In this document: positions 1 through 64,000 of the stretch, in pieces
Numbering within the stretch: position 1 is the stretch's first letter
Layout of the letters: each line of letters starts with the position of its first letter
Assembly: GCA_027459705.1 (NCBI GenBank)
Contig: DAIDHM010000104.1
Span: 1 to 64,000, forward strand
DNA length: 64,000 bases
Direction: 5' to 3'
Source: Ktedonobacteria bacterium
GTDB lineage: Bacteria > Chloroflexota > Ktedonobacteria > Ktedonobacterales > JACDGC01
Made by a program: the position numbers and the translations under genes
Notes under the pieces: generated by a model
Told to the model about the DNA's origin: nothing
The model's input: only the letters and a program-made list of their open reading frames with translations
The model's database searches: none

Positions 1-748
1 TCCCCGCCAGCGGCGGCCGGAGCGGCGCGGCATCGGCGGGCTGGGCGAGGCGTTGGGCCAGGCCAACCACGACGCTGCTCTTGCCACAGCCCGGCGGCCC
101 CACCAGCACGGCCACCGGCGCGCCACCACCGGCCCGCGCGCCAAACTGGAAGATTGTCTGGACGATGCGTGTCTGTTCGGCGGCGCGGCCGATCACCAGA
201 TCATACTCACCGGCGCGCGCGGCGGCGACCATATCGGTCCCCAGTTCCGCCAGTGCCGCCTGCGCCACGGCCAGCGCGCGCGTGCGCAACGCCGTGGCCT
301 CCGGCCCGCTATCGGCGGCGACCGCGGCAGCTAGCGTCGCGACCTCCTGCCCCAGCGATTCCAGGAGCCGCACGGCCACCCCCGAACCGGAGCGCAGCAC
401 TGCCAGCAACAGGTCGCGCTCGGTCATGGGGGTCACCCCCAGCGCGCGCTGGCGCGCCGCCAGCGCCGCCCGCAACCGCGGTGTCAGCGCCAATTGCCCG
501 TCGAAGCGCGTGGACTGCGGATCGGCCGCCAGGTGGCGCAGCGCCCCGCGCAGTGCGGCGGGAGTGACGGCGATCTGCTCCAGCAGCCGCGCCGTGGGGC
601 CGCCCTCCGCGCGGGTCAGGGCGATCAGGACATGCTCCGTGCCGAGATAGGTGGTGTGCCCCAGCGCGAGCGCCTCGCGCGGCGCCACGTGGTGCATTAC
701 CTCGGCGGCGATGGGGTCGGCGAAGCGCAGATCGCCAATGGTGTACAT
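1..748 (-). CDS. Clp-N / AAA+ ATPase (ClpA/ClpC-like), C-terminus outside window
   Basis: Only the first 249 codons are in the window; the frame is open to base 1. Residues ~1-145 form a Clp repeat (R/N) domain with two repeats (GHTTYLGTEHVLIAL in the first). A linker of ~60 residues precedes an AAA+ P-loop, GPPGCGKSS, at about residue 212. In Clp ATPases the N domain recruits substrate or adaptor and the AAA+ domain unfolds protein. Whether a second AAA+ ring and a ClpP-binding loop follow cannot be seen. The ATG is chosen for the AAAGGAG 11 nt upstream. It is the last visible gene of the FHA-kinase-CHAT operon, 32 bp after the CHAT gene, so a dedicated partner of that system is more likely than housekeeping ClpC (inference). 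Confidence 0.85.
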   Translation of the reverse strand, partial: MYTIGDLRFADPIAAEVMHHVAPREALALGHTTYLGTEHVLIALTRAEGGPTARLLEQIAVTPAALRGALRHLAADPQSTRFDGQLALTPRLRAALAARQRALGVTPMTERDLLLAVLRSGSGVAVRLLESLGQEVATLAAAVAADSGPEATALRTRALAVAQAALAELGTDMVAAARAGEYDLVIGRAAEQTRIVQTIFQFGARAGGGAPVAVLVGPPGCGKSSVVVGLAQRLAQPADAAPLRPPLAG

Positions 749-780
749 GTTCGACTTGCTCCTTTCACTCGGGGGGCACC

Positions 781-3315
781 TCAGCGCGGATCGCGCAGAT
801 CGCTGATGGTGACGTGGACGATAGGGAGAGCGCTGCTGAGCGTGGCGGTGGGGGCCAGTTCGGAGTCCTGGTTACCACGGAAGCGGGCACGGATGCAGGC
901 CCAATGCAGCCGCTCCAGCGCCGCCCCGGGCAGGACCCGCGCGCGATCCGCCATGGCGGCGGCGACGCTGGCCGCCGCCAGTCCATCGTCCAGCGCGGCG
1001 CGATAAAACGCGCTGATCGCCGCGCAATGCGCCGCCACCTGGTCGCGCGCCGTCGCCGGATCGGGTGGGGCCAGCGTCAGGGGCAGGAAGGCGCTCGCCA
1101 CATCGGGATGGTCGCGCCGCACCTGATTGAAATCCGTGTCGCGCGCCGTCGCCAGCAGCCGGATGCGCGGGTGCGTCGCCAGCGCGCGCAGCAAGAACAC
1201 CGTGCCTTCACGCGCCGTCGCGTCCGGGTCCGCCAGTAGTTCTGGCAGATCGGTAAGCAACAGGATCGCGGGGGTCGGCAACGCGTCCAGATCATGGCGC
1301 AGCCGCGTGGCGGCGCGGGCAGCGTCGGGGCGGTGCAAGCGATAGATGGCGTGGTCGGCGAAGCTCGCCACGTGTAGCGCGTCATCCTGGCGGGCGATGC
1401 GTCTCGCGATCTCCAGCGCCAGCGCGTCCTTACCGACGCCCGACGGTCCCAGCACGACGACATGCCCGCGTGCCAGCAACCGCAAGGCGGCCAGCGTCTC
1501 AGCGGCGCGGCCCACGAAGGCGGTCGCATGGCGCAACGCGCTGTCGGACCCTTCTGCCGTCGCCAGCCAGGGGCGCAGATCGCGCAGGGCCTCGCGGCTG
1601 GTGCTGTCGCTGCTGGCCTGGGCCTGGTCAAAGGCGTCGGGCGGCCGCAGTGCCAGGCGGACCGGGGCGACCCTTTCCCCGCGGGTCGCCGCCAATACCG
1701 TCGCGGCGTCCACCCCCAGCATTGTCAGCATGATGTGGAGGCTGCCGCGCGACGGGGCGCCGAGCAGAGCCGCCAGCAGATCGCTTTCGGTGACCACCGC
1801 GTCTGCCCCGCCCCGCGCCGCCCCGGCCCAGGCCCGGCGCAGGGCGCTTTCCACGGCGGGGGTGGCGCCAGGCGCCAGGCGATCGCTGGCCGCGGTGCCC
1901 AGGACGCGCAGCGTGATCTGTTCCAGTAGCGCGGGGTCCAGCCCCAGCGCGCGCAATCCCAACGCCAGCTGGCTCGCGGGCTGCGCGGCCAGCCCCGCCA
2001 GCAGATGTGCCTGGCGCAGCCTCGCCTGGCCCTGCGCTTCACAGTGGCGCAAGGCGTTCTCCAGCGCGGCCTGGACGACCGGGTCCAGCGAGATCTCTTC
2101 ATCGGGGTCCAGTGTGTAGAGGAAGAGAGCGACGCGTGGACTGAGCCAGAGCTGAGGATAGTCGGCAGCGAGCTGCAATGGCGGGATGGTGACGCGCGCG
2201 TCGGGCGCGGGAGTGTCGGCGCGCTCGACCAGGTCCGGCTGGCGCAGGGCGTCCAGCGTCAGCCGCGGATCGCCATAGAGCACGTAGGCTGCCCAGGTGG
2301 GATCGATGCCCCGGGTGGCGGCGAAGGCCTGGCGCGTCCAGCGCAGCGCCTCGCCGAACGGGACGCCGCGCAAGATCTGCGCCCAGCAGGCGCGGTCAAA
2401 GGCTGTGGCGCCCTGGCTATGCACCTCCCAGAGCGTGCCGACGACGGCGCGGGCGCCGCGGCTGAAGGCGGCGCCCGGCAAACCGCGCCCACCGCGCCCC
2501 GGGCCCAGCGATGCCGGTCGGGCGCGGCGCGCGCTGCGGCAGCCACCCAGATAGACCAGCCCCGCGCCGCCCCAGTCACCGAGCAGATCTCGGACGCTGA
2601 GCGTGCCACCCTCATAGGCCAGCCCATCGATCGCGTTGCGGTCGGCCTCGGCGATGTGGCCGGTGTAGTAGAGCAGATCGACCATCGGACGCAGGGCCGC
2701 CAGCAGCGCGGCGCGGTCCATGCGGGTCACGTGTGACGCGCCGTCGATGCCCTGCGCCGCCAGCGCATCCGCCAGCCAGCGCGCCGCCAGGTCACAGTAC
2801 GGGCGGTCGCCGCGCGTATCGCCGATGATCGTCGCGGCCAGCGCCGCCCCCGGCCCGCGCGCGCCGCCCGGCATCGGCAGATCCTGCGGGATGCGGGCGA
2901 CGGGCCGGAACATCCCCAGGCAACCAGCAGGGTCACCGAGATCCGCGCCCGGATGGCGTAGCACCTCCCAGGGGAAGGCGAGATCGTCGGTGACGATCGC
3001 CAGCGGAGCGCGATCCTGGAAGAGGAAATCCAGGACGCGCGGCGGCAGATAGTCGCGCGCCAGCCGCGCCCCCAGCCGCCCGAAGGTCGCCAGGCCACCC
3101 GCTGGCACGGGGAGCTGGCCGTGGCTATCCAACGCCGCCAGCACCAGCGCGGCGTTGCCCAGCTGGCGCTCGTCGGCGGCGCGCGACATCCCCAGTTGCT
3201 CGCCCGCGATCGCGCTCTCCGCGCCCGGGCGCGACGAACTGGGCAGATAATAGGTCAGCAGGACGCGGCCGCCGGATTCTTCGCGCCGCACCCGCAGCAT
3301 CGCCAATGGCGCCAT
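781..3315 (-). CDS. CHAT protease - Clp-N - AAA+ fusion protein
   Basis: 844 residues. The N-terminal ~380 residues are a CHAT (caspase-like, HetF-associated) domain; the His is visible in LLYYTGHIAE and the Cys in VYLGGCRSA, the expected catalytic dyad of this clan. Residues ~400-560 repeat the Clp-N fold (RQAHLLAGLA; TESDLLAALLG). Residues ~600-760 form an AAA+ module with Walker A GPSGVGKD and Walker B ILLLTDLPEL, after which the protein ends with no second AAA+ ring. CHAT proteases are usually activated by an attached sensor; here the Clp-N/AAA+ part may be that sensor (inference). The start with GGAGG 6 nt upstream was taken over an in-frame ATG at 3375 inside the kinase gene. It follows the kinase stop by 19 bp. 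The product is probably cytoplasmic: no signal or membrane segment is seen. Confidence 0.85.
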   Translation of the reverse strand: MAPLAMLRVRREESGGRVLLTYYLPSSSRPGAESAIAGEQLGMSRAADERQLGNAALVLAALDSHGQLPVPAGGLATFGRLGARLARDYLPPRVLDFLFQDRAPLAIVTDDLAFPWEVLRHPGADLGDPAGCLGMFRPVARIPQDLPMPGGARGPGAALAATIIGDTRGDRPYCDLAARWLADALAAQGIDGASHVTRMDRAALLAALRPMVDLLYYTGHIAEADRNAIDGLAYEGGTLSVRDLLGDWGGAGLVYLGGCRSARRARPASLGPGRGGRGLPGAAFSRGARAVVGTLWEVHSQGATAFDRACWAQILRGVPFGEALRWTRQAFAATRGIDPTWAAYVLYGDPRLTLDALRQPDLVERADTPAPDARVTIPPLQLAADYPQLWLSPRVALFLYTLDPDEEISLDPVVQAALENALRHCEAQGQARLRQAHLLAGLAAQPASQLALGLRALGLDPALLEQITLRVLGTAASDRLAPGATPAVESALRRAWAGAARGGADAVVTESDLLAALLGAPSRGSLHIMLTMLGVDAATVLAATRGERVAPVRLALRPPDAFDQAQASSDSTSREALRDLRPWLATAEGSDSALRHATAFVGRAAETLAALRLLARGHVVVLGPSGVGKDALALEIARRIARQDDALHVASFADHAIYRLHRPDAARAATRLRHDLDALPTPAILLLTDLPELLADPDATAREGTVFLLRALATHPRIRLLATARDTDFNQVRRDHPDVASAFLPLTLAPPDPATARDQVAAHCAAISAFYRAALDDGLAAASVAAAMADRARVLPGAALERLHWACIRARFRGNQDSELAPTATLSSALPIVHVTISDLRDPR

Positions 3316-3334
3316 CAATGGCCTCCGTTCGCGC

Positions 3335-5074
3335 TCATGGCCGCGGGTGCGCGCGGCGCACCTGCTCGGCCTCATCCGCGCGTCCCAGGTGAGTTAATGC
3401 CTCAATGGTATATTCCCAACATGCTTGCAGCGAGGCATCGAGCGAGAGCGCCTGTTGGGCGGCGACTAATGCCTCATGCCACCGCTCAGCGCCGCACGCT
3501 ATTTCTGCCCGACTATCCCACCAAGCAGCTTCTTTAGGGCTTAGTGCTATAGCATGATCGATCGCGGCCAGAGCCTCATTGAAATGGTGTTGGGCAAAAT
3601 GGATATACCCCAACCTATTCCAGCTACGCGGATCGTCCGAAGCAATCGCAATGGCATGTTCAGCCGCCTGGATAGCGCGGGCATAGGCGTCCAGGGCCTC
3701 GGTGGGTCTCCCCAGGTCACTGAGCGCGTTGCCCCGCCCGTACCAGGGGAGGGCAGATGCCGGGTCCAGGTCGGTGGCGCGGGCAAAGGCGTCCAGGGCC
3801 TCGGCGGGTCTCCCCAGGTCACTGAGCGCGTTGCCTCGCCCGTTCCAGGGGAGGGCCTCGGCCGGGTTCAGCTCGGTGGCGCGGGCATAGGCGTCCAGGG
3901 CCTCGGCGGGGAGGCCGATATCGCTATAGACCTTGGCCCAGTTGGCCCAGATCTCGCCACAGGCGGCTGGTGTGCGCTCGTCGATCTCGGGAGTATAAGC
4001 CGCATCGCCTGCGACGGTGGCGAGCAGTGCGGCGATCTGCCGCGCGGTCAGCGTGCGCTGCGCTGGCTGGCGCCGGGTGCAGATCTGGTAGATGGTCTCG
4101 ATGGCGTCGGGGAGATCGGGGACGACGGCCGCCAGGTCGGGGAGCTGGCGGCGATAGATCAACGCGTGGTCCGGCGGGTCGCCAGGAACACGCGGCGCGG
4201 CGATATCCTGCGCTGGATGATGGCCGGTGTAGAGTTCGTAGAGGATGATGCCAAACGCGAAGAGGTCCGCCCGGTAATCGACCGTGGCGGGCAGCCCCAG
4301 CAGATACTCCACCTGCTCGGGCGCGGCATAGCCCACCGTCCCACCGCCCAGCATGGTCTGGCCAGCGCGCGGGGCCCGGGATGTCGTTGCGGCCAGCGTC
4401 TCGGCGGCGATGCGCGCCAGCCCCAGGTCGGTCACACAGAGCTGGCCAGCGTGGAAGAGCAGGTTAGCGGGTTTGAGATCCAGATGGGCGATCGGATCGG
4501 GTCGGGCCATGCCGGTCGCTGGGTCATTGTCGGGCTCGTGCAGATATGTCAACGCCGCCGCGAGCTCCTGCGCCCAGCGCAGCGCCAGAGCGCGATCCGG
4601 CGTCTGCCCCACCCCGCGCCAGAGACTCAGCATCTGCGCCAGCGTGTGTATGCGCTGGCTGGTGTCGCTGATCGCGATGCCTTCCGCGTAGTCAAGATAG
4701 ATAAACGGCTGGCCGGCGAAGACGTGGCCCGGCTCCAGCGCGGAACGGCAGGTGATCGTCACCAGGCTGACGGCGCGCATGATGTTGGGGTGCGGCCAGA
4801 GGCCGCACCAGATCTCGGCCTCGTGGCGCGTGAAGACGCGGCGATAGCGGTCCAGTGCCTCTTTGGGATAGAGCTGGTCGTTTTCGTCATAGGGATTGTA
4901 GGTCTTGAGGACCATCATCCGGTTGTCGTGACGTTCATCGTTGCCGATGGCGACGACGCCCATCCCGCCGCCGCGCACCTCGGTGACGCGCAGACGAACA
5001 TTCGTGCCGTCGTCCAGGATATCGCCGATCTGGATAAACCGTTTTTTGGCCGTAGCCACCCGATATGGAGACAT
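3335..5074 (-). CDS. Ser/Thr protein kinase with C-terminal TPR repeats
   Basis: 579 residues. The kinase domain spans ~15-330: a glycine-rich loop (RGGGMG), the lysine in MMVLKTY, catalytic loop HLDLKPANLL (Asp present, HRD reads HLD), metal-binding DLG in place of DFG, and an APE-like AAPEQ. Residues ~370-570 hold about four TPRs; the first two are near-identical at protein and DNA level (around 3690-3900). No transmembrane helix is seen, unlike many PknB-type kinases, so the enzyme is probably cytosolic with TPRs for partner binding. AAAGGA stands 8 nt before the ATG. It lies between the FHA gene (30 bp upstream) and the CHAT gene (19 bp downstream). Likely substrates are its operon partners (inference). 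Confidence 0.9.
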   Translation of the reverse strand: MSPYRVATAKKRFIQIGDILDDGTNVRLRVTEVRGGGMGVVAIGNDERHDNRMMVLKTYNPYDENDQLYPKEALDRYRRVFTRHEAEIWCGLWPHPNIMRAVSLVTITCRSALEPGHVFAGQPFIYLDYAEGIAISDTSQRIHTLAQMLSLWRGVGQTPDRALALRWAQELAAALTYLHEPDNDPATGMARPDPIAHLDLKPANLLFHAGQLCVTDLGLARIAAETLAATTSRAPRAGQTMLGGGTVGYAAPEQVEYLLGLPATVDYRADLFAFGIILYELYTGHHPAQDIAAPRVPGDPPDHALIYRRQLPDLAAVVPDLPDAIETIYQICTRRQPAQRTLTARQIAALLATVAGDAAYTPEIDERTPAACGEIWANWAKVYSDIGLPAEALDAYARATELNPAEALPWNGRGNALSDLGRPAEALDAFARATDLDPASALPWYGRGNALSDLGRPTEALDAYARAIQAAEHAIAIASDDPRSWNRLGYIHFAQHHFNEALAAIDHAIALSPKEAAWWDSRAEIACGAERWHEALVAAQQALSLDASLQACWEYTIEALTHLGRADEAEQVRRAHPRP

Positions 5075-5104
5075 CGCTCAGTCCTTTCCATGCGCTCTGC
5101 GCGT

Positions 5105-5590
5105 TCAGGGGAGTTCAGGCGGCGGGTTGAGCCGCAACCACAGGTCGGTATGCCCCAGCTGGAGGCGCGTGCCTGGCGCCAGCGGCGTCGGCGCGCCTTC
5201 GGCCAGCGCGTGGTCGTCCACGTGCGTGCCATTGGCGCTCTCCAGGTCAGTGATCCACCACTGGCCGTCGCGCCAGGCCAGTTCGGCGTGGGGATTCGAG
5301 ACGAAGCCATCGGCCAGGGCGATCGTTGTCGCGGGCCGATCGGGTTTCGGGGGGGCGCCACTGCGGCCGATCACGTTGTGGTCGGCGTCGATGGCGATGG
5401 TGCGGCCGTCCTCTGGCCCGTTGAGGATCTCCAGCCAGGCGGGGGGGCGCGCCACCGCCGCGCGCATCTGGTCGATCCGCGCGGCGGCGCCCGGCGTGAG
5501 GTTTGTGCCTGGTGCGGCGGCCGCGATGGGTGTTATGTCCGGTTCTTCCGCCGACGAGTCGGCTGGGGTGTTTGCTGCTGTTGGTTCCAT
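5105..5590 (-). CDS. FHA-domain protein
   Basis: 161 residues. A low-complexity Ala/Pro/Thr-rich N-terminus of ~60 residues is followed by a forkhead-associated domain (~65-160) with the diagnostic pieces: GR after a strand (NVIGRSG), a SNPHAEL segment (S-x-x-H), and DLESANGTHVDD (NGT loop). FHA domains bind phosphothreonine peptides. The Thr/Ser-rich N-terminus could be phosphorylated by the neighbouring kinase and read by this or another FHA domain (inference from known kinase-FHA pairs). The ATG at 5590 has GGAG 7 nt upstream; an upstream in-frame ATG at 5674 lies in repeat-rich sequence without such a site. It is the first gene of the tight operon running to base 1. Confidence 0.88.
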   Translation of the reverse strand: MEPTAANTPADSSAEEPDITPIAAAAPGTNLTPGAAARIDQMRAAVARPPAWLEILNGPEDGRTIAIDADHNVIGRSGAPPKPDRPATTIALADGFVSNPHAELAWRDGQWWITDLESANGTHVDDHALAEGAPTPLAPGTRLQLGHTDLWLRLNPPPELP

Positions 5591-5679
5591 GCCGCATCTC
5601 CGTGAAGCCGTATGTGAAATCGTGGTTGGCTTTATCATACTACTTCGCTGCGCTGGAGGGATACCCTCCAGCACTTCCC

Positions 5680-5886
5680 GTGCGCCGCTGCGCGGCGCTT
5701 CTTCGATAAAATGGATTGGGCGGGGACACCCCGCGCCCCGGCAGGGGCGGCTGCCCCTGGCACCCCGCTGCGCTGCTCCTCCGCGATCCGCCTCCCGCGC
5801 TTCCGTGCGCCGCTGCGCGGCGCTTCTATACTAAAAAATTATTTGGGCGGGGACACCCCGCGCCCCGGCAGGGGCGGCTGCCCCTG
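5680..5886. repeat. Two-copy intergenic direct repeat (about 125-bp period)
   Basis: A 42-bp GC-rich sequence at 5718-5759 recurs at 5845-5886, and a shorter palindromic segment before it (5680-5702) recurs at 5805-5827. Both segments are self-complementary in part (GCGCCGCTGCGCGGCGC; CCCCGCGCCCCGG). They lie upstream of the FHA gene with no credible coding frame. Confidence 0.8.
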
Positions 5887-5898
5887 ACACCCCGAATT

Positions 5899-5968
5899 GC
5901 CGGGACCCAACCCGCTTCAGCGGGTTTCGCCGCCCGCAGGCGCTTAGCCGGGGGATTGCAACCCCCGG
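5899..5968 (+). repeat. Multi-hairpin repeat element, copy 1
   Basis: It contains a palindrome at 5909-5926 (arms AACCCGCT / AGCGGGTT), a GC-rich linker with CGCTTAG, and a second hairpin at 5948-5968 (arms CCGGGGG / CCCCCGG). The first 49 bp are identical to 6348-6396. The architecture resembles REP/BIME-type intergenic elements. Confidence 0.75.
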
Positions 5969-6018
5969 CGGCCCCATGCACCCTGCACCCCATGTATGCC
6001 TCGCCCGCCCAATCCCCA

Positions 6019-6139
6019 GCGCCCCCGACCATGGCGCTGGCTCTGCACACTCTGCCCGCCCATCCCCCGGCGCCCCCGACTATGGCGCTGGCTCTGCACA
6101 CTCTGCTCACCCAATCCCCGGCGTGCCTAGACCATGGCG
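6019..6139. repeat. 51-bp tandem repeat, two good copies and a decayed third
   Basis: A unit beginning GCGCCCCCGAC starts at 6019 and again at 6070, with a degenerate third start near 6121. The period of 51 bp is a multiple of 3, yet no frame here looks like a protein, so I treat it as non-coding intergenic repeat between copies 1 and 2 of the hairpin element. Confidence 0.7.
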
Positions 6140-6198
6140 CGCACCATCTTCGTCCACCGCGCGGCCCACTTCCTGGGCAACCCGCGTGGCCCCGACCG

Positions 6199-6270
6199 CC
6201 GGGGGATCAATCCCCCGGCTAAGCGGCCTGCGGGCCGACGAAACCGGATGAATCCGGTTAGGTTCCGGGC
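6199..6270 (-). repeat. Multi-hairpin repeat element, copy 2 (inverted, diverged)
   Basis: In the opposite orientation to copy 1: hairpin 6199-6218 (CCGGGGG / CCCCCGG), then CTAAGCG, then palindrome 6242-6259 (arms AACCGGAT / ATCCGGTT). Relative to copy 1 two base pairs of the palindrome have changed on both arms, so pairing is kept while sequence drifts. Confidence 0.7.
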
Positions 6271-6347
6271 GGGCTGTAGTGCGCGTGGGTCCTGTCCCTT
6301 TGGGAAGCTGCACCGATGCGGTTGGTGGGGTTGCCTCCACCATGCTC

Positions 6348-6413
6348 GCCGGGACCCAACCCGCTTCAGCGGGTTTCGCCGCCCGCAGGCGCTTAGACGG
6401 GCGGGATTCCCGC
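6348..6413 (+). repeat. Multi-hairpin repeat element, copy 3
   Basis: Positions 6348-6396 are identical to 5899-5947; the second hairpin is replaced by a shorter one at 6401-6413 (GCGGG-ATT-CCCGC). The element overlaps the 3' end of the neighbouring minus-strand gene and supplies its last codons and its TAA stop. Confidence 0.75.
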
Positions 6414-7352
6414 AGTCGGGGGCGGACGCAAGAGTTGGAGCATCGACGTCACCTGGCCTTCGCGCAGGATGGCGGCGCGCAGTTCGCTGACGTCGATGTG
6501 CAGGGAGAGCGTGAGATATTCGAGCGACTTGCTGGTCGGGACTTGCTCCAGGATTGCCAGCATGACGTGGTCGTCGCGAGTCCAGGGGGCATAGGCATCG
6601 CGTGCGATCGCGCGGGCGCGATCCAGGATGCGCACGGCGTTGGGAGTCATGGGGTCGGCGACGGGACCGGCGTAGGGCTGGATGGCGTCGCGCAGGGCGG
6701 CGATCGTTTGCTGTGGGGTAATGTGGCGCTGACGCAGCAGCGGCGGCACTAATCCTTGCGCCTGCACCTGCACGGCGTAGAAGAGATGCGCGGTGGTGAC
6801 ATATCCATGGCCCAGGTCCGACGCGCTGGCCACCGCCGCATCCATGATCCGCTCGCGCAGACCGGGGAGATACTCCGGCGTCGGCATTAGGCGATGCAGG
6901 TCTTCGCGCATCTGCTCGCCCCGCAAGATCATCACCGTCTGGTGCAGCTCGGGTAGCATGCCCACCTCGGTGTGCGTCAGACTGATCAGGCGGCGGGCGG
7001 CGGCGTGGCAACGGTGCGTGGCGATCGTCGGGACAAGCTGGTGCAGCATGCCGGCCAGTTCCAGCTCGGCGGCATGGGCGGCCTGTTGGCCGGTGGCGAC
7101 ACGCGCCAGCAGCGCCGCGATGGCCGGATTCTCGTCGAAGCGCGCCGCCTGGAGCGCGTGTGTCAGCTCCTGGTCGTCGCTTTCGGCAAGAAAGCGCGCA
7201 CCCGCGTTGTCGACGGCCGCACGGACCTTGCCTGCCAGCAATTGCTGATTGATCGGGTCGAGTATCTGCTTGCGCGCCGCGTCACCGATGGCCGACTCCG
7301 CCATATTCATAATGATCTGGCCGATGGCCGCGACGATGATACTGCCAAACAT
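6393..7352 (-). CDS. Helical protein with C-terminal Clp-N domain, no ATPase
   Basis: 319 residues. The N-terminal ~160 residues are predicted all-helical (a short hydrophobic start, then LLAGKVRAAVDNAG... and HRCHAAARRLISLT), which I do not recognise as a named family. Residues ~165-310 carry two Clp-N repeats (HGYVTTAHLFYAV; RDDHVMLAILEQV). There is no P-loop, so this is not an unfoldase; a Clp-N domain alone would suit an adaptor or a competitor for partners of the AAA+ proteins downstream (inference). The last residues (GIPPV) and the stop come from repeat copy 3, so the original C-terminus may have differed. It sits 28 bp after the 137-residue gene and about 0.8 kb before the FHA gene, on the same strand. 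Confidence 0.75.
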   Translation of the reverse strand: MFGSIIVAAIGQIIMNMAESAIGDAARKQILDPINQQLLAGKVRAAVDNAGARFLAESDDQELTHALQAARFDENPAIAALLARVATGQQAAHAAELELAGMLHQLVPTIATHRCHAAARRLISLTHTEVGMLPELHQTVMILRGEQMREDLHRLMPTPEYLPGLRERIMDAAVASASDLGHGYVTTAHLFYAVQVQAQGLVPPLLRQRHITPQQTIAALRDAIQPYAGPVADPMTPNAVRILDRARAIARDAYAPWTRDDHVMLAILEQVPTSKSLEYLTLSLHIDVSELRAAILREGQVTSMLQLLRPPPTAGIPPV

Positions 7353-7380
7353 GCCTTGCCTCCTTTCGTGCGCGCGGGTA

Positions 7381-7794
7381 TTATAGACGCCCCACCGCTA
7401 CGGGTATGGCGAACCGGGCAGATGTCGCCTGCATCGCGCTCCAGGCCTGCGCCAGATTCGTCCGGCGGACGCCCAGCAACAGGCTGATATGCCAGAGCAG
7501 GTGCGCGGTGGCCACCGCGGCGTCTGGCGCCGGGTCGTCGCGCAATGCTCGCAGCGCAACGAAGAGCAGGCCGATCGTATCGATCTCGGTCAGCACGATG
7601 ATATACTGTTCGAGGTAGGCGCGGGTCGCCGTGAGATCGCCCGCGTCGATTAAGCCCGCGAGGATGCGGGCGTCGCGCGCCAGCGCGGCCTCCGCGGCAG
7701 AGGACAATGCCAGGATGAAATGCTCGCCAGGGATCTGCACCTTTTGCCGCGCCGCTGGAGATAATGGTTGTCGGATGTGCCAGTTATTCATCAT
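7381..7794 (-). CDS. Small helical protein of unknown function
   Basis: 137 residues, predicted almost entirely helical, with no motif I recognise and no signal peptide. The ATG has GAGGAG 7 nt upstream. It is followed after 28 bp by the Clp-N protein on the same strand, so the two are probably co-transcribed and functionally tied to the CHAT/kinase cluster. Downstream of a CRP-like palindrome (7938-7953) and a strong hairpin (7878-7910) that would lie in its leader. Confidence 0.7.
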   Translation of the reverse strand: MMNNWHIRQPLSPAARQKVQIPGEHFILALSSAAEAALARDARILAGLIDAGDLTATRAYLEQYIIVLTEIDTIGLLFVALRALRDDPAPDAAVATAHLLWHISLLLGVRRTNLAQAWSAMQATSARFAIPVAVGRL

Positions 7795-7877
7795 GCCGAT
7801 ACTCCTCTTGCATAGCGGGAAGGCAACAGTCGCTTCCCGACTACATGAGGCGGTAACATGCCATGTACATCATGGGT

Positions 7878-7910
7878 GTTGCCCGTCTACTCTGTAATTG
7901 CACGGGCAAC
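7878..7910 (+). terminator. Hairpin followed by six T (terminator-like on plus strand)
   Basis: A perfect 9-bp stem (GTTGCCCGT / ACGGGCAAC) with a 15-nt loop is followed on the plus strand by ATGTTTTTT. Genes on both sides run on the minus strand, so it would stop antisense transcription, or act as a leader hairpin for the gene at 7794. Confidence 0.55.
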
Positions 7911-7937
7911 ATGTTTTTTGCGGCAAATGTCGCGAAA

Positions 7938-7953
7938 TGTGATCAATTTCACA
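7938..7953. promoter_or_regulatory. CRP/FNR-type operator palindrome
   Basis: TGTGA-N6-TCACA with flanking AAA on the left fits the classical CRP site. It lies ~145 bp upstream of the gene starting at 7794. No CRP-family gene is in the window, so the binding protein is unknown. Confidence 0.45.
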
Positions 7954-8159
7954 TCTTTGTGGACGCGGGCGTCCGCGCGGGCAATGCGGCGGGGGGGAGA
8001 ACTATGCCAGAGAGCGGCGCTATGCAGACATCGCGCGGAGGTATCCACCAGCTGGAGCACGTCGGTCAGGTGCGCCGTGGTATGGCGACGTAGCGCGCCG
8101 TGCGGTCACGACACGCGCACCAACCGGGAGCGGTGTGCGTGGCGCGTGATGCTGCTGAC

Positions 8160-8405
8160 TCAGCGCGTGAAGAAGACCCCGACGACGATCAACACCGCCA
8201 GCATCGCGCAGAGCGCGATCAGCGTGCTGACGAGGAGCTGTTTGCGTTGCTGAGAGCGCGCCTCCAGGACCATGCGCCGCACGATGTTGCGATGGTGAAT
8301 GGGCAGCTTGTCCCAGGAGATGGCGCCGTCATCGGGTTGCGCGCTGGAGGGGACCAGCGGGTAGCGGCTGATCGCCGCGGAGGTTCGCCGCACTTCGCGC
8401 GCCAT
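8160..8405 (-). CDS. Small C-tail-anchored membrane protein
   Basis: 81 residues: a soluble charged N-terminus (~1-55) and one hydrophobic helix at ~57-79 (LLVSTLIALCAMLAVLIVVG) ending three residues before the stop. This is a tail-anchored single-pass layout. AAAGGA is 9 nt before the ATG. It follows purS by 53 bp on the same strand. I do not recognise the family. Confidence 0.65.
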   Translation of the reverse strand: MAREVRRTSAAISRYPLVPSSAQPDDGAISWDKLPIHHRNIVRRMVLEARSQQRKQLLVSTLIALCAMLAVLIVVGVFFTR

Positions 8406-8458
8406 ATCGTCCAGATCCTTTCCTGCAATGGTGAGGAAGCCGATCCCTCACCCACTGT

Positions 8459-8722
8459 TCATGCCAGCATAGTTTCCGACACCGTAAAGTTGAAGCGTTC
8501 AATGACCGGGTTCGCCAGCAGTGTCGTGCACATCACGGTGACTCGTTCCTCGGCGGTCGCCGCGTCGGGAGCATCGAGGGTGACTTCCAGATATTTGCCC
8601 ATGCGCACGCGTTGCACACTATCGAAATGCAGTTGGTGCAGGGCGTCCTGGATGGTCAACCCCTGCGGATCGACCACGGCGTCTTTCAGTGTGACGTGAA
8701 TCTTGGCGAGCCAGGTGGTCAT
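8459..8722 (-). CDS. purS: Phosphoribosylformylglycinamidine synthase subunit PurS
   Basis: 87 residues, the usual PurS length. PurS is the small structural subunit of the PurLQS complex that converts FGAR to FGAM with glutamine in purine synthesis. The family pattern is clear: an initial strand AKIHVTLKDAVVDPQG, then VRMGKYLEV and the C-terminal ANPVIERFNF. The start with AAAAGGA 9 nt upstream fits the domain boundary; a longer in-frame version to 8956 would be non-homologous and overlap the next gene. Its partner purQ is 44 kb away (53139-53855) and purL is not in the window, so the usual purSQL cluster is split. Confidence 0.92.
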   Translation of the reverse strand: MTTWLAKIHVTLKDAVVDPQGLTIQDALHQLHFDSVQRVRMGKYLEVTLDAPDAATAEERVTVMCTTLLANPVIERFNFTVSETMLA

Positions 8723-8819
8723 CGTTGCGTTTCCTTTTCTGTGGACTGAACATGGTGTATGCGACCCGCTAGATCTTCTGTCTGGGCGGTGAGTCCAGGG
8801 CGGTGAGTCCAGGGCGGGG

Positions 8820-9194
8820 CTACGAGGTCGCGGCGGCGTCGCGGGCGGGCTGCCCGCGTTGCTGGCGGCAATCGTCGCAATCGCAGAGGTCGCGGAGACG
8901 TTCATACGTATAGATGCCCGTCTTATGGCCATCGCCCCAGACAGGGGTGAGGCCATAGCGTCCGACCATCTGTAACTCGTAGAGGATCGTCTGTTCAGGG
9001 GTCAGCACCGTCTCTGGCGTCATCGTACCCGCGAAATTACCCTCGCCCGCGCACCAGGCACAGGGGCAAGCGCGGCGAAGCTGCTCATAGGCATAGACGC
9101 TCGCATGGTCATCGGACCACGCCAGATGCAGCAGCGCGTGCTCCTCATCCAACTCATAGCTGGTTGGGACGACATTATTGGGTAACTGTGCCAT
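8820..9194 (-). CDS. DUF971 (gamma-butyrobetaine hydroxylase-like N-terminal) protein
   Basis: 124 residues. A stand-alone DUF971 domain: RRACPCAWCAGE near residue 41, GRYGLTPVWGDGHKTGIYTY around 78-97, and LCDCDDC after it. The Cys-rich patches (C-x-C-x2-C and C-x-C-x2-C) could bind metal. The fold occurs at the N-terminus of gamma-butyrobetaine hydroxylase and as small free proteins near iron-sulfur genes. The exact role is unknown. It is divergent from topA and upstream of purS on the same strand (97-bp gap). The Shine-Dalgarno (GAGAGGA) is rather far, ~13 nt. Confidence 0.85.
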   Translation of the reverse strand: MAQLPNNVVPTSYELDEEHALLHLAWSDDHASVYAYEQLRRACPCAWCAGEGNFAGTMTPETVLTPEQTILYELQMVGRYGLTPVWGDGHKTGIYTYERLRDLCDCDDCRQQRGQPARDAAATS

Positions 9195-9492
9195 GAATAC
9201 CGCTCGATCCTCTCAATGGAGTCACGTTTCGCCGCGACAACGTTATGTACCGTCACCATTGAGTATAGCCCATTCTCGTCGATCTTGAAAGTAGCTGGAA
9301 AGTTTGTCTGCGCCGTGATACGATACAGAAATGCTGTCATCGTGTCGGCTTCTGTCGCGGAGATGGCCCTTTTGCCCTTGTCGGCGCGTGCTATGCTGTT
9401 GCCATAGATGCGTGCCTGTTCATTGATCCTTCCGCGGGGCACGGCAGCCGGGTCACGCAGACGCAGCGTAAAAATGGAGCACCGCACCACAT

Positions 9493-11991
9493 ATGGCGAA
9501 ACATCTCGTCATCGTCGAATCGCCCGCCAAGGCCAAGACGATTGAAAAATTTCTGGGCAGCGACTATGAGGTCCGCGCATCGATGGGCCACATCATGGAT
9601 CTGCCTAAGAAGGGTCTGGGGGTGGATGTCCGCCACAGATTCTCCCCCAAATATACCATCATCGAACGCAAAGAACATTTGATAGATGAGCTCAAAGCCG
9701 CCAGTAAAAAAGTCGATGACGTGTATCTGGCTCCAGACCCCGACCGCGAGGGCGAATTTATCGCCTGGTCGCTCAAAGAAGCTCTGCACCTGAATGCTCC
9801 CAAACGCGCGGTCTTCAATGAGATCACCAAGCAGGCCGTGCGTAATGCGATTGCCCACCCGCGCCAGATTGATGAAGACCTCTTCAATGCGCAACAGGCG
9901 CGTCGCGTCCTGGATCGCCTGGTTGGCTACAAGATCAGCCCGCTGCTCTGGCGCCGGGTCCAGTCGAATACCAGCGCGGGGCGCGTGCAGTCGGTCGCTT
10001 TGCGCTTGATCTGTGACCGCGAGGTCGAAGTGCGCGCGTTTCAACCCGAAGAATACTGGACGATCGCCGCGCGGCTGTCCAAGGGCGAGACGCCCCCCTT
10101 TGTCGCGCAGCTCTTCGCTCGCGTCGGCGATGCGGAGAGTGCCACCAGCGAGGACGAGGAGGAGACCACGCGCGACCACGACCGCGAGGCGCATGAGCGC
10201 GCGTTGAAACTCAAGATCACCAATGAGACCGACGCGCGGGCGATCGTGGCGCAGCTGAATGGCGCGACCTATAAGGTCGCGCGGGTAGTGCAGCGCGATG
10301 TGCGCCGCCAGCCTTACCTGCCTTATACGACGAGCACGCTGCAGCAAGATGCGTCGGTGCGGTTGCGCTTCAAGCCAAAACGCACGATGAGCCTGGCCCA
10401 GGAACTCTATGAGGGCATCGAACTCGGCGAACGCGGCCACCAGGGTCTCGTCACCTACATTCGCACCGACTCGACGCGCATCTCTTCCGAGGCACAGACA
10501 GCGGTCAAGGAGTATATTCGCGCGCACTTCGGCGCGGAGTTCGTCGGCCCCGGTCGCGTAGGTCGCCAGAAAGCGACCACCCAGGATGCTCATGAGGCAA
10601 TCCGCCCGACCGACCCGGCGCTGACACCGGATATCGTCAAGCGCTATCTTTCTCCCGACCTGTTCAAGCTCTATCAACTCATCTGGCGGCGCTTCGTGGC
10701 GTCCTTCATGATGCCCGCTGTGCTGGACACCCTGCGCGTCGATATCGCCGCGCGCGAATATCTCTTCCGCGCGACCGGTTCGACGGTGAAATTCCAGGGC
10801 TTCTATGCTGTCTGGCCGCGCGATGATGGCGACGAAGACACGCTGCCCGTGCTGGTGACGGGCGATACGCTGCAGCTGCGGCAGTTGGATCCGCGGCAGC
10901 ATTTCACCCAGCCGCCGCCACGCTTCACCGAGGCCAGCTTGATCAAAGAACTCGAAGAACGCGGTATCGGTCGCCCCAGCACGTATGTGCCGATCATCTC
11001 GACCATCCAGGATCGTGGCTATGTGGAGCAGCAGGAACGCCGCTTCGTGCCAACCTGGCTGGGCGAGACGGTGAATGAGCTGATGGTCAAGCATTTCCCG
11101 GAGATCGTGGATACGAACTTCACCGCCGATATGGAACGGCGCCTGGACGATGTGGAGGAAGGCAAGCGCGAATGGACGGCCTTCCTGAACGAATTCTATG
11201 AGCGGCTGCGCGCGACGCTCTCCGAGGCCGAGAAGGCGATGGATAAGGTGCAGAAGCCGACCGAAGAACTCGGCGAGGCCTGCCCTGATTGTGGCCGACC
11301 GCTGTTGATCCGTATGGGGCGCTTCGGCCGTTTCATCTCCTGTTCTGGCTTCAACGCCGCCGAGAATCCCTGCGCGTATAAGCGCAGCATCGTCAACAAA
11401 ACCGGCGCAGCCTGTCCCAAGGATGGCGGCGATCTGGTGGAACGCAAGTCGCGCGGTCGCGGCAAGATCTTCTTCGGGTGCGCTAACTATCCGAACTGCG
11501 ATTTCGCGGTCTGGAATCGCCCGTTGCCGCAGCCCTGCCCGGAGTGCGGTGGGCTGTTGACGCAGGCCAACGGCGCGCGCGAAGCGGTCTGTTATGGCTG
11601 TGGCGCGCAGGTGGCGGGGATTGCCGAGGGCGCCCCGGTGGTCACTGGCCACCGCGCCGTCCCGGAGTCGCAGGAACCGAAACGCCCACGCCGCGATGCC
11701 ACCCGCGCGGAGGGCGAGCAGGCGGCCGCTACCGCGCCTGCCCGTCGCCCACGCACCTCGCCCGCCGCCAAGGTCGCGGGAGCGGCCAAGACGCGGAAGC
11801 CGCCTGCCGCGCGCAAATCGACGGCGCAAGCCGCGACGACCACGACGCGCAAGGCCACGACCACCCGCAAGGCGGCGGCATCGACCACGCGCAAGACTAC
11901 GACGAAAGCCGCGACGCGATCCACCGCCGCGACCCCGCGCCGCACGGCGGCGTCCAAAACACGGGGTGTCTCGACGGGGGTGGAGTCGTGA
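9493..11991 (+). CDS. topA: DNA topoisomerase I (type IA)
   Basis: 832 residues. Relaxes negative supercoils by cutting one strand through a 5'-phosphotyrosine. TOPRIM domain at ~2-120 (VIVESPAKAKTI; DPDREGE acidic triad), catalytic region with the tyrosine in LVTYIRTDSTRIS (~residue 320), RGIGRPSTYVPIISTI. The C-terminus has three zinc-finger modules (starting near CPDCGRPLL, CPKDGG, CPECGG), the last ending in CYGCG. It is followed by a ~100-residue Ala/Lys/Thr/Arg-rich tail like that of other high-GC topoisomerases, probably for DNA binding. The stop overlaps the GTG start of hslV (GTGA), so translation is coupled. This topA-hslVU order is also familiar from Firmicutes. Confidence 0.97.
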   Translation: MAKHLVIVESPAKAKTIEKFLGSDYEVRASMGHIMDLPKKGLGVDVRHRFSPKYTIIERKEHLIDELKAASKKVDDVYLAPDPDREGEFIAWSLKEALHLNAPKRAVFNEITKQAVRNAIAHPRQIDEDLFNAQQARRVLDRLVGYKISPLLWRRVQSNTSAGRVQSVALRLICDREVEVRAFQPEEYWTIAARLSKGETPPFVAQLFARVGDAESATSEDEEETTRDHDREAHERALKLKITNETDARAIVAQLNGATYKVARVVQRDVRRQPYLPYTTSTLQQDASVRLRFKPKRTMSLAQELYEGIELGERGHQGLVTYIRTDSTRISSEAQTAVKEYIRAHFGAEFVGPGRVGRQKATTQDAHEAIRPTDPALTPDIVKRYLSPDLFKLYQLIWRRFVASFMMPAVLDTLRVDIAAREYLFRATGSTVKFQGFYAVWPRDDGDEDTLPVLVTGDTLQLRQLDPRQHFTQPPPRFTEASLIKELEERGIGRPSTYVPIISTIQDRGYVEQQERRFVPTWLGETVNELMVKHFPEIVDTNFTADMERRLDDVEEGKREWTAFLNEFYERLRATLSEAEKAMDKVQKPTEELGEACPDCGRPLLIRMGRFGRFISCSGFNAAENPCAYKRSIVNKTGAACPKDGGDLVERKSRGRGKIFFGCANYPNCDFAVWNRPLPQPCPECGGLLTQANGAREAVCYGCGAQVAGIAEGAPVVTGHRAVPESQEPKRPRRDATRAEGEQAAATAPARRPRTSPAAKVAGAAKTRKPPAARKSTAQAATTTTRKATTTRKAAASTTRKTTTKAATRSTAATPRRTAASKTRGVSTGVES

Positions 11992-12560
11992 AAGAGCGCA
12001 TCCGGTCGACGACGATCATCGCGGTGCGCCGGGAGGGCGAGACCGCGCTGGCCGGTGACGGCCAGGTCACGCAGGGTGACCAGGTGATGAAGCGCACGGC
12101 ACGCAAACTGCGCACGCTGCGCAATGGGACGGTAGGGACCGGGTTCGCGGGGTCCACCGCTGATGCCCTGACCCTGTTTGATCGCTTCGAGCAACAGTTG
12201 GAACGGGTGAGCGGCAATCTGCGCCGCGCCGCCGTGGAATTGACCCGCGATTGGCGCACAGACAAGTACTTACGGCGACTCGAAGCGATGCTTTTAGTCG
12301 CCGATGCCGATCAGATTTTCGTGCTTTCGGGCGATGGCGATGTCATCGAACCAGATGACGGCGTGGCGGCAATCGGCTCAGGGGGCGGCTACGCGCTGGC
12401 GGCGGCGCGGGCGATGCTCCGCTACACCGCGCTGGATGCGACGACCATCGCGCGATCAGCACTGGAAATTGCCGCCGCGATGTGTATCTATACGAATGAT
12501 GAAATAGCGGTTGTGACACTTGGACATTCCGACGCGCACGGCACGCCTTCACAACCTTAA
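11988..12560 (+). CDS. hslV: ATP-dependent protease peptidase subunit HslV (ClpQ)
   Basis: 190 residues. Proteasome-like Thr peptidase that forms the HslUV complex. The core STTIIAVRR contains the Thr nucleophile preceded by a seven-residue leader (VKERIRS) that must be removed for activity. Other signatures: GDGQVT, GFAGSTADA with LFDRFEQQL, TDKYLRRLEAML, and the SGDGDVIEPDDGVAAIGSGG segment. The GTG start at 11988 is chosen because it overlaps the topA stop and gives a normal N-terminus; longer in-frame starts run through topA. HslU follows after 57 bp. Confidence 0.95.
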   Translation: MKERIRSTTIIAVRREGETALAGDGQVTQGDQVMKRTARKLRTLRNGTVGTGFAGSTADALTLFDRFEQQLERVSGNLRRAAVELTRDWRTDKYLRRLEAMLLVADADQIFVLSGDGDVIEPDDGVAAIGSGGGYALAAARAMLRYTALDATTIARSALEIAAAMCIYTNDEIAVVTLGHSDAHGTPSQP

Positions 12561-12617
12561 CTCTGGCGATGGCGCGATCCAGCGGATCGACGCCGCTCCA
12601 TGGCAGAAGGGATTGGC

Positions 12618-14117
12618 ATGAAAGATCTGACCCCGCAAGCAATTGTGCGGGAACTTGACCGCTATATCATCGGACAGCAGCGCGCCAAACGCGCCGTCGC
12701 GGTGGCGCTCCGCAATCGCCAGCGTCGGATGAAGCTGGCCGAGGATCTGCGCGCCGAAGTGACCCCCAAGAATATCCTGATGATCGGCCCGACTGGCGTC
12801 GGGAAGACCGAGATCGCGCGGCGCATCGCCCGCCTGATCAGCGCTCCGTTCATCAAAGTTGAGGTCACGAAATTCACCCAGGTTGGCTATGTCGGTCGCG
12901 ATGTCGAGTCGATCGTACGCGACCTGATGGATACCGCGATCCATCTGGTCCAGGAGGAGAAAGAGGGCGAGGTCCATCAGGAAGCGGAACAGCGCGCGCA
13001 AGATCGCATCCTCACCTATCTGCTGGCTCCCAAGACGGCGCGCGAGATCGAAGCGACGCTGGGTGGCAATGAAGAAGCTCCCGAGGAGCCGGAACGCGCG
13101 CGTCTTGAACCAGCGCCCGCGCCGGTCGGGAAAGCCGCGCGCCGCAACGCTGGAGTGGAGACCGGCGGGGCCCTGATGACCGCGGCGGCAGCCCAGGTGG
13201 CCCCCGCTCGCAAAGATTCGCCGCGCGCGCGCGGCGCGGCGCGCAAACAGCGCATCGCCGAGGCGCTGGCGAATCACCTCCTCGAAGAGCGCATGATCGA
13301 GATCGAGCTGGAGAGCGACGATGCGCTGGGGTCGATGATGGATTTCATGACGACGATCAGCGATGATCCGGTCGAGATGATGCCGGGTTTCCTCACGACT
13401 TCGCTCAACGGCCATAAGCGCACCCGCCGCGTCTCCGTCCGCGATGCCCGACGCATCCTGGCGCAAGAAGAGGCCCACAAGCTCATCGACTTCGACCGCG
13501 TGATCGAAGAATCAACCCGGCGCGTCGAAGAGAATGGCATCGTCTTCCTGGACGAAATGGATAAGATCGTCGGCTCCAAGGTCGACATGGGGCCGGATGT
13601 CTCAGGTGAGGGCGTGCAACGTGACCTCTTGCCGATTGTCGAGGGCTCCACGGTCATGACGCGCTTCGGTCCCGTCAAGACTGATCATGTCCTCTGGATC
13701 GCGGCGGGCGCGTTCCATAAAAATAAGCCGTCGGATCTGATCCCGGAGATCCAGGGCCGCTTTCCCCTGCGCGTGGAGTTGGAATCGCTGACCGAGTCGG
13801 ACTATAAGGCCATTCTGGCGCAACCCGAGAACGCGCTGACGCGCCAGTACGCTGCCCTGCTGCAGACAGAGGGCGTCGAATTGCAGTTCCGCGAGGATGG
13901 ACTGGACGCGATGGCGCGCTATGCTCGCCTGATGAATGAGCGCATGGAGAATATCGGCGCCCGCCGCCTCCATACGATCATCGAGAAGGTGGTCGAGGAG
14001 GTCTCGTTCAATGCGACCGAGATGACCGGCCAGACGATCCAGATCGACGCGCGCTTTGTCGAGGAGCGCATCGGGCCGATCATCGCCGATGAGGACCTGG
14101 GGCGGTATATACTTTAA
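12618..14117 (+). CDS. hslU: ATP-dependent protease ATPase subunit HslU (ClpY)
   Basis: 499 residues. AAA+ unfoldase that feeds substrates to HslV. Walker A GPTGVGKTE (~60), pore loop GYVGRDVES, a long I-domain (~110-235) with an Ala/Arg/Glu-rich stretch around 150-205, Walker B IVFLDEMDKI, sensor region FGPVKTDHVLWIAAGAF, and the C-terminal DLGRYIL that docks into HslV. The ATG at 12618 has AAGGG 7 nt upstream; the in-frame ATG at 12600 lacks a site. The family is usually ~440-470 residues, so the extra length lies in the I-domain. Confidence 0.96.
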   Translation: MKDLTPQAIVRELDRYIIGQQRAKRAVAVALRNRQRRMKLAEDLRAEVTPKNILMIGPTGVGKTEIARRIARLISAPFIKVEVTKFTQVGYVGRDVESIVRDLMDTAIHLVQEEKEGEVHQEAEQRAQDRILTYLLAPKTAREIEATLGGNEEAPEEPERARLEPAPAPVGKAARRNAGVETGGALMTAAAAQVAPARKDSPRARGAARKQRIAEALANHLLEERMIEIELESDDALGSMMDFMTTISDDPVEMMPGFLTTSLNGHKRTRRVSVRDARRILAQEEAHKLIDFDRVIEESTRRVEENGIVFLDEMDKIVGSKVDMGPDVSGEGVQRDLLPIVEGSTVMTRFGPVKTDHVLWIAAGAFHKNKPSDLIPEIQGRFPLRVELESLTESDYKAILAQPENALTRQYAALLQTEGVELQFREDGLDAMARYARLMNERMENIGARRLHTIIEKVVEEVSFNATEMTGQTIQIDARFVEERIGPIIADEDLGRYIL

Positions 14118-14309
14118 CAGCACATCACCGGACAAGGGAACGGTCAAATCACCTTTCCCCTGTCTGATGGTTGCTCTGTCGGTCGTTGGGCGCCGTTTAC
14201 AGGCTATGCTGTAAGCACCAATGCTCAGATGCCACGACCGTTTCAGGAGATCAAGGCAGAGCGTTCTCGCGATCACGATTGATCTCTGTTGGACATTCCG
14301 CTTATTCTA

Positions 14310-14338
14310 TTGACAGCAGCCTGCAAGTTTATTACAAT
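14310..14338 (+). promoter_or_regulatory. Sigma-70-type promoter TTGACA-N17-TACAAT
   Basis: A consensus -35 (14310-14315) and a near-consensus -10 (14333-14338) at 17-bp spacing. Start of transcription would be near 14345, about 65 nt before the gene at 14410. The preceding 190 bp after hslU hold no convincing gene. Confidence 0.75.
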
Positions 14339-14409
14339 ATTCCCATAAGTGAGGGCATCGCTGTATTTATTTCAGCCATAAATTATTTGTGATGGAGTGA
14401 GGTTTTCAA

Positions 14410-14922
14410 ATGAGCGCATCATCACATTCCACCCCTGCCCCTGGCGCCGCGCGGCGGCGTCCACACAAAACTGGGAAGATCACGCCAACGCCGACCCATA
14501 GTACCCACCACATCCCTATCATGGAACATATGACTCTGCATGCTAGCCGCCACCCTTATCGCGATTTGCAGCAAAAAGCCCAAGCAAATACGCGGATGCG
14601 CGTCATGCGTTTGGCCGCAATCATGGGGGGAAGTGTGCTTGGAATCGGTCTCATCGCGTATTCCGCATCGGCCAACAGCATACAGTTACCCTGCCCCGTA
14701 CCAGTGACGGAGACGACCAACACGACCAATCAAACAGCACTCAATTGTACGACTAATAATGGCAATCATTATGTCTGGATACCTTCAAGTGGCGGATGGG
14801 TGCAAAGTGATGAATACGGAAATCCGCTGCCAGGCGCGCGAGGCATTGGCGCGGATAGTGGCAGTGACGGTGTGGGGAGTGGCAGCGATGGCTCTGGTCA
14901 CGGTGGCGGAGACGCGGGATAA
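14410..14922 (+). CDS. Secreted/anchored protein with Gly/Ser/Asp-rich C-tail
   Basis: 170 residues. A basic, His/Pro-rich N-terminal ~60 residues precede a hydrophobic segment (~65-88, LAAIMGGSVLGIGLIAY then SASA), which could be a membrane anchor or a late signal sequence. The rest would be extracytoplasmic: one Cys pair (LPCPVP; LNCTTNN), an aromatic patch (YVWIPSSGGW), then a tail of Gly, Ser and Asp. Gene pairs of a small exported protein and a GspS-like ATP-grasp enzyme are known (E. coli ygiB-ygiC). The next gene starts one base after this stop, so the tail may be that enzyme's substrate (inference). Shine-Dalgarno GTGAGG is 7 nt before the ATG. Confidence 0.75.
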   Translation: MSASSHSTPAPGAARRRPHKTGKITPTPTHSTHHIPIMEHMTLHASRHPYRDLQQKAQANTRMRVMRLAAIMGGSVLGIGLIAYSASANSIQLPCPVPVTETTNTTNQTALNCTTNNGNHYVWIPSSGGWVQSDEYGNPLPGARGIGADSGSDGVGSGSDGSGHGGGDAG

Positions 14923-16215
14923 TTGAACGGTCAGTCCGCGGTATTTGATTTACCGCAATATCGTACCTGGCGTCGCGAGTACTATAGTCGCTTCTCAGAG
15001 TTCTGGGGAACGCTGCCAGGTGAACCGATTGAAGAATACGCGATTTTAGGAGCGCTCAAACTGCCCCTGTCGCAGGTGCGCGGATTGCGTCGCGCCGCGA
15101 TGCGGCTCTTGCAGCTCTTTTCGCGAGTGACGGCAACGTTGCAGCGTGGCGACGATGCGGCGTTGATCGCGCTTGGCCTGGGCATTGGCACGCTGCCCTA
15201 TGCCCGCACGATTATCGCAGCAATGCCACCTACGGTGGTTGGCCGCTTCGAGTTTGGGATGACTGCCCAGGGACCGAAGTTGCTTGAATTTAACTCCGAG
15301 ACACCGACTTTTATCGTGGAACTCTTCCATATGAATGGCGCCGTCTGCGCGGATTTCGGGTTGCGTGATCCGAATCCAGGGTGCCAGGAGCAACTGTCTC
15401 AAACTATGCATGAGGCGCTCTTAGCGGGCTTGCAGTGGGTAGATTCCCACAATGCGGAACCGCTGGTGGCTTTCACCTCATACCGGGATCGACAAGAGGA
15501 AAGGATTACCGCCACATATCTGCTGTCCTTGGTGGAGCAGCGCGCTGATCGACCATATCGCGTCACCTATGTGGGTCTGGATGAATTGCGGGTCGCGCCG
15601 CACGGTCTCTTCACTGCGGATGGACGCGCCATCGATGTCCTGTACAAATTGTATCCTACTGAGCATTTGGTGGAGGATGAGTCGCGCGATGGGCAGCCCG
15701 TAGGCCTGGGCTTGATAAGTCTGGTAGCGCGACGGCGTCTGGCGGTGATCAATCCACCTGGGAGTTTTATCCTGCAAAATAAGGCGCTCATGGCTTTGCT
15801 CTGGGCACTACATCTTATACGCAGCCCGCTCTTCTCTCCACAAGAACATAATTGGATCGCGCGTTATCTTCCCCCTACCTACCTGGGCCCTTTCGATCCT
15901 GCAGAGCCATTGCCGATTGCAGGTCCGTATGTGCTCAAACCAATCTATGGCCGCGAAGGCGTCTCGGTGGCGATTGTGGAAGATAATCACACGGTCGAGG
16001 TGAGTCCACAGCATCTGTATGATGCGCAACCAATGATCATTCAGGCATATGTGCCTCTGCCTACCACGACTATCATGACCGAACGCGGTCTGCTGGAAGT
16101 CCGGTTGGTCCATAATTGCTTCGTGTGCGGCGCTACAGCCACCGCGGTAGGCATACGCGCGTCGCCGCGCCGCATCCTTGATGACGCCGCGTTTTTCTTG
16201 CCTGTCTGCATCTGA
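14923..16215 (+). CDS. Glutathionylspermidine synthase-like ATP-grasp ligase (YgiC type)
   Basis: 430 residues. Pre-ATP-grasp and ATP-grasp domains of the GspS/YgiC family: KLLEFNSETPTFIVELFHMNG-type segment around residues 124-144, the ATP-binding strand YVLKPIYGREGVSV (~340), and the C-terminal VGIRASPRRILDD matching the family's G-x-R-x(n)-I-x-x-x closing segment. Members form amide bonds between a carboxylate and an amine using ATP. It lacks the amidase half of E. coli GspS, as YgiC does. The start is TTG directly after the stop of the secreted-protein gene with GGAG ~11 nt upstream; no better ATG exists nearby. The acceptor and donor substrates are unknown. Confidence 0.8.
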   Translation: MNGQSAVFDLPQYRTWRREYYSRFSEFWGTLPGEPIEEYAILGALKLPLSQVRGLRRAAMRLLQLFSRVTATLQRGDDAALIALGLGIGTLPYARTIIAAMPPTVVGRFEFGMTAQGPKLLEFNSETPTFIVELFHMNGAVCADFGLRDPNPGCQEQLSQTMHEALLAGLQWVDSHNAEPLVAFTSYRDRQEERITATYLLSLVEQRADRPYRVTYVGLDELRVAPHGLFTADGRAIDVLYKLYPTEHLVEDESRDGQPVGLGLISLVARRRLAVINPPGSFILQNKALMALLWALHLIRSPLFSPQEHNWIARYLPPTYLGPFDPAEPLPIAGPYVLKPIYGREGVSVAIVEDNHTVEVSPQHLYDAQPMIIQAYVPLPTTTIMTERGLLEVRLVHNCFVCGATATAVGIRASPRRILDDAAFFLPVCI

Positions 16216-16433
16216 ATGGCTTTGGTGGTATGTCAGGTGGCGTGAACAGCGAGGACTGACAAAAATCCATGCATCCTCCAGGTGATCATCTCGCCTACCC
16301 TTGCAAAGATATATGCGATCGCGCTGGTCGACAACTAGAGCCTGTTCCCCCCTTCACCCATGGCATCTCCCAGCCGATAGAGTAACCATGGCATTATGCG
16401 TGACCGATATGCCTTGCTGGGAGGAGCAACCCG

Positions 16434-16997
16434 ATGCCCACGGAACATGGCTGGCTGATCCCGCGCTATCGCCCAGTGGACAAGGCGTCGACGATGCACC
16501 TGCCCGTGGTGGCACAACCCCAAAGTGCCGCTGAGCAGGCGTCGACGATGCACCTGCCCGTGGTGGCACTCCCCAACAGATCGGTGGATCCACTGGCGAC
16601 TGGCCCGATCCCCCAGGTCATCGCCGCGGAGGCGACCATGGTTCTGCCCGTGGCGCACGTTGCCCCAACGACGGCGATCTTGCCTGCCGTCAAGGCGGAG
16701 CCGACCACCGCCATCTTGCCAACCAACGCCAACGCCGCGACAACCCTGCGCTCGTTTAAGCAAGCGCCGACCCACCGGCCTCTGCCAAATAAAAATGCCA
16801 ACAGGACCACCTTGCGGCCTGTACCCGCGCACTACTGCTTTCAGTGTGGTCAGCCAGTGCCGCCATGGCGCGAAGACTGTCCGTGGCATGACCTGCGTCA
16901 GGGGCGTGGACTGCCTCCTCCTGTCCGGCTCATCCCCTGGGACGCCGGCCTCAGCCGCGCGCCCACCCTCCCCCTGCTCGCGATCAGTGCCGCTTGA
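16434..16997 (+). CDS. Zinc-ribbon protein with repeated T-x-x-L-P motifs
   Basis: 187 residues, unrecognised. The N-terminal half has five copies of a short motif, STMHLPVVA (twice), ATMVLPVA and TTAILPA / TTAILPT, separated by Pro/Ala-rich spacers. Near residue 133 is a zinc-ribbon half, YCFQCGQPVPPWREDCPWH. All five motifs put Leu three residues after Thr, which fits pT-x-x-(I/L) ligands of some FHA domains (inference). The first two repeats are also near-identical in DNA (about 16482-16514 and 16538-16570), so they arose by recent duplication. GGAGGAG stands 7 nt before the ATG. The last 14 bp overlap the 3' end of the convergent gene. Confidence 0.7.
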   Translation: MPTEHGWLIPRYRPVDKASTMHLPVVAQPQSAAEQASTMHLPVVALPNRSVDPLATGPIPQVIAAEATMVLPVAHVAPTTAILPAVKAEPTTAILPTNANAATTLRSFKQAPTHRPLPNKNANRTTLRPVPAHYCFQCGQPVPPWREDCPWHDLRQGRGLPPPVRLIPWDAGLSRAPTLPLLAISAA

Positions 16998-18051
16998 TCC
17001 CCAGCAGAATGGTCACCACCGGGATCAGCAGGATCCCGATGAGCGCGAGCCAACTCTGAGGTCGGGCGAAGTTGAACGTATAGCCATAGCCGCCGCGGCG
17101 TTCGACGAGCCAGGCGGAGTCCGCGGGGTTGAAATAGATGATGCCACCGATCCAGGCGCTATCTGGCATCCCATCGCCCCGGGCGGCGCTGGGATCGCTG
17201 CGCCAGCCGCTCTGCCCCGCGCGTACGAAGGCGACCAGCACGACGGCGAATACCACAATCACGAAGCCCAATGTCATCCCCAAAACCGCGCCGCTCGGCT
17301 GTGTCCCCTGAATCGCACTCTTGGTCGTCACGACAGCAACGACACCGAGTTGCGTCAGGATCAGCGCTTTCAGGATGAAAAGGACGCGGATCATCGTGCG
17401 GCGTCCAACCTGACGAACGGAGGTACTCGCCATGCGTGCCTGTACCAAGAGCACGCCGATCCCGGTCAGTAACAGCCAGATGGCGAGTTGTATCCAGATA
17501 GGCAAGAAGGCGGAGGCGATCGATTTTGTGGCAAAACCATTGGCCTGTCCGTTGAGATCCCAGTGGATGGGGTAGACCGCGGGAAGGCCAGGGTAGAGCC
17601 ACGCTATCGCCGCAGTGGATGCGCCAATGATGGCCAGCGGAACTGCCTCCCACCACGGAGCGAGGTACTCCGCATAGCGACGTGGCACGAGTGGCGCCGT
17701 CCGCTCTTCACCGCTGCTGGGCAACGAAAATGCGAGGGCTTGGTGATGAAACAGCGTGTAGATGACCGTCTGTGACAGGGCGATAGCAACCGGCATGAGC
17801 GTCAGGATCAGAAGAGCTGCCTGGCCGGTGAAATAGATTGCCAATACCATCAGTAGCGCGCAGATGATGGTGGTCGCGACCACCGAGATCCTCCAGCGCG
17901 CGATCATCGCCCGCCCTTCAGGGTGCCGCTTCGTATCGGGCGCGACGGTGACGCTGAAGAGATTGTCGGGACGTTGCAGAGTTGGCAGCAACCATTCCAT
18001 AATGGCGATGAAAGCGAGTAAGATGAAGCTTACGCTTATCAAATACGGCAT
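16984..18051 (-). CDS. DUF1648/DUF5808 polytopic membrane protein (SdpI-like)
   Basis: 355 residues with about eight transmembrane helices. The DUF1648 signature YPIHWDLNGQANGFATK is at ~185, and a DUF5808 box (WIGGIIYFNPADSAWLVER) near 300. Related proteins include SdpI, which in Bacillus gives immunity to a killing factor, and many members sit next to GntR/YtrA regulators, as here: the regulator gene ends 36 bp upstream. A role in envelope stress or antimicrobial response is plausible but not shown. AGAGG is 5 nt before the ATG. Confidence 0.85.
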   Translation of the reverse strand: MPYLISVSFILLAFIAIMEWLLPTLQRPDNLFSVTVAPDTKRHPEGRAMIARWRISVVATTIICALLMVLAIYFTGQAALLILTLMPVAIALSQTVIYTLFHHQALAFSLPSSGEERTAPLVPRRYAEYLAPWWEAVPLAIIGASTAAIAWLYPGLPAVYPIHWDLNGQANGFATKSIASAFLPIWIQLAIWLLLTGIGVLLVQARMASTSVRQVGRRTMIRVLFILKALILTQLGVVAVVTTKSAIQGTQPSGAVLGMTLGFVIVVFAVVLVAFVRAGQSGWRSDPSAARGDGMPDSAWIGGIIYFNPADSAWLVERRGGYGYTFNFARPQSWLALIGILLIPVVTILLGIKRH

Positions 18052-18087
18052 AGATACCTCTTCTCGTCTTGAGATCGTTTCGAGCGA

Positions 18088-18480
18088 TCAACCCTCGTGA
18101 CTCTCCGTATCGAGTTGTGGGAAGACGCTGGTGATGACGCGCCAGATCTCATGCGGTGTAAGACCAGCCAATAGCGCGGCCGTGCGCGCGCGGACAAGCT
18201 GTTCTCGCAGATCGTCGAGCGCCTGAGGGTTGGCGGGCGACCTGGGCGGCTCGACCGCCAGAACCGTCGCGCGACTCCCCTGGCGAAGGCGAACGATGCC
18301 CTGGCGATCCAGTTCGCGATAGGCCAGTGCGATTGTATTCAAATGGACTCCCAGATCGTGCGCCAGCTGGCGGAGCGATGGCAACTCTGAGCCAGGTGCG
18401 AGCCGACCGTCGGCGACGGCGCGTCGGACTTGTTCGACAATCTGGCGATAGATAGGTTCTTTACTGTGCATATCAATCAT
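18088..18480 (-). CDS. GntR-family transcriptional regulator, YtrA type
   Basis: About 130 residues. An N-terminal winged helix typical of GntR proteins: PIYRQIVEQVRRAVADGRL, LAPGSELPSLRQLA and DLGVHLNTIALAYREL, with a wing ending in GIVRLRQGSRATV. The short C-terminal helical tail (~40 residues) marks the YtrA subfamily, which normally represses its own operon with membrane-protein genes. I chose ATG 18480 because a TATAAT box ends only 3 nt before the most upstream ATG (18498), which would put that ATG before the transcript start; 18489 is also possible. Confidence 0.88.
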   Translation of the reverse strand: MIDMHSKEPIYRQIVEQVRRAVADGRLAPGSELPSLRQLAHDLGVHLNTIALAYRELDRQGIVRLRQGSRATVLAVEPPRSPANPQALDDLREQLVRARTAALLAGLTPHEIWRVITSVFPQLDTESHEG

Positions 18481-18501
18481 GATGAGCATCGCTTTCATGA
18501 A

Positions 18502-18507
18502 ATTATA
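18502..18507 (-). promoter_or_regulatory. -10 box (TATAAT) of the gntR operon
   Basis: A perfect TATAAT on the minus strand just before the gntR start. No good -35 is present at 16-18 bp. The AT-rich CTAATTATGCTAG immediately upstream is partly symmetrical and may be the autoregulatory operator. Confidence 0.45.
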
Positions 18508-18601
18508 CTAGCATAATTAGCACAGTTAGGCAAGTGGCGCGATACCCGTCTGTAGTGTTAGACTTGGGACAGAACCCGTCCATATGGAAAGGAATGATCA
18601 G

Positions 18602-19591
18602 ATGACTGAGCAGCTCAGCATCGTGACCGATTTCGGCTTCGACGAAGGCGACCTGGAGATCTTGCGGGCGGCCGTCGGGGATCGGGGTCATGTTGAACAT
18701 TTCAACGATATCGCCGCGCTACGACGCGCGTTACCGCAGGCCGATGTGCTCTGCACTTCACGACCCCCCGCCGACCTACTGGCGATCGCACCGCACTTGC
18801 GCTGGTTGCAATACCCCTATGGCGGCATCGATACTCTGCAACGTTCGGGGCTCATCCGCGTCGGCCAACCATTGCGGATCACAACGATCAGTTCGGTGAT
18901 TGCCGGGCCTATTGCTGAATATGTCACTGGGGCAATGTTGATCTTCGCGCGCAAATGGGATGAGATGTTTCAGTTGCAGGCGCGCCACGAATGGGCGACC
19001 GGGCGTGCCTGGGGCGCGTTGCGCGGCGTTCCCCTGGAAAACCAAACCGTGGGGATTGTGGGGCTGGGGGCGATTGGGCGGCGGGTCGCGCGACTGGGGC
19101 GAGCCTATGGTATGCGCGTGCTGGGGCTGCGCCGCAAGGTTAACCGGGGCGAGCATGACCCCGATTGTGATGAGCTTTTTCAAAGCGAACAATTACTCGA
19201 ATTGCTGGAAGCCAGTGATTATGTTGTCGTCAGCGTACCTCTGACCCAGCAGACCACGAACCTCCTTGGCGCACGCGAATTGCGAGCAATGCATTCGCAT
19301 GCTTATCTGATCAATGTCGCGCGTGGCGAGGTGATCCAGGAGTCCGCATTGATCCGCGCGTTGCAAGAACGCTGGATTGCTGGCGCGGCGTTGGATGTCG
19401 TGGTCGAAGAACCTCTGCCCAGCCATCATCCCCTCTGGTCGCTGCCAGGCGTGCTGATAACACCGCATCTCTCCGGGCTGATCACGGGCTACACCCGGCG
19501 TGTCGCGGAGCATTTCGCCGACAATCTAGGCCATTTTGTACGCGGTGAATTGCCGTTGTTGGACGAGGTCGATCCAGCCGACGGTTATTGA
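18602..19591 (+). CDS. D-isomer-specific 2-hydroxyacid dehydrogenase family protein
   Basis: 329 residues. NAD(P)-dependent oxidoreductase of the phosphoglycerate/glyoxylate dehydrogenase family. Rossmann motif GLGAIGRR (~155), catalytic Arg in NVARGEV, Glu in VVVEEPL and His in ITPHLSG, so the triad is complete. The substrate cannot be told from sequence; there is no ACT or regulatory domain. ATG 18602 has AAAGGA 8 nt upstream, better than the in-frame ATG at 18584. It is divergent from the gntR operon, sharing a ~100-bp regulatory region. Confidence 0.9.
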   Translation: MTEQLSIVTDFGFDEGDLEILRAAVGDRGHVEHFNDIAALRRALPQADVLCTSRPPADLLAIAPHLRWLQYPYGGIDTLQRSGLIRVGQPLRITTISSVIAGPIAEYVTGAMLIFARKWDEMFQLQARHEWATGRAWGALRGVPLENQTVGIVGLGAIGRRVARLGRAYGMRVLGLRRKVNRGEHDPDCDELFQSEQLLELLEASDYVVVSVPLTQQTTNLLGARELRAMHSHAYLINVARGEVIQESALIRALQERWIAGAALDVVVEEPLPSHHPLWSLPGVLITPHLSGLITGYTRRVAEHFADNLGHFVRGELPLLDEVDPADGY

Positions 19592-19650
19592 TCCCTTGAG
19601 TAAACACGCGCTTTCCCGGACGATTGGTGCTATCGATCGCGGATCGCGCG

Positions 19651-19659
19651 TGTTATAAT
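19651..19659 (+). promoter_or_regulatory. Extended -10 promoter (TGTTATAAT)
   Basis: TG-N-TATAAT about 60 bp before the isocitrate dehydrogenase start. No close -35 match is visible, as expected for extended -10 promoters. Confidence 0.6.
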
Positions 19660-19720
19660 CATCAGGAGTTCCCTCAGGAACGCGCACCCGTACTGTTCAC
19701 GGGTTGACGAAGAGGGAGAC

Positions 19721-20839
19721 GTGAGCTTGACAAAAAAGGCGACGGCGGCAATGGGTTACGATATCACCCTGATTCCTGGTGATGGTACTGGTCCGGAGAT
19801 CACTGAAGCGACGCGTCGCGTTCTGGAAGCGACCGGCATCGAGTTTCGCTGGCATGTCCAGGAAGCTGGCATGAGTGTCCTGGAGCGTGAGGGAACCATC
19901 CTCCCTCAACGCGTCATCGACTCAATACGCAAGACCAAGGTGGGCCTCAAAGGGCCGATCACGACCCCGATCGGACGCGGGCTGCGTAGCGCCAATGTGA
20001 CCCTCCGCAAATCCCTGGATCTCTATGCTAATTTGCGGCCTGCAAAATCGTATCCAGGCCTACGCTCGCGCTACCATGATATCGATCTGATCATCGTGCG
20101 TGAGAACACCGAGGATCTTTACGCGGGTATCGAGTTCCCGCGTGGCTCTCCCGATCTCAATGAATTGATCGACTGGCTGGGTGAGCACCATCAACCACAC
20201 CTCGACAAGGAAGCCGCGATTAGCATCAAATATATCTCGGTCGCGGCGACACGACGCATTGTGCATTTCGCCTTTCAGTACGCGGTGGCGAACCGCAGGC
20301 ACAAGGTGACGGCGGTGCATAAGGCGAACATCATGCGCCACTCCGATGGCCTCTTCCTCACGACCGCGCACGAGGTGGCAAAAGAGTATCCCCAGATCCA
20401 GTTCGAAGATCGCATCGTCGATAATATGTGTATGCAACTGGTGCAGAAACCGGAGCAATACGATGTGCTCGTCCTGCCCAATCTGTATGGTGACATCCTC
20501 TCTGACCTCTCAGCCGGACTGATCGGTGGGTTGGGGGTCGCGCCTGGCGCGAATATCGGCCAGGAGTATGCGGTCTTTGAGCCAGTGCATGGTAGCGCGC
20601 CCAAATATGCTGGCCAGAACAAGGTGAATCCGATGGCGATGATGTTCTCGGGTGTGTTGATGCTGCGCCATCTCCAGGAATATGACGCCGCCGACCGGCT
20701 GGACCATGCGCTGGGAGCGATTATCGCCGAAGGGCACTATGTCACCTATGATCTGAAATCGGCGCCAGATGATAAAACTGCCGTCGGAACTTCGCAGGTT
20801 GCCGATGCCGTCATCGCGCGGCTCCGCGCTGCCCATTGA
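19721..20839 (+). CDS. icd: Isocitrate dehydrogenase, NAD-type
   Basis: 372 residues. Oxidative decarboxylation of isocitrate to 2-oxoglutarate. The active-site segment RSANVTLRKSLDLYANLRP (S-x-N-x-x-L-R), ENTEDLYAGIEF, the Lys in HKANIMR, and the metal-binding DNMCMQL and YGDILSD are all present. The length and the segment FEPVHGSAPKYAG place it with NAD-type enzymes related to mitochondrial IDH3, not with E. coli Icd or isopropylmalate dehydrogenase. GTG 19721 has AGAGG 5 nt upstream; TTG 19727 (GGAG at 8 nt) is an alternative. A hairpin follows the stop. Confidence 0.9.
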   Translation: MSLTKKATAAMGYDITLIPGDGTGPEITEATRRVLEATGIEFRWHVQEAGMSVLEREGTILPQRVIDSIRKTKVGLKGPITTPIGRGLRSANVTLRKSLDLYANLRPAKSYPGLRSRYHDIDLIIVRENTEDLYAGIEFPRGSPDLNELIDWLGEHHQPHLDKEAAISIKYISVAATRRIVHFAFQYAVANRRHKVTAVHKANIMRHSDGLFLTTAHEVAKEYPQIQFEDRIVDNMCMQLVQKPEQYDVLVLPNLYGDILSDLSAGLIGGLGVAPGANIGQEYAVFEPVHGSAPKYAGQNKVNPMAMMFSGVLMLRHLQEYDAADRLDHALGAIIAEGHYVTYDLKSAPDDKTAVGTSQVADAVIARLRAAH

Positions 20840-20857
20840 GCGCGTGGTGAAGCCCGA

Positions 20858-20894
20858 GCACCTGGCCAGTAACGACAGGTTGGCTGCCAGGTGC
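20858..20894 (+). terminator. Hairpin after icd
   Basis: 9-bp stem (GCACCTGGC / GCCAGGTGC) with a long loop 18 bp after the icd stop. No real T-run, so only probable. Confidence 0.5.
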
Positions 20895-20977
20895 CGACTG
20901 TTTGCGCCGCGATGTGATATGATCTCTTCTGGTTTCATCCACCGAACTCCCATGCAATAAAAAGGAAGACTGTACCT

Positions 20978-22873
20978 GTGGCTACTTCTAAACCGTCAAA
21001 GGATCGCGACCGCGATCGACCGCGCAAGACACCGGCGGCGCCTGGCAAGCGCAGCCCCAAGGCGACCACCCTCCGCACGGTGACCTGTGGCGATCTCAAT
21101 ATCACGGATGTCGGGACCGAGGTCACCCTGGTTGGCTGGGTCAATCGCCGCCGCGACCATGGGAAACTGATCTTCATCGATCTGCGCGATCGCTATGGCG
21201 TGACACAGATTATCGTCGACCCTGAGCGCACACCCGCAGGCAGCACATTGCTTGAGACTGCTGCCGAGACGCGATCCGAGTATGTTCTGCGCGTGGTGGG
21301 TACGGTGGCAAAACGCACCCCCGAGACGGTCAATGCCAACCTCAGCACCGGGGAGATCGAGATTATCGGGCAGCAGATCGAATTATTGAACGCCGCCAAG
21401 ACGCTGCCTTTTCCTATCTCGGATAGTAATCTACCGGTTGATGAAGCGCTGCGCATGCGTTACCGCTATCTGGATCTGCGGCGCGGACCTATGCGCTCGC
21501 GACTGGAACTGCGCCATCGCATGGCGTTGGCAATGCGCAATTTCCTCGATCAACGCGCCTTCGTTGAGGTCGAGACGCCCATTTTGACGAAAAGCACGCC
21601 CGAAGGCGCGCGCGATTATCTGGTGCCCAGTCGTGTCTGGCCAGGTGAGTTTTATGCTCTGCCCCAGGCGCCACAGCAGTTCAAGCAATTGCTGATGGTG
21701 GCGGGCCTGGATCGCTATTTCCAGATTGCCCGCTGTTTTCGCGATGAGGATCTGCGCGGTGACCGCCAGCCCGAGTTTACGCAGCTGGATCTGGAGATGA
21801 GCTTCGTCAATGAAGAGGATGTGATGGGGCTGATCGAAGAATTGGTCACCCATCTGATCGAGACGCTCTCCACGCGGCGCATCAAGCAGAAGCCTTTCCC
21901 GCATGTCCACTATGCCGACGCCATTGAACGCTATGGCATCGACCGACCGGATATGCGCTTCGATCTCCCCTTAAAGACGCTGGGCGATCTGGCGGAACTG
22001 GGTGATTTCAAAGTCTTCAAGGATGCGCTGAGCCAGGGTGGCGTCGTGAAGGGGTTCCGCATCCCTGGCATGGGGGGCGCCACGCGCAAAGAACTGGATG
22101 AATTGACCGAATTCGCGCGGTAGCTGGGCGCCAAAGGGCTGGTGACGCTGACGATCGGTCTGGATGGCGCTATCAAGTCGCCGCTCACCAGGGCGCTTTC
22201 ACCAACTGACCTGGGCAAAGTGACCGCGCACTACAACGCCGAGCCGGGCGATCTGATCGTCTTTGTCGCCGATAGCCTGAAGGTCTGCAACGATGTGCTC
22301 TATCGCTTGCGCATCCGCATGGGCGAGAAGCTGGGCCTGATCGATCCCAACGAAGCGGCGCTCTGCTGGGTGGTCGATTTCCCGATGTTCGAGGTGATCG
22401 AGGAGAATGGCGAGCAGCGCTACCACGCCACCCACAACCCGTTCTCTGGCGTCAAGCCGGGGCACGAAGCGCTCTTTCAGAGCGATCCGCTGGCGGCGAC
22501 AGCGCGCCAGTATGATATCGTCTTCAATGGCTATGAGATCGGTGGCGGATCAATCCGCATTCATAAAGCCGAGTTGCAGCGCGAGGTTTTCGGCTTGTTG
22601 GGTCTGGATGCGTCACAGATCGACGAACAATTCGGGCACATGCTTGAGGCCTTCGAACTCGGCGCGCCGCCCCATGGTGGTATCGCGCTCGGCTTCGATC
22701 GCCTGGTGATGCTTTTGGCAGGGACGGACAATATCCGTGAGGTGATGGCCTTCCCCAAGAACGCCAATGCGCAAGATCTCCTGATGCACGCGCCCTCGCC
22801 GGTGGACAGCGCGCAGTTGGATGAACTGCATCTGTCGGTCAAGTTGCCACCGCCCGACCCGGCAAAATCCTGA
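20978..22873 (+). pseudogene. aspS: Aspartyl-tRNA synthetase interrupted by one in-frame TAG
   Basis: One continuous frame of 632 codons, broken only by TAG at 22121-22123 (codon 382). Upstream: a basic ~35-residue extension, OB-fold anticodon-binding domain ([20 protein letters not shown]), class II motifs 1 and 2 ([20 protein letters not shown]). Downstream: the rest of the GAD insertion, EIGGGSIRIH and motif 3 GIALGFDRLVMLLAG. The break falls in ELTEFAR-stop-LGAKGL, where relatives have one residue and no gap, so a single substitution (e.g. CAG to TAG) explains it. A product ending at 22123 lacks motif 3 and cannot be active. A downstream GTG at 22142 could start the second half. Causes: sequencing error, real nonsense mutation, or readthrough. 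Start GTG with AAGGAAG ~9 nt upstream. Confidence 0.9.
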
Positions 22874-22883
22874 GCGGCGCACT

Positions 22884-22926
22884 CCAGAACGGTGTGAGTG
22901 ATGCGACTCGGCTCACGCCGTTCTGG
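22884..22926. terminator. Bidirectional terminator hairpin
   Basis: A 15-bp stem with one G-T pair (CCAGAACGG.GTGAG / CTCAC.CCGTTCTGG) between convergent aspS and the tricorn gene. Confidence 0.7.
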
Positions 22927-22945
22927 TGGACGAATGCCACCATGC

Positions 22946-25900
22946 CTATGGGGCACGCTGCTCTGGCATCGCCTGGGTTGTGGCGGCCGCGATCTGCCCC
23001 AACGCCACTTCGATGGCGCGCTCCAACTGCGGATCGCGTCCCTGGGCATAGTCCTGGGGGCGATATTCCACGGGGATGGTCGGCTCAGCGCCGTAGTTCT
23101 CCAACCCCCAACCGACATCGGGGAACCAGGTCGGGTACTCTGGTTGCGTCGTCAGGGTGCCATCGACGAGCTGGATATAGGCATTGTAGCCAATGACCCC
23201 ACCCCACGTTCGCGTCCCAATCACCGGGCCGAGCCCCAGCAGGCGGAACGCGTGACTGAAGACATCGCCATCCGATCCGGTGCTCTCATTGACGATCGCC
23301 ACCATCGGCCCACGAGGCGATTCCACGGGATATGGTATCGGGGGCCCCCAACGCGGAAAGTCATAACCCAGCCGCCGCCGCGCCAGTTTCTCCAGCAGCA
23401 ACCACGAAACGTAGCCACCGCTGTTCCAACGCGCGTCGATGATCAGCGCTTCATGGTCATATTCCGTCAGATACGCACGATGAAACTCGGCAAATCCCGT
23501 GGGGCTCATATTCGGAATGTGGATATAGCCGACGCGCCCGGCAGTTGCCGCGCGGACGTGGCTACGGTTGGCATTCACCCAATCGCGATAACGTCCCTCA
23601 ACCTCGTCATCCAGCGCTTTGACAGTGATATGGCGCATCTCGCCATTAGCGGCCGCGCGAATCAACAACGTCACTTCGCCCATCGACTGATTCACCAACA
23701 GGTGTTGCGGACCACGTGTCGCGCTCAATCGTTGGCCATTGATCGCAACGACCTCATCGCCGCGCTGCACTTGCAAGCCTGGTCCCAGCAGCGGCGATGT
23801 CGTCTCGGGATCCCAGGGATCGCCGCGGACGAAGCGTTCGATGCGGTAGGCGCCCGTGGCGTCATTGAGTCGCCAATCGACGCCCAGATATCCCTGGCGA
23901 TAGACAGGGTGGGGACGATACTCACCACCCATCTCATACGCGTGTGATGTGCCCAGCTCGCCCTGCATCTCATGGATCAGATCCGAGAGTTCGCCACGTG
24001 TGGCGATGCGTTCCACCAGCGGTTCGTAGCGGGCGCGCACCGCCAGCCAATCGATACCATTCATATCGGCGGTCCAGAACTGCTCGCGCTGCAGTCGCCA
24101 GGCCTCACCAAACATCTGGCGCCATTCCAACGCTGGCTGCAGCCCAACCCGGACCCGACTGAGATCTAACCAGCCGGTCTCACGACCAGCACGATTCTCA
24201 GGGGCGATCTTCTCACCGAGGCGCAAGACGCGGAGCCGGTCGCCCGCGCGGTAGAGGATCACGCGTGGATCGGTAGCTTGCCCGACACTTCCCACGCCAT
24301 CTACCAGCGATTCAGCGCGCATCTTCTCATAGTTGTAACTGAGCAAGACGCCGCGCGAACTGGATGACGCATATGCGCTGGCACTGATCAGACCCTCAAC
24401 CGGTTTCACAAGGAAGAGAGCGCCGTCGATAGTCCCGATTACTTGCTGATAGCGCCCCTCCGGAATGGGAAACGCCACGATGCGCTCGCGTATTCCTGCG
24501 AAATCGATGCGGATGCCTTCTTCTTCCGCTTTTGTCTGCTCGTCTTGCGCTGGCGCTGTGGGGGCCTTGGTCGCCTGGGCTGGCTCGGCTGATGACGACA
24601 CGGGATCGGCGCGCTGTTCCTGGTCGGTCTCTGGTGTAGGGTGAGCAGCGTCGTCAGTGGAAGACGCTTGGTCGATGCTGCCGGCCGTCGTTGGTACGCC
24701 ATCCGCTGGCGGATCTTGATCGTCGGAAGTCTTTTCATCCGCGACATCTTCCGTTGCCAGATCAGGGATGACCGGACGGAAAGGCGACGGCACGGTATCG
24801 CGCAACGTGATCAGATAGGGTCTGACGGCCTTGGGGAAGCTCATCTCTAATTGCAACATATCACGGACAGGATCAAAGCTGCGTTCACTCAAGAAGAGAA
24901 GGTAGCGGCCACGCGGATCAAAGGCGGGGCGGTAATCGATCGTTACGGGATCGGTGACTTGATAGGTCTCACCGGTTGCGACTCGCGCGATCTTGATGGC
25001 CATCTGGTGCGGTGCGATAGCACTGCCATAGGCGACCCAGTTGCCATCTGGCGCCCAGGCCAGGCCACCCGTCAGCGCTGAGACACCGCCCTGGCCAAAC
25101 TCCGCCCGATCCAGCACGCGCATGGTCTCAGCGGCCAGATCCACCAGCAGAATCTCGTTGCGATGATTGGCGATCATGACGAGATCTCCCGTGGGGGCCG
25201 CCGCCAACTCGACTACATGACCGATATCCAGCGTGGTCAGCAGCCGATCGGGTTCGGCGCCATCGACGCGACAGACCACCAGCCGCGGCTCGGAGCCATC
25301 ATCCGCCACCGCCACGATGCGCCGCCCGTCGGCCAACCAGTCCAGATGTCGATACCGAATGCCATCTGGCTCCCCGAGCTGCGAGACCGCGCCATCGAAA
25401 TTCGGCATGCTGAAGATCTTGCCACGCGCGATCATGGCGATGGTGTGGCCATAGGGATGAAGCGCTGCCTCCTCCAGATTGCGGCTGGCAGAGACAAAAC
25501 GGCGCTGGCGCTGCGCGCGTGTCCCCGCGAGATCCACGTCCAGTCGCCGCGCGTTGCCTTCACGCGGGTCGAGCAGGTAAAGATCGCCGCCCGCGTGAAA
25601 GACGGCGCGACGCCCATCGCTCTTCAGATCGCGAGCATAAAACTCGCCCAATGCGCTATGACGGCGGAGATCTTCGCCTTGCGCGTTCACAGAATAGACT
25701 GCGCCTATGCCTTCATGGTCCGCGATGAAATACAGACGGTCAGCGATCCAGCAGGGCGTCGTCAGATTCTGGATCTCTGGGACGATGCGGGTGAATGCTC
25801 CATCCCCCGCGCGATCAATCCAGAGCTTCCCGGTGGCACCACCGCGATAGCGCTTCCAGAAGGCAGGTTCGCCGGTATGGCGCCCCAGGACCACCATGCC

Positions 25901-26341
25901 GTCCGGTCCATAGGCAATGGCCGAGGCCAGGCCATATGGCAGGGGCAACGCTTCACCGCCAGTGGGCGCGATCGCCATCAGCGCGCGCCAGCGATCCATC
26001 GGTTGCCGCGATGCCGTCGAAAAGATGATCAGCGCGCCATCAGGCGACCAGGCTTCGGCGACCGGGCCACCCTCCTGATAGGTGAGGCGCGTAGCCGCGC
26101 CACCCGACGCAGGGATGACAAAAATCTCTGCAGGCCCCTCCTCGTGACCCGTAAACGCGATCCACGCGCCATCGGGCGAGAAGAGCGGCAACCTGGTCGG
26201 CGCGAGATGGGCAGTCAGGCGCTCGGCGCGGCCACCGATGCTCTGGACACGCCAGAGATCATCCTCAGCGGTGAAGACCAGTGTATCATCGTGTATGGTT
26301 GGATAACGCAGATAGACTTGCGGAGCGTCATTGGAGGGCAT
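22946..26341 (-). CDS. Tricorn protease homologue
   Basis: 1131 residues. Large self-compartmentalising serine protease that trims peptides released by other proteases. The first ~530 residues are two WD-like beta-propellers (LFSPDGAWIAFTGHE, WSPDGALIIFST). A ~90-residue Pro/Thr/Asp/Ala-rich insertion (24520-24770) links them to the catalytic half: core domain, His in ELGTSHAYE, PDZ domain (LQVQRGDEVVAINGQ), and the nucleophile in NESTGSDGD. The low-complexity linker is longer than in the archaeal enzyme. ATG 26341 matches the family N-terminus (QVYLRYPTIHDDTLVF); 26371 is possible. The HslUV genes elsewhere in the window are a possible upstream supplier of peptides (inference). Confidence 0.93.
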   Translation of the reverse strand: MPSNDAPQVYLRYPTIHDDTLVFTAEDDLWRVQSIGGRAERLTAHLAPTRLPLFSPDGAWIAFTGHEEGPAEIFVIPASGGAATRLTYQEGGPVAEAWSPDGALIIFSTASRQPMDRWRALMAIAPTGGEALPLPYGLASAIAYGPDGMVVLGRHTGEPAFWKRYRGGATGKLWIDRAGDGAFTRIVPEIQNLTTPCWIADRLYFIADHEGIGAVYSVNAQGEDLRRHSALGEFYARDLKSDGRRAVFHAGGDLYLLDPREGNARRLDVDLAGTRAQRQRRFVSASRNLEEAALHPYGHTIAMIARGKIFSMPNFDGAVSQLGEPDGIRYRHLDWLADGRRIVAVADDGSEPRLVVCRVDGAEPDRLLTTLDIGHVVELAAAPTGDLVMIANHRNEILLVDLAAETMRVLDRAEFGQGGVSALTGGLAWAPDGNWVAYGSAIAPHQMAIKIARVATGETYQVTDPVTIDYRPAFDPRGRYLLFLSERSFDPVRDMLQLEMSFPKAVRPYLITLRDTVPSPFRPVIPDLATEDVADEKTSDDQDPPADGVPTTAGSIDQASSTDDAAHPTPETDQEQRADPVSSSAEPAQATKAPTAPAQDEQTKAEEEGIRIDFAGIRERIVAFPIPEGRYQQVIGTIDGALFLVKPVEGLISASAYASSSSRGVLLSYNYEKMRAESLVDGVGSVGQATDPRVILYRAGDRLRVLRLGEKIAPENRAGRETGWLDLSRVRVGLQPALEWRQMFGEAWRLQREQFWTADMNGIDWLAVRARYEPLVERIATRGELSDLIHEMQGELGTSHAYEMGGEYRPHPVYRQGYLGVDWRLNDATGAYRIERFVRGDPWDPETTSPLLGPGLQVQRGDEVVAINGQRLSATRGPQHLLVNQSMGEVTLLIRAAANGEMRHITVKALDDEVEGRYRDWVNANRSHVRAATAGRVGYIHIPNMSPTGFAEFHRAYLTEYDHEALIIDARWNSGGYVSWLLLEKLARRRLGYDFPRWGPPIPYPVESPRGPMVAIVNESTGSDGDVFSHAFRLLGLGPVIGTRTWGGVIGYNAYIQLVDGTLTTQPEYPTWFPDVGWGLENYGAEPTIPVEYRPQDYAQGRDPQLERAIEVALGQIAAATTQAMPEQRAP

Positions 26342-26408
26342 GCGGCTGGTGCCATACCTTTCGTCGCGCATATGATCGCGTAGATTAAAAAATGGTAAAC
26401 TACACGGT

Positions 26409-26438
26409 ATCCTACGCGCAGCAAAGACCCTGTGTCAA
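26409..26438 (-). promoter_or_regulatory. Promoter of the tricorn gene, TTGACA-N18-TAGGAT
   Basis: On the minus strand, consensus -35 (26433-26438) and a 4/6 -10 (26409-26414) with 18-bp spacing, ~70 bp before the ATG at 26341. Confidence 0.6.
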
Positions 26439-26441
26439 GCG

Positions 26442-26657
26442 CTAATTCGCCCCGCAAGTTTGCTGGTGAGCCAGGAATCGGCCGACCTTCTCGAGCAGCG
26501 GGCGGAGCTGGTTCTGGTTGAACTGTGGTGTGTATCGACTGAATGGGGTCGTGCGGATATCGACGAGGCAGGTAATTCCCGCACGCTGCAAGATTGCCAG
26601 CAAGGCTTCGAACGGGACGTTGCTGTGTCCAACTGTGTAGACAATACTCTCTGTCAT
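26442..26657 (-). pseudogene. DUF488 protein, truncated remnant
   Basis: 71 residues that match only the N-terminal half of DUF488 proteins: YTVGHSN at the start and CLVDIRTTPFSRYTPQFN. The family normally continues for at least 50-100 more residues with a conserved G-rich and Cys/His segment; here it ends at TAG just before the tricorn promoter. I read it as a gene fragment left by a deletion, though a short expressed protein cannot be excluded. Confidence 0.7.
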
Positions 26658-26963
26658 CTTTCACCCATCCTGCTGAGATCGCGCTCTCCACGCGAACCAG
26701 ATCAGACGTGCCAATAGCGATTAATAGCCTCCATGCTGTAGAAAAGAAACGTTGAAAACATCATACACCAGGTTTGGATGCCTGTTCAAGTCTGAAAGGA
26801 TCCCATTGCGATCGATCGATGCTGGGTCGGCGTCGCCACGTGGTGACGCAGCGCCTGTTGGTGCGGCTGACCAGTGTGGGGTGTGTTGGTATGGGAATTT
26901 TTGGATTGGGCGATTGGCCAGCCCGGCGGCCGGAGAAACCTACGGTCGCCGGGCTGCGCGCTG
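26658..26963. other. Intergenic region with one inverted repeat
   Basis: About 300 bp with no credible gene. A 9-bp inverted repeat (AGCCCGGCG / CGCCGGGCT, 26920-26954) lies just beyond the 3' end of the acylase gene and may help to end its transcript, but no T-run follows. Confidence 0.5.
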
Positions 26964-29531
26964 TTATGGCGTCAGCTTCAGGATATTGACCGCGGCAGCT
27001 TTGACGGCCGCGGACGAGAAAGTCATCGGCTGATACTGTCCCTGATCCCAGAGGGGGAGCAGATCGAAATTGTGTGGGGCGAAGGGCAGGCCAGATTCGC
27101 CGGTGGTGGTGATGTACTTTGAATTGTCCAGATTGCTCATATCGATGATCTCGCGCATCGACGGCACGGTATCCTGGCTGTAATCGCCATCTGCGAAGTT
27201 CCCAGCGCCGCCGACATTGACCGTCGACGAGTCCCCTGGCCGCTGGACCGTCTGGTCAGGGAAGATCAGATTGAGGGGGGGAACGCTCGCTAACTGACTG
27301 GCGAAAGTGGCATGGTGCAGACTGCCCCAGAGCCAGCGCGTCGGATCGCTCGTGCCGTAGGTCTTCGTGAGATCGCTGGCCGCCTCATCTTCTGCATGCC
27401 GTACGGCGGTGGCGCAGTCCGCTGCGGTCGGACATAATGGCGCTTGGGGTGCATCCAACAGATTGCGAACGATCAGGAACTTGTCGATCGCGTAGACGTT
27501 CTGGTCCCATTGGTTATAGGACGTCTTATTCAGCACCGGGTGGAGTAAGTCTTGCAACAGATGGGTGGTTGTCACCTCATAAAAGGTCGCCGCCGCGCTG
27601 TTGCGGGGCATGGAGCCATCCCAACCCGCTAGCAAGGTTTGCGCCGCCCGCGCGCCAGCGCTGGTCTGGCCATCGGCCGCACTCAGGTAGAGCGGAGCGA
27701 TCTGTTGTGCCGGGATCGAGGTGACATCCAATTGCACTTGCGCGACATCCGCCGGGCTGAATTGGGGTTTCGCCAGCAAGAGTTGCTCGATGCGTTTGGC
27801 GCGATAGCCAATATCCCAATCGTTGGTGATGAAGTAGGGATAATTCGGCGAGGTAATGCGGTTGTTGGCAGTCAGGATGATACCGGTTGGTGGATTAAAG
27901 AGGTGCGGCATGGCATCGAAAGGCACACGCCCGGTCCAGTCAAATGCCCCATTCGCGCTCTCCACTGGAACAAGCCCGTTGAGTAGCGGGCGGATCGGCA
28001 ACCAGCCAGAAAGGCGATAGCCGATATTGCCCTGGGTGTCGGCATAGACAAAATTCTGACTGATCGAGATATTGCGCAAAGCATCCTCGAATTCCGACCA
28101 GTTGCGGGCGGCGCCGAGCATGAAGAAGCCAGCGAACGTATACCCTGGCTGGAGGGCTGTCCATTGTAGTGCCATTGGTGCGGCGGATTTGAAATCCTTC
28201 CCCAGCACATCATTCAGGATCGGGCCGTGATTCGTGACGCGGACAGTGATATGCTGATCGGCCCCGCCTTTGACATGGATCACTTCATCGCGTGTCTGCA
28301 GGGGAACCATGGTGCCGCCGTGCAAATATTCCGTCTTATCAGCGGAAAGGTGCTCAATGTACATATCCGTATCATCGACCATGCCATCAGTCACCCCCCA
28401 GGCGATGTGGTCATTATGGCCGATGATGATCCCCGGAACGCCGGGAAAAGAGAAGCCGATGGCATTATAATGGTCCGCGGGGTTGTCATCATGCAACCCA
28501 ATCTCGTACCAGATCGCAGGATACTGGATACCGAGATGGGGATCATTCGCCAGGATCGGCAAGCCGGTGGTGGTGTGCGACCCAGCAATCACCCAGTCAT
28601 TACTCCCCAGGACGCCACCGGTCCGGCCGAGTAGCGCTTGCAATTGGGCAACCCCAGGACCTAATGTGGCGTGGCTGAGCGTCGCCAGATCTGCCGCTTC
28701 GTTAGCGGGCAGATTGCGCAAGAGCGCCGCAGTGCTGGCAGATGGTGTTGGCGCAGGCGCCTCGCTCCCAAGTGGCAGCTCGGTGGTGCCCGTTGCGTCG
28801 ATCAAGGTCGGGTTGTCGGCGGGATAGCTGGGGAAAAGCTGCGCAGTGAGGGTGGGCCCGACCTGCGCCAGCACCATTGCGCGCGCGAGCTTGATGCTCC
28901 AGGATCCATCCAGGTCGAGCGCGACCACCTTGCCATAGGCAATCGAATCCGTGTCATGCCATGGTTCCGGCGTGAATCCCAGGACGCGGAACTCCAGGGG
29001 CAGGCTGTTCATATGTGTCGATATGTAGGCATTGACCCCCTGGGTATAGGCATCTAGTTCAGCGTGCAGGTCAGATGGCAACGCGTCAACATCGGCCTGG
29101 GCGGTGCGAGTGAGGCCCAGCGTGCGCAAGAATTCGTCTGTGGGGACGACACTCGCGCCAAAAATCTCAGACAAGCGTCCAGCCGCGACACGGCGATTGA
29201 ACTCCATCTGAAATAGGCGATCCTGGGCGGTCACATAGCCTTGCGCAAAGAAGAGATCGTGCTGATCGCTGGCATCGATATGGGGGACGCCATAGGCATC
29301 GCGTGTGACGGTGATGGGGGCATGGACGCCCGCGATCTGGATGGTGCCGCTCGTCTGCGGGATGGCAGTGCGGATAAGCAACGTGGCGCCCAGGGCGATA
29401 TCAGCCACGAGGATGACCAGGGTCGCCAGGCTGAGCGTCAGGCGGCGGCGCCAGCGACGGGGACGCGGCGGCGGGGAAAGCTCAGAATCAGGAGATGAGG
29501 ACGAACCTATCGTCTGCTCGCCAGTGGTCAT
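26964..29531 (-). CDS. Penicillin acylase-family (Ntn) hydrolase, membrane anchored
   Basis: 855 residues. A cytoplasmic Pro/Arg-rich start, one transmembrane helix (~30-52), then an alpha/beta Ntn-hydrolase precursor. The alpha chain has DAYGVPHIDASDQHDLFFAQGY; the autocleavage site and Ser nucleophile are in GGVLGSNDWVIAG (~residue 308), followed by ANDPHLGIQYPAIWYEI of the beta chain. Family members cleave amides such as beta-lactams, acyl-homoserine lactones or acylated amino acids; the substrate here is unknown. The ATG has AAAGGTGG 7 nt upstream; an in-frame ATG at 29594 lacks support. The catalytic domain is probably outside the membrane. Confidence 0.92.
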   Translation of the reverse strand: MTTGEQTIGSSSSPDSELSPPPRPRRWRRRLTLSLATLVILVADIALGATLLIRTAIPQTSGTIQIAGVHAPITVTRDAYGVPHIDASDQHDLFFAQGYVTAQDRLFQMEFNRRVAAGRLSEIFGASVVPTDEFLRTLGLTRTAQADVDALPSDLHAELDAYTQGVNAYISTHMNSLPLEFRVLGFTPEPWHDTDSIAYGKVVALDLDGSWSIKLARAMVLAQVGPTLTAQLFPSYPADNPTLIDATGTTELPLGSEAPAPTPSASTAALLRNLPANEAADLATLSHATLGPGVAQLQALLGRTGGVLGSNDWVIAGSHTTTGLPILANDPHLGIQYPAIWYEIGLHDDNPADHYNAIGFSFPGVPGIIIGHNDHIAWGVTDGMVDDTDMYIEHLSADKTEYLHGGTMVPLQTRDEVIHVKGGADQHITVRVTNHGPILNDVLGKDFKSAAPMALQWTALQPGYTFAGFFMLGAARNWSEFEDALRNISISQNFVYADTQGNIGYRLSGWLPIRPLLNGLVPVESANGAFDWTGRVPFDAMPHLFNPPTGIILTANNRITSPNYPYFITNDWDIGYRAKRIEQLLLAKPQFSPADVAQVQLDVTSIPAQQIAPLYLSAADGQTSAGARAAQTLLAGWDGSMPRNSAAATFYEVTTTHLLQDLLHPVLNKTSYNQWDQNVYAIDKFLIVRNLLDAPQAPLCPTAADCATAVRHAEDEAASDLTKTYGTSDPTRWLWGSLHHATFASQLASVPPLNLIFPDQTVQRPGDSSTVNVGGAGNFADGDYSQDTVPSMREIIDMSNLDNSKYITTTGESGLPFAPHNFDLLPLWDQGQYQPMTFSSAAVKAAAVNILKLTP

Positions 29532-29697
29532 CAGTGTCCACCTTTCGCGATGAAGTTGCTGTGGAGATTGGGCCAGCGGCCCACGGGTAGCCAATTGGGG
29601 ATGATAGCTGTACTATAGCAGGTGAGCACGCGCGCGACAACCCGCCCGCGCCTGGCTTTCGTGAGATAGGGCCACCGCTTTCATCGCCACAGGTTAG

Positions 29698-29706
29698 TGC
29701 TAAAAT
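29698..29706 (+). promoter_or_regulatory. Extended -10 promoter (TGCTAAAAT)
   Basis: TG-C-TAAAAT 54 bp before the VOC-family gene, with a weak -35 (CTTTCA) 17 bp upstream. Confidence 0.5.
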
Positions 29707-29759
29707 CTGTGGAGGCTCACTCAAGCCAAATCATAGCAACAGGTAAGAAGGTAGCGGTG

Positions 29760-30122
29760 ATGACTAACGTGCGTATCGGTTCGATTGTACTGCGGGTAGC
29801 CGATCTGCAACGACAAACGGCATTCTGGTCGGCGGCACTCGATTATGTACCCCGCGAAGGGCAGAGCGATGATTTCGTGCTGCTCCGTCCCCGCAACGGG
29901 GTTGGCCCCAATCTGTCTCTCGATCTCCATCATTCAGAACTGTCTGTGCCACCGCGCCTCCATCTGGACCTCTACACCGATGATCAGATGCATGAAGTCA
30001 GCCGCTTGATAGCATTAGGCGCCTCACGGGTCGAATGGAGCAAACGGCCCGTGGATGCGGACTATGTCATCCTCGCGGATCCCGAAGGCAATCGCTTCTG
30101 TGTCATTGATACGACCCGCTAG
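29760..30122 (+). CDS. VOC-superfamily (glyoxalase/bleomycin-resistance-like) protein
   Basis: 120 residues, the usual size of a two-module VOC protein. IGSIVLRVADLQRQTAFWSAAL at the start and the closing VILADPEGNRFCVI are characteristic. Members bind a divalent metal and act as isomerases, dioxygenases or resistance proteins; metal ligands may include the His in RLHLDLYTD and the Glu in DPEGNRF. Substrate unknown. ATG 29760 has AGAAGG 8 nt upstream. It ends with TAG, which shows that this codon is a working stop here. Confidence 0.88.
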   Translation: MTNVRIGSIVLRVADLQRQTAFWSAALDYVPREGQSDDFVLLRPRNGVGPNLSLDLHHSELSVPPRLHLDLYTDDQMHEVSRLIALGASRVEWSKRPVDADYVILADPEGNRFCVIDTTR

Positions 30123-30255
30123 CTGGGTGACGTGCCAGTGGGTGGATGTACGGCTCAGGTGGGTATGCCGGGGTGAGAGGGGCGACCTGATGCGCAAAAA
30201 ACAGCAGCCATCCTGGCGAACGACGCCGGGTCGGCTGCTGGTGGTTTTCAGGATC

Positions 30256-30489
30256 TTACTTGCTCGCGCCAATTTTTGCGCCATTGAGTGGTCCGCCGAA
30301 GAGAGGAGCCAGGACACAGATATTGAAGATGCCGACGGCCATGAAGAAGAGGCCAACGACGCCCAGCACAGCACCGAGCACCGGCGCGCCCGCTACAAAT
30401 TGCATGATGCTCACGACAACCAATGCCAACCCGATGATGGCACGCGCTGCGCGCCCAAAGCCACTTGCCATGAATTTTGCGAATCCCAT
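30256..30489 (-). CDS. DUF2892 (YgaP-like) small membrane protein
   Basis: 77 residues with two hydrophobic helices (GRAARAIIGLALVVVS and LGVVGLFFMAVGIFNI), followed by CVLAPLFGG, the usual DUF2892 ending F-N-x-C-x-L. Function unknown; in YgaP this segment anchors a rhodanese, but here it stands alone. GGAGGG is 7 nt before the ATG. Convergent with the VOC gene. Confidence 0.8.
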   Translation of the reverse strand: MGFAKFMASGFGRAARAIIGLALVVVSIMQFVAGAPVLGAVLGVVGLFFMAVGIFNICVLAPLFGGPLNGAKIGASK

Positions 30490-30699
30490 TGTTGTACCCT
30501 CCAGCTGGTCAAACATGATACCGGTCTAGTCAGGCCGATGAATCTTGAACGCTCAATGCGTTCTGTGTATGGAATGCATTGAGCGCGCGAAAGGTTACAT
30601 CGATCAGCCCTGAATATCGTGCATTGCGAAAAACCGCTATTCCTGCGCGGGATGCTGCGATTCAGGAGCGAATGTCCATGCCCCATGCCCAGTTCCATG

Positions 30700-30708
30700 T
30701 GCTATAGT
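30700..30708 (+). promoter_or_regulatory. Extended -10 promoter (TGCTATAGT)
   Basis: Lies 56 bp before the chosen start of the sigma factor gene; no clear -35. Confidence 0.5.
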
Positions 30709-30763
30709 TCAGCATGAATCGATGCCTGGGTGGCGAACTCACTATGATCTGGAGGGGATCCTG

Positions 30764-31378
30764 TTGGACGTGGAGACCGAAGCGAGATTGGTCGCGCGAT
30801 TGCAACAACGCGACCCTGAGGCTTTCGCCATCTTCTTCGATGCCCAGGTCGACCGGGTCTATCGCCTGGGCTATTCAGTGATGGGAAATCGCGAAGATGC
30901 CGACGAGGTGGTGCAGGCGACCTTCATCGCGGCTTATGACGCCATCGAACGCTTCGAGCCCCACGCGCGCCTTGCCACCTGGCTCTATCGCATCGCTTAT
31001 CATCACTGTCTGATGCTGCTACGTCAACGCCATCCCACTGAGGCATTGCCCGATGAGGATGGCGCGCTACCGCAACCGGCCGCGCTGGTGGACTGGAGCG
31101 CCTGGCCAGAGAGTGTCGCGCTGGATGCTGAGGCGCACGCGGTGTTGCAGTCTGCCATTGCGACGCTCCCACCGCTGCTGCGCGCCGCCTTCGTCCTGCG
31201 CGATGTCGAGCAGATTCCAACAGCAGAGTGCGCCCACGTCCAGGGGATCAGCGAGAGCGCCTGCAAGGTGCGGCTGCACCGCGCGCGGCTGCTGCTGCGT
31301 GAACGGCTCGGCGAATATTTTGGCGACCGGATCGCGACACCGCATGCGGCTGGCGCGCCCCAGGAGGATCACCCATGA
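30764..31378 (+). CDS. ECF-type RNA polymerase sigma factor
   Basis: About 205 residues. Region 2 at ~20-90 (VDRVYRLGYSVMGNREDADEVVQ; TWLYRIAYHHCL) and region 4 at ~130-185 (LPPLLRAAFVLRDVEQIPTAE; SESACKVRLHRARLLLRERL). It directs RNA polymerase to a stress regulon. It overlaps the zinc-finger anti-sigma gene by 4 bp (ATGA), the standard arrangement for release upon a signal. The TTG at 30764 has GGAGG 8 nt upstream; ATG 30722 has no site. A degenerate copy of its 3' half lies at 34855-35040. Confidence 0.92.
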   Translation: MDVETEARLVARLQQRDPEAFAIFFDAQVDRVYRLGYSVMGNREDADEVVQATFIAAYDAIERFEPHARLATWLYRIAYHHCLMLLRQRHPTEALPDEDGALPQPAALVDWSAWPESVALDAEAHAVLQSAIATLPPLLRAAFVLRDVEQIPTAECAHVQGISESACKVRLHRARLLLRERLGEYFGDRIATPHAAGAPQEDHP

Positions 31379-31620
31379 CGTGCGATGAGCTACTGGTTTA
31401 CCTCTCAGACTATATCGACCGCGATCTCAATGATGAATTTGTGCAGGTCGCGCGCGACCACCTGGCGACCTGCCAGCATTGCCAGGTGGTCCTCAATACG
31501 ACCCAACGGGTCGTTGCCCTGGGTCACAACGAGCAACGCAAGCTGGACGCTGGCCATCGCGCCCTGCTCTTTGATAGGCTGCATTCCACGCTCGTCGCGC
31601 GCGAGACACCGAAGGCGTGA
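31375..31620 (+). CDS. Anti-sigma factor with zinc finger (ZAS domain)
   Basis: 81 residues. N-terminal anti-sigma domain with the H-x3-C-x2-C motif in DHLATCQHC and an upstream acidic CDELLVYLSDYIDRDL. No transmembrane helix follows, so it is a soluble ZAS protein (RsrA/ChrR-like class) that may sense redox or metal (inference). Start overlaps the sigma stop. Confidence 0.88.
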   Translation: MTCDELLVYLSDYIDRDLNDEFVQVARDHLATCQHCQVVLNTTQRVVALGHNEQRKLDAGHRALLFDRLHSTLVARETPKA

Positions 31621-31843
31621 ATCGCGATCGACAGAGGGATATGGTCGGGGCCACTATTGCTAGCAATGGTCGTGCATCGAGTGATTCTAGATTGCCGAGA
31701 ACCAAGCGTGATCTATCGATCCACTGCACCTCAGCGATCAGGTGCTAGCGTACAACACAGCAACGCGGAAGACGCCAACTAAGGCAAACCGTGCACCACG
31801 GCGACCAGGGCGGTAGCGGCGCTGCACGCGCCAGCGTTCCTCC
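31621..31843. other. Intergenic region at the left end of the accessory island
   Basis: No gene seen. The sequence loses similarity to the ordinary flanking genes before the Hint remnant begins. Confidence 0.4.
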
Positions 31844-31992
31844 GCCGAGCACCCGTTCCTCACGGAGGATTGCGGCTTCGTCCCGGCGCAGACGCTGCGG
31901 GTAGGCGAGCAGGTGGTGCGGGGCGCGATGGCAGCGCGGGCGTGTTCGCGACGGTGTGGATGGAGCCCGGTGCGGCGGTGGGGTATAATCTA
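31844..31992 (+). pseudogene. Hint-domain remnant of a polymorphic toxin or intein-like protein
   Basis: Two frames give the pieces of one PT-Hint C-terminal block: AEHPFLTEDCGFVPAQTLRV then, after a frameshift, DGSAGVFATVWMEPGAAVGY with NL following. The order 'EHPF...V.A..L..GE...DG....V........YNL' is the usual end of Hint domains that release toxin tips from RHS/polymorphic toxins. No start, no N-terminal Cys block and no intact frame remain. Confidence 0.6.
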
Positions 31993-32118
31993 TGCACACA
32001 CCTATTTGGTTCGATGACAACGGATAGGCAAAGGAAGAGTAGGTCATCATCGGACACTGAACGCTTTGCCGAATCCCATACCTCGCTCAATTTGACCAAA
32101 TAGAACGAAAGTTGGCCA

Positions 32119-32367
32119 ATGCTGGATGTACAACTCACTCGCGACTTCGCTCTCTTTATCGCTAACCAGCCTACTGCTGAACAGATCTTGGCATTTACAG
32201 CATCTGATGCCGCGATCGAACGTGCCTATGTCTTCATTGATGCGGAGCGTGAACGCGCGCTCTCCGAAGAAGAACGACATGAAATTGATACCTATTTGCT
32301 TATCCAGCATATTATGATTTTAGCCAAGGCGAAAGCGCGTCGTAAACTGCAACGACGAACCTCATAA
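32119..32367 (+). CDS. Small helical protein paired with HNH gene
   Basis: 82 residues, predicted all-helical, ending in a basic stretch (AKAKARRKLQRRTS). The stop (TAA) is one base before the ATG of the HNH gene, so they form a two-gene unit; small acidic/helical proteins upstream of solitary HNH genes are common in Chloroflexi and cyanobacteria as I know them. Function unknown; antitoxin-like partner is one possibility. No strong Shine-Dalgarno is visible. Confidence 0.65.
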   Translation: MLDVQLTRDFALFIANQPTAEQILAFTASDAAIERAYVFIDAERERALSEEERHEIDTYLLIQHIMILAKAKARRKLQRRTS

Positions 32368-32368
32368 T

Positions 32369-32716
32369 ATGGCGGCGAGGAAATCCATTCCAGAACGTCT
32401 GAGAATCCAGGTACGGGAACGTGCTCTGGGACGATGCGAGTATTGATTGCTACCGGATGATATGGTATTGCTCCCGCATGAAGCGGATCATATCATCGCG
32501 GAACAACATGGTGGACTTACCCAGTTCGAGAACCTTGCCTGGTCGTGCTTTGCGTGCAACCATTATAAAGGGCCTAATATATCTTCGATAGATCCGGAGA
32601 CTGGAAAGGTCGTAGCGTTATTTCTTCCGCGAAACCAACGATGGAATCGCCATTTCAAGCTGCTGGGGGCAAACATTCAGCCACTCACTGGACCAGGAAG
32701 AGTGACGGTCAGCTGA
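32369..32716 (+). pseudogene. HNH endonuclease interrupted by in-frame TGA
   Basis: 116 codons. ARKSIPERLRIQVRERALGR then CEY-stop-LLPDD, HEADHIIAEQHGG, NLAWSCFACNHYKG. Family members read CEYC at this point: the TGA (32444-32446) stands exactly where the second Cys of the first zinc knuckle belongs, one base from TGC/TGT. Catalytic H (ADHII) and the second C-x2-C (CFAC) survive. Most simply a recent nonsense mutation. A selenocysteine reading would need a SECIS element just after the TGA; I see no obvious strong hairpin there. Confidence 0.8.
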
Positions 32717-32724
32717 CTATTATT

Positions 32725-33207
32725 GAATACACCAACATCCCTATGGTGCGCGGCTATCTCTCTTTGGTAGCCGTGATCGATTGGTACAGTTGCTACATGT
32801 GAGCATGGGAACTTTCGAACACGGACGAGACCGGTTTCTGTCTAGCAACCTTGGAACGAGCGTTGAGAGGACGACGACCGCGCATCTTCAACACCGACCA
32901 AGGAAGTCAATTCACTAGTGAGCAGTATCTCCAGCAGCTCATACAAGCAGGCATCACTTTCATCTGGGATGGGAGAGGGCGAGCATTGGATAACCTAATT
33001 GTCGAGCACCTGTGGCGATCCGTCAAATTTGAGCAGGTCTATTTGCGCGAATATGCGGATGGCCATGAGGCACACCGTCACCTGGCAGCGTATTTTTGTT
33101 TTTACAACGAAGAACGCTTGTATCAATCCCTGGGATATCAAACCCCGACAGCGGTGTATTTTCAACCTGTGGGTGGATTCCCGCGCAATTCAGCCCGCTC
33201 TTTTTAA
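32725..33207 (+). mobile_element. IS3-family transposase (OrfB) C-terminal remnant
   Basis: One frame from 32725 encodes the DDE core: first Asp in VAVIDWYS, second in FNTDQGSQF, Glu in NLIVEHLW (35 residues between second Asp and Glu), then NEERLYQSLGYQTP. The 5' part of the gene and OrfA are missing, and an in-frame TGA occurs in CYM-stop-AWELSNT. No terminal inverted repeats were recognised. A dead fragment. Confidence 0.85.
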
Positions 33208-33331
33208 CTTTTTATCGTCGTTTTGAGGTCCATATTACGGGGGGCACCATAGGGCTGATACTCAGCGAACCAGTGTAAATGAAAACAATGTTAAATCTGA
33301 ATTTTTTTATAACGGTATCTGGTGAAAACTA

Positions 33332-33360
33332 TTGACAAGTTGGACTGTACATATTATTAT
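33332..33360 (+). promoter_or_regulatory. Promoter TTGACA-N17-TATTAT
   Basis: Consensus -35 (33332-33337) and 5/6 -10 (33355-33360). It would give a ~120-nt leader for the secreted-protein gene downstream. Confidence 0.65.
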
Positions 33361-33493
33361 TGCTATGTAAGTGAGAGTTCTACTGTTCAAGAGAGGCAGG
33401 TGAGCAATCTCTCGCCACTTATAACTTGGTGATTTTCGTTTGCAGAACTTAGTACAATTCATACAATCAGAAGAGGAGAATGTACACATGTCT

Positions 33494-33512
33494 CGCACAC
33501 CGCACACCGCAC
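33494..33512 (+). repeat. CGCACAC heptanucleotide repeat, 2.7 copies
   Basis: Lies between a well-placed ATG (33488, after AGAGGAG) and the main frame of the secreted protein. The ATG frame closes after nine codons at TGA 33515-33517, overlapping the TTG at 33514. One extra 7-bp unit would join the ATG to the main frame. Confidence 0.7.
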
Positions 33513-33513
33513 G

Positions 33514-34062
33514 TTGATTCAAATTTTTACTGTTGTACTATCACTATTTGCCCTATTCTGGGGTGCTTCGGGATCTATAGTACCGGCTTATGCCAGTACA
33601 GTAAATAGCCCACCTGGGGGTAATCCATCACATGGAATCGAAAACAAGGCAACATACGGTCCATCAGCGGGTAGTTCTCCGAATATCAACTATGGTGGTG
33701 GAGGGGTAAGTACGTGGCCCTGTACAATCATGGTATTCGCTAGCAAATCTGGCACAACACTTCAAGCTGATTCCCTTAACTATTGCAGTGGACCTTGGCA
33801 AAGTTCAATTGTTCAATTACAGGCTTGGCATTGTGTTGTGAGTTTTATGAACGATTGTTTTAACTGGTCATATCAAGGTCCAATGAATAACGGATCTTGC
33901 TCTTGGGGGGCCGGGCTGTATGATGAATGGTGTCCAGGTATGGGAGTCGCTACATATCCAGCGGGATCAGGCCAATTGTGGGATGTCATTGCCACAGTTT
34001 TTACAATCGCCCCAAACGGTCAAAGTGCTTCCACGCAGGTTGATCAGAGAATTCAGTTTTAA
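33514..34062 (+). CDS. Secreted Cys-containing protein, start disrupted or phase-variable
   Basis: 182 residues from TTG 33514. A signal peptide (IFTVVLSLFALFWGASGSIV, cleavage after YAS) is followed by an exported domain rich in Gly, Ser, Asn, Trp and with several Cys (WPCTIMVF; LNYCSGPW; WHCVVSFMNDCFNW; GSCSWG; EWCPGM), likely disulfide-bonded. No known family recognised. The good Shine-Dalgarno serves an ATG at 33488 in another frame, separated by the heptanucleotide repeat; translation may be coupled through TTGA, or the gene may be off in this cell. Codon usage and base composition are visibly more AT-rich than the surrounding chromosome, suggesting transfer. Confidence 0.65.
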   Translation: MIQIFTVVLSLFALFWGASGSIVPAYASTVNSPPGGNPSHGIENKATYGPSAGSSPNINYGGGGVSTWPCTIMVFASKSGTTLQADSLNYCSGPWQSSIVQLQAWHCVVSFMNDCFNWSYQGPMNNGSCSWGAGLYDEWCPGMGVATYPAGSGQLWDVIATVFTIAPNGQSASTQVDQRIQF

Positions 34063-34092
34063 ATGAAGCTTGTGGCGTGAACGCATTGCTCT

Positions 34093-34124
34093 GCAGGTCA
34101 AGCTACAAATTGTTGCTTGCCTGC
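34093..34124 (+). terminator. Hairpin after the secreted-protein gene
   Basis: Stem GCAGG-CAAGC / GCTTG-CCTGC with one bulged T. No T-run; weak terminator or attenuator before the next gene. Confidence 0.4.
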
Positions 34125-34155
34125 GGTAGCGATATAAAGAAAGGGTACTAAAGGT

Positions 34156-34581
34156 ATGGAAATACCATTGTATGGCATCGAGGCTTACATAGAGCTTATT
34201 ACGAGATGGAGTGAAAAAGCTTTCGAATTGGAAGAACGCAAGTCATTGTTCTTTTTTTGGCTTACTCTTCTATCACTTCTGTACGAAGATGGCCATTTTA
34301 ATAAAAATCCTGGGGGTGAACTTACCCGATCCGCATTTGATGGATATCCACCCATTGAGTTATTCAGAAGTAGATTGCAAGATCTGCAACATATCGGTGT
34401 GAATGAAGGTTTCCTTGTAATTGCTATGCGAGATACATCTGAGCAATTGATTGGGATTGAAATGCCGAATAAACTGAAAGATTGGGTGCGAATCGCGGAT
34501 GAAATTTTGCCAAAATGGATGCGATTCTCTCGCCAGGAAGGAACGTGGCATCGTTCTCATACTTCTTATCGACCCGAGTGA
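34156..34581 (+). CDS. Orphan protein in AT-rich island
   Basis: 141 residues, unrecognised; rich in aromatic and charged residues, with a hydrophobic central patch (SLFFFWLTLLSLLYEDG), no signal peptide. Could be an immunity-type or phage-derived protein, but nothing in the sequence proves it. AAAGGG is 10 nt before the ATG. Same AT-rich composition as the preceding gene, so the two probably arrived together. Confidence 0.55.
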   Translation: MEIPLYGIEAYIELITRWSEKAFELEERKSLFFFWLTLLSLLYEDGHFNKNPGGELTRSAFDGYPPIELFRSRLQDLQHIGVNEGFLVIAMRDTSEQLIGIEMPNKLKDWVRIADEILPKWMRFSRQEGTWHRSHTSYRPE

Positions 34582-34676
34582 CACTTGTGAAAGTGATATA
34601 TTTGCGGGAATCTTTCCCGCGCGACAAGTCATGAATATGGATGTCATTCACGCTTCACGAGAGGAGTGAATCTCTA

Positions 34677-34907
34677 ATGCATGCATTCATGCGAAGGCTG
34701 ATACGGGCATTCGGTGTGTGTGGATGTGGCTCTAGCGGCACGTGGGAGTCCACAACCATCTCCTATAACTGCTCAACGTCCCATATATCTCCTACCGGTG
34801 AAAAATCAAAGATGGTGCTGGCTGTGGTCAAGAGTCTGGCGTATACACTAATTTGCCGCGCTGGTGGACTGGAGCGCCTGGCCAGAGAGTGTCGCGCTGG
34901 ATGCTGA
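34677..34907 (+). pseudogene. Small gene truncated at the duplication junction
   Basis: After GAGAGGAG, an ATG opens a frame whose first ~59 residues (RRLIRAFGVCGCGSSGTW...) are unique; from 34855 on it runs into the duplicated sigma-factor DNA in a wrong frame. The original 3' end is lost. Unknown product. Confidence 0.4.
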
Positions 34908-35040
34908 GGCGCACGTGGTGTTGCAGTCTGCCCTACGATGCCCCCATCACTGCTGCGCGAAGCCTTCGTTCTGCGCGATGTCGAGTAGATTCCGACGGCA
35001 GAGTGCGCCCATGTCCAGGGGATCCATGAGAGTGCCTGCA
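34855..35040 (+). pseudogene. Degenerate partial duplicate of the ECF sigma gene
   Basis: 186 bp matching 31079-31265 of the sigma gene, the first ~75 bp nearly identical, the rest with scattered substitutions, a 1-bp deletion and a CAG-to-TAG stop (34985-34987). It marks the right boundary of the accessory island in direct orientation to the intact gene. Confidence 0.9.
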
Positions 35041-35165
35041 CTTCGCGGACACCACATCACCCGCCGACACGCTCGATCACCTCATCGTGCAGAGCGACGG
35101 AAGGATTCGCGGTGACCGTGAGCATAGGCGCTAAAACATCCCTGGGGCGGTGGTCGGCGCGAGCA

Positions 35166-35810
35166 TCAATGCGGTAGCACATGCTGAAACATCGCCAGGG
35201 CGAAGGCCAGACCTCCGGCGATGGTGAAGAGGTGGAAGACCTCATGGTAGCCAAAGATGTGTGGCCAGGGGTCTGGGCGCTTCAGGGCATAGATCACGGC
35301 ACCCAGCGTATAGAGCGCGCCGCCGATCAGTAGCAGCACAACCAGCGACCAGCCGGAGGCCGCCACGAAAGCGGGCAACGCCGCCACTGCCACCCAGCCC
35401 ATCGCGATGTACAGCACTGGCGAGAGCCAGCGTGGTAGCCGCGCCGTGAAGATCGCTACCACCACGCCGCCGATCGCCAAGCCCCAGATGACGCTGAGGA
35501 GGACAACTCGCAATGGCCCATGCAGGAGATTCCAGCACAGCGGCGTATAAGTTCCCGCGATCACCAGAAAGATGTTGATATGGTCGAAGACGCGCCAGCG
35601 TTTCCGGACCGCTTCCGGCCAGGTGCCGATGTGGTACATAGCGCTGACCGTGTAGAGCGTGATCAGCGTCAAGCCGAAGATCAGCAGTGAGATGCTCTTT
35701 GCCCAGTGGGGAATGCTCAAGCTGACCAGGGCGATGGTGATCATCAGCGCGCCAACGGCGGCCGCTGCATGAGACCATCCGCGCATCAGCGGCTTCAGTC
35801 GTTGCGTCAC
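35166..35810 (-). CDS. Hemolysin III / YqfA-family membrane protein
   Basis: 214 residues with seven transmembrane helices. Family signatures: SAMYHIGTWPEAVRKRWRVF, DHINIFLVIAGTYTP, and GYHEVFHLFTI near the end, including the conserved Ser, two Asp/His metal-site candidates (DH; H-x3-H). The family (related to PAQR receptors) is thought to be metal-dependent lipid hydrolases; haemolysis is not established for most. GTG start with GGGAG 8 nt upstream. Confidence 0.92.
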   Translation of the reverse strand: MTQRLKPLMRGWSHAAAAVGALMITIALVSLSIPHWAKSISLLIFGLTLITLYTVSAMYHIGTWPEAVRKRWRVFDHINIFLVIAGTYTPLCWNLLHGPLRVVLLSVIWGLAIGGVVVAIFTARLPRWLSPVLYIAMGWVAVAALPAFVAASGWSLVVLLLIGGALYTLGAVIYALKRPDPWPHIFGYHEVFHLFTIAGGLAFALAMFQHVLPH

Positions 35811-35870
35811 CCGCGTTACTCCCGCGATTTCTTTGCTCTCTCAAGAGACGAGCGTGACGTACCATCGGTC

Positions 35871-36599
35871 TCAATGCGCGCCTTGTTGGCGGATGGACTT
35901 CGCGATCAGATCTTTCCAAAATTGCTCAAGCAGTTCGCAAGCCATCAACGCTTCGACCACCCCCGGTTCATATGCTTGCCCGTGGACGATAGCGTTGATC
36001 CGCGCTATCGTCAACTCTGGGCAGGGTCGTTCTGTGAGCGTCATTTCCATCCCTGGCGTGATCAATCCTTCATGCAGGACCCCACAATACCAACCGGTCC
36101 GCCCGGTCGACGCCACTTGCGCGCGCAGATCAGCGATGCGCCAGCGCCGTGCGATATTTTGGCAAGGATAGCGCGGACCCGCAACCTGAATGCGCGCCTC
36201 ACCCAGCGCGAAACTATCGCCGATACAGACATTCGACTCGTTGAAGACGGTCACGGTGAAATTTTCGCCCAGCCCACCTGGCCCGAACTCCGTAAGCCCC
36301 GTCTCGGCCTGCCAGCGAGGATAGTGTTCCAGGGCATAGATCAACACTGCCTGGTTCGGGTGGCCATGATGTTTGGTGTCTGCTTGCTGATTACCTGCCA
36401 GATGCGTTGTAAAGAGCCAGCGCGGTTCTGCGCTGGGTGTACGGAAGAAGGAGGTGCGCCACGTGTGCTTGCGTGTGGAATCCGCTGTTGCATCGCTCGT
36501 GCGCGTGTTCAACACTGGCAATGGGTGGCGTTGTGGTGACCCTACTTGCACGCTAAATAACACGCCACTCGCCCCGATCTGTTCACGTCCCACCGTCAT
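35871..36599 (-). CDS. MOSC-domain protein, YiiM-like
   Basis: 242 residues. The MOSC domain carries molybdenum cofactor or sulfur groups: HPNQAVLIYALEHYPRW, FGPGGLGENFTV, VCIGDSFALGEARIQVAGPR and the likely ligand Cys in PRYPCQNIARRW. E. coli YiiM uses Moco to reduce N-hydroxylated bases; a similar detoxification is plausible. MoaC for cofactor synthesis is encoded in the same window. AAGGAG is 6 nt before the ATG. Confidence 0.88.
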   Translation of the reverse strand: MTVGREQIGASGVLFSVQVGSPQRHPLPVLNTRTSDATADSTRKHTWRTSFFRTPSAEPRWLFTTHLAGNQQADTKHHGHPNQAVLIYALEHYPRWQAETGLTEFGPGGLGENFTVTVFNESNVCIGDSFALGEARIQVAGPRYPCQNIARRWRIADLRAQVASTGRTGWYCGVLHEGLITPGMEMTLTERPCPELTIARINAIVHGQAYEPGVVEALMACELLEQFWKDLIAKSIRQQGAH

Positions 36600-36676
36600 G
36601 CTATGCTCCTTATCGTTGCTATGCTCTGTGCGATCTCATGGGCTGTTCTTGCAAGTTTACCCGTACATCCTGGCCG

Positions 36677-37453
36677 CTAGGCAGAAGCGCCCCCATAGTG
36701 CCGCAAACCGAAGAACCAGAACCAGCGCGCGAAGCCCAGCAACAACAGCGCCAGGGCTGCCGCGCCGACCATCGTCTGCCACGTGAGCCGATTGGTGATC
36801 GCCTCCGCCGGAACAGTCACAGCAAAGGCAATCGGTACCAGGAAGGTGAGCCCGAGGCGTAGCCAATCTGGATAGACCGTCACCGGCCAACGTCCGGCTT
36901 GATAGACACCCTGGAAAAGCTCCACAATGTTGTCCATTCGAATCACCCAGAAGGCGCCCGTCGTCAGGATCAGCCAGAAGCAATAGATCATCAGGCCGCC
37001 GAGCAGCAGCGCGACCACGAACGCCAACGCATCCACAATACCGACATGACCACCTAACTGGACGATCGCCACGATGACGATCCCCGCGCCCAGCAGGATG
37101 TTCAAAACCTGCCAGATGCGCACCTCGCGGACACTGACCAACAACTGCGAGTCGGTCGGCTTGGTCAGTGCATAGTCCAGCGTCCCCTGCTGCACGTCCT
37201 CCATCAACCGCTGCATGTTGGGATTGATCGTTGTGGCAATCAAGCCACCCATCATCGTATACACCCCCATGACGGCCAGCAACTCTGGCGACGTCCAGCC
37301 GCGCAACGTCGCCGTATGGCTAAAAACCAACGCCAGACCGATGAGTCCCGTCCCCAACGAAATTAGTGATTGGAAGAATTGAATGAAGAAGTTGACCCGG
37401 TACTGTAGCTCGTTCATTGCGCCGACGCGAAAAAAAAGCCAGAGCAATCGCAT
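36677..37453 (-). CDS. ABC-2 type exporter permease (DUF990), second subunit
   Basis: 258 residues, six transmembrane helices; FIQFFQSLISLGTGLIGL and the cytoplasmic QQGTLDYALTKPTDSQ are typical of the DUF990/ABC-2 type. It forms a heterodimer with the permease encoded upstream, driven by the ATPase at 38322. Substrate unknown. There is a 59-bp gap to the preceding permease gene. Confidence 0.88.
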   Translation of the reverse strand: MRLLWLFFRVGAMNELQYRVNFFIQFFQSLISLGTGLIGLALVFSHTATLRGWTSPELLAVMGVYTMMGGLIATTINPNMQRLMEDVQQGTLDYALTKPTDSQLLVSVREVRIWQVLNILLGAGIVIVAIVQLGGHVGIVDALAFVVALLLGGLMIYCFWLILTTGAFWVIRMDNIVELFQGVYQAGRWPVTVYPDWLRLGLTFLVPIAFAVTVPAEAITNRLTWQTMVGAAALALLLLGFARWFWFFGLRHYGGASA

Positions 37454-37512
37454 GGGACTATGCCGCCTTCCCGATAGACTCTTCCCGTGTTTTTGTATAT
37501 CGTGGTGGGCGG

Positions 37513-38325
37513 TTAGTTCCCCACCGAGGTGAACTGACGGATACCCGCGCGCCAGACGACAGCGAGAATCAGGCTATAGATGACGACCCACAGTGCTTGC
37601 AACCCCAATCCGCTCACCAATTGGCTGATGGAGAGCGAGCCAATCAGTGATTCAATCGGAAAGTTGAACGTCCACTGGAAGGGCAGGAAGTTCGAGACCT
37701 GTTGCACCCAGGCGGGCATCAGTGACATCGGCACCAACCGCCCGGAAAAGATCAGCTCCAACGCCATATACAACTCGAAGATCGCGGCAGTGCGCGTCGT
37801 CCAAAATGTAATCATCCCGAGGAGCCAGAGGGCCAGTGAGCGGATCAAATAGCCGCCCCAGATCGCGATCAAGAAGGTCACGACACCAGGCGCTGTCGGG
37901 TTGAAGGTGGGATGGAAGACGAGGGTCAGCGCAATCGCGATGGGGATCCACATGACGATCCAGGCGATCTTAGCGCCGCCGAACCAGGCAAGATCGTAAT
38001 GGATTGGATGCAATGGGCGCAGCAACATCGCTGAGAGTTCGCCGTGTTGAATGCGCTGTTCCCAGCCATAGGGCGTGAAGACAATATTCATGCTGCGCAC
38101 CAGCGTCCAGACAATATAATACGCAGCAAAACCTCCGGCAGTGAAGCCGCCGACCGAACCACCCTGAGCGTTGGCAATCGTCGACCAGACGACGAGATAG
38201 ATCACTGGCTCTGCCACCATTCCCAGCGTATAGAAATAATGCGAGACACGGTACTGGAATTGGTTGATGATGGCCGTCTTGATCGTCGCCAGATAAAACT
38301 GGACCAGGTAACTGATCGCGGTCAT
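37513..38325 (-). CDS. ABC-2 type exporter permease (DUF990), first subunit
   Basis: 270 residues, six transmembrane helices. IQHGELSAMLLRPLHP is the cytoplasmic loop shared by this family, parallel to the loop of its neighbour. Its ATG overlaps the ATPase stop (ATGA, 38322-38325) and has GGAGG upstream inside the ATPase gene, so the subunits are made together. Confidence 0.9.
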   Translation of the reverse strand: MTAISYLVQFYLATIKTAIINQFQYRVSHYFYTLGMVAEPVIYLVVWSTIANAQGGSVGGFTAGGFAAYYIVWTLVRSMNIVFTPYGWEQRIQHGELSAMLLRPLHPIHYDLAWFGGAKIAWIVMWIPIAIALTLVFHPTFNPTAPGVVTFLIAIWGGYLIRSLALWLLGMITFWTTRTAAIFELYMALELIFSGRLVPMSLMPAWVQQVSNFLPFQWTFNFPIESLIGSLSISQLVSGLGLQALWVVIYSLILAVVWRAGIRQFTSVGN

Positions 38326-39323
38326 GTCGCGGCCACCTCCGCGGTCGCTCCCTGCGCGAAGACCTGCTCGATGACGTCTTCAATCGGCGGATCTTCAATG
38401 GTCAGGTCCAACACCGGGTAGTCCGCCAGGATGCGCGAGGTGACGCGCGAAGCCTCATTCCGTGGTACCTGGAGCTTGGTGAGTGCTCCATCACGAGCCA
38501 CGATCGTGCCATAGCCCGCGAGATCCACGGTGACATCATCCAGTGTGATGCCGATGGTCTTATAAGCAGCGAAGCGGTCGCTGAGCGCGCTGAGCTGGCC
38601 ATCGAAGAGAATTGTCCCATGGTGAATGACGATCACGCGCTGGCAGAGTGCGGCGACATCAGCCATATAGTGGCTGGTGAGCAGGACAGTCGCACCATAG
38701 CGCTGGTTGTAATCAGCGACGAAAGACCGAATGCGCTTCTGCATCGTCACGTCCAGGCCAATTGTCGGCTCATCCAGGTAGAGGACGCGCGGGCGGTGCA
38801 GGAGCGCGCCGATGATCTCCATCTTCATACGCTCACCCAGCGAAAGGTTGCGGACCGGCTTGTGGACCAGGTCGCCAACTTCTAGCAGTTCGATGAACGC
38901 ATCGCGGGTCGCGATATATTGATCCATGGGAATGCGATAGATCGCCCGGTTGAGATTAAACGAGTCCAGTGCCGGAAGGTCCCATTGAAGCTGGTTGCGG
39001 TTCCCCATGATCAACGCGATCTGGCGTAAGAATTCTGGTTGGCGACGTGACGGAGTATGCCCCAGCACGCTGGCGACCCCATCAGTGGGATAGAGCAATC
39101 CGGACAGCATCTTCAGCGTCGTCGTCTTGCCTGCGCCATTTGGCCCCAGGAAACCGACGACTTCGCCGGGCGTGACCGCGAAGCTGATGCCACCGACCGC
39201 GGCAATATCACGCGTCTTGCGCTGAACCAGGCTGCGCAATGCCGCGCGCAGCCCGTCCTCGCGGACAGGGACGCGATAGATCTTGCGTAATGCTTCCACT
39301 TGGATGATAGGCTCAGGGGCCAT
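38322..39323 (-). CDS. ABC transporter ATPase for ABC-2 exporter
   Basis: 333 residues. Walker A GPNGAGKTT (~57), Q-loop, signature LSLGERMKME, Walker B RVLYLDEPTIG, His switch LLTSHYMAD; a ~100-residue C-terminal extension follows, as in NatA/DUF990-linked ATPases. It powers the two permeases downstream. ATG 39323 has AAAGGGG ~10 nt upstream. Divergent from rsfS. Confidence 0.94.
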   Translation of the reverse strand: MAPEPIIQVEALRKIYRVPVREDGLRAALRSLVQRKTRDIAAVGGISFAVTPGEVVGFLGPNGAGKTTTLKMLSGLLYPTDGVASVLGHTPSRRQPEFLRQIALIMGNRNQLQWDLPALDSFNLNRAIYRIPMDQYIATRDAFIELLEVGDLVHKPVRNLSLGERMKMEIIGALLHRPRVLYLDEPTIGLDVTMQKRIRSFVADYNQRYGATVLLTSHYMADVAALCQRVIVIHHGTILFDGQLSALSDRFAAYKTIGITLDDVTVDLAGYGTIVARDGALTKLQVPRNEASRVTSRILADYPVLDLTIEDPPIEDVIEQVFAQGATAEVAAT

Positions 39324-39507
39324 GACATGGTTCCCCTTTCTTTGGACAACCCGCGAGAGGACTCTTCCAGGCGCGGTCTTCAGCATACGCCTCGCACCAG
39401 CACGACGTCAAGCAATCCTTGAAGGCCTGGGAGAGTCCACGTTCATTCTCGGACCGCCTACCAGAGAGCACACCCTGGTACATTCTCCTGATGCCATGAT
39501 TCCGGTA

Positions 39508-39516
39508 TGCTATAAT
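39508..39516 (+). promoter_or_regulatory. Extended -10 promoter (TGCTATAAT) of rsfS
   Basis: Perfect TG-N-TATAAT with the start of transcription expected near 39522, giving a leader of only ~18 nt. Confidence 0.7.
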
Positions 39517-39539
39517 ATATTGCATAGGGGTTGATGCAC

Positions 39540-39911
39540 GTGAATGATTCTTCAGGAGGCAGTGCGCTGGATAGTGCCGAGAGTGCACGGCGGATGGTTG
39601 ACGCCGCGGTAGACAAAAAGGCTCAAGATGTTGTTTTGCTTGATATTCATGATGTCTCATCCATTGCGGATTACTTTGTGATCTGCACTGGGGGAAATCC
39701 ACGACAAATCTCCGCCATCGCCGAAGCGATCGACGAACAACTGGGAGATGTCGGAGTTGATCTTATTCGACGTGAAGGCAAACCAGACTCGGGCTGGATG
39801 CTACTGGATTTCGGGGATGTCGTCTGCCATATCTTCGGCCCCGTCGAACGCGAATTCTATCGGCTCGAGCGCATCTGGAGTGCCGCGCCACGTCTCCTCT
39901 ATGTTGAGTAA
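39540..39911 (+). CDS. rsfS: Ribosomal silencing factor RsfS
   Basis: About 123 residues. Binds ribosomal protein uL14 and blocks subunit joining in starvation. Signatures: KKAQDVVLLDIHDVSSIADYF, CTGGNPRQISAIAEAI, GWMLLDFGDVVCHIF and the terminal EREFYRLERIW. GTG 39540 has AGGGG 9 nt upstream; ATG 39534 would be too close to it. nadD, its frequent neighbour, is absent. Confidence 0.95.
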   Translation: MNDSSGGSALDSAESARRMVDAAVDKKAQDVVLLDIHDVSSIADYFVICTGGNPRQISAIAEAIDEQLGDVGVDLIRREGKPDSGWMLLDFGDVVCHIFGPVEREFYRLERIWSAAPRLLYVE

Positions 39912-40054
39912 CCCCGATCCCATCATCTTGCCTGGGTTGCGGAGCGTTCCCACACAAAACGCCCAGTCTCCCACTGGGAGACGATGTATCAGTTTCAGAA
40001 AGCGAGGCAGCATCTTTTTCCCAACCGCTGGAGTTGGTGGATGCTGAAGGTGTG

Positions 40055-40237
40055 ATGACAACGACGTTCCGCAATCGCTTCTTTCTTGCGGGCATTCTGT
40101 TTGGGAGCCTTTTTGGACTGCTCACCGGCTCGCTTGTGGCATTCCAGGTCGGTTCCAACCGCCAGGCCATGCAACAAATCATTGTGCGGCGGTGGCGCCG
40201 TCGCCAACCGATCCCTTATAACAATATTCGCGTCTGA
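40055..40237 (+). CDS. Small single-pass membrane protein
   Basis: 60 residues: RFFLAGILFGSLFGLLTGSLVAF is a glycine-rich transmembrane helix of the YtxH type, followed by a basic tail (RRWRRRQP). AAGG lies 4-5 nt before the ATG. Function unknown. Confidence 0.65.
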   Translation: MTTTFRNRFFLAGILFGSLFGLLTGSLVAFQVGSNRQAMQQIIVRRWRRRQPIPYNNIRV

Positions 40238-40260
40238 TCGCTTCCCCCATTGCCTATCCC

Positions 40261-40303
40261 TGGTTGCGGGCCAAACAGCTATCGGTTGTTCAGCCCGCAA
40301 CCA
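40261..40303. terminator. Bidirectional terminator hairpin
   Basis: Perfect 11-bp stem (TGGTTGCGGGC / GCCCGCAACCA) with a 21-nt loop between convergent genes. Confidence 0.65.
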
Positions 40304-40317
40304 CTGTATGCTACCTA

Positions 40318-40977
40318 TCACGACGACACGCGGGCCGCCCGTCGTGCGTCCCACCAGAATGCGACTAAAGCACAGCTCGCGGCAAGTACCGCGAGGCCGG
40401 CCAGTTCCAGGCCGAGTGGCGACGAGCGCGTCGGAGTTGTGGATAATGGAAGACGTTGTGTTTTGGTAGCGAGAATGTTCATTGCAAAGGGTGATAATTG
40501 CCCATCTACCTCAATCTGATAATTGCCCGGCGCCACCATCTGCAATCCGAGCGTCGCGCTAAAGGTGCCGCTGGCATCAGCTTTCGTCACGATACTGAGG
40601 GCAGCGGCAGGCGTTGCAGTGGTCGGCGTTGGTGAGACTGTGGTCTGAGAAGGCGCGGCAGACCGCGCCATCAGTGCGATAACCACTCTGGCCTCCGGTG
40701 CATCCGCGGAGCCTGAGACCATCAGTTGATCACTCACCTGGACCTGACAGATGGCCGCCGCATCGCAGGATATTCCGCCGACGCTCCGCACGGCCAGGAC
40801 GCGCGCACCTGGCTGAGGGGTCGGTGTCGCCGACAGAGCGCGTAGCTGTGGCATCGATCCTGTACCGGACGTGGCGAACGTCACTGGCAACGCACCTAGA
40901 CAGATCGTCAACATGGTCAGGATTCCGAGCGCGCGCGTGCCGTGCAGCAACATCGGTGGATTCCTCCAGAATCTCAT
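40318..40977 (-). CDS. Secreted protein with C-terminal membrane anchor
   Basis: 219 residues: signal peptide (~1-36), an exported part with two Cys (SCDAAAIC), a Thr/Pro-rich stretch (SPTPTTATPAA) and a beta-rich segment that includes SGTFSATLGLQMVAPGNYQIEVDG, then one transmembrane helix and a short basic tail (WWDARRAARVSS). Topology: mostly outside the cell. GGAGG is 7 nt before the ATG. It follows the kinase-like gene by 51 bp and may belong to that operon. Confidence 0.7.
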   Translation of the reverse strand: MRFWRNPPMLLHGTRALGILTMLTICLGALPVTFATSGTGSMPQLRALSATPTPQPGARVLAVRSVGGISCDAAAICQVQVSDQLMVSGSADAPEARVVIALMARSAAPSQTTVSPTPTTATPAAALSIVTKADASGTFSATLGLQMVAPGNYQIEVDGQLSPFAMNILATKTQRLPLSTTPTRSSPLGLELAGLAVLAASCALVAFWWDARRAARVSS

Positions 40978-41028
40978 GCAGTTACCTCCGCGGTGCGATC
41001 CGCGCCTGAAGGCGTGAATTGAGCGAGA

Positions 41029-42336
41029 TCAGCCATGGGCATTAGCCACCATGATAAATAAGACTGCCAGTACGACGAGGATGACGATAATGATGGTCGA
41101 GATTGTGCCCATATCCAACCTCATCCACGGCCTGGATGGCCGGGTGATTGGTAGTGGGGACGATCGTCGTGGCGAGGAAGACGAGCGACGTATGGGTGGA
41201 GGTGGTGGAATGGGTGCACGCTCACTCATTTGACTCGCATAGGGTGAGCCGGGTGCGATGGGTGACGGTTGTTTACCCATCAGAATGATGTCGCCTCCGG
41301 GTCGGGGCGGAGTCAAGGAGAGTGGTCGCCGTGGCGCGGCTGCCGGAGATGGTGTGGCCTGGGGACTCACTGGCAAGACTCCGGCATCCGCCAGATCCGC
41401 ATCGGCAGCAATCGTGACGAGTGATCTGGGCATGCGCGCCTCGCGCAGACTGGCCCGCAACTCAACAATATAGGGCCGGAGCAGGGGATAGCGCTCCAAT
41501 GCGGCGATACGCCCGTCGGCGCGGGTAGGATCCTGGTAGTCCGCGGAGAGTAACAACAAGAAGGATGTCTCGTCAGCTTCCCAATCGTCATACAAGCCTG
41601 GGTTCAGTGCGATCGCTTGTAGCGAGATAAAGATGGTGAGGGCGGAGAAGCGATCCATCGTTTGATCATAGGGGCGTTGACGCGGCGGAAGAAACGCGGG
41701 ATGCTGAAAGTGCTCATGGCCGCCTTCGGTCTGGGTCCGACCCTGCAATGTCGGAATCCAGATGTTATCATAATCAACCAGTCGTAATTGTATCCCTTTC
41801 GCCGTCTCCTCAACCAGCACATTAGTCAGGTCGAGATCGCCGTGGGCCATGGGGATTGCTTCCATTCTGGCTATCAATTCTTGCCAGGCCCGCGTCAGTT
41901 CCTCCATGCGACGCTGGTCGTTATGATTGACCTCCACATAATGCCCAAGCGCGATGGAATTCAGGACGTAGGGCATCGTAACGATGGGCAGCATGCGCGC
42001 TCCGACCCGGATGCCATTGGCCTGGACTCGCACCGGAACCAGCGCCGGGAGCCTGGACGCTGCCTCGTGACAGAATCGCTCGATGTGTTGATAGCGCTCG
42101 ATGATGTCATCAGGGGGATAGCGTTTGGGTGGCGTGGCGCGGAAACACCGAATCAACCAGTTATCAATACGATAGACACAGACATACAGGTTCGCACCGC
42201 CCATACTCCGCGGACCATAGTTATCTCGCAGCAGCACCCCCTGGCGTAGCACCGGATCCTGAATGGTATGGACCCAATCGGCCATGGCCAGATCATATTC
42301 GGCTTTTGTGGGCCACACCACTTGCTGTTGTTGCAT
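41029..42336 (-). CDS. Kinase-fold protein with C-terminal transmembrane anchor
   Basis: 435 residues. Divergent eukaryotic-like kinase: catalytic loop MAHGDLDLTNVLV (H-G-D-x4-N) and the metal-binding DYD in LRLVDYDNIW in place of DFG; a lysine-containing N-lobe strand is not obvious, so activity is likely but unproven. After the domain (to ~290) comes a Pro/Ser/Arg-rich linker and one helix (TIIIVILVVLAVLFIMV) at the very end, placing the kinase in the cytoplasm. It follows the PP2C gene by 14 bp. With the vWA gene this makes a TerY-P-like triad. Confidence 0.8.
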   Translation of the reverse strand: MQQQQVVWPTKAEYDLAMADWVHTIQDPVLRQGVLLRDNYGPRSMGGANLYVCVYRIDNWLIRCFRATPPKRYPPDDIIERYQHIERFCHEAASRLPALVPVRVQANGIRVGARMLPIVTMPYVLNSIALGHYVEVNHNDQRRMEELTRAWQELIARMEAIPMAHGDLDLTNVLVEETAKGIQLRLVDYDNIWIPTLQGRTQTEGGHEHFQHPAFLPPRQRPYDQTMDRFSALTIFISLQAIALNPGLYDDWEADETSFLLLLSADYQDPTRADGRIAALERYPLLRPYIVELRASLREARMPRSLVTIAADADLADAGVLPVSPQATPSPAAAPRRPLSLTPPRPGGDIILMGKQPSPIAPGSPYASQMSERAPIPPPPPIRRSSSSPRRSSPLPITRPSRPWMRLDMGTISTIIIVILVVLAVLFIMVANAHG

Positions 42337-42350
42337 CTTGCCGCCTTCTG

Positions 42351-43640
42351 TTATGGTAGCTGTGGCCGATAGAGCGCTAAAGGCACCAGGACCGCCGTGA
42401 TATCATCGTCTTCCAACGTCCCCAACTGGCGCTGTTGCGCGATCAGTTCGGCGAAACGAGTTGGCGCGGAACTGGTCGCCAGGAGCAAACGAAGGTGATC
42501 GATCGGATCGCGGAGGAGCCATTGCCCCAAGGCATCGGAGGTCAGGATGACGAGATCGCCATAATCGACGTCATAGACTACTGATGTCATGCGCGACCAC
42601 CCTGCCGCGATCAACTCACGGCGCGTCCCTAAAGTCGCGGGATTCGCATTGAACTGCGCGGGGTCTTGCAGTGGAAACGCGGAGATAATGCGCTTTTTCC
42701 CTTGCTGGGGATCTGGCCGGACGAGGAAGCATTGCGCATCGCCTACACTCGTGAGCATGAGTTGTGGCGATGATGGCCCCGGCACGACCGCGCAGCCGAT
42801 CAATGTAGCCTGCGCTCCTTTGTGGTCGATCTGTTCCGTGTAGTCGACGGGAGGTTTCCCGGCGATCCGTCGTTGGCGGGCGATGGTAGGCACCCAGCGA
42901 TCGCGCATCCATTGCGACCAGGTGATGGCGCATTGCGTCAGCCAGGCTTCGCACGATTGCTGATCCCGGGCGGCATCGGGCTGGTCGACGAAGGATCGCG
43001 CGATAATCCGCGCATATGGCCGTGGAACGAATGAGGTCGCCACCCCGTCAGTCACCGCGAAGCGCCCTGCCGCGCCATGAATCGCGTAATTATCTTCGTA
43101 CTCCAGCGCCAGCTGCATCTCTTCTTTGGGGAGCGTCAATACTATAATTCCCGTCGGCGGAGTTTCGAGGGCGAAGAGCGGATCCTGGTCGAAAGGCACC
43201 GGGGGATGAATGGGTTCCGTCATCGCTTCATGGTCCTCGATCGCCGGGAGGGCTTCACTGGGGGCGTTAGCGTAAAGCGGCCTGGGTGGAGTGAAGCCAG
43301 GGCGCGTGGAGGCTGGATAGTCCAGCGGGCGCGGCGCGCCGGTCGGGGGTAGCTGGTCGTTTTCTGTATAGGCGAATGTGACGTCAGCTCGCGCGGATGT
43401 AGAAACCAGGCGCACTCCTCGCCAGTGCCGAAGTAGCGCGCCGCTGGCAAGTAACGCGGCGAGCAAGAGCAACCCTGCCGTGTAGCCACGATCGGAATTT
43501 GGCAACTGGCTGAATTGGCTGATACTCAGCGCGATCCCCAGGAAGGACAACACAGACGCACCATATCCGATCCACAGCAGTGGCGATTGGCCACGCCGAG
43601 CGACCAATCGGTCATCTGCACGCATCAGTGGTGGTGTCAT
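42351..43640 (-). CDS. PP2C-type protein phosphatase with two N-terminal membrane helices
   Basis: 429 residues. Two transmembrane helices (~20-75) and a Pro-rich linker lead to a PP2C domain (~160-425): EDNYAIHGAAGRFAVTDGVA (first Asp pair), GAQATLIGCAV, LTSVGDAQCFLV, YGDLVILTSDAL and the closing LEDDDITAVLV. Metal-binding Asp are retained. It should remove phosphates placed by the neighbouring kinase (inference from known kinase/PP2C pairs). ATG 43640 with GGAAGAGG 8 nt upstream is preferred to GTG 43679, which overlaps the vWA gene. Confidence 0.85.
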   Translation of the reverse strand: MTPPLMRADDRLVARRGQSPLLWIGYGASVLSFLGIALSISQFSQLPNSDRGYTAGLLLLAALLASGALLRHWRGVRLVSTSARADVTFAYTENDQLPPTGAPRPLDYPASTRPGFTPPRPLYANAPSEALPAIEDHEAMTEPIHPPVPFDQDPLFALETPPTGIIVLTLPKEEMQLALEYEDNYAIHGAAGRFAVTDGVATSFVPRPYARIIARSFVDQPDAARDQQSCEAWLTQCAITWSQWMRDRWVPTIARQRRIAGKPPVDYTEQIDHKGAQATLIGCAVVPGPSSPQLMLTSVGDAQCFLVRPDPQQGKKRIISAFPLQDPAQFNANPATLGTRRELIAAGWSRMTSVVYDVDYGDLVILTSDALGQWLLRDPIDHLRLLLATSSAPTRFAELIAQQRQLGTLEDDDITAVLVPLALYRPQLP

Positions 43641-43659
43641 GGACGATACCTCTTCCTGG

Positions 43660-44565
43660 TTATCGGACATATCCTTCACCGGCGCCGGTGCCCAAGGTTC
43701 CCCAATTTAGGAACTGGACAAGCAATTCAATATTGCCGTTATAGATAAAGCCCTTTGCGCCAGTTTGAATCGATCTTCCTGCCAGATCCGAGGCCTTGGC
43801 GAGTAATGGGTCGGGAATCGTGCTGCTCATAGCGAGCATGCGCGGGGCAAACTCATTGACCTGCGCCACCTCACTCTCATATGTGGGAAAGACGATAGGT
43901 TGATGCATGGTGGCGGTGAAGTGGCAATTGAAGATCAGCGTGGCACCCTGCTGTGTCCCCTCGCTGCGAATTTCATAGGCAAGCGGTTCGGGATCGAAAT
44001 CGCCGGTGTGTTCGCCATCCGTGATATGGACGAGAATTGGTGGAAAACATTGATTGCGTGGTGCTTGCCCGGCATCAGGAGTCTGGTTCAGCCAGAGCCG
44101 AACAGTATCGCGCGCCATGGTGAAGGCCTTGCCCATATGGGTCGCATTGAGCGTCTGGGGTTTGATCCAGATAGGTCGATTACTGTCTTGCACCTGCCGC
44201 ATGGTGCCGGTCGCCGTGTCCAGGATTTCGCGGACCACGGTGGTGACACCGAGGGGATGATTCGCGAGATAGGGGAGATCGATCGGCGATCCATCGCGAG
44301 TCAACAAGGGATAGGCCTCATCGCTATAACCAATAACCGAGAGGTAGACATACTTGCGCCGCTCGCCGGTGATAGGGTCGTGTGGGGAGTTGGCGATCAT
44401 CGCATTGATGAGTTCGTTGATGGCCGTGGTCGCGAATTCCGATTTCGTGATTCCCATGCCCTGGACGGGTTCGAGCATCGAGCGCGATTGGTCGAGCAGG
44501 ATGATGAAGAGGCCGGGATATTTGCGACTGAGGCGGCGGGTATACAGCGGCAGGGCAAGCGTCAT
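43660..44565 (-). CDS. von Willebrand factor A (vWA) domain protein, TerY-like
   Basis: 301 residues. MIDAS motif D-x-S-x-S in FIILLDQSRSM at ~20, Thr in NATHMGKAF and Asp in ILVHITDGEHTGD. Such cytoplasmic vWA proteins (TerY) occur with a PP2C and a kinase gene in conflict/stress operons, which is the arrangement here. ATG 44565 is preceded by TGGAGG at 8 nt; a longer frame from 44676 adds 37 residues and is less likely. Confidence 0.87.
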   Translation of the reverse strand: MTLALPLYTRRLSRKYPGLFIILLDQSRSMLEPVQGMGITKSEFATTAINELINAMIANSPHDPITGERRKYVYLSVIGYSDEAYPLLTRDGSPIDLPYLANHPLGVTTVVREILDTATGTMRQVQDSNRPIWIKPQTLNATHMGKAFTMARDTVRLWLNQTPDAGQAPRNQCFPPILVHITDGEHTGDFDPEPLAYEIRSEGTQQGATLIFNCHFTATMHQPIVFPTYESEVAQVNEFAPRMLAMSSTIPDPLLAKASDLAGRSIQTGAKGFIYNGNIELLVQFLNWGTLGTGAGEGYVR

Positions 44566-44685
44566 CGTGTGGACCTCCAGGAGCGAGCGAAGCTCTAAAC
44601 GCTCAGAAAGCTTCTTGCTGGAAGGTACCATATCGCTGATTCTTGTGTCAATCATGCGCAGACCTGCTCCCGTCATGTCCAGCGC

Positions 44686-45630
44686 TCAGCGTGGCTCGTG
44701 CGATGCGGCCATGGGGGCGCCTGGCGGGTGCGTGACCACCGGGCGCAATGCCAGCCAGCACGCGACCGCGACGACAAACGCGCTGCCAAGGGGCACCCAC
44801 CAGTAATCCGCGCTGAACCGTTCGCCAGCGCCATCGAGCCACTCGAAGCAAAGAAACTGTATGAACACCGCCAGAATGCTCGCGCCGCCAGTCAATAGTG
44901 CATCATTGAATGGGCGACTGTGTAGTTGTTTTACGCGCTCCAAAGGCCAGCGGGCGAAGAAACGGGCGCCCAGCAGCCCCAAGCCCGCGCAGGCCCCGGC
45001 GACCAGGACGATCACCACGAGCAGTCCGGGGAAATAGGCAATCATCTCGAGGGCCCAGAACGGTTGGTGATCGACTGCGGGGGTGACCGCGACATGGTGC
45101 AATAGACTGATCTCACCACCCAGCAGTAAGAACAGCATGCCAAAGATCACTACCGCCAGAACCCAGGTTTGCAGCCAGATACGTGGGGCAAACTCCTGAT
45201 ACAGGCGGCGCATGGCATACCAATAGGCGCCGGCAATAACGGGTGGCACGCAGCTCAACAGCAGAAACATCGTGAAGGCATATCGCAGAAAGAGCACGGG
45301 TTGTGTCGGCAACGGCGAGAAGGCGTGGCTCGTGTAGATCAGTCGAAAGAACCACGCATCCAGTTGTGGATTGGGACGCGTCAATTGCCACCATAGCAGC
45401 AAGACAATGAGCGCCATCAAGACGCCGACGCCCGTGGTGACACCGATAGCGCGCGATGGAGTGGTCCGCCCGGCGAGGCCTCCTGATTGCCGCACTGGCG
45501 TCACCGCTTGGGGAGTAGCACCTGAAGGCGCCTCATTGAGGGCGACAAAAGGGCGATTACAGAATGGGCAGAAGAGTGGCGATGCGGAGTAGCTTTGTCG
45601 GCGACAATGAGCGCAAGTTGGATTCCCCAT
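44686..45630 (-). CDS. Zinc-ribbon polytopic membrane protein
   Basis: 314 residues. N-terminal zinc ribbon C-x2-C...C-x2-C (CAHCRRQ; FCPFCNRPF), a Thr/Gly-rich linker, then about six transmembrane helices. No known family recognised. 20 bp after the FtsX gene and upstream of the vWA gene, so part of the signalling operon. Confidence 0.75.
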   Translation of the reverse strand: MGNPTCAHCRRQSYSASPLFCPFCNRPFVALNEAPSGATPQAVTPVRQSGGLAGRTTPSRAIGVTTGVGVLMALIVLLLWWQLTRPNPQLDAWFFRLIYTSHAFSPLPTQPVLFLRYAFTMFLLLSCVPPVIAGAYWYAMRRLYQEFAPRIWLQTWVLAVVIFGMLFLLLGGEISLLHHVAVTPAVDHQPFWALEMIAYFPGLLVVIVLVAGACAGLGLLGARFFARWPLERVKQLHSRPFNDALLTGGASILAVFIQFLCFEWLDGAGERFSADYWWVPLGSAFVVAVACWLALRPVVTHPPGAPMAASHEPR

Positions 45631-45650
45631 AGCGCGACTCCTTCAGACTC

Positions 45651-46310
45651 CTAAATATCTGGCCGCAGTTCACGCTGTGCGACAAAGATCGCAGCGACCA
45701 GTGCGGTTGCCGCGAAACTTAAGATGGTCGTGGTAGGGAAGATGGCAAGGATATCACTCGTCTGAGGTGTCATGGGCAGATTGGGGATAAACTTATGAAC
45801 GATCGTACAGAGAGCATTGCCCGCGATAATCCCCACGATACCGCCGATGATGCAGAGCAGCAGTGACTCGCCCAACAATTCGCCCATGATCACTTCGCGA
45901 TATTGCCCTTGTTGGATGTCCAGACCAATCTCGCGACGGCGTTGTCCCATGGTTGTCCAGGTCACCAGCGCCACCAGCGCCGCGGTGAACCCGATCGCGA
46001 GTTTCGTCAACAGATCGCGCGTATCTTGTAGCACGGCCTGAATCGTATTAATGTCGATGCCGGATTGTTGCAGTTCTTGGGGCGAGTGGTTGCCCACCAA
46101 GAGATCATTGATACGGGTCTGGATGCCATTGCTCGCGGCGATGATGGCAATCGCCAGGGCGACGCCGACAGCGACAGCGATCGCTACGCCGACCGACCGG
46201 CCAGGGCGGTGGCGGATGGTTCGGAGGATGCGCGTGAACGAGTGTGACACCTGGGCTGAGGGGTCACGACGCGCACGAGGGCGAAAGCGAGGCGGAGCTG
46301 GGACTCCCAT
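45651..46310 (-). CDS. FtsX-like ABC permease (minimal)
   Basis: 219 residues with a first helix (~40-62) and a C-terminal FtsX domain of three helices (IGFTAALVALVTWTTMGQRRREIG; LLGESLLLCIIGGIVGIIAG; ATALVAAIF). The extracellular domain between first and second helices is very short (~60 residues) compared with MacB/LolC. Partner of the ATPase 33 bp upstream. Such mechanotransmission pairs act on envelope processes; the target is unknown. Confidence 0.85.
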   Translation of the reverse strand: MGVPAPPRFRPRARRDPSAQVSHSFTRILRTIRHRPGRSVGVAIAVAVGVALAIAIIAASNGIQTRINDLLVGNHSPQELQQSGIDINTIQAVLQDTRDLLTKLAIGFTAALVALVTWTTMGQRRREIGLDIQQGQYREVIMGELLGESLLLCIIGGIVGIIAGNALCTIVHKFIPNLPMTPQTSDILAIFPTTTILSFAATALVAAIFVAQRELRPDI

Positions 46311-46343
46311 AGCGATTCCTCCATCTTGAGCGCGCGGGCCGCT

Positions 46344-47216
46344 TCAGCTATGCAGGCGGATCGGGGTGAGTTGCGCATTGCGCTTATCGCCGATCACGCG
46401 GCCCTGCCGCATCTCAATGATGCGATGAAAATACGGTTTGAGGTCTTCCTGGTGCGCGACAATAATAACGGTGTAGCCCTGCGACACAACATACTGAAAG
46501 AGCGCGAGGATCTGCATGCGACTCTGTTGGTCGAGCGCTGGCAGGATCTCATCCGCCAGACAGATCGGCCGCTGCGAAGCGATGAGCTTGGCGATGGCGA
46601 CCCGCGCTTTCTGGCCACCAGAGAGATCGCTCGTCGAACGGCTATAGCATTCTTCTGGTAAGCGTACCGCGTGCAATGCTCGCAAGGCCATCTCACCAGC
46701 AGTATCCCAGGCGATGCCATCGAAGTCTACCAGCAAGTGGCGGATGTTGTCAATCGGAGTATTGCTGGTCAACCCATAGAGATCCTGGGGAATGTAGACC
46801 AGGCCACCGCCCCGGAGGTCATCCTGTTCATGGGTAGAGAGGCGCACGACAGAACGACCGAGCACCACGATGTCCCCACTGTCTGGCCGAAGGTTCAGGG
46901 CGAGCATGCGCATCAGTGTGGTCTTGCCTGATCCACTCTCGCCGCCCAGATAGGTGAGTTCACCTGGATAAAAATCGAGCGCGGGGACCTGGACGGTGAA
47001 GCCATTCTTGGGCTGGCGATAGCTCATTTGGCGGATCTGAATGCTCGGAACGGGGGTAGATCGCGTCACTCGCGGCTGCGGTGTGCCCTGCCGTTGGGGC
47101 ATTCCGGGTACTGGGCCAGGGTGGGGAGGATAGAGCGGCACGCCGCGATATTGGGGTGGCTGATTCGGCCCGTGTGGCCCATTTGGTTGCTGGCCAAACG
47201 GTGGATTTCGTTGCAT
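46344..47216 (-). CDS. ABC transporter ATPase (LolD/MacB-like) with Pro-rich N-terminus
   Basis: 290 residues. The first ~60 are Pro/Gln/Gly-rich with repeated NQPPQ/PPHPGP-like segments, unusual for this family and perhaps a binding tail. Then Walker A GGESGSGKTT, Q-loop YIPQDLYG, signature LSGGQKARVA, Walker B PICLADEILPALD (Glu present as ADEI). It energises the FtsX-type permease. AGAGG is 6 nt before the ATG. First gene of the 47216-41029 operon. Confidence 0.9.
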   Translation of the reverse strand: MQRNPPFGQQPNGPHGPNQPPQYRGVPLYPPHPGPVPGMPQRQGTPQPRVTRSTPVPSIQIRQMSYRQPKNGFTVQVPALDFYPGELTYLGGESGSGKTTLMRMLALNLRPDSGDIVVLGRSVVRLSTHEQDDLRGGGLVYIPQDLYGLTSNTPIDNIRHLLVDFDGIAWDTAGEMALRALHAVRLPEECYSRSTSDLSGGQKARVAIAKLIASQRPICLADEILPALDQQSRMQILALFQYVVSQGYTVIIVAHQEDLKPYFHRIIEMRQGRVIGDKRNAQLTPIRLHS

Positions 47217-47629
47217 GCTTTGCCTCTATCACGAAAAGGATGGTCCTTTGAACATGCTCATGTGAGCAGGAAATTTTGTCCACACATGCGTAACTATAGC
47301 ACATGGCAGACTGCAAAGGCGCCGATAGCCCACATGATGCGCATGAGAGTGAACAAGGTCACACTGGCGCTGCACCCCGGCAGATCGCGTAGAAGGAATT
47401 GGGGGCACCACATGTGGATCACCCGGCAGCACGCCTGAACATCACGAACAAGCGTAGAGTACATCGCATATGAGGATGATGCAGACCCCAGCGAGCGTTG
47501 CACATTGGCGCCATTGGGAACGGTAAGCAAGACATCTCGGCATGCGGCCTGATCTTTGACAGGGCCAACCATGGCGTGTACACTGAGAACAGCAATCGCA
47601 CTGAGCAAGCACAGAATGAGGGTTAGGGC
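47217..47629. other. Divergent intergenic region, no confident gene
   Basis: A minus-strand frame (47294-47701) has a hydrophobic stretch and several Cys but overlaps the translin gene and lacks a ribosome-binding site, so I do not call it. The promoters of two divergent operons should be here. Confidence 0.5.
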
Positions 47630-48304
47630 GTGACCGATTACGGAGTGATTATCAAGGCGGCGCAGGGCGAACTGAGCATGAAACATGCGGCCCGCGAGCA
47701 AGCGTTCCCTTTGTCACGCATGGCAATTCGCCAGTGCGCCAATGCGATTCGCGCGACTCACCGGGGCGAGTTCGAGGCCGCGACAGAGCTATTAGCGGAG
47801 GCGCGCCGCCTGGTCCGCACGATGGTGACCACTCTCGCGGAACATCCCGATATTCTCTATGCCGGGTTTGTTGGTGACGCGCAGAAAGAGCTCGCGGAGG
47901 CGGCTATCACGCTTGCGGTTATCGGTGGCCATGATATCCCCATGCCCGCTGAGCTTGCTATCGATTGGCCTCCCTATCTCAATGGACTGGGCGAAGCCAT
48001 CGGTGAATTGCGGCGGCATCTGCTTGATGAACTGCGACGGGGCCATATCCCACGCAGTGAGGCGTTGCTGATCGTGATGGATGATATGCTCGGAGTGTTG
48101 ATGTCCTTAGATTTTCCGGATGCCATTACCAATAATTTGCGTCGCACCACTGATTCCGCGCGCGGCATCATCGAGAAAACGCGAGGTGATCTGACCCTGG
48201 TGGCTGTACAAACCCAGATAGCGCGGCAAATGCAGCACATCTCGACACAACTCGGCGATGGACAAGTCCCGGTGAATGGACCATCAGGGGATGATGTGGC
48301 GTGA
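47630..48304 (+). CDS. Translin-family protein
   Basis: 224 residues, all-helical. Translin pattern: EQAFPLSRMAIRQCANAIRA, HRGEFEAATELLAEARRLV, ILYAGFVGDAQKELAEAA, DAITNNLRRTTDSARGIIEK and TRGDLTL. Eukaryotic translin/TRAX binds and cuts RNA; archaeal and Chloroflexi homologues are little studied. The acidic TRAX-type catalytic residues are partly represented (E in AQKELAEA). GTG 47630 has AGGG close upstream; ATG 47678 is possible. Confidence 0.83.
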   Translation: MTDYGVIIKAAQGELSMKHAAREQAFPLSRMAIRQCANAIRATHRGEFEAATELLAEARRLVRTMVTTLAEHPDILYAGFVGDAQKELAEAAITLAVIGGHDIPMPAELAIDWPPYLNGLGEAIGELRRHLLDELRRGHIPRSEALLIVMDDMLGVLMSLDFPDAITNNLRRTTDSARGIIEKTRGDLTLVAVQTQIARQMQHISTQLGDGQVPVNGPSGDDVA

Positions 48305-48318
48305 GGAGGGACAATACC

Positions 48319-49410
48319 ATGGAGACCGATACCACTCGCAACGCGGATCAGCTGAGGGAAGATCGTCAGACTCCGCCAGCCACCGAACAGGCGCCACGGG
48401 CGCGCGGGGCGGCACTGCCCGACCCCGATGCGTTCTTCAAGCATGAGAGTGGCGATAATAGGCGTGCTGCGCTGACCCATGACCGCGCCCAGCAGACAGC
48501 ACCAGCCACGTTGGTCATGCAATGGGCGCGTGCTGTGCATGCTCAGACAGCGCTCTGGAGCGTGATTACCATCGCGACGGCGGCGGCTATGCTCTGGTCG
48601 GGTGCGCCACACGCCGCCTGGTCGCGATCTTCGCTGGAGGATCTCCTCCTCCTGGCAGTAGGCGCGATTCTGGTCACGTTTGGTGTGAATCTCGTCCATA
48701 CCACCAGTGCGACGACATTGCCAGGCGCGTTGACACAATCGCGCGCCGCGCAGATAGGCGTGGCGCTTTTCGTAGTGGGCACGATTATTGGCGCGGTGGG
48801 TGTCCGCGGCAGTGCTTCTGGTGGCATGCTTTGGGCGGGGTTGGGCATTGTTGGCGCGGCGGGGTACGCCCTGGCGCCACTGGCCAACCGCCATCTTCCA
48901 GGCTTGGAATTGCTTCCCGCGGTGCTCGTAGGGCCACTGCTCTATGGCGTCGCGTTGCTGGCAGCGCATCGCGCGCATTTCGCGGTCTCGAACGGTACCT
49001 GGATGGTCGCGCTGGCACTCGGTTCCTTCTATGCGGCCCGTCAATGCGCCGCATCACTCGCCACTGCGGTGGGCACCGGAAGACAAACCTTGCGCGATAT
49101 CGTGGGAGAGCGCAATCTGCGTCTGCTCTTCGTACTGGCACTTGTTGCCGCCTATGGGCTTGTCGTTCTGGCTGGCGTGGGTCACCATCTGACACATGGG
49201 GTCTTAGCGGTGCTGCTCTCGCTACCGATCGCCATCCTCCCACTCAGCGGCGCCCTGCTCGCGCAACAATCGGCGGCGTTAGGGGTCCTGACACGCCAGA
49301 CCCAACGCGCTCTGGTGGTTTTCGGCGCCTGGCTTATCTGCGGGCTTTTGCTCGGTGGTCTCTATATGCGGTTTCTGGGCTCGTTGCACGTGCTGCACAG
49401 CATCAAATAA
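48319..49410 (+). CDS. Polytopic membrane protein, UbiA-like in layout
   Basis: 363 residues: a hydrophilic ~70-residue N-terminus (with DAFFKHESGDNRRAAL) and about nine transmembrane helices. Spacing resembles UbiA prenyltransferases, but the two D-x3-D motifs of that family are missing, so catalysis is doubtful. ATG 48319 has GGAGGG 8 nt upstream; GTG 48301 overlaps the translin stop. The pair with translin is probably an operon. Confidence 0.6.
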   Translation: METDTTRNADQLREDRQTPPATEQAPRARGAALPDPDAFFKHESGDNRRAALTHDRAQQTAPATLVMQWARAVHAQTALWSVITIATAAAMLWSGAPHAAWSRSSLEDLLLLAVGAILVTFGVNLVHTTSATTLPGALTQSRAAQIGVALFVVGTIIGAVGVRGSASGGMLWAGLGIVGAAGYALAPLANRHLPGLELLPAVLVGPLLYGVALLAAHRAHFAVSNGTWMVALALGSFYAARQCAASLATAVGTGRQTLRDIVGERNLRLLFVLALVAAYGLVVLAGVGHHLTHGVLAVLLSLPIAILPLSGALLAQQSAALGVLTRQTQRALVVFGAWLICGLLLGGLYMRFLGSLHVLHSIK

Positions 49411-49488
49411 AAGCCCGGTTCTGTGGATGTCGGTCCCGAACTCCGTGTGGTCGGGATGGTGTAGTGGGAGAGGAATGGTCTGGGCGGG

Positions 49489-50904
49489 ATGTCGGATGGT
49501 CTTGGGATAGCGGCAGTGATCGAACTTGACCTCGTGGATATGGCGAATGGTGGCGATGCGGTCGGTAAGCTGGATGGTCGTGCCGTCTTTGTCAAAGGTG
49601 GTCTCGCGGGGGAGCGCGTGCGCGCGCGCATCGTTGATTTGCGGCGCGATTACTTGCGCGCCACGGTAACGGAGATCCTGAGTCCATCGCCCGATCGAGT
49701 TGCGGTCCCTTACCCCGATCTAAGCGAGACGGGTGGTCTCCAATGGCAACATATCGCGTATCCGGCCCAACTTGAATGGAAGACGCGCATTGTTCGCCAA
49801 TTGCTGCAACGCGTCGGGCATATCGCGCAACCACCGGTCGAGCGGATGCTGGGATCACCGGTCAATGGCGATCCCTGGCGGCAACGCAGCGTCGCACAGT
49901 TTGCGATCGGCGATGATGGCGCCATCGGCTTCCGCCGAACAGGCAGCCATGCGGTCCTGGATATGCCAGCCTGCCCTATTGTCCATCCCGGGCTTGATGC
50001 CACGTATCAAACGATGCGCCGCTGGCTCCAGACCCGTTGGGGTAGCGAGGCTGGGCATTATATCGATCGCTTTACTTTGCGCATCGCGACACAACCACCA
50101 CTGCGCGTCACGACATCTTCAGGCGAATTGCCGGTCGTCGGCGCTCCCGCGCAACCAGGATCGCGCCGACGGCTGCCCGCGCTCCTGAGCATAGAGGCGC
50201 ACCCTGGCGGTGGCATTCTCAGCGATGGTGGCCCGGAAGTGATCGGACGCGAGCTTATGCGTGTGATGCCCGCGCTGGTCGGGGTGGTCTTCGTCGGGCT
50301 GGCGGGTCGCCGTGGTCGCGCCATCATCGGGCAGGATCATCTGCTGGAACAGGTCATCGACCGGACTTTTCGCATCTCAGCGGGTTCTTTCTTCCAGGTC
50401 AACGCGACGCAGACACCGGTATTAGTACAACAGGCGCTCGACTTCGCGCGGGTTCAGCCGCACGAACACGTACTGGACGGCTACAGCGGTGTAGGTCTTT
50501 TCTCGCTCTTCTTCGCCGCTCGCGCCGCGCAAGTCACTGCCATCGAATCGCAGCCCAGCGCGATTGCTGATGCCCGCACCAGCGCGGCATTCAACCACGC
50601 GGGGAACATCACCATCATCGAAGGTTTGCTCGAACGCGTGGTAAGCCAGCTGGCCTTTGATCACCACCACTACGATGTCGTTCTTGTAGACCCTCCCCGC
50701 GCCGGCTGTCATCCGCGCGCGCTCCAGGAGATCAAAAATCTCAACCCACGAGCTGTAGTATATATCTCGTGTGATCCCGCGACGCTGGCACGCGACCTGC
50801 AAACATTCACCAGTGATGGCTATCATGTGGTCCGCGTACAGCCAGTAGATATGTTCCCCAATACTGCGCACATCGAGACGGTCACGCTGATCGCGCGGAA
50901 TTGA
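49489..50904 (+). CDS. TRAM-domain 23S rRNA (uracil-C5) methyltransferase, RlmD/RlmCD-like
   Basis: 471 residues. TRAM domain (~10-65), central insert, and a Rossmann SAM domain: LDGYSGVGLFSLFF, LVDPPRAG, and the nucleophilic Cys in YISCDPATLARD, with the Glu in NTAHIETVTLI. The region that carries the 4Fe-4S cysteines in RlmD reads VPYPDLSETGGLQWQHIAY with no Cys, so this enzyme has no cluster. Which uridine it modifies cannot be told. Ribosome-binding site is modest (GGGCGGG). Confidence 0.88.
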   Translation: MSDGLGIAAVIELDLVDMANGGDAVGKLDGRAVFVKGGLAGERVRARIVDLRRDYLRATVTEILSPSPDRVAVPYPDLSETGGLQWQHIAYPAQLEWKTRIVRQLLQRVGHIAQPPVERMLGSPVNGDPWRQRSVAQFAIGDDGAIGFRRTGSHAVLDMPACPIVHPGLDATYQTMRRWLQTRWGSEAGHYIDRFTLRIATQPPLRVTTSSGELPVVGAPAQPGSRRRLPALLSIEAHPGGGILSDGGPEVIGRELMRVMPALVGVVFVGLAGRRGRAIIGQDHLLEQVIDRTFRISAGSFFQVNATQTPVLVQQALDFARVQPHEHVLDGYSGVGLFSLFFAARAAQVTAIESQPSAIADARTSAAFNHAGNITIIEGLLERVVSQLAFDHHHYDVVLVDPPRAGCHPRALQEIKNLNPRAVVYISCDPATLARDLQTFTSDGYHVVRVQPVDMFPNTAHIETVTLIARN

Positions 50905-50913
50905 TGGCGAGCG

Positions 50914-51180
50914 TCAGCCGCGCATCGCCCGCAAAATCTCGCGGAGCGCGGCGGCGCGGCCACGGTACCAATCCGCCGGGTATGGTCGTGGCCCTAGTGT
51001 TGGGACGGGTGTGCCAGTGCGCGGCGGCAGGGCAGAGTGCTCCAGGCGCAGGATCTCACGGACGATCAACCGTTCGGGTACAGACCACCCCCGTCGCTGT
51101 GCATGGTCGTGCATCCGCATCATATCGGCATAGCCCTGGCGATATGCCAGCGACTCGTCATCGCTTCCACTGTCTGTCAT
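50914..51180 (-). CDS. Small unknown protein
   Basis: 88 residues with a helical, basic middle (ADMMRMHDHAQRRGWSVPERL) and Pro-rich segment TPVPTLGPRPYPADWYRG. No family recognised. GGAGAGG lies just before the ATG at 51180. Last gene of the purQ-tsaE-tsaB-rimI strand, 89 bp after rimI. Confidence 0.6.
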   Translation of the reverse strand: MTDSGSDDESLAYRQGYADMMRMHDHAQRRGWSVPERLIVREILRLEHSALPPRTGTPVPTLGPRPYPADWYRGRAAALREILRAMRG

Positions 51181-51269
51181 ATATCCTCTCCCCTGGCAAT
51201 GATGCGTCCGCTTGACCGCGTCGTACATGTTTACGTATGCTCTTCGTACCTTGTCCACGCCCTATTTGT

Positions 51270-51914
51270 TCAACTCATGACCATCTCGTCGCGGCTCAAT
51301 CGGTCATACAGTTTGGTCTTGAGATCGGCGAAGAATGCCTGATACTTGGGCTGCGTGATCTCGTCAGTCCACATGATGTAGGCATCTTCATTGTTGTCGC
51401 TGTAGTAGTGTGGTCGCGTGCTGACGATCTGGAAGCCGTATTTATGGTAGAGTGCCTGGGCTGAAGCATTGGTGACTCGCACCTCCAGCGTGACCCACCG
51501 TGCGCCGATCTCCATCGCAATGTCGATTAAATGCACCAGCAACAGTTCCCCAAGACCCCGTCGTCGGACGCTGGGATGGGTAGCAATGGTGGTGACGTGC
51601 CCTTCGTCATACATCAGCCATAGCCCGGCATAACCAACAATCGACGCCAACTCGGGATCGGACGTCGCGGGTTTCGCACTATGAAACATCGAGAATGGGA
51701 AGGCACGGCGAGCGAGCAACGCATCACCGCCAGACGGGGCGGGCTGATCTCGCACAAGGGTATCGCGCACGACAAGGTAATGCGCCCAGCGATTTTCGCG
51801 CAGTTCTCGCTGGTAAGCACTCTCTGGCCACTGGGATGTCGGATAGGCCAATTTTTCAATCTCCAGGACCCGCGGCAGATCGCTCAATGTCATGCGATTG
51901 ACGACATAACGCAC
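51270..51914 (-). CDS. rimI: Ribosomal-protein-alanine N-acetyltransferase RimI
   Basis: 214 residues, GNAT fold. Acetyl-CoA loop VRRRGLGELLL (R-x-x-G-x-G/A), VTLEVRVTNASAQALYHKYGFQ. It is longer than E. coli RimI (148) because of an insertion at ~50-85 and a C-terminal extension. The tsaB-rimI neighbourhood is conserved in bacteria. GTG 51914 has AGGGG 7 nt upstream; the upstream TTG at 51938 is less likely. Confidence 0.88.
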   Translation of the reverse strand: MRYVVNRMTLSDLPRVLEIEKLAYPTSQWPESAYQRELRENRWAHYLVVRDTLVRDQPAPSGGDALLARRAFPFSMFHSAKPATSDPELASIVGYAGLWLMYDEGHVTTIATHPSVRRRGLGELLLVHLIDIAMEIGARWVTLEVRVTNASAQALYHKYGFQIVSTRPHYYSDNNEDAYIMWTDEITQPKYQAFFADLKTKLYDRLSRDEMVMS

Positions 51915-51947
51915 TGCTCTTCCCCTCTCCCACAACACCGGCCCGCT

Positions 51948-52670
51948 TCAGCCTTCCGGCGGCAACGGATACCGGGTGCTTATCGTAATATTTGGTCGGC
52001 GAATGTAAGTTGGCTCCAGGGTGAGGATCGCGTCATGATCACCGAGAGCCAGGCGCGCGCAGGCCAGCCGTGCGATCCCACTGGCGCGATTTGACGCCGC
52101 AGGATCGAGTACCCAATGGAGGCGATCCCCCAGTGCGTCCCGCAGGGCCGCGTCCTGTTCATTCCGCAACTCGCCCACCACGCCGACTGGATTCTCGCGC
52201 ATTTGGATGGCGCTGAGCAGGTCTTCCAGGCGACTGATCGCCAGCGGAACCTGCCGTGAAACCAGACCACTATCCATCAGATCATACCAGCCGAAGTACA
52301 GTTCTCCACGACCAGCATCCAGCAAAGCGAGCAGTGGCGCGGTGGTTGTGCCGTGATCGCAGGCAGACTGCGCCATGCCGTCTAATGTTGGGATGCCTAC
52401 CAGGGCAGTCTTCCAGACATACGCCAGGGTCTTGGCAACGGTGACGGCGACGCGCACCCCATTGAACGACCCAGGTCCGGTCGCCACGGCAATCGCGTCA
52501 ATCGCATCGTACGTGATACCCGCCCGCGCGACCAGACCAGCGATACCGTCGAAGATTTGGGTGGAATGTTGCTGGCCGATGGCCCAGTGATGCGCAACGA
52601 TGACCGTTTCTTCGGTCGCGAGCGCCAGGCTGGCCCAATGGGTCGATGTATCGATCGCCAATAACATCAT
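51948..52670 (-). CDS. tsaB: tRNA threonylcarbamoyladenosine complex subunit TsaB
   Basis: 240 residues. ASKHA fold with LAIDTSTHWASLALA, HSTQIFDGIAGLV, IAVATGPGSFNGVRV and LALLDAGRGELYFGWY. TsaB dimerises with TsaD and with TsaE to make t6A37 in tRNAs reading ANN codons. It starts in ATGA overlap with tsaE; tsaC and tsaD are not in this window. Confidence 0.94.
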   Translation of the reverse strand: MMLLAIDTSTHWASLALATEETVIVAHHWAIGQQHSTQIFDGIAGLVARAGITYDAIDAIAVATGPGSFNGVRVAVTVAKTLAYVWKTALVGIPTLDGMAQSACDHGTTTAPLLALLDAGRGELYFGWYDLMDSGLVSRQVPLAISRLEDLLSAIQMRENPVGVVGELRNEQDAALRDALGDRLHWVLDPAASNRASGIARLACARLALGDHDAILTLEPTYIRRPNITISTRYPLPPEG

Positions 52671-53152
52671 AGTGGCTCCCGGGTGGCTGTTAACCACTCC
52701 TCCGCCCGCTGACCCTGCGCGCGCCAGTGGATGATTCGGCCGTGGTTGTTGGGGGTGGTGATGGTGGCCTGAAGCCAGTCGCTCCCGAAGATTTCGTTCG
52801 CAACGCGGTCAGCCCATTCGACGACCGCGACGCCATCTCCTCCAAAGTACTCGCCGAAACCTAAATCGATTAACTCGCTGGCGCGTTCGATTCGATACAG
52901 ATCGAAATGATAGAGGGGGACACGGCCGCTGCGATGCTCTTTGAGCAGCGTAAAAGTAGGACTATTCACTACTTCTCCGATGTCCAGGCCGCGGGCCAGA
53001 CCCTGCGTCAGCGCCGTCTTGCCCGCGCCAAGCTCCCCAATCAAGAGCAGGATATCACCGGGCCGCGCGGCCGCGCCAAGGCGCTGGCCAATGGCTCGTG
53101 TCCGCGCGACACTCGCGCTTCGCTGCTCCCAATTCGCCTCAGTCACCAGCAC
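52667..53152 (-). CDS. tsaE: tRNA threonylcarbamoyladenosine ATPase TsaE
   Basis: 161 residues. P-loop GELGAGKTALTQGLARGL, then VNSPTFTLLKEH, YHFDLYRIERASELIDLGFGEYF and VAVVEWADR, all typical of TsaE. GTG start 14 bp inside the end of purQ with GGAGGAG upstream, so translation is coupled to purQ. Confidence 0.95.
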   Translation of the reverse strand: MLVTEANWEQRSASVARTRAIGQRLGAAARPGDILLLIGELGAGKTALTQGLARGLDIGEVVNSPTFTLLKEHRSGRVPLYHFDLYRIERASELIDLGFGEYFGGDGVAVVEWADRVANEIFGSDWLQATITTPNNHGRIIHWRAQGQRAEEWLTATREPL

Positions 53153-53855
53153 GACTCCTCCCGGGCGCTGCTGTCGCGATCAACGAGTCGCAGATCGCCA
53201 GGCCGTCGGTGCCGCCCAGGCGCATCTCGCAACAACGTTCAGGGTGAGGCATCAATGCCATGATATTCCCGCGGGTATTGATGACCCCCGCGATATTATT
53301 GCGCGATCCATTGGGATTTGCCGCTGCTGTGATCTCGCCCTCGGCGGTGCAATAACGAAACATGACTCCCTGGCGTGCTTCCAACATCGCCAGCTCGGCA
53401 TCATCCAGGAAAAAATTCCCTTCACCATGCGAGATCGGGATTCGCAGGACCTGGCCGGGGGAGCACCGATTGGTAAATGGGGTATCGGTGCGCTCGACGC
53501 GCACATGGACCCATTCACAGCGGAAACTCAGGCTGGCGTTCCGCATCAACACGCCCGGCAGCATCCCAGCTTCGGTCAGAATCTGAAAGCCGTTACAGCT
53601 CCCCAGCACCAGTCCGCCCCGGTCCGCATACTCCGCGACGCGCTCCATGACCGGCGAGAACCGCGCGATGGCGCCCGCACGCAGATAATCGCCATGGGCG
53701 AACCCACCTGGGACGATCAGCGCATCATAGGCGTTGAGATCCGACGAATCGCCATGCCAGATGTAGGTGGCGGTGTGGCCCAGCACTCGCGTCAATACGT
53801 GGTGCCAATCGCGCTCACTCCACGTGCCAGGAAAGACCAAAATGCCGAACTTCAT
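53139..53855 (-). CDS. purQ: Phosphoribosylformylglycinamidine synthase subunit PurQ
   Basis: 238 residues. Class I glutamine amidotransferase: KFGILVFPGTWSERD, ALIVPGGFAHGDYLRAGAIA, nucleophile in LVLGSCNGFQIL and His/Glu in LMPHPERCCE. Supplies ammonia to PurL with PurS, which is encoded at 8459-8722. AGAGG ~10 nt before the ATG. First gene of purQ-tsaE-tsaB-rimI. Confidence 0.95.
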   Translation of the reverse strand: MKFGILVFPGTWSERDWHHVLTRVLGHTATYIWHGDSSDLNAYDALIVPGGFAHGDYLRAGAIARFSPVMERVAEYADRGGLVLGSCNGFQILTEAGMLPGVLMRNASLSFRCEWVHVRVERTDTPFTNRCSPGQVLRIPISHGEGNFFLDDAELAMLEARQGVMFRYCTAEGEITAAANPNGSRNNIAGVINTRGNIMALMPHPERCCEMRLGGTDGLAICDSLIATAAPGRSRAGD

Positions 53856-54137
53856 GCTATCGAGACCTCTCAAGAGGATGGAGATTGACTCTAGATGCGC
53901 GCGGTGCACGCTGTATGCCGAAGCAATACGTCAGGATAATGTAGTATACAACCTTTAGCACACTGATGGGCGACGCACTGTGGTTGCGAAAAATCACTGA
54001 CAGTGAATTTGGACCAGCACCTGTCAGACCAACAGTTCTCGATCGTACAACAATGTGATGGCGGCAATGGTTCAGTGCCTTGAGATCAGGTCGAGTATCT
54101 GCACACTCTACTGCAAGCAGAGACTCTTGCACAGACT

Positions 54138-54908
54138 TCACCATACGACTGTTAACTTCTGCCCCGCCTCCAGCAAGACCAGCCGCTCTGTGAGGCCAAC
54201 CGCCGCGAAGGCCTGGGCGACATCGGATTGACTCTGAGTGAAGTGTGCCCAACTGTCGCAATGGATTGGCATGACGGTGGCCTGTGGGCAGACACTGGCC
54301 GTCTCGATGGCATCGTTGGTGTTCATTGTCAGGTAGAACGGGCCGCGCGTCCGCGCCGCGCCGACGAAAGGCACAACGAGCGTGATCGGAAAGCGGCGCG
54401 CTACCTCAGCCACACCGCTGAAATAGGTCGTGTCGCCAGTCAGATAGATCGCGTGGTCGGGCGCGTCCCCCAGCGTCAGAACAAAGCCAATCACCTCGCC
54501 GACCAATGGCTCGATGCCCGCTGGACCATGCCGTGCGGGTGTCGCTGCCACGCGCAGGACCTGGCCGGAGGGCGTGGGCAGTTCAAAGACATCCCAGGGT
54601 GCCAGCCCACGGACGTGGCCACCAAGCCGAGTCGCGCCTGCCATGGTTGTCAACACGGTTGGTACGTTGGCCAGCAGGGCGCGGCCCGTGTTGTCGAGAT
54701 TGTCTGCATGGTGGTCGTGGCTGAGCAGTACGAGATCAACCGGGGTGATGGCATCGATCCCCAGCGCGGGGCCGGTGGTTTTGGTCAGGATCACTGCGCC
54801 AGTCGTGTACGATCCCGGTGCGTCGAAAGTCGGGTCGGTCAGAATGCGCAGACCAGCAATCTCCAATAACAGCGTTGGGCCACCAATCAATGTCGCTAGC
54901 ACTTCCAT
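54138..54908 (-). CDS. MBL-fold metal-dependent hydrolase
   Basis: 256 residues. Metallo-beta-lactamase fold of the UPF0173/UlaG-like branch: LSHDHHADNLD (H-x-H-x-D-H variant; HDHHAD), ATPARHGPAG, LTGDTTYF and PIHCDSWAHF. Predicted phosphodiesterase or lactonase; substrate unknown. GAGG 7 nt before the ATG. Single gene. Confidence 0.85.
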   Translation of the reverse strand: MEVLATLIGGPTLLLEIAGLRILTDPTFDAPGSYTTGAVILTKTTGPALGIDAITPVDLVLLSHDHHADNLDNTGRALLANVPTVLTTMAGATRLGGHVRGLAPWDVFELPTPSGQVLRVAATPARHGPAGIEPLVGEVIGFVLTLGDAPDHAIYLTGDTTYFSGVAEVARRFPITLVVPFVGAARTRGPFYLTMNTNDAIETASVCPQATVMPIHCDSWAHFTQSQSDVAQAFAAVGLTERLVLLEAGQKLTVVW

Positions 54909-55025
54909 TGATCACCTCATCACTCGCGCGCATCGCGCCCGCGTTCAAAACTCTACGAAAGGGTCGTACCGTATAATGTAGCGCACTGTCAATAGCCTGG
55001 AGCAATGGGCGCCTATTCCGCGTGC

Positions 55026-55055
55026 TTGCGATGGCGCGGGGGTCCGTGCTACACT
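55026..55055 (+). promoter_or_regulatory. Promoter TTGCGA-N18-TACACT with TG extension
   Basis: -35 at 55026-55031, -10 at 55050-55055 preceded by TGC; ~75-nt leader to the PRC/BON gene. Confidence 0.5.
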
Positions 55056-55135
55056 CGAAAGGTAGACTGGTGATTTCACGATCGCTCCCCTGGTCATCCC
55101 TGGCAGGGGTGCGGCGTGTGTGAGGAGTTCAACAT

Positions 55136-56095
55136 ATGGCAACACTCGCTGGCGAGGTGATCAAATTACAATTTGGCGCCGTCGTCGAAGCCACAGATGG
55201 CGAGGCTGGATCCATCACCCATCTCGTCATCCAACCCGGACAACGGACCGTGACACACATCGGCGTCCGTCTCCCCGGTGGAACACGCGTCGCTGTCCCA
55301 CTGCAGCGCGTCCTCGACGCAACCGCGGATCAGATCTCTGTAAATCTGACCCGCGAGGCTATGCTCCAGACGATGCCACCGTTACCTACCGATCAGATCG
55401 TTCTCGCAAATAACACGCGCGTCACGGCGAGCGGCCGTACTGGTAGCCTGACGCATATCTCGCTCACGGTGAGCAACGCGAAGTTCCACACCATCGGCTA
55501 TAAGATGGGCATGAATAGCGCCTTTGTGGCGGACGCGCGCTGGATTACCGACATTGCCGATGATGGCAGTGTGACGGTGCAACCACCGCAAGGCACTGAA
55601 CCCCGACCATATCGCGCGGATGCCGATGTCTTATTAGATGCACAGACAGCGCTCTTCAACTATCCGCGCCTCCGGCTGGATCTTCGTGCCGTTCAGTTGC
55701 GGGTAATTGATGGCGAGATCTGGATGACGGGGAATGTCTCATCGACGTTAAATCAACGCGTCATGGCAGAACTCCTGGAGAGTGTCAAAGGCCTGTACTC
55801 GATCCACAATGCCCTGGTCGCTGATACGGACCTGGCGGTCACGGTGGCGCGCGCGTTGTCGCAAGATCCGCGGACGCATGGCCAACCGATCGGCGTGTAT
55901 CCGTTGCTGGGCAAAGTCTTCCTGCGTGGACGCGCGCATGATACGAGTATTGCTCAGGCGGCGACGGAGGTCGTATCCCGCATCAGTGGCCACAAGGAAG
56001 TCGTCAACCAACTCGCGATCCTGCCGTCAGCGACCTTCATCCCCGTCCTGGCTCCTGTCACTGGCGATGAAGATATCATCCCGGGCGGTGATTAG
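55136..56095 (+). CDS. PRC-barrel and BON-domain protein
   Basis: 319 residues. The first half contains two PRC-barrel-like modules (GEVIKLQFGAVVEATDGEAG; THISLTVSNAKFHTIGYKMG), the second half two BON domains (VQLRVIDGEIWMTGNVSS; GVYPLLGKVFLRGRAHD). PRC barrels bind RNA/ribosome or protein partners; BON domains associate with membranes. No signal peptide, so cytoplasmic. Role unknown. GGAG 8 nt before the ATG; ends with TAG. Confidence 0.8.
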   Translation: MATLAGEVIKLQFGAVVEATDGEAGSITHLVIQPGQRTVTHIGVRLPGGTRVAVPLQRVLDATADQISVNLTREAMLQTMPPLPTDQIVLANNTRVTASGRTGSLTHISLTVSNAKFHTIGYKMGMNSAFVADARWITDIADDGSVTVQPPQGTEPRPYRADADVLLDAQTALFNYPRLRLDLRAVQLRVIDGEIWMTGNVSSTLNQRVMAELLESVKGLYSIHNALVADTDLAVTVARALSQDPRTHGQPIGVYPLLGKVFLRGRAHDTSIAQAATEVVSRISGHKEVVNQLAILPSATFIPVLAPVTGDEDIIPGGD

Positions 56096-56563
56096 CGACG
56101 TTGCAGGGTGATCGCGACAACCTGGCCTTGATGTTTCGCGGATGTCGCGAAATACCGAGCGTTCTCGCTGGCGCGATCACCAAGCGATCGGAATACTTGC
56201 GTTCTGTCAGATCATTGGCTGAGATATCACAGAGACACAACAAAGGCCAGCAACCACGATCTTTCCTTGACACCCTTGATAGTCATCAGATACACTGATC
56301 TTGTGTCCTGGTGTTGCGCGATAACGAACACGGGGAGGCAGTTGACCCGCGCCAATAGGGATGGTCAGACCTGGAAAGCGACCGCGGGGAACCATCGGCT
56401 CGCCCATCGCACTGGACGGGTCTCTGATGCCTGCGACACGCGTCTGTACACGGTGACGCACGCTGATAATCCTGGATATGGGGAATCCGAGCGTCTGCTC
56501 CGTGCCATTCCGCTCCTCAATTTCGACTTGTCTGTAACCTTGCTTGAGGCATCGCGGGAATCC
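56096..56563. other. Intergenic region before the catalase gene
   Basis: About 470 bp with no credible gene; small frames have no recognisable product or ribosome-binding site. Confidence 0.5.
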
Positions 56564-56591
56564 ACGTTGCGAGTTGCATCGCAACGTTTTT
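56564..56591 (+). promoter_or_regulatory. Terminator-like hairpin in the catalase leader
   Basis: Perfect 9-bp stem (ACGTTGCGA / TCGCAACGT), 6-nt loop, then TTTT running into the stem's last T, ending 25 nt before the katA ATG. It may be an attenuator or the end of an upstream transcript. Confidence 0.6.
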
Positions 56592-56615
56592 CCTCTTGAG
56601 AAAGAAGTTCGCACC

Positions 56616-58130
56616 ATGAGTAACGATCATCGTCCACCCCACACGACCAATGATGCTGGTATCCCGATCGCCAGTGATGAGCATTCCCTCACTGTCGGCC
56701 CCGATGGCCCAATTCTGTTGCAGGACCACTATCTCATTCAGAAGATGGCGCAGTTCAATCGTGAGCGCGTGCCCGAACGCGTCGTACATGCCAAAGGCAG
56801 TGGCGCCTTCGGCTATTTCGAGGTGACGGCGGATGTTAGCCAGTGGACGAAGGCGGCTTTCCTGAACACCGTCGGGAAACGCACTCCAGTCGTCGCGCGC
56901 TTCTCGACCGTCGCTGGCGAGCAGGGTTCGGCTGATACAGTCCGCGATCCCCGTGGGTTTGCGGTGAAATTCTACACCGAAGAGGGCAACTATGATCTGG
57001 TCGGCAATAATACGCCGATCTTCTTCGTGCGCGACCCTCCGAAGTTCTCGGATTTCATCCATTCGCAGAAACGCATGGGTGACACGGGGATGCGCAGCAA
57101 TAACGCCCAGTGGGATTTCTGGTCACTCGCTCCCGAGTCGCTGCACCAAGTTGCTTTCCTGATGTCGGATCGCGGCACTCCGCGTACGTACCGCCATATG
57201 AACGGCTATGGCAGCCATACGTTCATGTGGGTTAACGCGGGTGGCGAGCGTTTCTGGGTCAAGTATCATTTCAAGACCGAGCAGGGGATTGAGAATTTCA
57301 CGGATTCCGAAGCGGCTGAGATGGCGAAACAGGATCCTGATTTTCACCGTCGCGATCTGCGTGAATCGATTGCCAATGGCGACTTCCCGGTCTGGCGGCT
57401 CGAAATGCAGATCATGCCTTTCGAGGAAGCGGCCGCCTACCGCTTCAATCCATTCGATCTGACCAAGGTCTGGCCGCATTCAGACTATCCAGGAATCACG
57501 ATCGGGCGCCTCGTGCTCGATCGCAATCCGGCCAATTTCTTCGCGGAGATCGAGCAAGCTTCATTCGAGCCCGCTAATATGGTGCCAGGCATTGGACCGA
57601 GCCCAGATAAGATGTTGCTGGGCCGCTTGTTCAGCTATCCGGATGCGCATCGCTATCGCATCGGCACGAACTACTTGCAGTTGCCCGTCAACCGCCCGCA
57701 ATCGCCAGTCCATAGTTATTCCCAGGATGGCTCGATGCGCTATGAGCACCATGGCGCGCAACCGGTCTATGCGCCGAATAGCTACCATGGGCCACAGGCC
57801 GCACCTGAATACGCGGCCGAACCCACCTGGAGCGCCGACGGCGAATTCGTGCGGAGCGCGTATAGTTTGCATGCTGAGGATGATGATTTCGGCCAGGCGG
57901 GAACCTTGTTCCGCAAGACCCTCTCCGCCACCGACCGTGAGCACCTGATCAGCAACATCGTCGGCCACATGAGCCAGGGCGTCGAGCGACACATTCAGGA
58001 ACGTGCCGTCGCACTCTGGCACAAGGTGGACGCGAACCTGGGCGCAGGCATCGCTCGCGGCATTGGCTTGAGCGGCGAAGCGGCTCCGTCTGGCCACAAC
58101 GGCACGAGCGGCAAACGCGCCAAAAAATAA
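56616..58130 (+). CDS. katA: Monofunctional haem catalase
   Basis: 504 residues, small-subunit class. Removes H2O2. Catalytic His in ERVVHAKGSGAFG, Asn in LVGNNTPIFFVRDP, proximal Tyr in RLFSYPDAHRYRIG; VARFSTVAGEQGSADTVRDPRG matches the family signature. ATG 56616 has AAAGAAG 8 nt upstream; the in-frame extension to 56544 crosses the hairpin and is rejected. C-terminal Gly/Lys tail. A strong hairpin follows. Confidence 0.97.
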   Translation: MSNDHRPPHTTNDAGIPIASDEHSLTVGPDGPILLQDHYLIQKMAQFNRERVPERVVHAKGSGAFGYFEVTADVSQWTKAAFLNTVGKRTPVVARFSTVAGEQGSADTVRDPRGFAVKFYTEEGNYDLVGNNTPIFFVRDPPKFSDFIHSQKRMGDTGMRSNNAQWDFWSLAPESLHQVAFLMSDRGTPRTYRHMNGYGSHTFMWVNAGGERFWVKYHFKTEQGIENFTDSEAAEMAKQDPDFHRRDLRESIANGDFPVWRLEMQIMPFEEAAAYRFNPFDLTKVWPHSDYPGITIGRLVLDRNPANFFAEIEQASFEPANMVPGIGPSPDKMLLGRLFSYPDAHRYRIGTNYLQLPVNRPQSPVHSYSQDGSMRYEHHGAQPVYAPNSYHGPQAAPEYAAEPTWSADGEFVRSAYSLHAEDDDFGQAGTLFRKTLSATDREHLISNIVGHMSQGVERHIQERAVALWHKVDANLGAGIARGIGLSGEAAPSGHNGTSGKRAKK

Positions 58131-58147
58131 ACAGCGCAACGAGACGT

Positions 58148-58194
58148 AGCACAGAGCGTCAGCTGATAACTCATATCAGCCGGCACTCTGTGCT
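58148..58194 (+). terminator. Nested hairpin after katA
   Basis: Outer stem AGCACAGAG / CTCTGTGCT and inner stem GCTGATA / TATCAGC, both perfect, 18 bp after the stop. No T-run. Confidence 0.65.
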
Positions 58195-58621
58195 GCCTTG
58201 CATGAGAAACCTGATTAGGCATGCGCAATAATGCTATTCAACGTATCCCAAAACGTGTTGTCTGTGATGAGTCGTAGTTGCTCACCCTTCAGAGCGTAAT
58301 TGACACTCCGCATGGGATAAATCCCTAGCGGATTCTTGGTTCAGCCAGTGCGCTTACCACGATGAATCGTTCCATCGTGCCAGAGGTGCCTCTGTCCCCA
58401 AGCGTTTTCCTGATGCAAGACCAGGCTGTTCCCGTCTGCCCGACGGTACAGAAAGGAAGTATGCTCTGAAGTCCAATCGTCCGGTAGGAGGATATTGCTT
58501 CGGCTTGCGCCTCTTCTAGCGAGACTTCATCAAGAGTATACTACAGATTCAGCCGAGGTACAACCACTGGCTGAAGCCCACGCAAGCCCTTACATCTGCC
58601 TGGGCTAAAGCCACAGCAGCT
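58195..58621. other. Region with no recognisable gene
   Basis: About 430 bp. A short stretch near 58545-58650 reads on the plus strand like a broken protein (RYNHWLKPTQAL) without start or family. Possibly mobile-element debris. Confidence 0.4.
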
Positions 58622-59053
58622 TTACGGGCTTTCTGTAAGCACATTGCAACCGCCCTTATTTGCCACGACCTGAAGAACCTCCTTCTTATCCATAAAAATT
58701 CGTAACGTATATACCGCCGTGGGAGTCGCCGCGCAAGGCTGTACCGCGGACCCTGATGGGAGAGTCGGAATAGGAACGAGGTCCTGGGTATCATGCATGA
58801 TATACGTATAGAAATTTTCGACATCAATCGGATCACGCGTGATCTTCGCATTCAAGAACATGACACCCTGGGGCGAAACCGCGGACACCATGAGCGTATT
58901 TGGCAACGCTTCTGCTTGGATGCTACGTTGGCAACCGACCAAGAACAGCGTGGTAACGCAAAAAACTATGCCGATAAGCCATTCCCTTCGTATGGTTGTA
59001 CGGATAGAGCGATCTCTTGAGTAGCCCCGTCTTTTGCTCATGATAAGTGGCAT
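58622..59053 (-). CDS. Small lipoprotein
   Basis: 143 residues. Basic start (MSKRRGYSRDRSIR), hydrophobic helix and lipobox FLVGC (~residue 40). The exported part has QPCAATPTAVYTLRIFMDKK and GGCNVLTESP, a Cys pair possibly disulfide-bonded. GGAGG is 5 nt before the ATG at 59053. No family recognised. Confidence 0.75.
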   Translation of the reverse strand: MPLIMSKRRGYSRDRSIRTTIRREWLIGIVFCVTTLFLVGCQRSIQAEALPNTLMVSAVSPQGVMFLNAKITRDPIDVENFYTYIMHDTQDLVPIPTLPSGSAVQPCAATPTAVYTLRIFMDKKEVLQVVANKGGCNVLTESP

Positions 59054-59137
59054 CTTTTCCTCCTCGGGCAAACTGGCCATCTTGTCCCACACAGATAATC
59101 ATAAGTTGGTATAGTTTGCTCCAGTCCGATCTTTGAA

Positions 59138-59160
59138 ACAGCGGAGAATCAAGCCGCTGT
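59138..59160. other. Hairpin upstream of the lipoprotein gene
   Basis: Stem ACAGCGG / CCGCTGT with 9-nt loop, ~85 bp upstream of the ATG. Purpose unknown. Confidence 0.35.
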
Positions 59161-59455
59161 CTTGACGTCAAACTTATAACGACATGCTAAGTTGTTGTTT
59201 TGCCTCCATTTCCTTATCCCCATCAACAATTGGATGTGCCAGGTGATTGCCAGTAGTCTGTAAAACTACCACCATTATTAGAGCTCATGCCACCAGGTGA
59301 TGCAAGCGACCCCTCCACCATAGTTGCCAGCAAACTTAACTTTGTTTTGACATATTCATAACAACAATCCACTATGCTGAAAAAGCCCAATCAAACATCA
59401 ATGGCAATCGCAGATGAGGTCATCAAAAAATCTACCTGCCGAGGTGATCGTGCGC

Positions 59456-60403
59456 ATGGCATCTCCAGGATATAAGCATGGTCAGATGGTGTGGAGAGTC
59501 GCGGTATGTATCCTGAGCCTGAGCCTGAGCGCATGTGCGGTGTTTCCATCGCCCAGTGCGCCGCTCTCTGGCACTTTGCGCGTCTGGGGCTCGTCGGCGC
59601 TTGACCCGCTGGTGCGCGACGCGGCGCAACCATTTATGCAGCTCCATCCGGGAGTAACCATCGATGCTCAGGCAATCGGCAGCTTCAATGGCCTCGATGC
59701 CGTCACGAAAGGCTATAGTGACACACGCATCTCTGGCAAAGCAGAGATTGGCACCTCCGATGTGTATGCCGACCCCGCGCTGTATCCACAACCCGACCTG
59801 ACTGACCACCTGGTCGCGGTGATCCCCTTTACGATGGTCGTCAACCCTGGCGTCCCAATAACGACCTTAACAAAGCAGCAACTTATCAATATTTTCTCGC
59901 TGGGTACGATCACCAATTGGAAACAGGTGGGCGGGCCGGATCTCAAGATTATTCCGGTCGTCCGGCCTCCAACCTCGGGGACACGCGCGACCTTTCGCAA
60001 ATACATCCTGGATGGTCGCGATGAACATGGTTTGCTGAGTACCGACGTTTCGGCGACCATTCGCGACACCGTCGCCAAAACTCCCGGGGCGATCAGCTAT
60101 CTGGCTAAATCTTACCTGGATGGCACCATTACGCCGATCTCCATTGACGGGTATGACGCGACGGCCGCCAATATCGCCGCTGGTAGCTATAATTTTTGGA
60201 GTTTCGAGCATATGTATACGCTCGATGACACCCCCCCTCTGATCGCCAGTTTTCTCAATTTCATGCTGAGCCCCACGGTTCAGGCGCTGGCCACCAAAGA
60301 TGGCTATCTGCCCATTGTGAGCATTCTACCAGTGCAGACTCCCTCCGCCAGCGCGCTATCTCATCAGCAAGAGGATGTGCCGCGATGCATGTGCACCAAG
60401 TGA
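59456..60403 (+). CDS. PstS-like substrate-binding lipoprotein
   Basis: 315 residues. Lipobox LSACA after a hydrophobic signal (~12-27), then a type II periplasmic-binding fold of the phosphate (PstS) branch: LRVWGSSALDPLVRDAAQPF, AEIGTSDVYAD, TKQQLINIFSLGTITNW, RPPTSGTRATFRKY, TPGAISYL. PstABC genes are absent. The gene overlaps by 19 bp the HAMP receptor gene, so a sensory role with it is likely (inference). ATG 59456 (GAGG at 11 nt) is preferred; 59414 is possible. Confidence 0.85.
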   Translation: MASPGYKHGQMVWRVAVCILSLSLSACAVFPSPSAPLSGTLRVWGSSALDPLVRDAAQPFMQLHPGVTIDAQAIGSFNGLDAVTKGYSDTRISGKAEIGTSDVYADPALYPQPDLTDHLVAVIPFTMVVNPGVPITTLTKQQLINIFSLGTITNWKQVGGPDLKIIPVVRPPTSGTRATFRKYILDGRDEHGLLSTDVSATIRDTVAKTPGAISYLAKSYLDGTITPISIDGYDATAANIAAGSYNFWSFEHMYTLDDTPPLIASFLNFMLSPTVQALATKDGYLPIVSILPVQTPSASALSHQQEDVPRCMCTK

Positions 60404-62202
60404 GCCAGGCCCAATCCGGGCGACATGCCAGTCGTCAGCGTTTGAATCCTCTCCTGAGGCTCCCTATCGCGACACAGTTGACGATTGGTTTCTTGCTGGC
60501 TGCCCTGATCGCCGCAGTGGGGGCTGGCACGGCAGGCGCGCGGCAAAACCAGACGCTCAGTCAGGAAGCCGCTTTTTATCGATCGCTCTCTGATAACAAT
60601 ACGACCTTGACGACCGGGACCTATTACCTGGAGATCACGCAACTGGCCTTGCAATCAGTGGTGGACGACGTCTCTGGTCCAATCGTCTCCGCTGAGAATC
60701 TGCAGACGGACACCGTCGCCCTCAATAATGACATCGCGCTCGTCGATCATATTACGCAGACGAATGTGACGCCTGGACTGGATCAGCAGTTTCCCAGTGT
60801 GCAATCGCTCATCTCCTCGCAGGCGCACGCTGATGCCGTCCGCAACTTCGCGATTTACTCTGCCAGCGCGAATCGCGCCTGGCAGGTCTATCGCAACGCG
60901 GTCAATGACGTGCAGAATCTGGCGCATAGCGGAGCCGCAACGGATCTCACCAATGCTAACCAGTTGGTCAAAAGTCAGGCAGAGCCTCTTGATGCGGAGG
61001 CGACCAGCGCATTGCGCGCCATCATCCGTTTCAATAGCCAGTTGGGCGTCCGCATTCAGACCGAGAGCGCCAGCCAGTCGCAGAGTCAAATTTTGTTGAC
61101 TGGTCTGGCGGCCGTCTTGGGATTCATTTTCATCCTGATGGTGGGTATCTTTATCTCGAATGGCATCGTGCGTCGCCTCGGTCAGTTACAGCGCGTTGCG
61201 CTGGCCATCGATGGTGGGGATGTGGAACAGCGCGTCCCGGTCATTGGTCGTGACGAGATTGCGACGGTCGCACGCTCCGTGAACGGAATGCTTGACACCA
61301 TCGTTGGTTTGCTGGAAGAGACACGCCGACAACGCGACGCGCTGACCTCAGCGGCGGATCGCCTCTTCGCGGATATGCGAGTGGTTGGGGCTGGTGATCT
61401 GCGCGTGAATGCGCCGGTCAGCAATGACCCTATCGGTATGTTGGGCAATGCTTTTAACCTCACGATCGGTCGATTTCGGCGCTTCGTCCTCCGTACGCAA
61501 GGCATAACTGACCAATTAGAGGTCATTGCGCGGCGGCTCGCTGGTCGCACCCAACACTATCATCAGGCGGTTTCGCCTGGTGCACCATCACAAAGTCGGC
61601 CGGGATCCTCTAGTGTTGGCCCGGTGACCAATAGTCGCGAAGTCCCTGAGGGTACGGATACACTTAATCAGTCGATCTTTCAGGCGCGGTCGGTCGTCAC
61701 GCTGCTCGCCAGCGAAGGCAAGTTGGCACAGTTGCGTCAGGTGTTAGAGGTCGCTGAGGAGGTTTTCCTCTCAGCACGTCGCTTACGCCAACTGACCGCA
61801 GGCTTCAGTGAAGCTCGCAATAGGGGGACGCTGGACCGTCTGGCACGCTTGCAAGAACAAGAGATTGGCCGACTGGAAGGGACACTGCAGCAATTGGGTA
61901 CGATGTCCTATATGCTCCAGCGGCAGATGGCAACTGAGTTACGCGATCTCAATCACACCCTGGACCAGATCGAGCAATCCATCTCGACCGTCGTCAATAC
62001 GCGAACGGCGCAAGCCTTCCCGCAAGGCCGCGAGTCACAGGTCCTGCAACTCGCGACAAATTATAGCCGCGAAGTGCACGAGATTACCCAGGAATTGTAC
62101 TTGCTAACACAAGACTTGCGCGGCGGCGTTGTTCCCTTCCGCACGGATGGTGAGACGATGGACTTCCCTGTGGATCGAGCACTGAGTCGTGCAGAGCCCT
62201 AA
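60385..62202 (+). CDS. Membrane receptor with poly-HAMP and coiled coil, no output domain
   Basis: 605 residues. TM1 ~27-50, an extracytoplasmic helical sensor (~50-230), TM2 ~233-256, HAMP (~257-310: RRLGQLQRVALAIDGGDVEQRV), a second HAMP-like unit (~330-378, VVGAGDLRVNAPVSNDPIGML), and a long coiled coil. No histidine kinase, cyclase or methyl-accepting hairpin signature is seen. Likely senses the lipoprotein encoded by the overlapping gene (inference). Confidence 0.8.
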   Translation: MHVHQVSQAQSGRHASRQRLNPLLRLPIATQLTIGFLLAALIAAVGAGTAGARQNQTLSQEAAFYRSLSDNNTTLTTGTYYLEITQLALQSVVDDVSGPIVSAENLQTDTVALNNDIALVDHITQTNVTPGLDQQFPSVQSLISSQAHADAVRNFAIYSASANRAWQVYRNAVNDVQNLAHSGAATDLTNANQLVKSQAEPLDAEATSALRAIIRFNSQLGVRIQTESASQSQSQILLTGLAAVLGFIFILMVGIFISNGIVRRLGQLQRVALAIDGGDVEQRVPVIGRDEIATVARSVNGMLDTIVGLLEETRRQRDALTSAADRLFADMRVVGAGDLRVNAPVSNDPIGMLGNAFNLTIGRFRRFVLRTQGITDQLEVIARRLAGRTQHYHQAVSPGAPSQSRPGSSSVGPVTNSREVPEGTDTLNQSIFQARSVVTLLASEGKLAQLRQVLEVAEEVFLSARRLRQLTAGFSEARNRGTLDRLARLQEQEIGRLEGTLQQLGTMSYMLQRQMATELRDLNHTLDQIEQSISTVVNTRTAQAFPQGRESQVLQLATNYSREVHEITQELYLLTQDLRGGVVPFRTDGETMDFPVDRALSRAEP

Positions 62203-62292
62203 GCGCTTGCAAGGCGACACTTTCTCGGAATCGCGAGTATCGCATGGACCAAACGACTATTCAGCAATTGACCAACGTACGCGGCTTGGTGA

Positions 62293-62847
62293 TTATACAT
62301 ACGGTTTGGCGGTGTCATCAGAGGGTGTCTCGGTAGATGACAAAGACGCATCTTCGGTTGGTCGTATGAAGTCACCACTCCGGCCACCAGATTTGCGCTC
62401 CAGGCGAATATCGCTGATGACCATCGCGCGATCGATCGCTTTTGCCATATCATAGATGGTGAGCGCTGCGGCGCTCACTGCCGCCAGCGCTTCCATTTCG
62501 ACGCCCGTCTGGTGGAGCGTCTGTGCCGTCGCAGTGATTGTGACCGCATGCTGCGAGTTGTCCAGAGTGAAATCGACCGTGACGCTGGTCAAAGGCACCT
62601 GGTGACAGAGTGGAATGATCTGTGGTGTGGCTTTGGCAGCCATAATACCGGCCACGCGCGCCACGGCCAGCGCATCGCCCTTTGCCAGCGCATTATCGCG
62701 CAGCGCTGCCAGGGTCGCAGGCGCCATCACCACGCGCCCTGAGGCGACGGCGATCCGCCGGGTGAACATCTTGTCGCCAACATCCACCATGTGCGCCTGG
62801 CCGGCCGCGTCGACATGTGTCAAGTGGGGTGTGTCGTCCTCTGCCAT
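62293..62847 (-). CDS. moaC: Cyclic pyranopterin monophosphate synthase MoaC
   Basis: 184 residues. Second step of molybdenum cofactor synthesis. Signatures: [40 protein letters not shown] (with the catalytic Lys), [20 protein letters not shown] and [14 protein letters not shown] ~20-residue Ser/Thr-rich tail follows. GGCGGAG just before the ATG. MoaA and others are not in the window. Confidence 0.96.
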
Positions 62848-63231
62848 ATCTCCGCCTTCTGCATCGCTGCCCTATAGGGGGCACCATGGTACCGGTCGAC
62901 TTGTGCATATCTCCCGCTCGAAAACAACCACCCGTTGCCACATGCCTGGGTGATCCGCTTTTAAGCAGGCAAGCATGAAATGTCGACCTTGCTTATCATA
63001 TCACGCGAACCAGCGCGGGATCAGGATTGCTGATTCCTCGACATCTCATCATGCACTCGCAAGCACGCGCATACTGGCAGGAGCGCGGACGCATCGCGTA
63101 TGATAATGAGGGCAATCTGTGCATTGTGAACCGATCGGTTTGATTTCCCTGAGATTGTGTCCGACCGCATGCCTGCCAGATCCTGCGGGCTGGCCCGCGT
63201 GGAAATTCTGTAACCAGAGGATGTCTCATCT
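62848..63231. other. Divergent intergenic region with a perfect palindrome
   Basis: No gene seen. AACCGATCGGTT at 63129-63140 is a perfect 12-bp palindrome ~90 bp before the next gene, a possible operator. Confidence 0.45.
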
Positions 63232-63612
63232 ATGTCAAATCAATCAGGCGGCGCGGATGACGAGGCCCCGCCATCGTCGACAAATCCTTCCACCTTTCGC
63301 CAGGAACTCGACGCGATCCTCCTGCGGCGTGACCCGGTAGCACTACGCACTTTCCTGGTGGAGCGAGGCCAGTGGGACGAAGATACGACCATGGACCCTG
63401 AAGTAGCCATGTGGATGATGCTTGCCGCCAGCCCCAAACATGCCCAATACCATGCCGAGGCCAAGCGCTGGCTCACGCTACATGGACGTGGCGACGACGC
63501 CGCGGCGATCGGCGGCGACCAACCAGATCGCGCGAGCACGTCGCGCCGCGCAAAACCTCAGCACAAACGGCCACCCCAGCATCCCAGTAGCGGCAAGTCT
63601 CCGCGCGGATGA
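63232..63612 (+). CDS. Small unknown protein with basic tail
   Basis: 126 residues: an acidic/Ser start, a helical middle (RQELDAILLRRDPVALRTFL; MWMMLAASPKHAQYHAEAKR) and a basic Pro/Ser/Lys-rich tail from ~95. No family recognised. AGAGG ~11 nt before the ATG. Confidence 0.65.
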   Translation: MSNQSGGADDEAPPSSTNPSTFRQELDAILLRRDPVALRTFLVERGQWDEDTTMDPEVAMWMMLAASPKHAQYHAEAKRWLTLHGRGDDAAAIGGDQPDRASTSRRAKPQHKRPPQHPSSGKSPRG

Positions 63613-63908
63613 TCAGAGATGATCCTTGCCTGGTCCAGTGGTAAGGCATGGATTAACCAGCCTGACCATGCACTAGCGAGTTTGATTTGTTTGCGACGGT
63701 AGCAATACCAGAGAGGTGAGGAGTATGCCTAAAGCAAGCATATCATCGCATGATTGAGCAAAAAATGGGGATTTCAGCGGAGTGGAGTAGCCCAAATGGG
63801 GAAATTGGGTCGCTTGTACGACATTCGTAGGTTATAGTGATGATACGGAACGTTGTTCTCCCCACCTCTTCCGGTGGGCATTCTAAAACAGAAACGGAAA
63901 TACAGAAA
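63613..63908. other. Intergenic leader of the HU gene
   Basis: No gene seen. A CCCACC / GGTGGG hairpin lies at about 63862-63879 near the HU start; no confident promoter. Confidence 0.4.
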
Positions 63909-64000
63909 ATGCCACTGTCAAAATCGGACCTGGTCAAAAAGGTTGCCGAGAAGAGCGGCAAGTCGGCCAAGGAAGTTCAGGCCATCACGGATACCCTGCT
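63909..64000 (+). CDS. HU-family DNA-binding protein, 5' end only
   Basis: Thirty codons before the window ends: PLSKSDLVKKVAEKSGKSAK and EVQAITDTL form the first two helices of HU/IHF proteins, which bend DNA as dimers. The start has only a weak ribosome-binding site (GGAAATACAGAAA). Confidence 0.85.
   Translation, partial: MPLSKSDLVKKVAEKSGKSAKEVQAITDTL

Follow-up and report, generated by a model that had tools for sequence, protein, structure and literature searches.

Five genes on the minus strand of positions 1-7352 of the window (the whole 64,000-bp stretch analysed here, that is, bases 1-64000 of the 72,023-bp contig C16) encode a Clp_N-only protein, an FHA-domain protein, a Ser/Thr protein kinase with TPRs, a CHAT-ClpN-AAA fusion and a ClpN-AAA protein. 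The comparison of gene neighbourhoods suggested with the original prediction of this cluster found all five components also in a second genome, from another family of the same order. As components common to two families point to a functional unit and not to a chance cluster, the sequences provide strong evidence for a conserved functional unit, in two genomes that are both fragmented assemblies. The cluster is real and conserved, and apparently undescribed, its component families being already known from conflict and stress signalling.

Gene content of the cluster

The host genome comprises 4.6 Mb and is 95% complete. All five predicted genes are present at the expected place and on the expected strand, and Pfam detected at least one domain of the assigned kind in each. 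The predicted spacing of 19-32 bp on one strand was likewise recovered, the measured gaps being 30 bp between the FHA and kinase genes, 19 bp between the kinase and fusion genes, and 32 bp between the fusion and ClpN-AAA genes. The Clp_N-only gene was said to lie just upstream of these four; it is indeed upstream, but not tightly linked, as an 802-bp spacer with an intergenic repeat (5591..6392; from the sequence and a DNA repeat search) separates it from the FHA gene. The spacer contains exact copies of a 43-bp repeat, at 5905-5947 and 6354-6396, which was never matched in shuffled sequences. The repeat is REP-like and contains an inverted repeat; the stop codon of the Clp_N-only gene is overlapped by its second copy. 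The region of the cluster stands out in composition, with the G+C content of 69% in positions 1-8000 compared to 60% in the whole window.

The Clp_N-only protein (6393..7352, minus strand; 319 aa) carries a Clp_N domain at residues 174-223 (Pfam, 3.9e-6). Among 60 related genomes searched, its full-length homologue was found only in the second genome, again adjoining FHA and kinase genes; a short Clp_N-only relative exists in one more genome (G003), where neither FHA nor a kinase was recognised among the neighbours. The FHA protein (5105..5590, minus strand; Pfam FHA, 4e-14) retains an intact phosphothreonine-reading motif (GR..., S..H, NGT), and the kinase (3335..5074, minus strand; Pfam kinase, 8e-16), which has C-terminal TPRs, retains the HLDLKPANL and DLGLA motifs.

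The fusion gene (781..3315, minus strand; probable ATG at 3315) encodes a CHAT protease, Clp_N and an Hsp100 D1. The search with CHAT, Clp_N and AAA profiles proposed with the original prediction identified CHAT (PF12770) in the fusion at 3.6e-15 (56.6 bits compared to the cut-off of 24; 89 bits in the orthologue from the second genome) and Clp_N in the neighbouring proteins. The expected catalytic pair is borne out by alignment with the canonical CHAT motifs, GH and C being kept in both fusions; in the window copy these are His221 (codon 2656-2658) and Cys260 (codon 2539-2541), in the numbering that starts at codon 3318. CHAT is the sole protease visible in the kinase-linked unit. Clp-N had been ascribed to three of the five proteins. 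Two of them are recovered by Pfam; Clp_N of the fusion is below the Pfam cut-off (15.5 bits compared to 20.7), yet residues 411-650 match the N-domain and D1 of ClpV (4.4e-9), and a profile match to ClpA D1 is also observed (5.5e-12).

Both predicted AAA+ modules were found, but the partner gene is incomplete at the contig end and the module of the fusion is degenerate. In the window copy of the fusion, Walker A reads GPSGVGKD and Walker B reads ILLLTDLPE; in the other genome, they read GAPGAGSR and IILLEDLP, respectively. The arginine finger, the Ser/Thr of Walker A and the Glu of Walker B are lost in both fusions, the Walker A Lys is also gone in the second genome, and D2 is missing from both. 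Judging by these motifs, the AAA module of the fusion is a dead Hsp100 D1 in both genomes, and hence CHAT is not joined to a working AAA+ sensor, contrary to what had been proposed. Any use of ATP would then have to come from the neighbouring ClpN-AAA protein, so that in the kinase-linked unit one subunit type alone is predicted to be able to use ATP. An AlphaFold2 model of the fusion built from a two-row alignment was unusable (pLDDT 34).

No defence-island context was seen around the cluster. Rfam and tRNA scans of the window yielded no matches. PADLOC yielded just generic kinase, TIR and AAA matches. Further along the window, positions 22949-26371 encode a Tricorn-like protease (PD40, PDZ_Tricorn, S41), followed by a gene of the penicillin-amidase family (26967-29594).

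The Hsp100 partner and the adjoining contig

The ClpN-AAA gene (2..748, minus strand) encodes the first 249 aa of an Hsp100 partner of the fusion (Pfam Clp_N, 1.9e-12), comprising two Clp_N domains and the start of D1 with an intact Walker A (GPPGCGKS); its reading frame runs off the contig at base 1. By searching the same genome with the partner from the second genome, we found a candidate remainder on contig C89. There, a 500-aa frame at the start of the minus strand (L116:6752-8251, minus strand; Pfam) supplies the part that is missing from the window, namely the rest of D1, the lid, a degenerate D2 and ClpB_D2-small. This is the one other Hsp100 piece situated at a contig end, the remaining Hsp100 genes found in the genome being complete frames. 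The ends of C16 and C89 have no shared overlap; they abut in frame with no gap, and the joined frame aligns with the other partner across the junction (..PPLAG/S/IVRVDP.. compared to ..QLRGKRIVELQ..). In addition, the TPR DNA of the window kinase (3671-3925) resembles, at 84-88% identity, the TPR array encoded by the TIR-protein gene on C89, which suggests a recent duplication or gene conversion; five other stretches of this genome contained no match to it. Given the in-frame abutment, the alignment and the shared TPR DNA, the partner gene very likely continues on C89, and the cluster very likely runs beyond the window by at least two genes.

Taken in its two contig pieces, the partner has the ClpN, D1, D2 and D2-small architecture. 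The two ATPases are both intact in the second genome. In the window genome, D1 keeps Walker A and the arginines, Walker B reads DD instead of DE, pore loop 1 is deleted, and the Walker motifs of D2 are degenerate (GPASVGKR, no DE). An M-domain is missing (observed for the copy of the window genome), and the ClpP-docking tripeptide [LIVM]-G-[FL] was found in D2 of neither partner, the loop region being shortened. The deletion of pore loop 1, the DD Walker B and the degenerate D2 together make vigorous ATP-driven unfolding doubtful and a nucleotide-binding switch likelier.

Downstream of the partner remainder, on the same strand of C89, overlapping genes encode a 325-aa protein and then a 1152-aa protein. 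The former had no significant match in the domain library, and its sole distant matches in 46 related genomes were to ECF-sigma-like genes (7e-5 to 5e-3; the ECF-sigma reading comes from three of the five loci). We describe it as divergent and sigma-like, with weak matches to ECF sigma genes. A sigma-like gene accompanies the cluster in the second genome as well (TIGR02937, 26.2 bits compared to the cut-off of 42.9, E = 5e-6); in the window's genome the linkage is across the contig end. The 1152-aa protein (L116:2323-5778) contains two HxxxCxxC motifs, TPRs, a TIR domain (2e-16) and an FGE-sulfatase domain (8e-27). We presume, from inspection by eye, that the HxxxCxxC motifs are of the kind present in zinc-binding anti-sigma domains; no homologue of the N-terminal part of this protein was detectable in the second genome.

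The second copy and the single-chain relatives

The second genome (G024) is the Ktedonobacterales MAG JAICKD01, where the five components are distributed over three contig fragments. The first (C667) carries, on one strand, genes for an STK-TPR protein, a Clp_N-only protein, FHA, another STK-TPR protein and the ECF-sigma-like protein. On the second (C294), three STK-TPR genes are followed by the fusion (889 aa; CHAT, ClpN and dead AAA) and then by ClpN-AAA. The third (C70) starts with an Hsp100 D2, and the next gene, which overlaps it, encodes an STK-TPR protein that belongs to the same kinase family. Four other contigs of this genome (C498, C67, C504 and C610) also carry Hsp100 genes, none of which was judged to be the end of the partner. 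We infer the order of the pieces across the contigs. The order kinase, fusion, partner is kept in both genomes, and in the second one Clp_N-only lies beside FHA, itself beside a kinase. The fusions are 35% identical, and the window kinase is 31-35% identical to the six STK-TPR paralogues of the second cluster. These paralogues (L114, L031, L127) are about 55-64% identical to each other, an unusual local expansion of kinases.

Searches of 47 genomes of the order and of 400 of the phylum found no further copy of a fusion with intact CHAT, and the kinase-linked fusion is absent from five other genomes of the window organism's own family. A wider scan of genome contigs, with patterns built from two sequences, by which distant relatives would be missed, returned just the second copy and one generic CHAT-PEGA protein. 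Plasmids (searched with the CHAT-ClpN part) and viral contigs yielded no matches. One more genome (G056, L032:6992-11875) has an odd, possibly artefactual 1627-aa frame that combines CHAT, a nucleotide cyclase, AAA_16, TPR and SBP_bac_5.

A related protein exists in a third family, probably Ktedonobacteraceae, whose genomes are large. There, 27 of the 29 genomes encode a single chain of about 1200 aa, CHAT-ClpN-D1-D2-ClpB_D2-small (L010-L030; L034:4703-8320). Its order CHAT-ClpN-D1 is that of the window fusion, but D2 is present, Walker A, Walker B and the pore loops are intact in both rings, and the dyad is gone in every aligned copy (GP or GA for GH, the Cys column being lost). Six of these loci (about 17-20 kb each) were scanned for motifs, which revealed no kinase and a single stray FHA-like match; neither a kinase nor a sigma gene was found nearby. 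A photolyase-like gene adjoins the single-chain gene in the loci that were read. Loss of the CHAT dyad in relatives, or scattered components, had been named as evidence against the original prediction. The single-chain branch shows the loss of the dyad and, at the six loci scanned, has neither a kinase nor a neighbouring FHA gene, so that the prediction is refuted by its own criterion for this branch, but not for the kinase-linked one. Both forms may stem from one fusion event, their domain order being the same. In the tree of ClpN-D1 segments, the two kinase-linked fusions group together (100/100), with branches too long to reveal such an event, and the N-terminal 130 residues are about as similar to unrelated CHAT proteins as to the single-chain ones.

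Possible modes of action and comparison with known systems

We tentatively propose, with a probability just short of even, that the cluster encodes a CHAT protease switch gated by phosphorylation and operated by one active and one dead Hsp100 subunit. The kinase and the FHA phospho-reader would control assembly of a mixed Hsp100 complex, in which the ClpN-AAA-AAA subunit would bind or hydrolyse ATP, and the other subunit would combine the dead D1 with a live CHAT. Upon a stress or infection signal, this complex would form or change its state, and CHAT would make limited cuts in partner proteins; the unit may serve in defence or in stress response. Among candidate substrates, we give first place to the zinc-motif/TPR/TIR/FGE-sulfatase protein, whose gene lies beside the sigma-like gene; the analogy is with the cleavage of the sigma inhibitor Csx30 by Csx29 (PMC10028731). 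Cutting of the zinc/TIR protein would free the sigma factor and/or the TIR effector. The ATPase elements lost by the window partner, as well as its lack of the M-domain and of the ClpP tripeptide, speak for a nucleotide-dependent assembly switch rather than for a threading protease. It seems rather unlikely that an Hsp100 was made into an apoptosome-like platform, the dead subunit holding the live protease, the ATP-binding sister together with the kinase and FHA providing the timing, and the anti-sigma/TIR protein being cut; one gene cluster would then connect phosphorylation and proteolysis with transcription and a TIR effector. We assign the same low probability to the part of this reading that concerns the sister lineage, where the same fusion would have gone the opposite way, with the unfoldase kept and the protease lost.

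The gated switch has to be weighed against a protease for quality control or stress, with no role in conflict or death, in which the Hsp100 partner would feed CHAT as ClpA and ClpC feed ClpP, and the kinase and FHA would tune the process. The Hsp100 domains found throughout the cluster are consistent with such a function, as is the single-chain relative with its intact Walker motifs and pore loops and its housekeeping-like presence in nearly all genomes of its family. However, this housekeeping-like relative is the very protein that lacks the CHAT dyad; in the window, the partner has no D1 pore loop 1 and its D2 is degenerate, CHAT sits next to the N-domain, at the entry of the ring and not at its exit, and the kinase-linked form is patchy even within its own family. 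A quality-control protease is not very probable. On the other hand, the Hsp100 pair could be a scaffold, the true signalling path being formed by the kinase and FHA with the sigma-like and zinc/TIR proteins, and CHAT processing one protein, perhaps itself, at assembly. The loss of several ATPase elements from the window's pair and the expansion of the kinase in the second genome, which has six copies of it beside a single CHAT, argue for this; the preservation of the dyad and of the ClpN modules in both genomes at about 35% overall identity, and the two intact ATPases of the second partner, argue against it, and we consider it unlikely.

It is highly improbable that the cluster is a remnant or offshoot of the type VI secretion regulatory module (PpkA kinase, Fha and ClpV) re-used with CHAT. 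FHA, a Ser/Thr kinase and a ClpN-AAA+ ATPase of the ClpV type do resemble the T6SS threonine-phosphorylation set (PMC3953482, PMC5995506), and ClpV is the best curated match of the ClpN-D1 part of the fusion, but the score is 35 bits compared to the cut-off of 885, no T6SS genes are present among the scanned cluster genes, and CHAT is added. The sheath gene VipB (PF05943) had no matches in the window's own genome, the E. coli control being positive, and hence this origin is largely refuted.

CHAT proteases are switched by guide RNAs in Craspase, and AAA+ machines feed ClpP. If our proposal is true, CHAT on a dead Hsp100 subunit under control of a kinase and FHA would represent a further means of regulating such proteases, and an Hsp100 machine would serve as a signalling platform. 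The partner shares ClpN, D1 and D2-small domains with ClpA and ClpC; it differs from them in the missing M-domain and docking tripeptide and in the degenerate D2 of the window copy, and the associated protease would be CHAT instead of ClpP. The original prediction could not name a CHAT-ClpN-AAA fusion accompanied by a kinase and FHA, and in the open-licence literature we found no published description of one.

The MoxR-vWA-FtsH ternary conflict systems combine a dead and an active AAA+ with caspase-like effectors (Kaur et al. 2020, PMC7159879). They are enriched in multicellular-type bacteria, and sister systems involve TIR and FGS effectors and kinases (PMC7159879). The inactive/active AAA+ pair, the caspase-like effector and the occasional ClpN repeats are thus common to these systems and the cluster (PMC7159879). 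However, Pfam detected no MoxR AAA+ or vWA genes among the cluster genes of either genome, FtsH and Ubl genes are also absent from the cluster, the AAA+ proteins are Hsp100s, and CHAT is fused directly to AAA+; without MoxR, vWA or FtsH in the cluster, membership in the ternary systems was rejected.

In Craspase, an ECF sigma factor is inhibited by Csx30 until this protein is cut by the CHAT protease Csx29 (PMC10028731). Craspase/CASP (TPR-CHAT Csx29, Csx30 and CASP-sigma) is comparable to the cluster, where CHAT is accompanied by a putative ECF-type sigma and a candidate inhibitor protein, but CHAT of the cluster is fused to ClpN/AAA and not to TPRs, and control would be exerted by the kinase, FHA and Hsp100 instead of a guide RNA; neither Cas7-11 nor any other Cas domain was found among the cluster genes scanned. 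A similar neighbourhood of a caspase-fold protease with ECF sigma and TPR genes is formed by the EACC2-caspase systems (Kaur et al. 2021, PMC8195603), in whose description we found no Hsp100 module, and where the kinase and FHA are arranged differently.

No report of the single-chain CHAT-ClpN-AAA-AAA protein was found in the literature searched either. Judging by their motifs, the two branches exhibit opposite decay, a live protease with a dead ATPase in the kinase-linked fusions and a dead protease with a live ATPase in the single-chain proteins, which is a clean natural comparison for the role of each half.
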